This document shows positions 1 through 8,940 of a stretch of 8,940 bases of DNA, piece by piece. A program made the translations under genes and the position numbers. The stretch is from Moraxellaceae bacterium. Lineage in GTDB: Bacteria; Pseudomonadota; Gammaproteobacteria; Pseudomonadales; Moraxellaceae. The stretch is from contig JAJNDL010000237.1 in the NCBI GenBank assembly GCA_021156385.1, forward strand, positions 1 through 8,940. The letters run 5' to 3'. The notes under the pieces were generated by a model. It saw nothing but the letters and a program-made list of their open reading frames with translations, did not search any database and was not told the origin of the DNA. Position 1 is the stretch's first letter, and the number at the start of each line of letters is the position of its first letter.

Positions 1-20
1 GCGGAGGGTGCGGAGGCTCC

Positions 21-34
21 TTGCAGTGCTGCAA
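21..34. repeat. Short palindrome upstream of the sigma-54 promoter
   Basis: Inverted repeat TTGCAG-TG-CTGCAA with perfect 6-bp arms and a 2-bp centre. It lies about 66-79 bp upstream of the transcription start predicted from the sigma-54 promoter, within reach of an enhancer-binding protein. It does not match the NtrC consensus (TGCACC-N5-GGTGCA). An overlapping 17-mer at 27-43 keeps only the outer TGC...GCA of that consensus. The regulator, if any, is unknown. Confidence 0.3.
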
Positions 35-72
35 ATCATGGCAGGGCTTACAAATTCCTCCTCTGCACCGGA

Positions 73-89
73 TTGGCACGGCTTCTGCA
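73..89 (+). promoter_or_regulatory. Sigma-54 (RpoN) -24/-12 promoter
   Basis: TTGGCACGGCTTCTGCA matches the RpoN consensus YTGGCACGRNNNTTGCW at all but one specified position (CTGC instead of TTGC). The invariant GG (75-76) and GC (87-88) are exactly 10 bp apart, as sigma-54 holoenzyme requires. Transcription should start near position 100, leaving a leader of about 72 nt before the porin ATG. Sigma-54 promoters need an activator ATPase; with glnK-amtB downstream, NtrC is the obvious candidate. No comparable promoter is visible in the gaps before glnK or amtB, so this one may serve all three genes. Confidence 0.85.
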
Positions 90-94
90 ATGCA

Positions 95-109
95 CAGAAC
101 CAAGTTCTG
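95..109. repeat. Inverted repeat over the predicted transcription start
   Basis: CAGAAC-CAA-GTTCTG has perfect 6-bp arms around a 3-nt centre and spans the start point predicted from the sigma-54 promoter (about 100). It could be a repressor site or a small hairpin at the 5' end of the transcript. It could also be chance; nothing else supports a role. Confidence 0.3.
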
Positions 110-171
110 ATCCAGAGCTTTGCGGTCCAAACCTCTAACGAGTCACCACAGGGAACCAAGGAGTTGCACCG

Positions 172-912
172 ATGAAAATCACCATCCTCACCAAGGCGCT
201 CGCTGCTGCTGGCCTGATGACGGCGGCTGCCGTCGCCAATGCCGGGGTCACCGGCAACGTGGCTTTCACCACGGACTATCTGTTCCGCGGTATCAGCCAG
301 ACGTCTAACAACGCTGCCGTGCAGGGCACGCTGAGCTACGCCCACGAGAGCGGTTTCTATGCCACGGCCTGGGGCTCCAGCATCAGCAGCCCGGGTGGTT
401 TCGAGCTGGACACGCTGCTGGGTTATGCCGGCAAGGCCGGCGACGTCGGCTATGACGTCGGTGTGATGCGGTACAACTACCCGGGCTGGAACGACAACAA
501 TCTCGGCGTGCTTGACGCCAGCGGCAACCCGGTCGAGCCCGACTACAACGAAGCCTACGCCTCCGTTTCCTTCATGGGTGCCAAGCTGGGCCTGGCCTTC
601 AGCCCCGACTACTTCGCCGAGTCCGACCAGTTCCTCTATGTCTACCTGGACTACGCCAAGGAAATTGCCGGCGTCGGCCTGTTTGCGCACGTTGGCATGA
701 ACAGCTTCGACGACACCACGATGATGGCTCAAGCCCTGGGCTATGGCGGCAATGACGACAGCTACATCGATTACAAGGTGGCTGCGAGCAAGGCCGTGCA
801 GGGCGTGACCTTCGAGCTGGCCTACATGGGCTCTGACATTGACGACGCTGATCTCGGCAACTCCGGCATCGGCGAAGGCCGCTTCGTCGGCACGATCAGC
901 AAGTCGTTCTGA
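172..912 (+). CDS. TorF family putative outer-membrane porin (Gcw_chp family)
   Basis: A 246-residue protein. A Sec signal peptide covers residues 1-24 (MKIT start, hydrophobic AAAGLMTAAAVA core, probable cleavage after ANA). The mature part begins with the family-typical region containing TTDYLFRGISQT (about 32-43). Alternating polar/aromatic strands follow, and the protein ends in phenylalanine (GTISKSF), the usual signal for insertion of outer-membrane beta barrels by the BAM complex. The length of about 240 residues fits the family, whose substrates are mostly unknown. The start is supported by AAGGAG at 158-163, 8 nt before the ATG. The gene lies directly behind a sigma-54 promoter and 57 bp ahead of glnK-amtB, so a role in passing a nitrogen compound across the outer membrane is a reasonable inference. 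The substrate cannot be read from the sequence. Confidence 0.85.
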   Translation: MKITILTKALAAAGLMTAAAVANAGVTGNVAFTTDYLFRGISQTSNNAAVQGTLSYAHESGFYATAWGSSISSPGGFELDTLLGYAGKAGDVGYDVGVMRYNYPGWNDNNLGVLDASGNPVEPDYNEAYASVSFMGAKLGLAFSPDYFAESDQFLYVYLDYAKEIAGVGLFAHVGMNSFDDTTMMAQALGYGGNDDSYIDYKVAASKAVQGVTFELAYMGSDIDDADLGNSGIGEGRFVGTISKSF

Positions 913-922
913 CCAGCTGTTC

Positions 923-952
923 CCGCGCGCGGAAATCCGCGCGCGGACTTTT
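923..952 (+). terminator. GC-rich hairpin between porin and glnK (partial terminator or attenuator)
   Basis: Arms CCGCGCGCGG (923-932) and CCGCGCGCGG (937-946) pair perfectly around AAAT, with a short T run (949-952) downstream. The tract is only four T, so termination is probably incomplete. The hairpin starts 10 nt after the porin stop and ends just before the glnK Shine-Dalgarno (953-960). It may lower expression of glnK-amtB relative to the porin, or protect the 3' end of the porin message. Confidence 0.6.
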
Positions 953-954
953 AG

Positions 955-1308
<354 letters not shown>

Positions 1309-1357
1309 TTTCTTTACTCGCTGCCAAGATAACGCGAACCAACGCGGAGGATTCCTC

Positions 1358-2887
1358 GTGAAAAAATTTGTATATGCCCTCATGCTGGGTAGCGCCCTGG
1401 TGGCGAGCAGCCCTGCATTTGCAGAAGAGGCCCTGGCCGCTCCGGTTGCGGCAGAAGCTGCAGCCGCGCCTGCTGCCGAAGCTGTACCTGCCGCCGCGCC
1501 TGAAGCTGCTGCGGCGCCGGCTGCAACAGAAGCTGCCGCCCCGGCCGATGAATACAAGGCCCCGAGCTACGACATGGGCAACGTGTCGTGGATGATGACG
1601 GCCACCCTGCTCGTGATTTTCATGAGCCTGCCCGGCCTGGCGCTCTTCTACGGCGGCATGGTGCGCAAGAAGAACATGCTGTCCACGCTCATGCAGACCT
1701 TCACGATCTTCTGCGTGATCGCCGTGCTCTGGGTGGTCTACGGTTATTCCGTGGCCTTCTCCAACGGCAACGCCTACTTCGGCGGCCTCGACAAGTTCTT
1801 CCTGAACGGCGTGATCTACGACGCCAAGGGCAACTTCGTGCCGACCGCCACCTTCAGCAAGGGCGTGGTGATTCCCGAGCTCATGTTCGCCATGTTCCAG
1901 CTGACTTTCGCCTGCATCACCTGCGCGCTGATCGCCGGTGCCTATGCCGAGCGCATGAAGTTCTCCGCCGTGCTGATCTTCACCATCGTATGGTTCACCT
2001 TCTCCTACCTGCCCATGGCGCACATGGTCTGGTGGTGGCCGGGTCCGGACGCCTACACCGGCCCGGAAGTGGTCAATGAACTCAACGCCACCGCCGGCAA
2101 GCTCTGGCAGCTCGGCGCCCTCGACTTTGCCGGCGGCACCGTGGTGCACATCAACGCCGGTGTCGCGGGTCTCGTCGCCGCCATCATGCTCGGCAAGCGT
2201 CTCGGTTACGGCAAGGTGGCCATGCCTCCGCACAGCCTGGTCATGACCATGATCGGTGGCTGCATGCTGTGGGTGGGCTGGTTCGGCTTCAACGCCGGCT
2301 CCAACCTGGAAGCCAACGGCTATGCCGTGCTGGCCTTCGCCAACACCATCTTCGCGACCGCCGTTGCCGCGCTGGCCTGGCTGTTCGCCGAGTGGATCCA
2401 CAAGGGCAAGCCCAGCCTGCTGGGCGCCGTGTCCGGCGCCATCGCCGGCCTCGTCGGCGTCACCCCGGCCTGCGGTTTCGTCGGCCCCATGGGTGCGCTG
2501 GTGATCGGTCTGGCTGCTGGCCTCATCTGCTTCGTCTTCGTGGCCTTCCTCAAGAAGAAGCTGGGCTATGACGACGCGCTGGATGCCTTCGGCGTGCACG
2601 CCGTCGGCGGCATCGTCGGTGCCATCCTGACCGGCGTGTTCGTGAACCCCGCCCTGGGCGGAGCCGGTTACGTCACCGACGGCTGGGTCGGCCCGACCTT
2701 CGGTTACGACAGCGCGCAGATCATGATCCAGGTTAAGGCGGTACTGATCGCCATCGTCTGGAGCGCCGTGGTCAGCGCCGTGACCCTGTTCATCCTCGAC
2801 AAGGTCATCGGCCTCCGCGTCAGCGAAGAAGCCGAGCGCGAAGGTCTCGACATCGCCGAGCACGGCGAGCAGGCCTACAACGACTGA
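1358..2887 (+). CDS. amtB: Ammonium transporter AmtB
   Basis: A 509-residue inner-membrane Amt/Rh-family ammonium channel. The chosen start is GTG at 1358: GGAGGA (1346-1351) is 6 nt upstream, and the protein then begins with a clear signal peptide (MKKFVYALMLGSALVASSPAFA, written from M1 to A22). Residues 23-64 form an Ala/Pro/Glu-rich linker, followed by the multi-span channel from about residue 75. Key residues align with E. coli AmtB at a constant offset of 96: Asp256 (D160), the pore histidines His264 (VVHINAG, H168) and His414 (FGVHAVGG, H318), Phe311 (F215) and Ser315 (S219). The C-terminal tail ending EHGEQAYND is the region that contacts GlnK in this family. An in-frame ATG at 1283 would overlap glnK and bury the signal peptide, so it was rejected. 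The gene is the last of the sigma-54 cluster and has a strong terminator behind it. Confidence 0.96.
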   Translation: MKKFVYALMLGSALVASSPAFAEEALAAPVAAEAAAAPAAEAVPAAAPEAAAAPAATEAAAPADEYKAPSYDMGNVSWMMTATLLVIFMSLPGLALFYGGMVRKKNMLSTLMQTFTIFCVIAVLWVVYGYSVAFSNGNAYFGGLDKFFLNGVIYDAKGNFVPTATFSKGVVIPELMFAMFQLTFACITCALIAGAYAERMKFSAVLIFTIVWFTFSYLPMAHMVWWWPGPDAYTGPEVVNELNATAGKLWQLGALDFAGGTVVHINAGVAGLVAAIMLGKRLGYGKVAMPPHSLVMTMIGGCMLWVGWFGFNAGSNLEANGYAVLAFANTIFATAVAALAWLFAEWIHKGKPSLLGAVSGAIAGLVGVTPACGFVGPMGALVIGLAAGLICFVFVAFLKKKLGYDDALDAFGVHAVGGIVGAILTGVFVNPALGGAGYVTDGWVGPTFGYDSAQIMIQVKAVLIAIVWSAVVSAVTLFILDKVIGLRVSEEAEREGLDIAEHGEQAYND

Positions 2888-2903
2888 CCTTTCCGGTCGA
2901 TCC

Positions 2904-2935
2904 GGGAAAAGGGCCCTTGCGGGCCCTTTTCTTTT
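2904..2935 (+). terminator. Intrinsic terminator after amtB
   Basis: AAAAGGGCCC (2907-2916), loop TTGC, GGGCCCTTTT (2921-2930): a perfect 10-bp stem, extended by G2906-C2931, with CTTTTC following. It begins about 20 nt after the amtB stop and closes the porin-glnK-amtB unit. The A-rich left flank means it could also act on the other strand. Confidence 0.9.
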
Positions 2936-2968
2936 CCTGCCGCAGGGGCATCCGGGCGCCGTTCCGGC

Positions 2969-2997
2969 TTGGTAATCCCCCAAGGCGCCGCTATCAT
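2969..2997 (+). promoter_or_regulatory. Sigma-70 promoter of the MerR-family gene
   Basis: -35 TTGGTA (2969-2974, 4/6 to TTGACA), 17-bp spacer, -10 TATCAT (2992-2997, 5/6 to TATAAT). The expected transcription start is about 3004-3005, at or one base before the ATG, so the message would be leaderless or nearly so. CTTGG-N7-CCAAG (2968-2984) overlaps the -35 and spacer, and GGCGCC occurs at 2955-2960 and 2984-2989. These are possible operators, for instance for autoregulation. Confidence 0.65.
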
Positions 2998-3004
2998 CCC
3001 GCCC

Positions 3005-3793
3005 ATGAAAACACCGCAGTCGCTGCTGCAGCAGCTCCTGAAACAGGGACGTGACCTTCTGCCCACCGGATTGCTGGGCGATGAAGGCGGTAACGGACAT
3101 CAGGAATACTCCATCGATGAGCTCGCGCGCGTGGCCAATACCACCGTGCGCAACGTCCGCGCCTACCAGGACCGCGGCCTCATTCCCCCGCCCGTGCGCC
3201 GCGGCCGTGCCGGCGTCTACAACCAGGGCCACCTCTCCCGCCTCAATGTCATCGGCCAGTTGCTCGAGCGTGGCTACACCATCGCCAACATCAAGGAACT
3301 GATCTCGGCCTGGGAAAGCGGGCAGGACCTCGATCATGTGCTCGGGCTCGACTCCGCGCTGGCCGGCACCTGGACCGAAGAAATCCCGGTCTACATGGAG
3401 CCGGACGAAGTCAGCGAGCTGTTCGGCCCCGACATCACCGAGGAAACCCTGCGCAAGGCGCTGGAAGTCGGGCTCTTCGAGGTCGACGGCGACCGCCTCA
3501 AGATCACCAGCCCGCGTCTGCTGAACGCCGGGCTCGAGCTCTACCGCGCCGGCATTCCCCTGGCGGCGCTGCTGCGCGAACTCGAGGTGGTGCGCGCCGA
3601 CGTCGATCGCCTGACGCGCAGCTTCGTCCAGCTCGTGATCAATCATGTGGTGGAGCCGGTCACGGCCGACCAGCTGCCCAGTCCCGAGGAAATCGCGCGC
3701 CTCGCGGAGATCATCCAGCGCCTGCGTCCCCAAGCCCTGAGCCGGGCTGGTCATCTGCCAGCGCAGCCCGTCGGAATGCGCCATTTCTCTTGA
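3005..3793 (+). CDS. MerR-family transcriptional regulator
   Basis: A 262-residue DNA-binding protein. The winged helix-turn-helix of the MerR family occupies about residues 35-100: YSIDELARVANTTVRNVRAY, then the wing DRGLIPPPVRRGRAGVYNQG, then HLSRLNVIGQLLERGYTIANIKELI. It is about twice the size of a small MerR protein; the C-terminal 160 residues look like an effector or dimer domain of unknown ligand. No cysteine is present, which argues against a metal or redox sensor of the MerR/CueR/SoxR type. The start ATG at 3005 has no Shine-Dalgarno, but a good -10 box ends 7 nt upstream, suggesting leaderless translation. A TTG at 2969 in the same frame is the -35 element, not a start. It lies between the nitrogen genes and a phosphate-uptake operon; its targets are not evident. 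Confidence 0.88.
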   Translation: MKTPQSLLQQLLKQGRDLLPTGLLGDEGGNGHQEYSIDELARVANTTVRNVRAYQDRGLIPPPVRRGRAGVYNQGHLSRLNVIGQLLERGYTIANIKELISAWESGQDLDHVLGLDSALAGTWTEEIPVYMEPDEVSELFGPDITEETLRKALEVGLFEVDGDRLKITSPRLLNAGLELYRAGIPLAALLRELEVVRADVDRLTRSFVQLVINHVVEPVTADQLPSPEEIARLAEIIQRLRPQALSRAGHLPAQPVGMRHFS

Positions 3794-3835
3794 TGCAGGG
3801 CAAGACGGAGCGGGGTAGGACGCCACCTTCCGGAT

Positions 3836-3864
3836 GTGTCAACGTCGTTACAGTCTGGTTACGG
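3836..3864 (-). promoter_or_regulatory. Phased heptamer repeats resembling a reversed Pho box
   Basis: Three heptamers recur every 11 bp on the + strand: GTGTCAA (3836), GTTACAG (3847), GTTACGG (3858). On the - strand the last two read CCGTAAC-CAGA-CTGTAAC, which matches 13 of 18 positions of the PhoB box consensus (CTGTCAT-N4-CTGTMAY), including the whole second half-site. A weak -10 (TATCCT, 3868-3873) follows on the + strand. The downstream DUF47-PiT operon makes phosphate control plausible, but the orientation is opposite to that of an ordinary activating Pho box for these genes. Confidence 0.4.
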
Positions 3865-3910
3865 TGCTATCCTTGCCGCCCTCCAAAACCCTCTCCATAG
3901 GATGACTGCG

Positions 3911-4549
3911 ATGCTTGGCCGTTTCATGCCCAAGGAAGTCAAGTTCTTCGACCTCTTCAATGCCCATGCCAAGGAAATCGTGCGCGGCGCCGACGCCCTC
4001 GTCGCCCTGATGGCCGCCCTGAACCGCCAGCAGGAAGAGGCCGTGGCCCACGCCGAGGCCATCGACGCCATCGAGTCCCGCGCCGACAAGATCACCCACG
4101 AAACCGTTTCCCTGCTGCACTCCACGTTCATCACCCCGCTCGACCGCGACGAGATCCACCAGCTGATCTCCACCATGGACGATGTGCTGGACACCATCCA
4201 GGATGCCGCCCAGACCGTGAGCATGTACGACATCCGCCGTGCCACGCCGGAGGCCATCAAGCTCGCCGAGATCATCCGCGCCTCGGCCGAGAAGCTCTCG
4301 GCCGCCGTCGGCATGCTCGCCGACATGAACAATGGCCCGGCCATCCTCGAGGCCGCCCGCGTGCTCGACCGTCTGGAGGACGAGGCCGACGTGGTGCTGC
4401 GCCAGGCCATGTCGCGCCTGTTCCGCGAGGAAAGCGACGTCCGCGAGCTGATCAAGCTCAAGGCCATCTACGAACTGCTGGAAACCGTCACCGACCACTG
4501 CGACGACGTCGGCAACCTGCTCGAGGCCATCGTCCTCGAGAACTCCTGA
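3911..4549 (+). CDS. DUF47 family PhoU-like protein (PiT accessory)
   Basis: A 212-residue cytoplasmic, almost wholly helical protein of the DUF47/PhoU_div family. These proteins are usually encoded next to PiT phosphate transporters and are thought to modulate them as PhoU does for the Pst system. The N-terminus MLGRFMPKEVKFFDLFNAHA is typical of the family. PhoU-like E-x3-D metal-binding motifs are visible at E55SRAD59, E156DEAD160 and E191TVTD195, the last within the conserved ETVTDHCDDVGN segment. Start: AGGA at 3899-3902 is 8 nt before ATG 3911. An upstream ATG at 3902 would overlap that site, and a GTG at 3836 would add 25 residues without family resemblance. It lies 16 bp from the PiT gene, in one operon. 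Confidence 0.9.
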   Translation: MLGRFMPKEVKFFDLFNAHAKEIVRGADALVALMAALNRQQEEAVAHAEAIDAIESRADKITHETVSLLHSTFITPLDRDEIHQLISTMDDVLDTIQDAAQTVSMYDIRRATPEAIKLAEIIRASAEKLSAAVGMLADMNNGPAILEAARVLDRLEDEADVVLRQAMSRLFREESDVRELIKLKAIYELLETVTDHCDDVGNLLEAIVLENS

Positions 4550-4565
4550 TCCGGGAGGCTGAGTC

Positions 4566-5603
4566 ATGGATACGGTCACCCTGACCTTCGGAGTCGTGTT
4601 GTTCCTGGTGTTCCTGGCGCTGGCGTTCGACTTCATGAACGGTTTCCACGATGCCGCGAACTCCATCGCCACCGTGGTTTCCACCGGCGTGCTGAAGCCG
4701 CACCACGCGGTCGCCTTCGCCGCCTTCTTCAACTTCGTCGCGTTCTTCGTGTTCCCGCTGAAAGTAGCGGCCATGGTCGGCAAGGGCATCATCGATCCCT
4801 CGATCATCGACCACTACGTGGTGTTCGGCGCGCTGGTCGGCGCCATCAGCTGGAACTTCATCACCTGGTACTTCGGCATTCCGTCGAGCTCCTCGCATGC
4901 CCTCATCGGCGGCCTGGTGGGTGCGGCGCTGATGAAGGCCGGCGTGGGCTCGCTGAAGTGGGCCGGCCTCGGCAAGACCGTGGCCTTCATCCTCGTCTCG
5001 CCGATGCTGGGCTTCCTGTTCGGTTCTATCCTGATGCTGATCGTGGGCTGGATCTTCTTCCGCTTCGCACAGCGCCGCGTCGACAAGTACTTCCGCAAGG
5101 CACAGCTGGTGTCCGCGGCGCTCTACAGCCTCGGCCACGGCGGCAACGACGCGCAGAAGACGGCCGGCATCATCTGGATGCTGCTGATTGCGGCCACCGC
5201 CGCCAATCCGCACGTGCTGCCGAAGTGGATGCAGGCGCATCCGGACCATCTGCCGAGCTGGATCGTCATCACCTGCTATATCGTGATCGGCCTCGGCACC
5301 ATGTTCGGCGGCTGGCGCATCGTGAAGACCATGGGCCAGAAGATCACCAAGCTGAAGCCGGTCGGCGGCTTCTGCGCGGAGACCGGCGGCGCCATGACAT
5401 TGTTCCTGGCGACATCGCTCGGCATTCCCGTCTCGACGACGCACACCATCACCGGCGCCATCGTCGGCGTCGGCGCCACCCGGCGCGTCTCGGCGGTGCG
5501 CTGGGGCGTTGCGGGCGGCATCGTCTGGGCCTGGATCCTGACGATTCCCGCCAGCGCGCTCATTGCCGCAATTTTCTGGATGATCGGTACGGCGTTCCTG
5601 TAA
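4566..5603 (+). CDS. pit: PiT family inorganic phosphate transporter
   Basis: A 345-residue inner-membrane carrier of the PiT family (low-affinity, cation-coupled uptake of phosphate, often as a metal-phosphate complex). It shows the family's inverted repeat: GFHDAANSIAT (26-36) in the first half and LGHGGNDAQKTAGI (189-202) in the second. Each is followed by a serine/threonine-rich re-entrant motif, GIPSSSSHALIGG (104-116) and GIPVSTTHTITGA (286-298). It is shorter than E. coli PitA (about 500 residues) and close to the compact PiT proteins that pair with DUF47. Start: GGGAGG at 4553-4558, 7 nt before the ATG. It follows the DUF47 gene by 16 bp and ends at a strong terminator. The transported ion pair is inferred from the family. 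Confidence 0.93.
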   Translation: MDTVTLTFGVVLFLVFLALAFDFMNGFHDAANSIATVVSTGVLKPHHAVAFAAFFNFVAFFVFPLKVAAMVGKGIIDPSIIDHYVVFGALVGAISWNFITWYFGIPSSSSHALIGGLVGAALMKAGVGSLKWAGLGKTVAFILVSPMLGFLFGSILMLIVGWIFFRFAQRRVDKYFRKAQLVSAALYSLGHGGNDAQKTAGIIWMLLIAATAANPHVLPKWMQAHPDHLPSWIVITCYIVIGLGTMFGGWRIVKTMGQKITKLKPVGGFCAETGGAMTLFLATSLGIPVSTTHTITGAIVGVGATRRVSAVRWGVAGGIVWAWILTIPASALIAAIFWMIGTAFL

Positions 5604-5614
5604 AGGCGCGACGA

Positions 5615-5650
5615 CATGAAAAAGGCCACCTCCGCGTGGCCTTTTTCATG
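5615..5650. terminator. Intrinsic terminator after pit (bidirectional shape)
   Basis: CATGAAAAAGGCCAC (5615-5629) and GTGGCCTTTTTCATG (5636-5650) form a perfect 15-bp stem around CTCCGC. The T tract inside the right arm and the matching A tract in the left arm allow termination on either strand. It starts 12 nt after the pit stop. Confidence 0.9.
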
Positions 5651-5729
5651 GGTAACCGCCAGCAGGGCCCGATTCGGCAGGGGCGAATTTTTAGGCGATT
5701 TGTAAGTGCCGCGTCGGAAGTCCGTCGTA

Positions 5730-7219
5730 ATGTCGTACTCTCCAGCGATGCTGAAATTCCTTCCCCTTCCTGCCGTCATCGTCGACCTGGAAACCACTGG
5801 CGGCCGTGCCGCGTGGGACCGCATCACCGAGATCGGCATCATCGAGATCGCGGCCGACGGCAGCGTCAGCGAGTGGTCGACGCTGGTGAACCCGGGCTGC
5901 AGCATTCCCGCGCACATCCAGTGGCTGACCGGCATCACCAACGAGATGGTGGCGGATGCGCCGCGCTTCGAGGAACTCGCCGCCGCCTTGCACGAGCGGC
6001 TTGCCGGCAAGCTCTTCATTGCCCATAACGCCCGCTTCGACTACGGCTTCCTGCGCAACGAATTCGGCCGCGCCGGCCAGCGCTTTGCCGCGCGGCCCTT
6101 GTGTACGGTGCGGCTGTCGCGTGCCCTCTATCCGGCGTCACCGCGCCACAACCTCGATACGCTGGTCGAGCGCCACGGCATTGCCATGGTCGATCGCCAC
6201 CGTGCGCTGGGCGACGCCCGTGCCGTCTTCGAGTTCCTGCGCATCGCCGGCGCGGAGCAGGGCGAGGAGCGCATGGCACAGGCGCTGGCCGAGCTACGCA
6301 AACGGCCGGCGCTGCCCCCCTATCTGGAAAGCAATCTGGACGACCTGCCGGAAACCCCGGGTGTGTATTTCTTCTATGGCGAGGAGGACGTGCTGCTTTA
6401 CGTCGGCAAGAGCAAGAACCTTGCGGCGCGTGTGCCGTCGCACTTCGCCAGCGGCGACACCAGCACCAAGGCCGTGCGCATGGCGCAGCAGGTGCGCCGC
6501 ATCGACTGGGAAGAGACGGCCGGCGAGCTCTCCGCCCTGCTGCGCGAATCGCGGCTCGTGAAGGAACACCAGCCGCTGCACAACCGCCGGTTGCGCCGCG
6601 AGTCGCGACTGTGCTCGCTGCAGCTGGTGGAGGATGCAGACGGGCTGCTGCAACCCAAGGTCATCCATGCCGCCGACATTGCGGCCATCCAGCCGCGCAT
6701 GTTCGGCCTCTTCTCCGGCCCGGCGGCCGCCAAGAAACTGCTGCGCGAGATCGCGGCAGAGCACCGGCTCTGCCTCTACGCCACCGACCTCGAGAAGCGC
6801 GGGTCCCGGCCCTGTTCCGCCCGCCAGTTGAAGCGCTGCAACGGCCACTGCGACCCTGTTCCGCCCGCCAGTTGAAGCGCTGCAACGGCCACTGCGATGG
6901 CAGCGAAAGCACGCTCCAGCACAACCTGCGCTTCCTGCAGGCGCTGCAGAACCTGGCGCTCAAGGTCTGGCCCTATGCGGGACCGGTGGGCATCGTCGAG
7001 GAATGTGCCGAAAACGGCCGGCGCGAGATCCAGGTGGTGGACAACTGGTGCTGGCTCGGCACGGCACACAGCGACGAGGAACTGCACGAGATCCTTGCCG
7101 AGCCGAGCCGGCCGGTCTTCGATCGCGACACTTACAGCCTCCTCGTGTCGGCGCTGTTCGGCCGCAAGAAGATGCAGCTGCTGCCGCTGCAGTACCGGCA
7201 GCGCGCCCTGGCCGGTTGA
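5730..7219 (+). pseudogene. DEDDh exonuclease / GIY-YIG (UvrC/Cho-like) fusion, frameshifted by a 44-bp duplication
   Basis: A DNA-repair-type nuclease. Residues 15-175 are a DnaQ-like DEDDh 3'-5' exonuclease: D19LE21, NARFD104, H157RALGD162. Residues 205-290 are a GIY-YIG endonuclease as in UvrC/Cho: GVY (211-213), YVG (224-226), candidate catalytic Arg234 and Glu273. Next are four cysteines, C348, C362, C370 and C374; the last three have the spacing of the UvrC [4Fe-4S] ligands (C-x7-C-x3-C). A tandem 44-bp repeat then shifts the frame, and translation stops at 6875 after 381 residues, with DPVPPAS as the foreign tail. Removing one copy gives a continuous 481-residue protein ending at 7219, with about 106 further residues. 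The truncated product keeps both nuclease domains. Start: GGAAG (5716-5720) is 9 nt before ATG 5730; ATG 5748 is an alternative. Related fusions occur in other bacteria, including mycobacteria. Confidence 0.85.
6810..6897 (+). repeat. Perfect 44-bp tandem duplication
   Basis: Positions 6810-6853 are repeated exactly at 6854-6897, two head-to-tail copies with no mismatch. Each begins CCCTGTTCCGCC and ends GGCCACTGCGA. The unit encodes CSARQLKRCNGHC, the last three ligands of the four-cysteine motif. Because 44 is not a multiple of 3, the copy shifts the frame and brings a TGA into phase at 6873-6875. Perfect identity means the duplication is recent, unstable, or an assembly artefact. Confidence 0.97.
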
Positions 7220-7501
7220 GCGGAGGGCACGGCCGGGCCTGCCGGATGCCACATGGGTCCGCAGGAACTGTCCGCAGTGTCGGCCCGCAGGAAGACCAAC
7301 GGATTGCCGGTACGCCACTTCCGGCAGCTTTCCCTGTCCGCACAGGTGCGGGCGGTCCGGCTCCGGACCTAGAATCCGCACTTCCTCCGCACGCGAGTCC
7401 CTCCCGCATGTCCCGGCCCCTTCTGCCGCCTCCCGTCGCCAACGGCAGGCCTCTGTCGCCTGGCAGTGCCATGATGGCGCGCTCAGCCGGAGGCGCATCC
7501 C
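7220..7501. other. 282-bp intergenic region before the sensor kinase gene
   Basis: No coding region is supported here. The region holds two copies of CCGCAGGAA (7259-7267, 7285-7293), two neighbouring palindromes (7338-7351 and 7354-7369) and a -10-like hexamer (TAGAAT, 7370-7375). No convincing intrinsic terminator follows the nuclease gene, so some read-through into the kinase gene is possible. Confidence 0.6.
7338..7375 (+). promoter_or_regulatory. Candidate regB promoter with paired palindromes
   Basis: CCGCAC-AG-GTGCGG (7338-7351) and GGTCCGG-CT-CCGGACC (7354-7369) are adjacent palindromes with 2-nt centres. TAGAAT (7370-7375, 5/6 to TATAAT) directly follows. No good -35 lies 17 bp upstream; that position falls within the palindromes, which would fit a promoter that depends on a bound activator. 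This is inferred from position alone. Confidence 0.35.
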
Positions 7502-8785
7502 ATGCCTAGCCCGGCGCTGTTCGACTGGATGCGCGCGCCGGCGGCCACCGGCAAGCTGCGCTATCTCGCGCATTACCTAGGTAGCCTGACCGTCGTCATC
7601 GCGACGCTGGGCTATACACTGGAGTCGCACTGGCACATCGCGCTGCCGCAGGCCGCATTCTGGACAGCGCTGCTTGGCCACCTCGCGCTCACTCTCGTTG
7701 CCTGGCACCGTACGTTGCTCCGGGAGGACAGCAACACCGGCCTCTACCTCGCCGTGCTGCTGCTCTCCACGCTGCTGCTGGGCAGCCTGCTGCAGGCCGC
7801 CGGCGGCCACACCAATCCGCTGATCTCGCTGCTCCTCCTGCCGGTCGCCATGGGCGCGGCAACACTGCGCTGGCAGGCCACCGTGCTGCTGGCGCTGACG
7901 ACGCTTGCGCTCTACGCCGTGCTCATGCGCTGGTACGAACCGCTGCAGGGGCAGCATGGCATGCACGGTCATGCGCAGTTCATGGAGCTGCACCTGCTGG
8001 GCATGTGGCTGACCTTCTTGCTCTCGGTGGCGCTGCTGGTCGGCGTCGTGCTGCCGTTGACCGTGACGATGCAGCACCAGCAGGAGCAGATTGCACGGCA
8101 GCGCGAGCAGATGCTGCGCGACGAGCGCCTGGTGGCGCTCGCTACCTTCGCGGCCAGCGTGACGCACCAGCTAGGTACGCCGCTGTCCACACTGGCCGTG
8201 CTGGTTGACGACCTGCAGCAAGCGCCGAAGGATGCCGCGCAGGCCGAGGATCTCGCGCTCATGACGCGCCAGGTCGGGCACTGCAAGTCCATCCTGCAGT
8301 CGCTGGCGCAGCGTGCCGACGATGTCCGCCAGGGCCGGCGCCAGCGCGAACGCGTTGCCGATGTCGTGCAGCGCCTGCGCGAGCAGTTCGCGCTGCTGCA
8401 TCCGGCGCGGCAGCTCAGGCTGGCGGCGCCGGCGGCGCCCGATTGGGAAGTACTGTGCGACGTGACGCTGGAGCAGGCGCTGCTCAACCTGCTCGACAAC
8501 GCCGCGCAAGCCGGCGCGGGCGACCCGCAACTCGATCTGCAGCGCGAGGGCGACTGGCTCTGCCTGCGCCTGCGCGATGAAGGCAGCGGCATTCCCGAGG
8601 CCATCCGCGCGCAGCTCGGCCAGCCCTTCGTCAGCAGCCGCTCGGGTGGCACCGGTCTCGGTCTCTTCCTCTCGCATGCCGGCATCGAACGGCTTGGCGG
8701 CACGTTGCGGCTCGAGAGCAGCGGCGCGGGCACGCTGGCGGAAGTGCGCCTGCCGCTGGCGCCCGCCGGGAGCGGGCTGGCATGA
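7502..8785 (+). CDS. regB: RegB/PrrB-type redox sensor histidine kinase
   Basis: A 427-residue membrane histidine kinase. About six hydrophobic segments fill residues 20-190. They include GGHTNPL (101-107), corresponding to the quinone-sensing heptapeptide of RegB. The dimerisation/phosphotransfer helix carries His222 in THQLGTPLSTL, a hallmark of the RegB group. Cys261 (GHCKSIL) aligns with the redox-active cysteine of Rhodobacter RegB (Cys265). The ATPase domain shows the N box LLNLLDNAAQA (327-337), G1 DEGSGIP (359-365), F box GQPFVSSRS (373-381) and G2 GGTGLGL (382-388). Start: GGAGG at 7489-7493, 8 nt before the ATG. Its stop overlaps the start of the response-regulator gene (ATGA). The family controls respiration, carbon and nitrogen fixation genes in response to redox state; the targets here are unknown. 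Confidence 0.9.
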   Translation: MPSPALFDWMRAPAATGKLRYLAHYLGSLTVVIATLGYTLESHWHIALPQAAFWTALLGHLALTLVAWHRTLLREDSNTGLYLAVLLLSTLLLGSLLQAAGGHTNPLISLLLLPVAMGAATLRWQATVLLALTTLALYAVLMRWYEPLQGQHGMHGHAQFMELHLLGMWLTFLLSVALLVGVVLPLTVTMQHQQEQIARQREQMLRDERLVALATFAASVTHQLGTPLSTLAVLVDDLQQAPKDAAQAEDLALMTRQVGHCKSILQSLAQRADDVRQGRRQRERVADVVQRLREQFALLHPARQLRLAAPAAPDWEVLCDVTLEQALLNLLDNAAQAGAGDPQLDLQREGDWLCLRLRDEGSGIPEAIRAQLGQPFVSSRSGGTGLGLFLSHAGIERLGGTLRLESSGAGTLAEVRLPLAPAGSGLA

Positions 8786-8940
8786 GTGCGCCGCTGCTGC
8801 TGGTCGATGACGACGGGGTCTTCCTGGAGGCGCTGGCACGGTCGCTGCGCCGGCGCGGCGAGACCGTGCTGACGGCGCGCAATGCCGCCGAAGCGCTCGC
8901 ACAGCTGGGCGCGTCCGCGCCTGACCGTGCCGTGCTCGAC
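8782..8940 (+). CDS. regA: RegA/PrrA-type response regulator, 5' part (cut by window end)
   Basis: Only the first 53 residues are present. MSAPLLLVDDDGVFLEALARS has the acidic pocket (VDDD, 8-11) of a receiver domain and resembles the start of RegA/PrrA. The window ends in AVLD, so the last residue, Asp53, is the likely phosphoacceptor. The ATG lies within the kinase stop (ATGA), indicating translational coupling, with GGGAG at 8768-8772. The DNA-binding half, which in RegA is a Fis-type helix-turn-helix, is outside the window, so the assignment rests on the receiver start and the RegB-like partner. Confidence 0.8.
   Translation, partial: MSAPLLLVDDDGVFLEALARSLRRRGETVLTARNAAEALAQLGASAPDRAVLD

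What the first reader, a model, noticed from the sequence alone, without database searches (positions are those of the whole stretch)
6810..6897. Perfect 44-bp tandem duplication breaks a nuclease gene at its four-cysteine motif
Two identical head-to-tail 44-bp copies shift the frame. Deleting one restores a 481-residue exonuclease/GIY-YIG protein with a C-terminal domain of about 106 residues. The unit covers three of four presumed iron-sulfur ligands. Long perfect tandem repeats can be lost by replication slippage or recombination, so the gene could switch between a full-length form and a 381-residue form that keeps both nuclease domains. A recent fixed mutation or an assembly error would look the same.
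Basis: partly seen in the sequence, partly recalled or inferred. Interest (0 to 1): 0.7.

Follow-up and report, generated by a model that had tools for sequence, protein, structure and literature searches.

The report
Likely false repeat in nuclease gene
In the assembled sequence an exact 44-base repeat cuts short a gene that by sequence belongs to a known family of predicted DNA-repair nucleases, and the repeat is most likely a joining error of the metagenome assembly rather than a genetic switch.

Summary
In detail: window 6810-6897 holds two identical 44-bp units. The frame opened at 5730 stops at 6873-6875 (381 residues); the rest of the protein is open in another frame to 7219. The gene matches the known Cho+Exo nucleases (exonuclease, GIY-YIG, four cysteines, Cho C-terminal domain). 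A near-identical intact 481-residue protein is in the public protein set, and the part after the break shows no decay. The window is one whole contig of a fragmented metagenome bin. In the 121 readable contigs I examined (of 452), perfect tandem duplications of 20 bp or more with a length not divisible by three occur three times (20, 23, 44 bp). All three lie in contigs that seem to have been lengthened after length-ranking (chance 0.06); 703 kb of loci from other genomes gave none. Two contig pairs share exact 99-bp end overlaps, so 44 bp is below the likely merging length. I favour an unmerged overlap at a contig join (0.6) over a real recent duplication (0.33). Against this, no single join in the window fits its length rank, and no Ns mark a join. 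Nothing beyond the repeat itself supports a switch. Raw reads would settle it. Interest is low.

The parts
5730..6875 (+). Open frame of 381 residues: exonuclease, GIY-YIG and the complete four-cysteine motif, then PVPPAS and a stop inside the second repeat copy
   Evidence: RNase_T and GIY-YIG domains
6810..6853 (+). first 44-bp copy, read in the gene's frame; encodes cysteines 2-4 of the motif
6854..6897 (+). second, identical 44-bp copy; read out of frame from the gene's start, in frame with the C-terminal part
6771..6773 (+). codon of the first cysteine of the motif, outside the repeat
   Evidence: sequence; cysteine invariant in 36 of 36 aligned proteins
6873..6875 (+). stop codon of the short frame; it overlaps a TTG at 6872-6874 that lies in the downstream frame
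6899..7219 (+). remaining C-terminal part (106 residues and stop), matching the end of the excinuclease Cho model

Best explanation
The second 44-bp copy is most likely an assembly artefact: two contigs that overlapped by 44 bp were probably set end to end without merging the overlap, inside an otherwise ordinary Cho+Exo nuclease gene. Shown: the window is one complete contig of a fragmented bin; two pairs of contig ends in this bin share exact 99-bp overlaps; a near-identical intact protein exists. Inferred: that this contig was lengthened by joining after length-ranking, and that one join lies at the repeat. On this reading the organism carries the unit once and makes a full-length protein, predicted to act like Cho/UvrC in cutting damaged DNA, with an added exonuclease.
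For: The window is contig C208, 8940 bases, of a bin with 452 contigs and 59% completeness. In number order the contig lengths form a falling series with others set in between; C208 stands between 3756 and 3727 bases, so it looks lengthened. Among 121 readable contigs (718,870 bases) the perfect tandem duplications of 20 bp or more, apart from a hexamer array in C43, are 23 bp (C53), 21 bp (C69, in frame), 44 bp (C208) and 20 bp (C411); all four lie in contigs that seem lengthened, none in the series (C411 assigned by eye). Chance 0.06 for the three whose length is not a multiple of three, 0.02 for all four. In C53 the first copy ends at 5963-5964, inside the interval 5856-5967 predicted for the contig before lengthening (chance 0.03). 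Among 90 loci of other genomes, 703,374 bases, no perfect tandem of 20 bp or more with a period not divisible by three was seen. Exact end overlaps found were 99 bp only, so a 44-bp overlap is below the likely k. Duplicate sequence left at scaffold joins despite overlap is on record for IDBA-UD and CLC (PMC7111523, passages seen). P0003 has the same protein intact.
Against: In the window no single join at the repeat gives a piece of 3727-3756 bases; three or more pieces are needed. The counts are small and the lengthening is inferred from contig order. The published error leaves Ns between the copies; no readable contig here has Ns (and none of the readable ones was all N; Ns were not counted for C41-C80). 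A real duplication present in part of the population would also break and rejoin contigs, so the association with lengthened contigs does not exclude it. The 99-bp shared stretch of C50 and C53 that ends at the C53 repeat is expected under both readings.
Confidence: 0.6

Rival explanations
1. A real, recent 44-bp tandem duplication in this strain or in part of the sampled population: a chance truncating mutation that leaves exonuclease, GIY-YIG and cysteines and drops the C-terminal domain.
For: Perfect identity of the copies and constraint in the part behind the break (dN/dS 0.35 and 0.29, against 0.36 between two intact relatives) fit a very recent event. The gene is patchy in the genus: 3 of 9 genomes, own included, have the full-length kind, so loss would be tolerated. 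A mixed population would explain why such repeats lie in rejoined contigs.
Against: It asks for three separate frame-breaking duplications in about a third of one genome, against none in 703 kb of other genomes. No shared bases at the junction that would favour slippage.
Confidence: 0.33
2. A reversible switch: gain and loss of one 44-bp copy toggles the population between the 481-residue enzyme and a 381-residue form without the Cho domain.
For: A perfect head-to-tail repeat could in principle be lost again; a near-identical intact protein exists; the short form keeps both nuclease domains and all four cysteines.
Against: Only two copies. None of the 120 homologues listed (of 7127 found) is of the short kind; they have 452-512 residues. 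No detached C-terminal piece close to this one was found, though that search did not show the window's own piece either. No evidence of both alleles in one population.
Confidence: 0.04
3. A split gene: the ribosome stops at 6873-6875 and restarts at the overlapping TTG 6872-6874, making the C-terminal domain as a second chain.
For: TTG and TGA overlap and the TTG is in the downstream frame.
Against: The TTG is simply the Leu codon of the repeated unit; I see no ribosome-binding site before it (by eye); the same search gave no close detached C-terminal piece elsewhere.
Confidence: 0.03

Closest known systems
Cho+Exo subfamily of UvrC-like GIY-YIG nucleases (PMC1564403, passages and part of Table 1 seen)
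   Same: Exonuclease domain in front, GIY-YIG, four conserved cysteines, Cho C-terminal domain; P0003 and the two window pieces match these in order
   Different: In the window the Cho domain is in another frame; intact in P0003. The paper, of 2006, places this variant in a few Betaproteobacteria; the nearest named relative here is labelled Moraxellaceae
Scaffolding error with a duplicated overlap (PMC7111523, passages seen)
   Same: Overlap between the two flanks of a join left as duplicate sequence; reported for IDBA-UD and CLC assemblies
   Different: The published cases carry Ns between the copies; none in this window
UvrC four-cysteine [4Fe-4S] site (PMC8837605, passage seen)
   Same: Last three cysteines with the same spacing x7, x3 as in the bin's own UvrC
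   Different: First gap x13 here, x11 in UvrC; no cluster has been shown for this protein in anything I saw

Membership tests
Cho+Exo nuclease | N-terminal DnaQ/ExoIII-type exonuclease domain | tested here: met
   RNase_T 1.4e-31 in the 5' piece
Cho+Exo nuclease | GIY-YIG domain | tested here: met
   PF01541 1e-07 in the 5' piece
Cho+Exo nuclease | four conserved cysteines after the GIY-YIG domain | tested here: met
   C348, C362, C370, C374 of P0003 invariant in 36 of 36 aligned proteins, 36 chosen from 120 listed; all four are in the window's 5' piece
Cho+Exo nuclease | Cho C-terminal domain in the same chain | tested here: not met
   In the window it is in another frame; in the near-identical P0003 it is in the same chain (Cho model 194-465). 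So the locus is a broken member as assembled
Cho+Exo nuclease | incision of damaged DNA | not testable with these tools
   needs an assay
Phase-variable gene | both alleles in one clonal population | not testable with these tools
   no reads available
Phase-variable gene | repeat number differs between near-identical strains | tested here: inconclusive
   P0003 lacks the duplication at protein level, but the window's two copies may be an artefact
Phase-variable gene | repeat conserved at this site in relatives | tested here: not met
   No 44-bp perfect tandem in 90 loci of other genomes; L003, L004 and L005 have frames of 481-488 residues
Assembly join artefact | such duplications confined to joined contigs of the bin | tested here: met
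   4 of 4 of 20 bp or more (hexamer array aside) in contigs that seem lengthened, 0 in the series; P 0.02-0.06
Assembly join artefact | repeat at the end predicted from the contig's length rank | tested here: inconclusive
   fits in C53, fits loosely in C411 (2459, below 2507), does not fit in the window or in C69
Assembly join artefact | no read spans both copies | not testable with these tools
   no reads available

The most novel reading that the evidence does not exclude
A DNA-repair nuclease is toggled by gain and loss of a 44-bp repeat laid over its metal-cluster motif, switching a population between a full Cho-type enzyme and a shorter exonuclease/GIY-YIG form without the Cho domain, and so between repair states.
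Probability: 0.04. Interest if true: 0.55.

Novelty: not a real feature. Interest (0 to 1): 0.12.

Why it matters
As a switch it would be a new way to vary repair capacity. As an artefact it is a warning: short exact tandem duplications in fragmented metagenome bins can fake gene truncations, and comparing lengthened with unlengthened contigs of the same bin is a cheap check that needs no reads.

Tried and rejected
Slippage between shared bases at the junction: none present, identity ends exactly with the unit. Old, decaying pseudogene: rejected, dN/dS behind the break is like that between intact relatives. A bin generally rich in long tandem repeats: rejected, the other perfect tandems in the 121 readable contigs are 9-12 bp, one hexamer array, and the 20-, 21- and 23-bp ones discussed. 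The 99-bp stretch shared by C50 and C53 as proof of a join: set aside, because the shared stretch must end where the two sequences part. Detached C-terminal pieces elsewhere: one protein at E <= 1e-20 among 8 candidates, 43% identical, on a 1768-bp contig; since the window's own piece was not listed either, this says little. Promoter scan 5550-7560: no promoter-like site. Literature searches: I took no measured loss rate for two 44-bp copies from them, so none is quoted.

Full report
Observation. The repeat is as described: 6810-6853 and 6854-6897 are identical, with no extension on either side. The frame that begins at ATG 5730 runs through the first copy and stops at 6873-6875 inside the second. 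The remaining protein is open in another frame to 7219. The unit covers cysteines 2-4 of the motif, and the short product still has all four because copy 1 is read in frame.

The gene. The 5' piece matches RNase_T and GIY-YIG and, in NCBIfam, exonuclease, Cho and UvrC models below their cut-offs; the 3' piece matches the end of the excinuclease Cho model (5.5e-23, positions 181-280 of 289). Exonuclease + GIY-YIG + C4 + Cho C-terminal domain is the Cho+Exo subfamily of PMC1564403 (passages and part of Table 1 seen). The four cysteines are invariant in 36 of 36 aligned proteins, which I chose from 120 listed out of 7127 found. Their spacing is x13, x7, x3; the UvrC of the same bin has x11, x7, x3. 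A passage of PMC8837605 says that UvrC coordinates a [4Fe-4S] cluster; for the present protein a cluster is an inference. PMC1564403 relates a proposal for exonuclease-fused relatives in mycobacteria: the GIY-YIG domain incises and the exonuclease digests from there through the lesion. None of this was tested here.

Intact relatives. P0003 (481 residues, cluster of 6 member sequences, longest contig 52,582 bases, so not the window's contig) agrees with the window at 369 of 374 residues before the break and at 122 of 126 over P0002; three of those four differences are letters in front of the second copy that are out of the gene's frame there, one is a true difference. Its sources are not shown, so I cannot say from which sample it comes. 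Of 58 related genomes, the window's own included, 11 have a match to the 5' piece at E <= 1e-30; one of these (G042) covers only the exonuclease. In the genus 3 of 9 genomes, own included, have the full-length kind. In L013 the DUF47 and phosphate transporter genes also lie in front of it; the histidine kinase behind it has only a weak partial match there, 34% over 86 residues.

No decay. dN/dS behind the break is 0.35 (against L196) and 0.29 (L198); before it 0.22 and 0.24. The two intact relatives against each other give 0.36 behind and 0.26 before (ratios computed from the printed dN and dS). So the event is very recent or not real.

Artefact or real. The window is a whole contig, C208, of a bin with 452 contigs, 2,256,748 bases. 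I fetched 140 further contigs; 20 of these are masked, so with the window 121 are readable, 718,870 bases. In number order the lengths form a falling series with others set in between that are too long for their place, or that are only 2.5-3.4 kb among contigs twice as long. The simplest reading, an inference, is that contigs were numbered by length, some were lengthened later, and names were sorted as text. Of C1-C407, 84 of the 128 fetched are in the series and 44 are not; readable bases are 403,785 in the series and 262,764 outside it. Of the seven readable contigs after C407 I count C410, C411 and C419 as lengthened and C413, C415, C417 and C418 as in series, by eye.

Perfect tandem duplications of 20 bp or more, apart from a hexamer array in C43, are four: C53 (23 bp), C69 (21 bp, in an alanine-rich frame), C208 (44 bp) and C411 (20 bp). 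All are in contigs that seem lengthened. Of the 12-bp ones three are outside the series (C50, C202, C216) and one is inside (C219). The three whose length is not a multiple of three shift frames: in C53 a gene that looks tonB-like by eye, whose relative in C50 has the stretch once; in C411 a minus-strand gene near its end, which has matches at E <= 1e-40 in 8 of 9 genus genomes, own included. If placed at random by bases, all three would fall in lengthened contigs with P = 0.06, all four with 0.02. In C53 the first copy ends within the length interval predicted from rank (chance 0.03); in C411 it ends at 2459, below the 2507 expected as upper limit; in C69 and in the window no single join fits. 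Among 90 loci of other genomes, 703,374 bases, no perfect tandem of 20 bp or more with a period not divisible by three was seen; shorter ones of 14 and 17 bp were. These loci all surround one gene family and at least two overlap, a limit of this control.

Two pairs of contigs overlap by exactly 99 bp at their ends, and no other exact end overlap of 15-300 bp was found among the 121, which points to a k near 100. Overlaps of 20-44 bp lie below that and could stay unmerged in the graph. Passages of PMC7111523 describe Ns inserted during scaffolding despite overlap of the flanks, in IDBA-UD and CLC assemblies, leaving duplicate sequence, and wrong repeat numbers as a common error. Here no Ns are present, so the match to that description is partial.

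Verdict. I commit to the join artefact at 0.6. A real recent duplication stays open at 0.33, because a duplication present in part of a population would break and rejoin contigs in the same way. Switching has no support beyond the repeat itself.

Noticed in passing
L235 (contig C53) 5941-5987: A 23-bp perfect tandem duplication shifts the frame of a tonB-like gene (named by eye); C50 ends with 99 exact bases of the same gene and has the stretch once.
   Followed up: yes
L186 (contig C411) 2440-2479: A 20-bp perfect tandem duplication shifts the frame of a minus-strand gene near its end; C422 of the same bin has a 91% identical stretch over 105 residues of that protein.
   Followed up: partly
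window 5615-5650: Perfect 15-bp inverted repeat with a 6-base loop between the phosphate transporter and the nuclease gene, with AAAAA/TTTTT in its arms; looks like a terminator.
   Followed up: no
L225 (contig C43) 4770-4840: Array of a 6-bp unit (CGCTGA), about 12 copies, perfect over 71 bases.
   Followed up: no
window 172-5603 and 7502-8785: Ordinary neighbours: Gcw_chp protein, GlnK-like and AmtB-like frames (by eye), MerR regulator, DUF47 protein, phosphate transporter, histidine kinase.
   Followed up: partly
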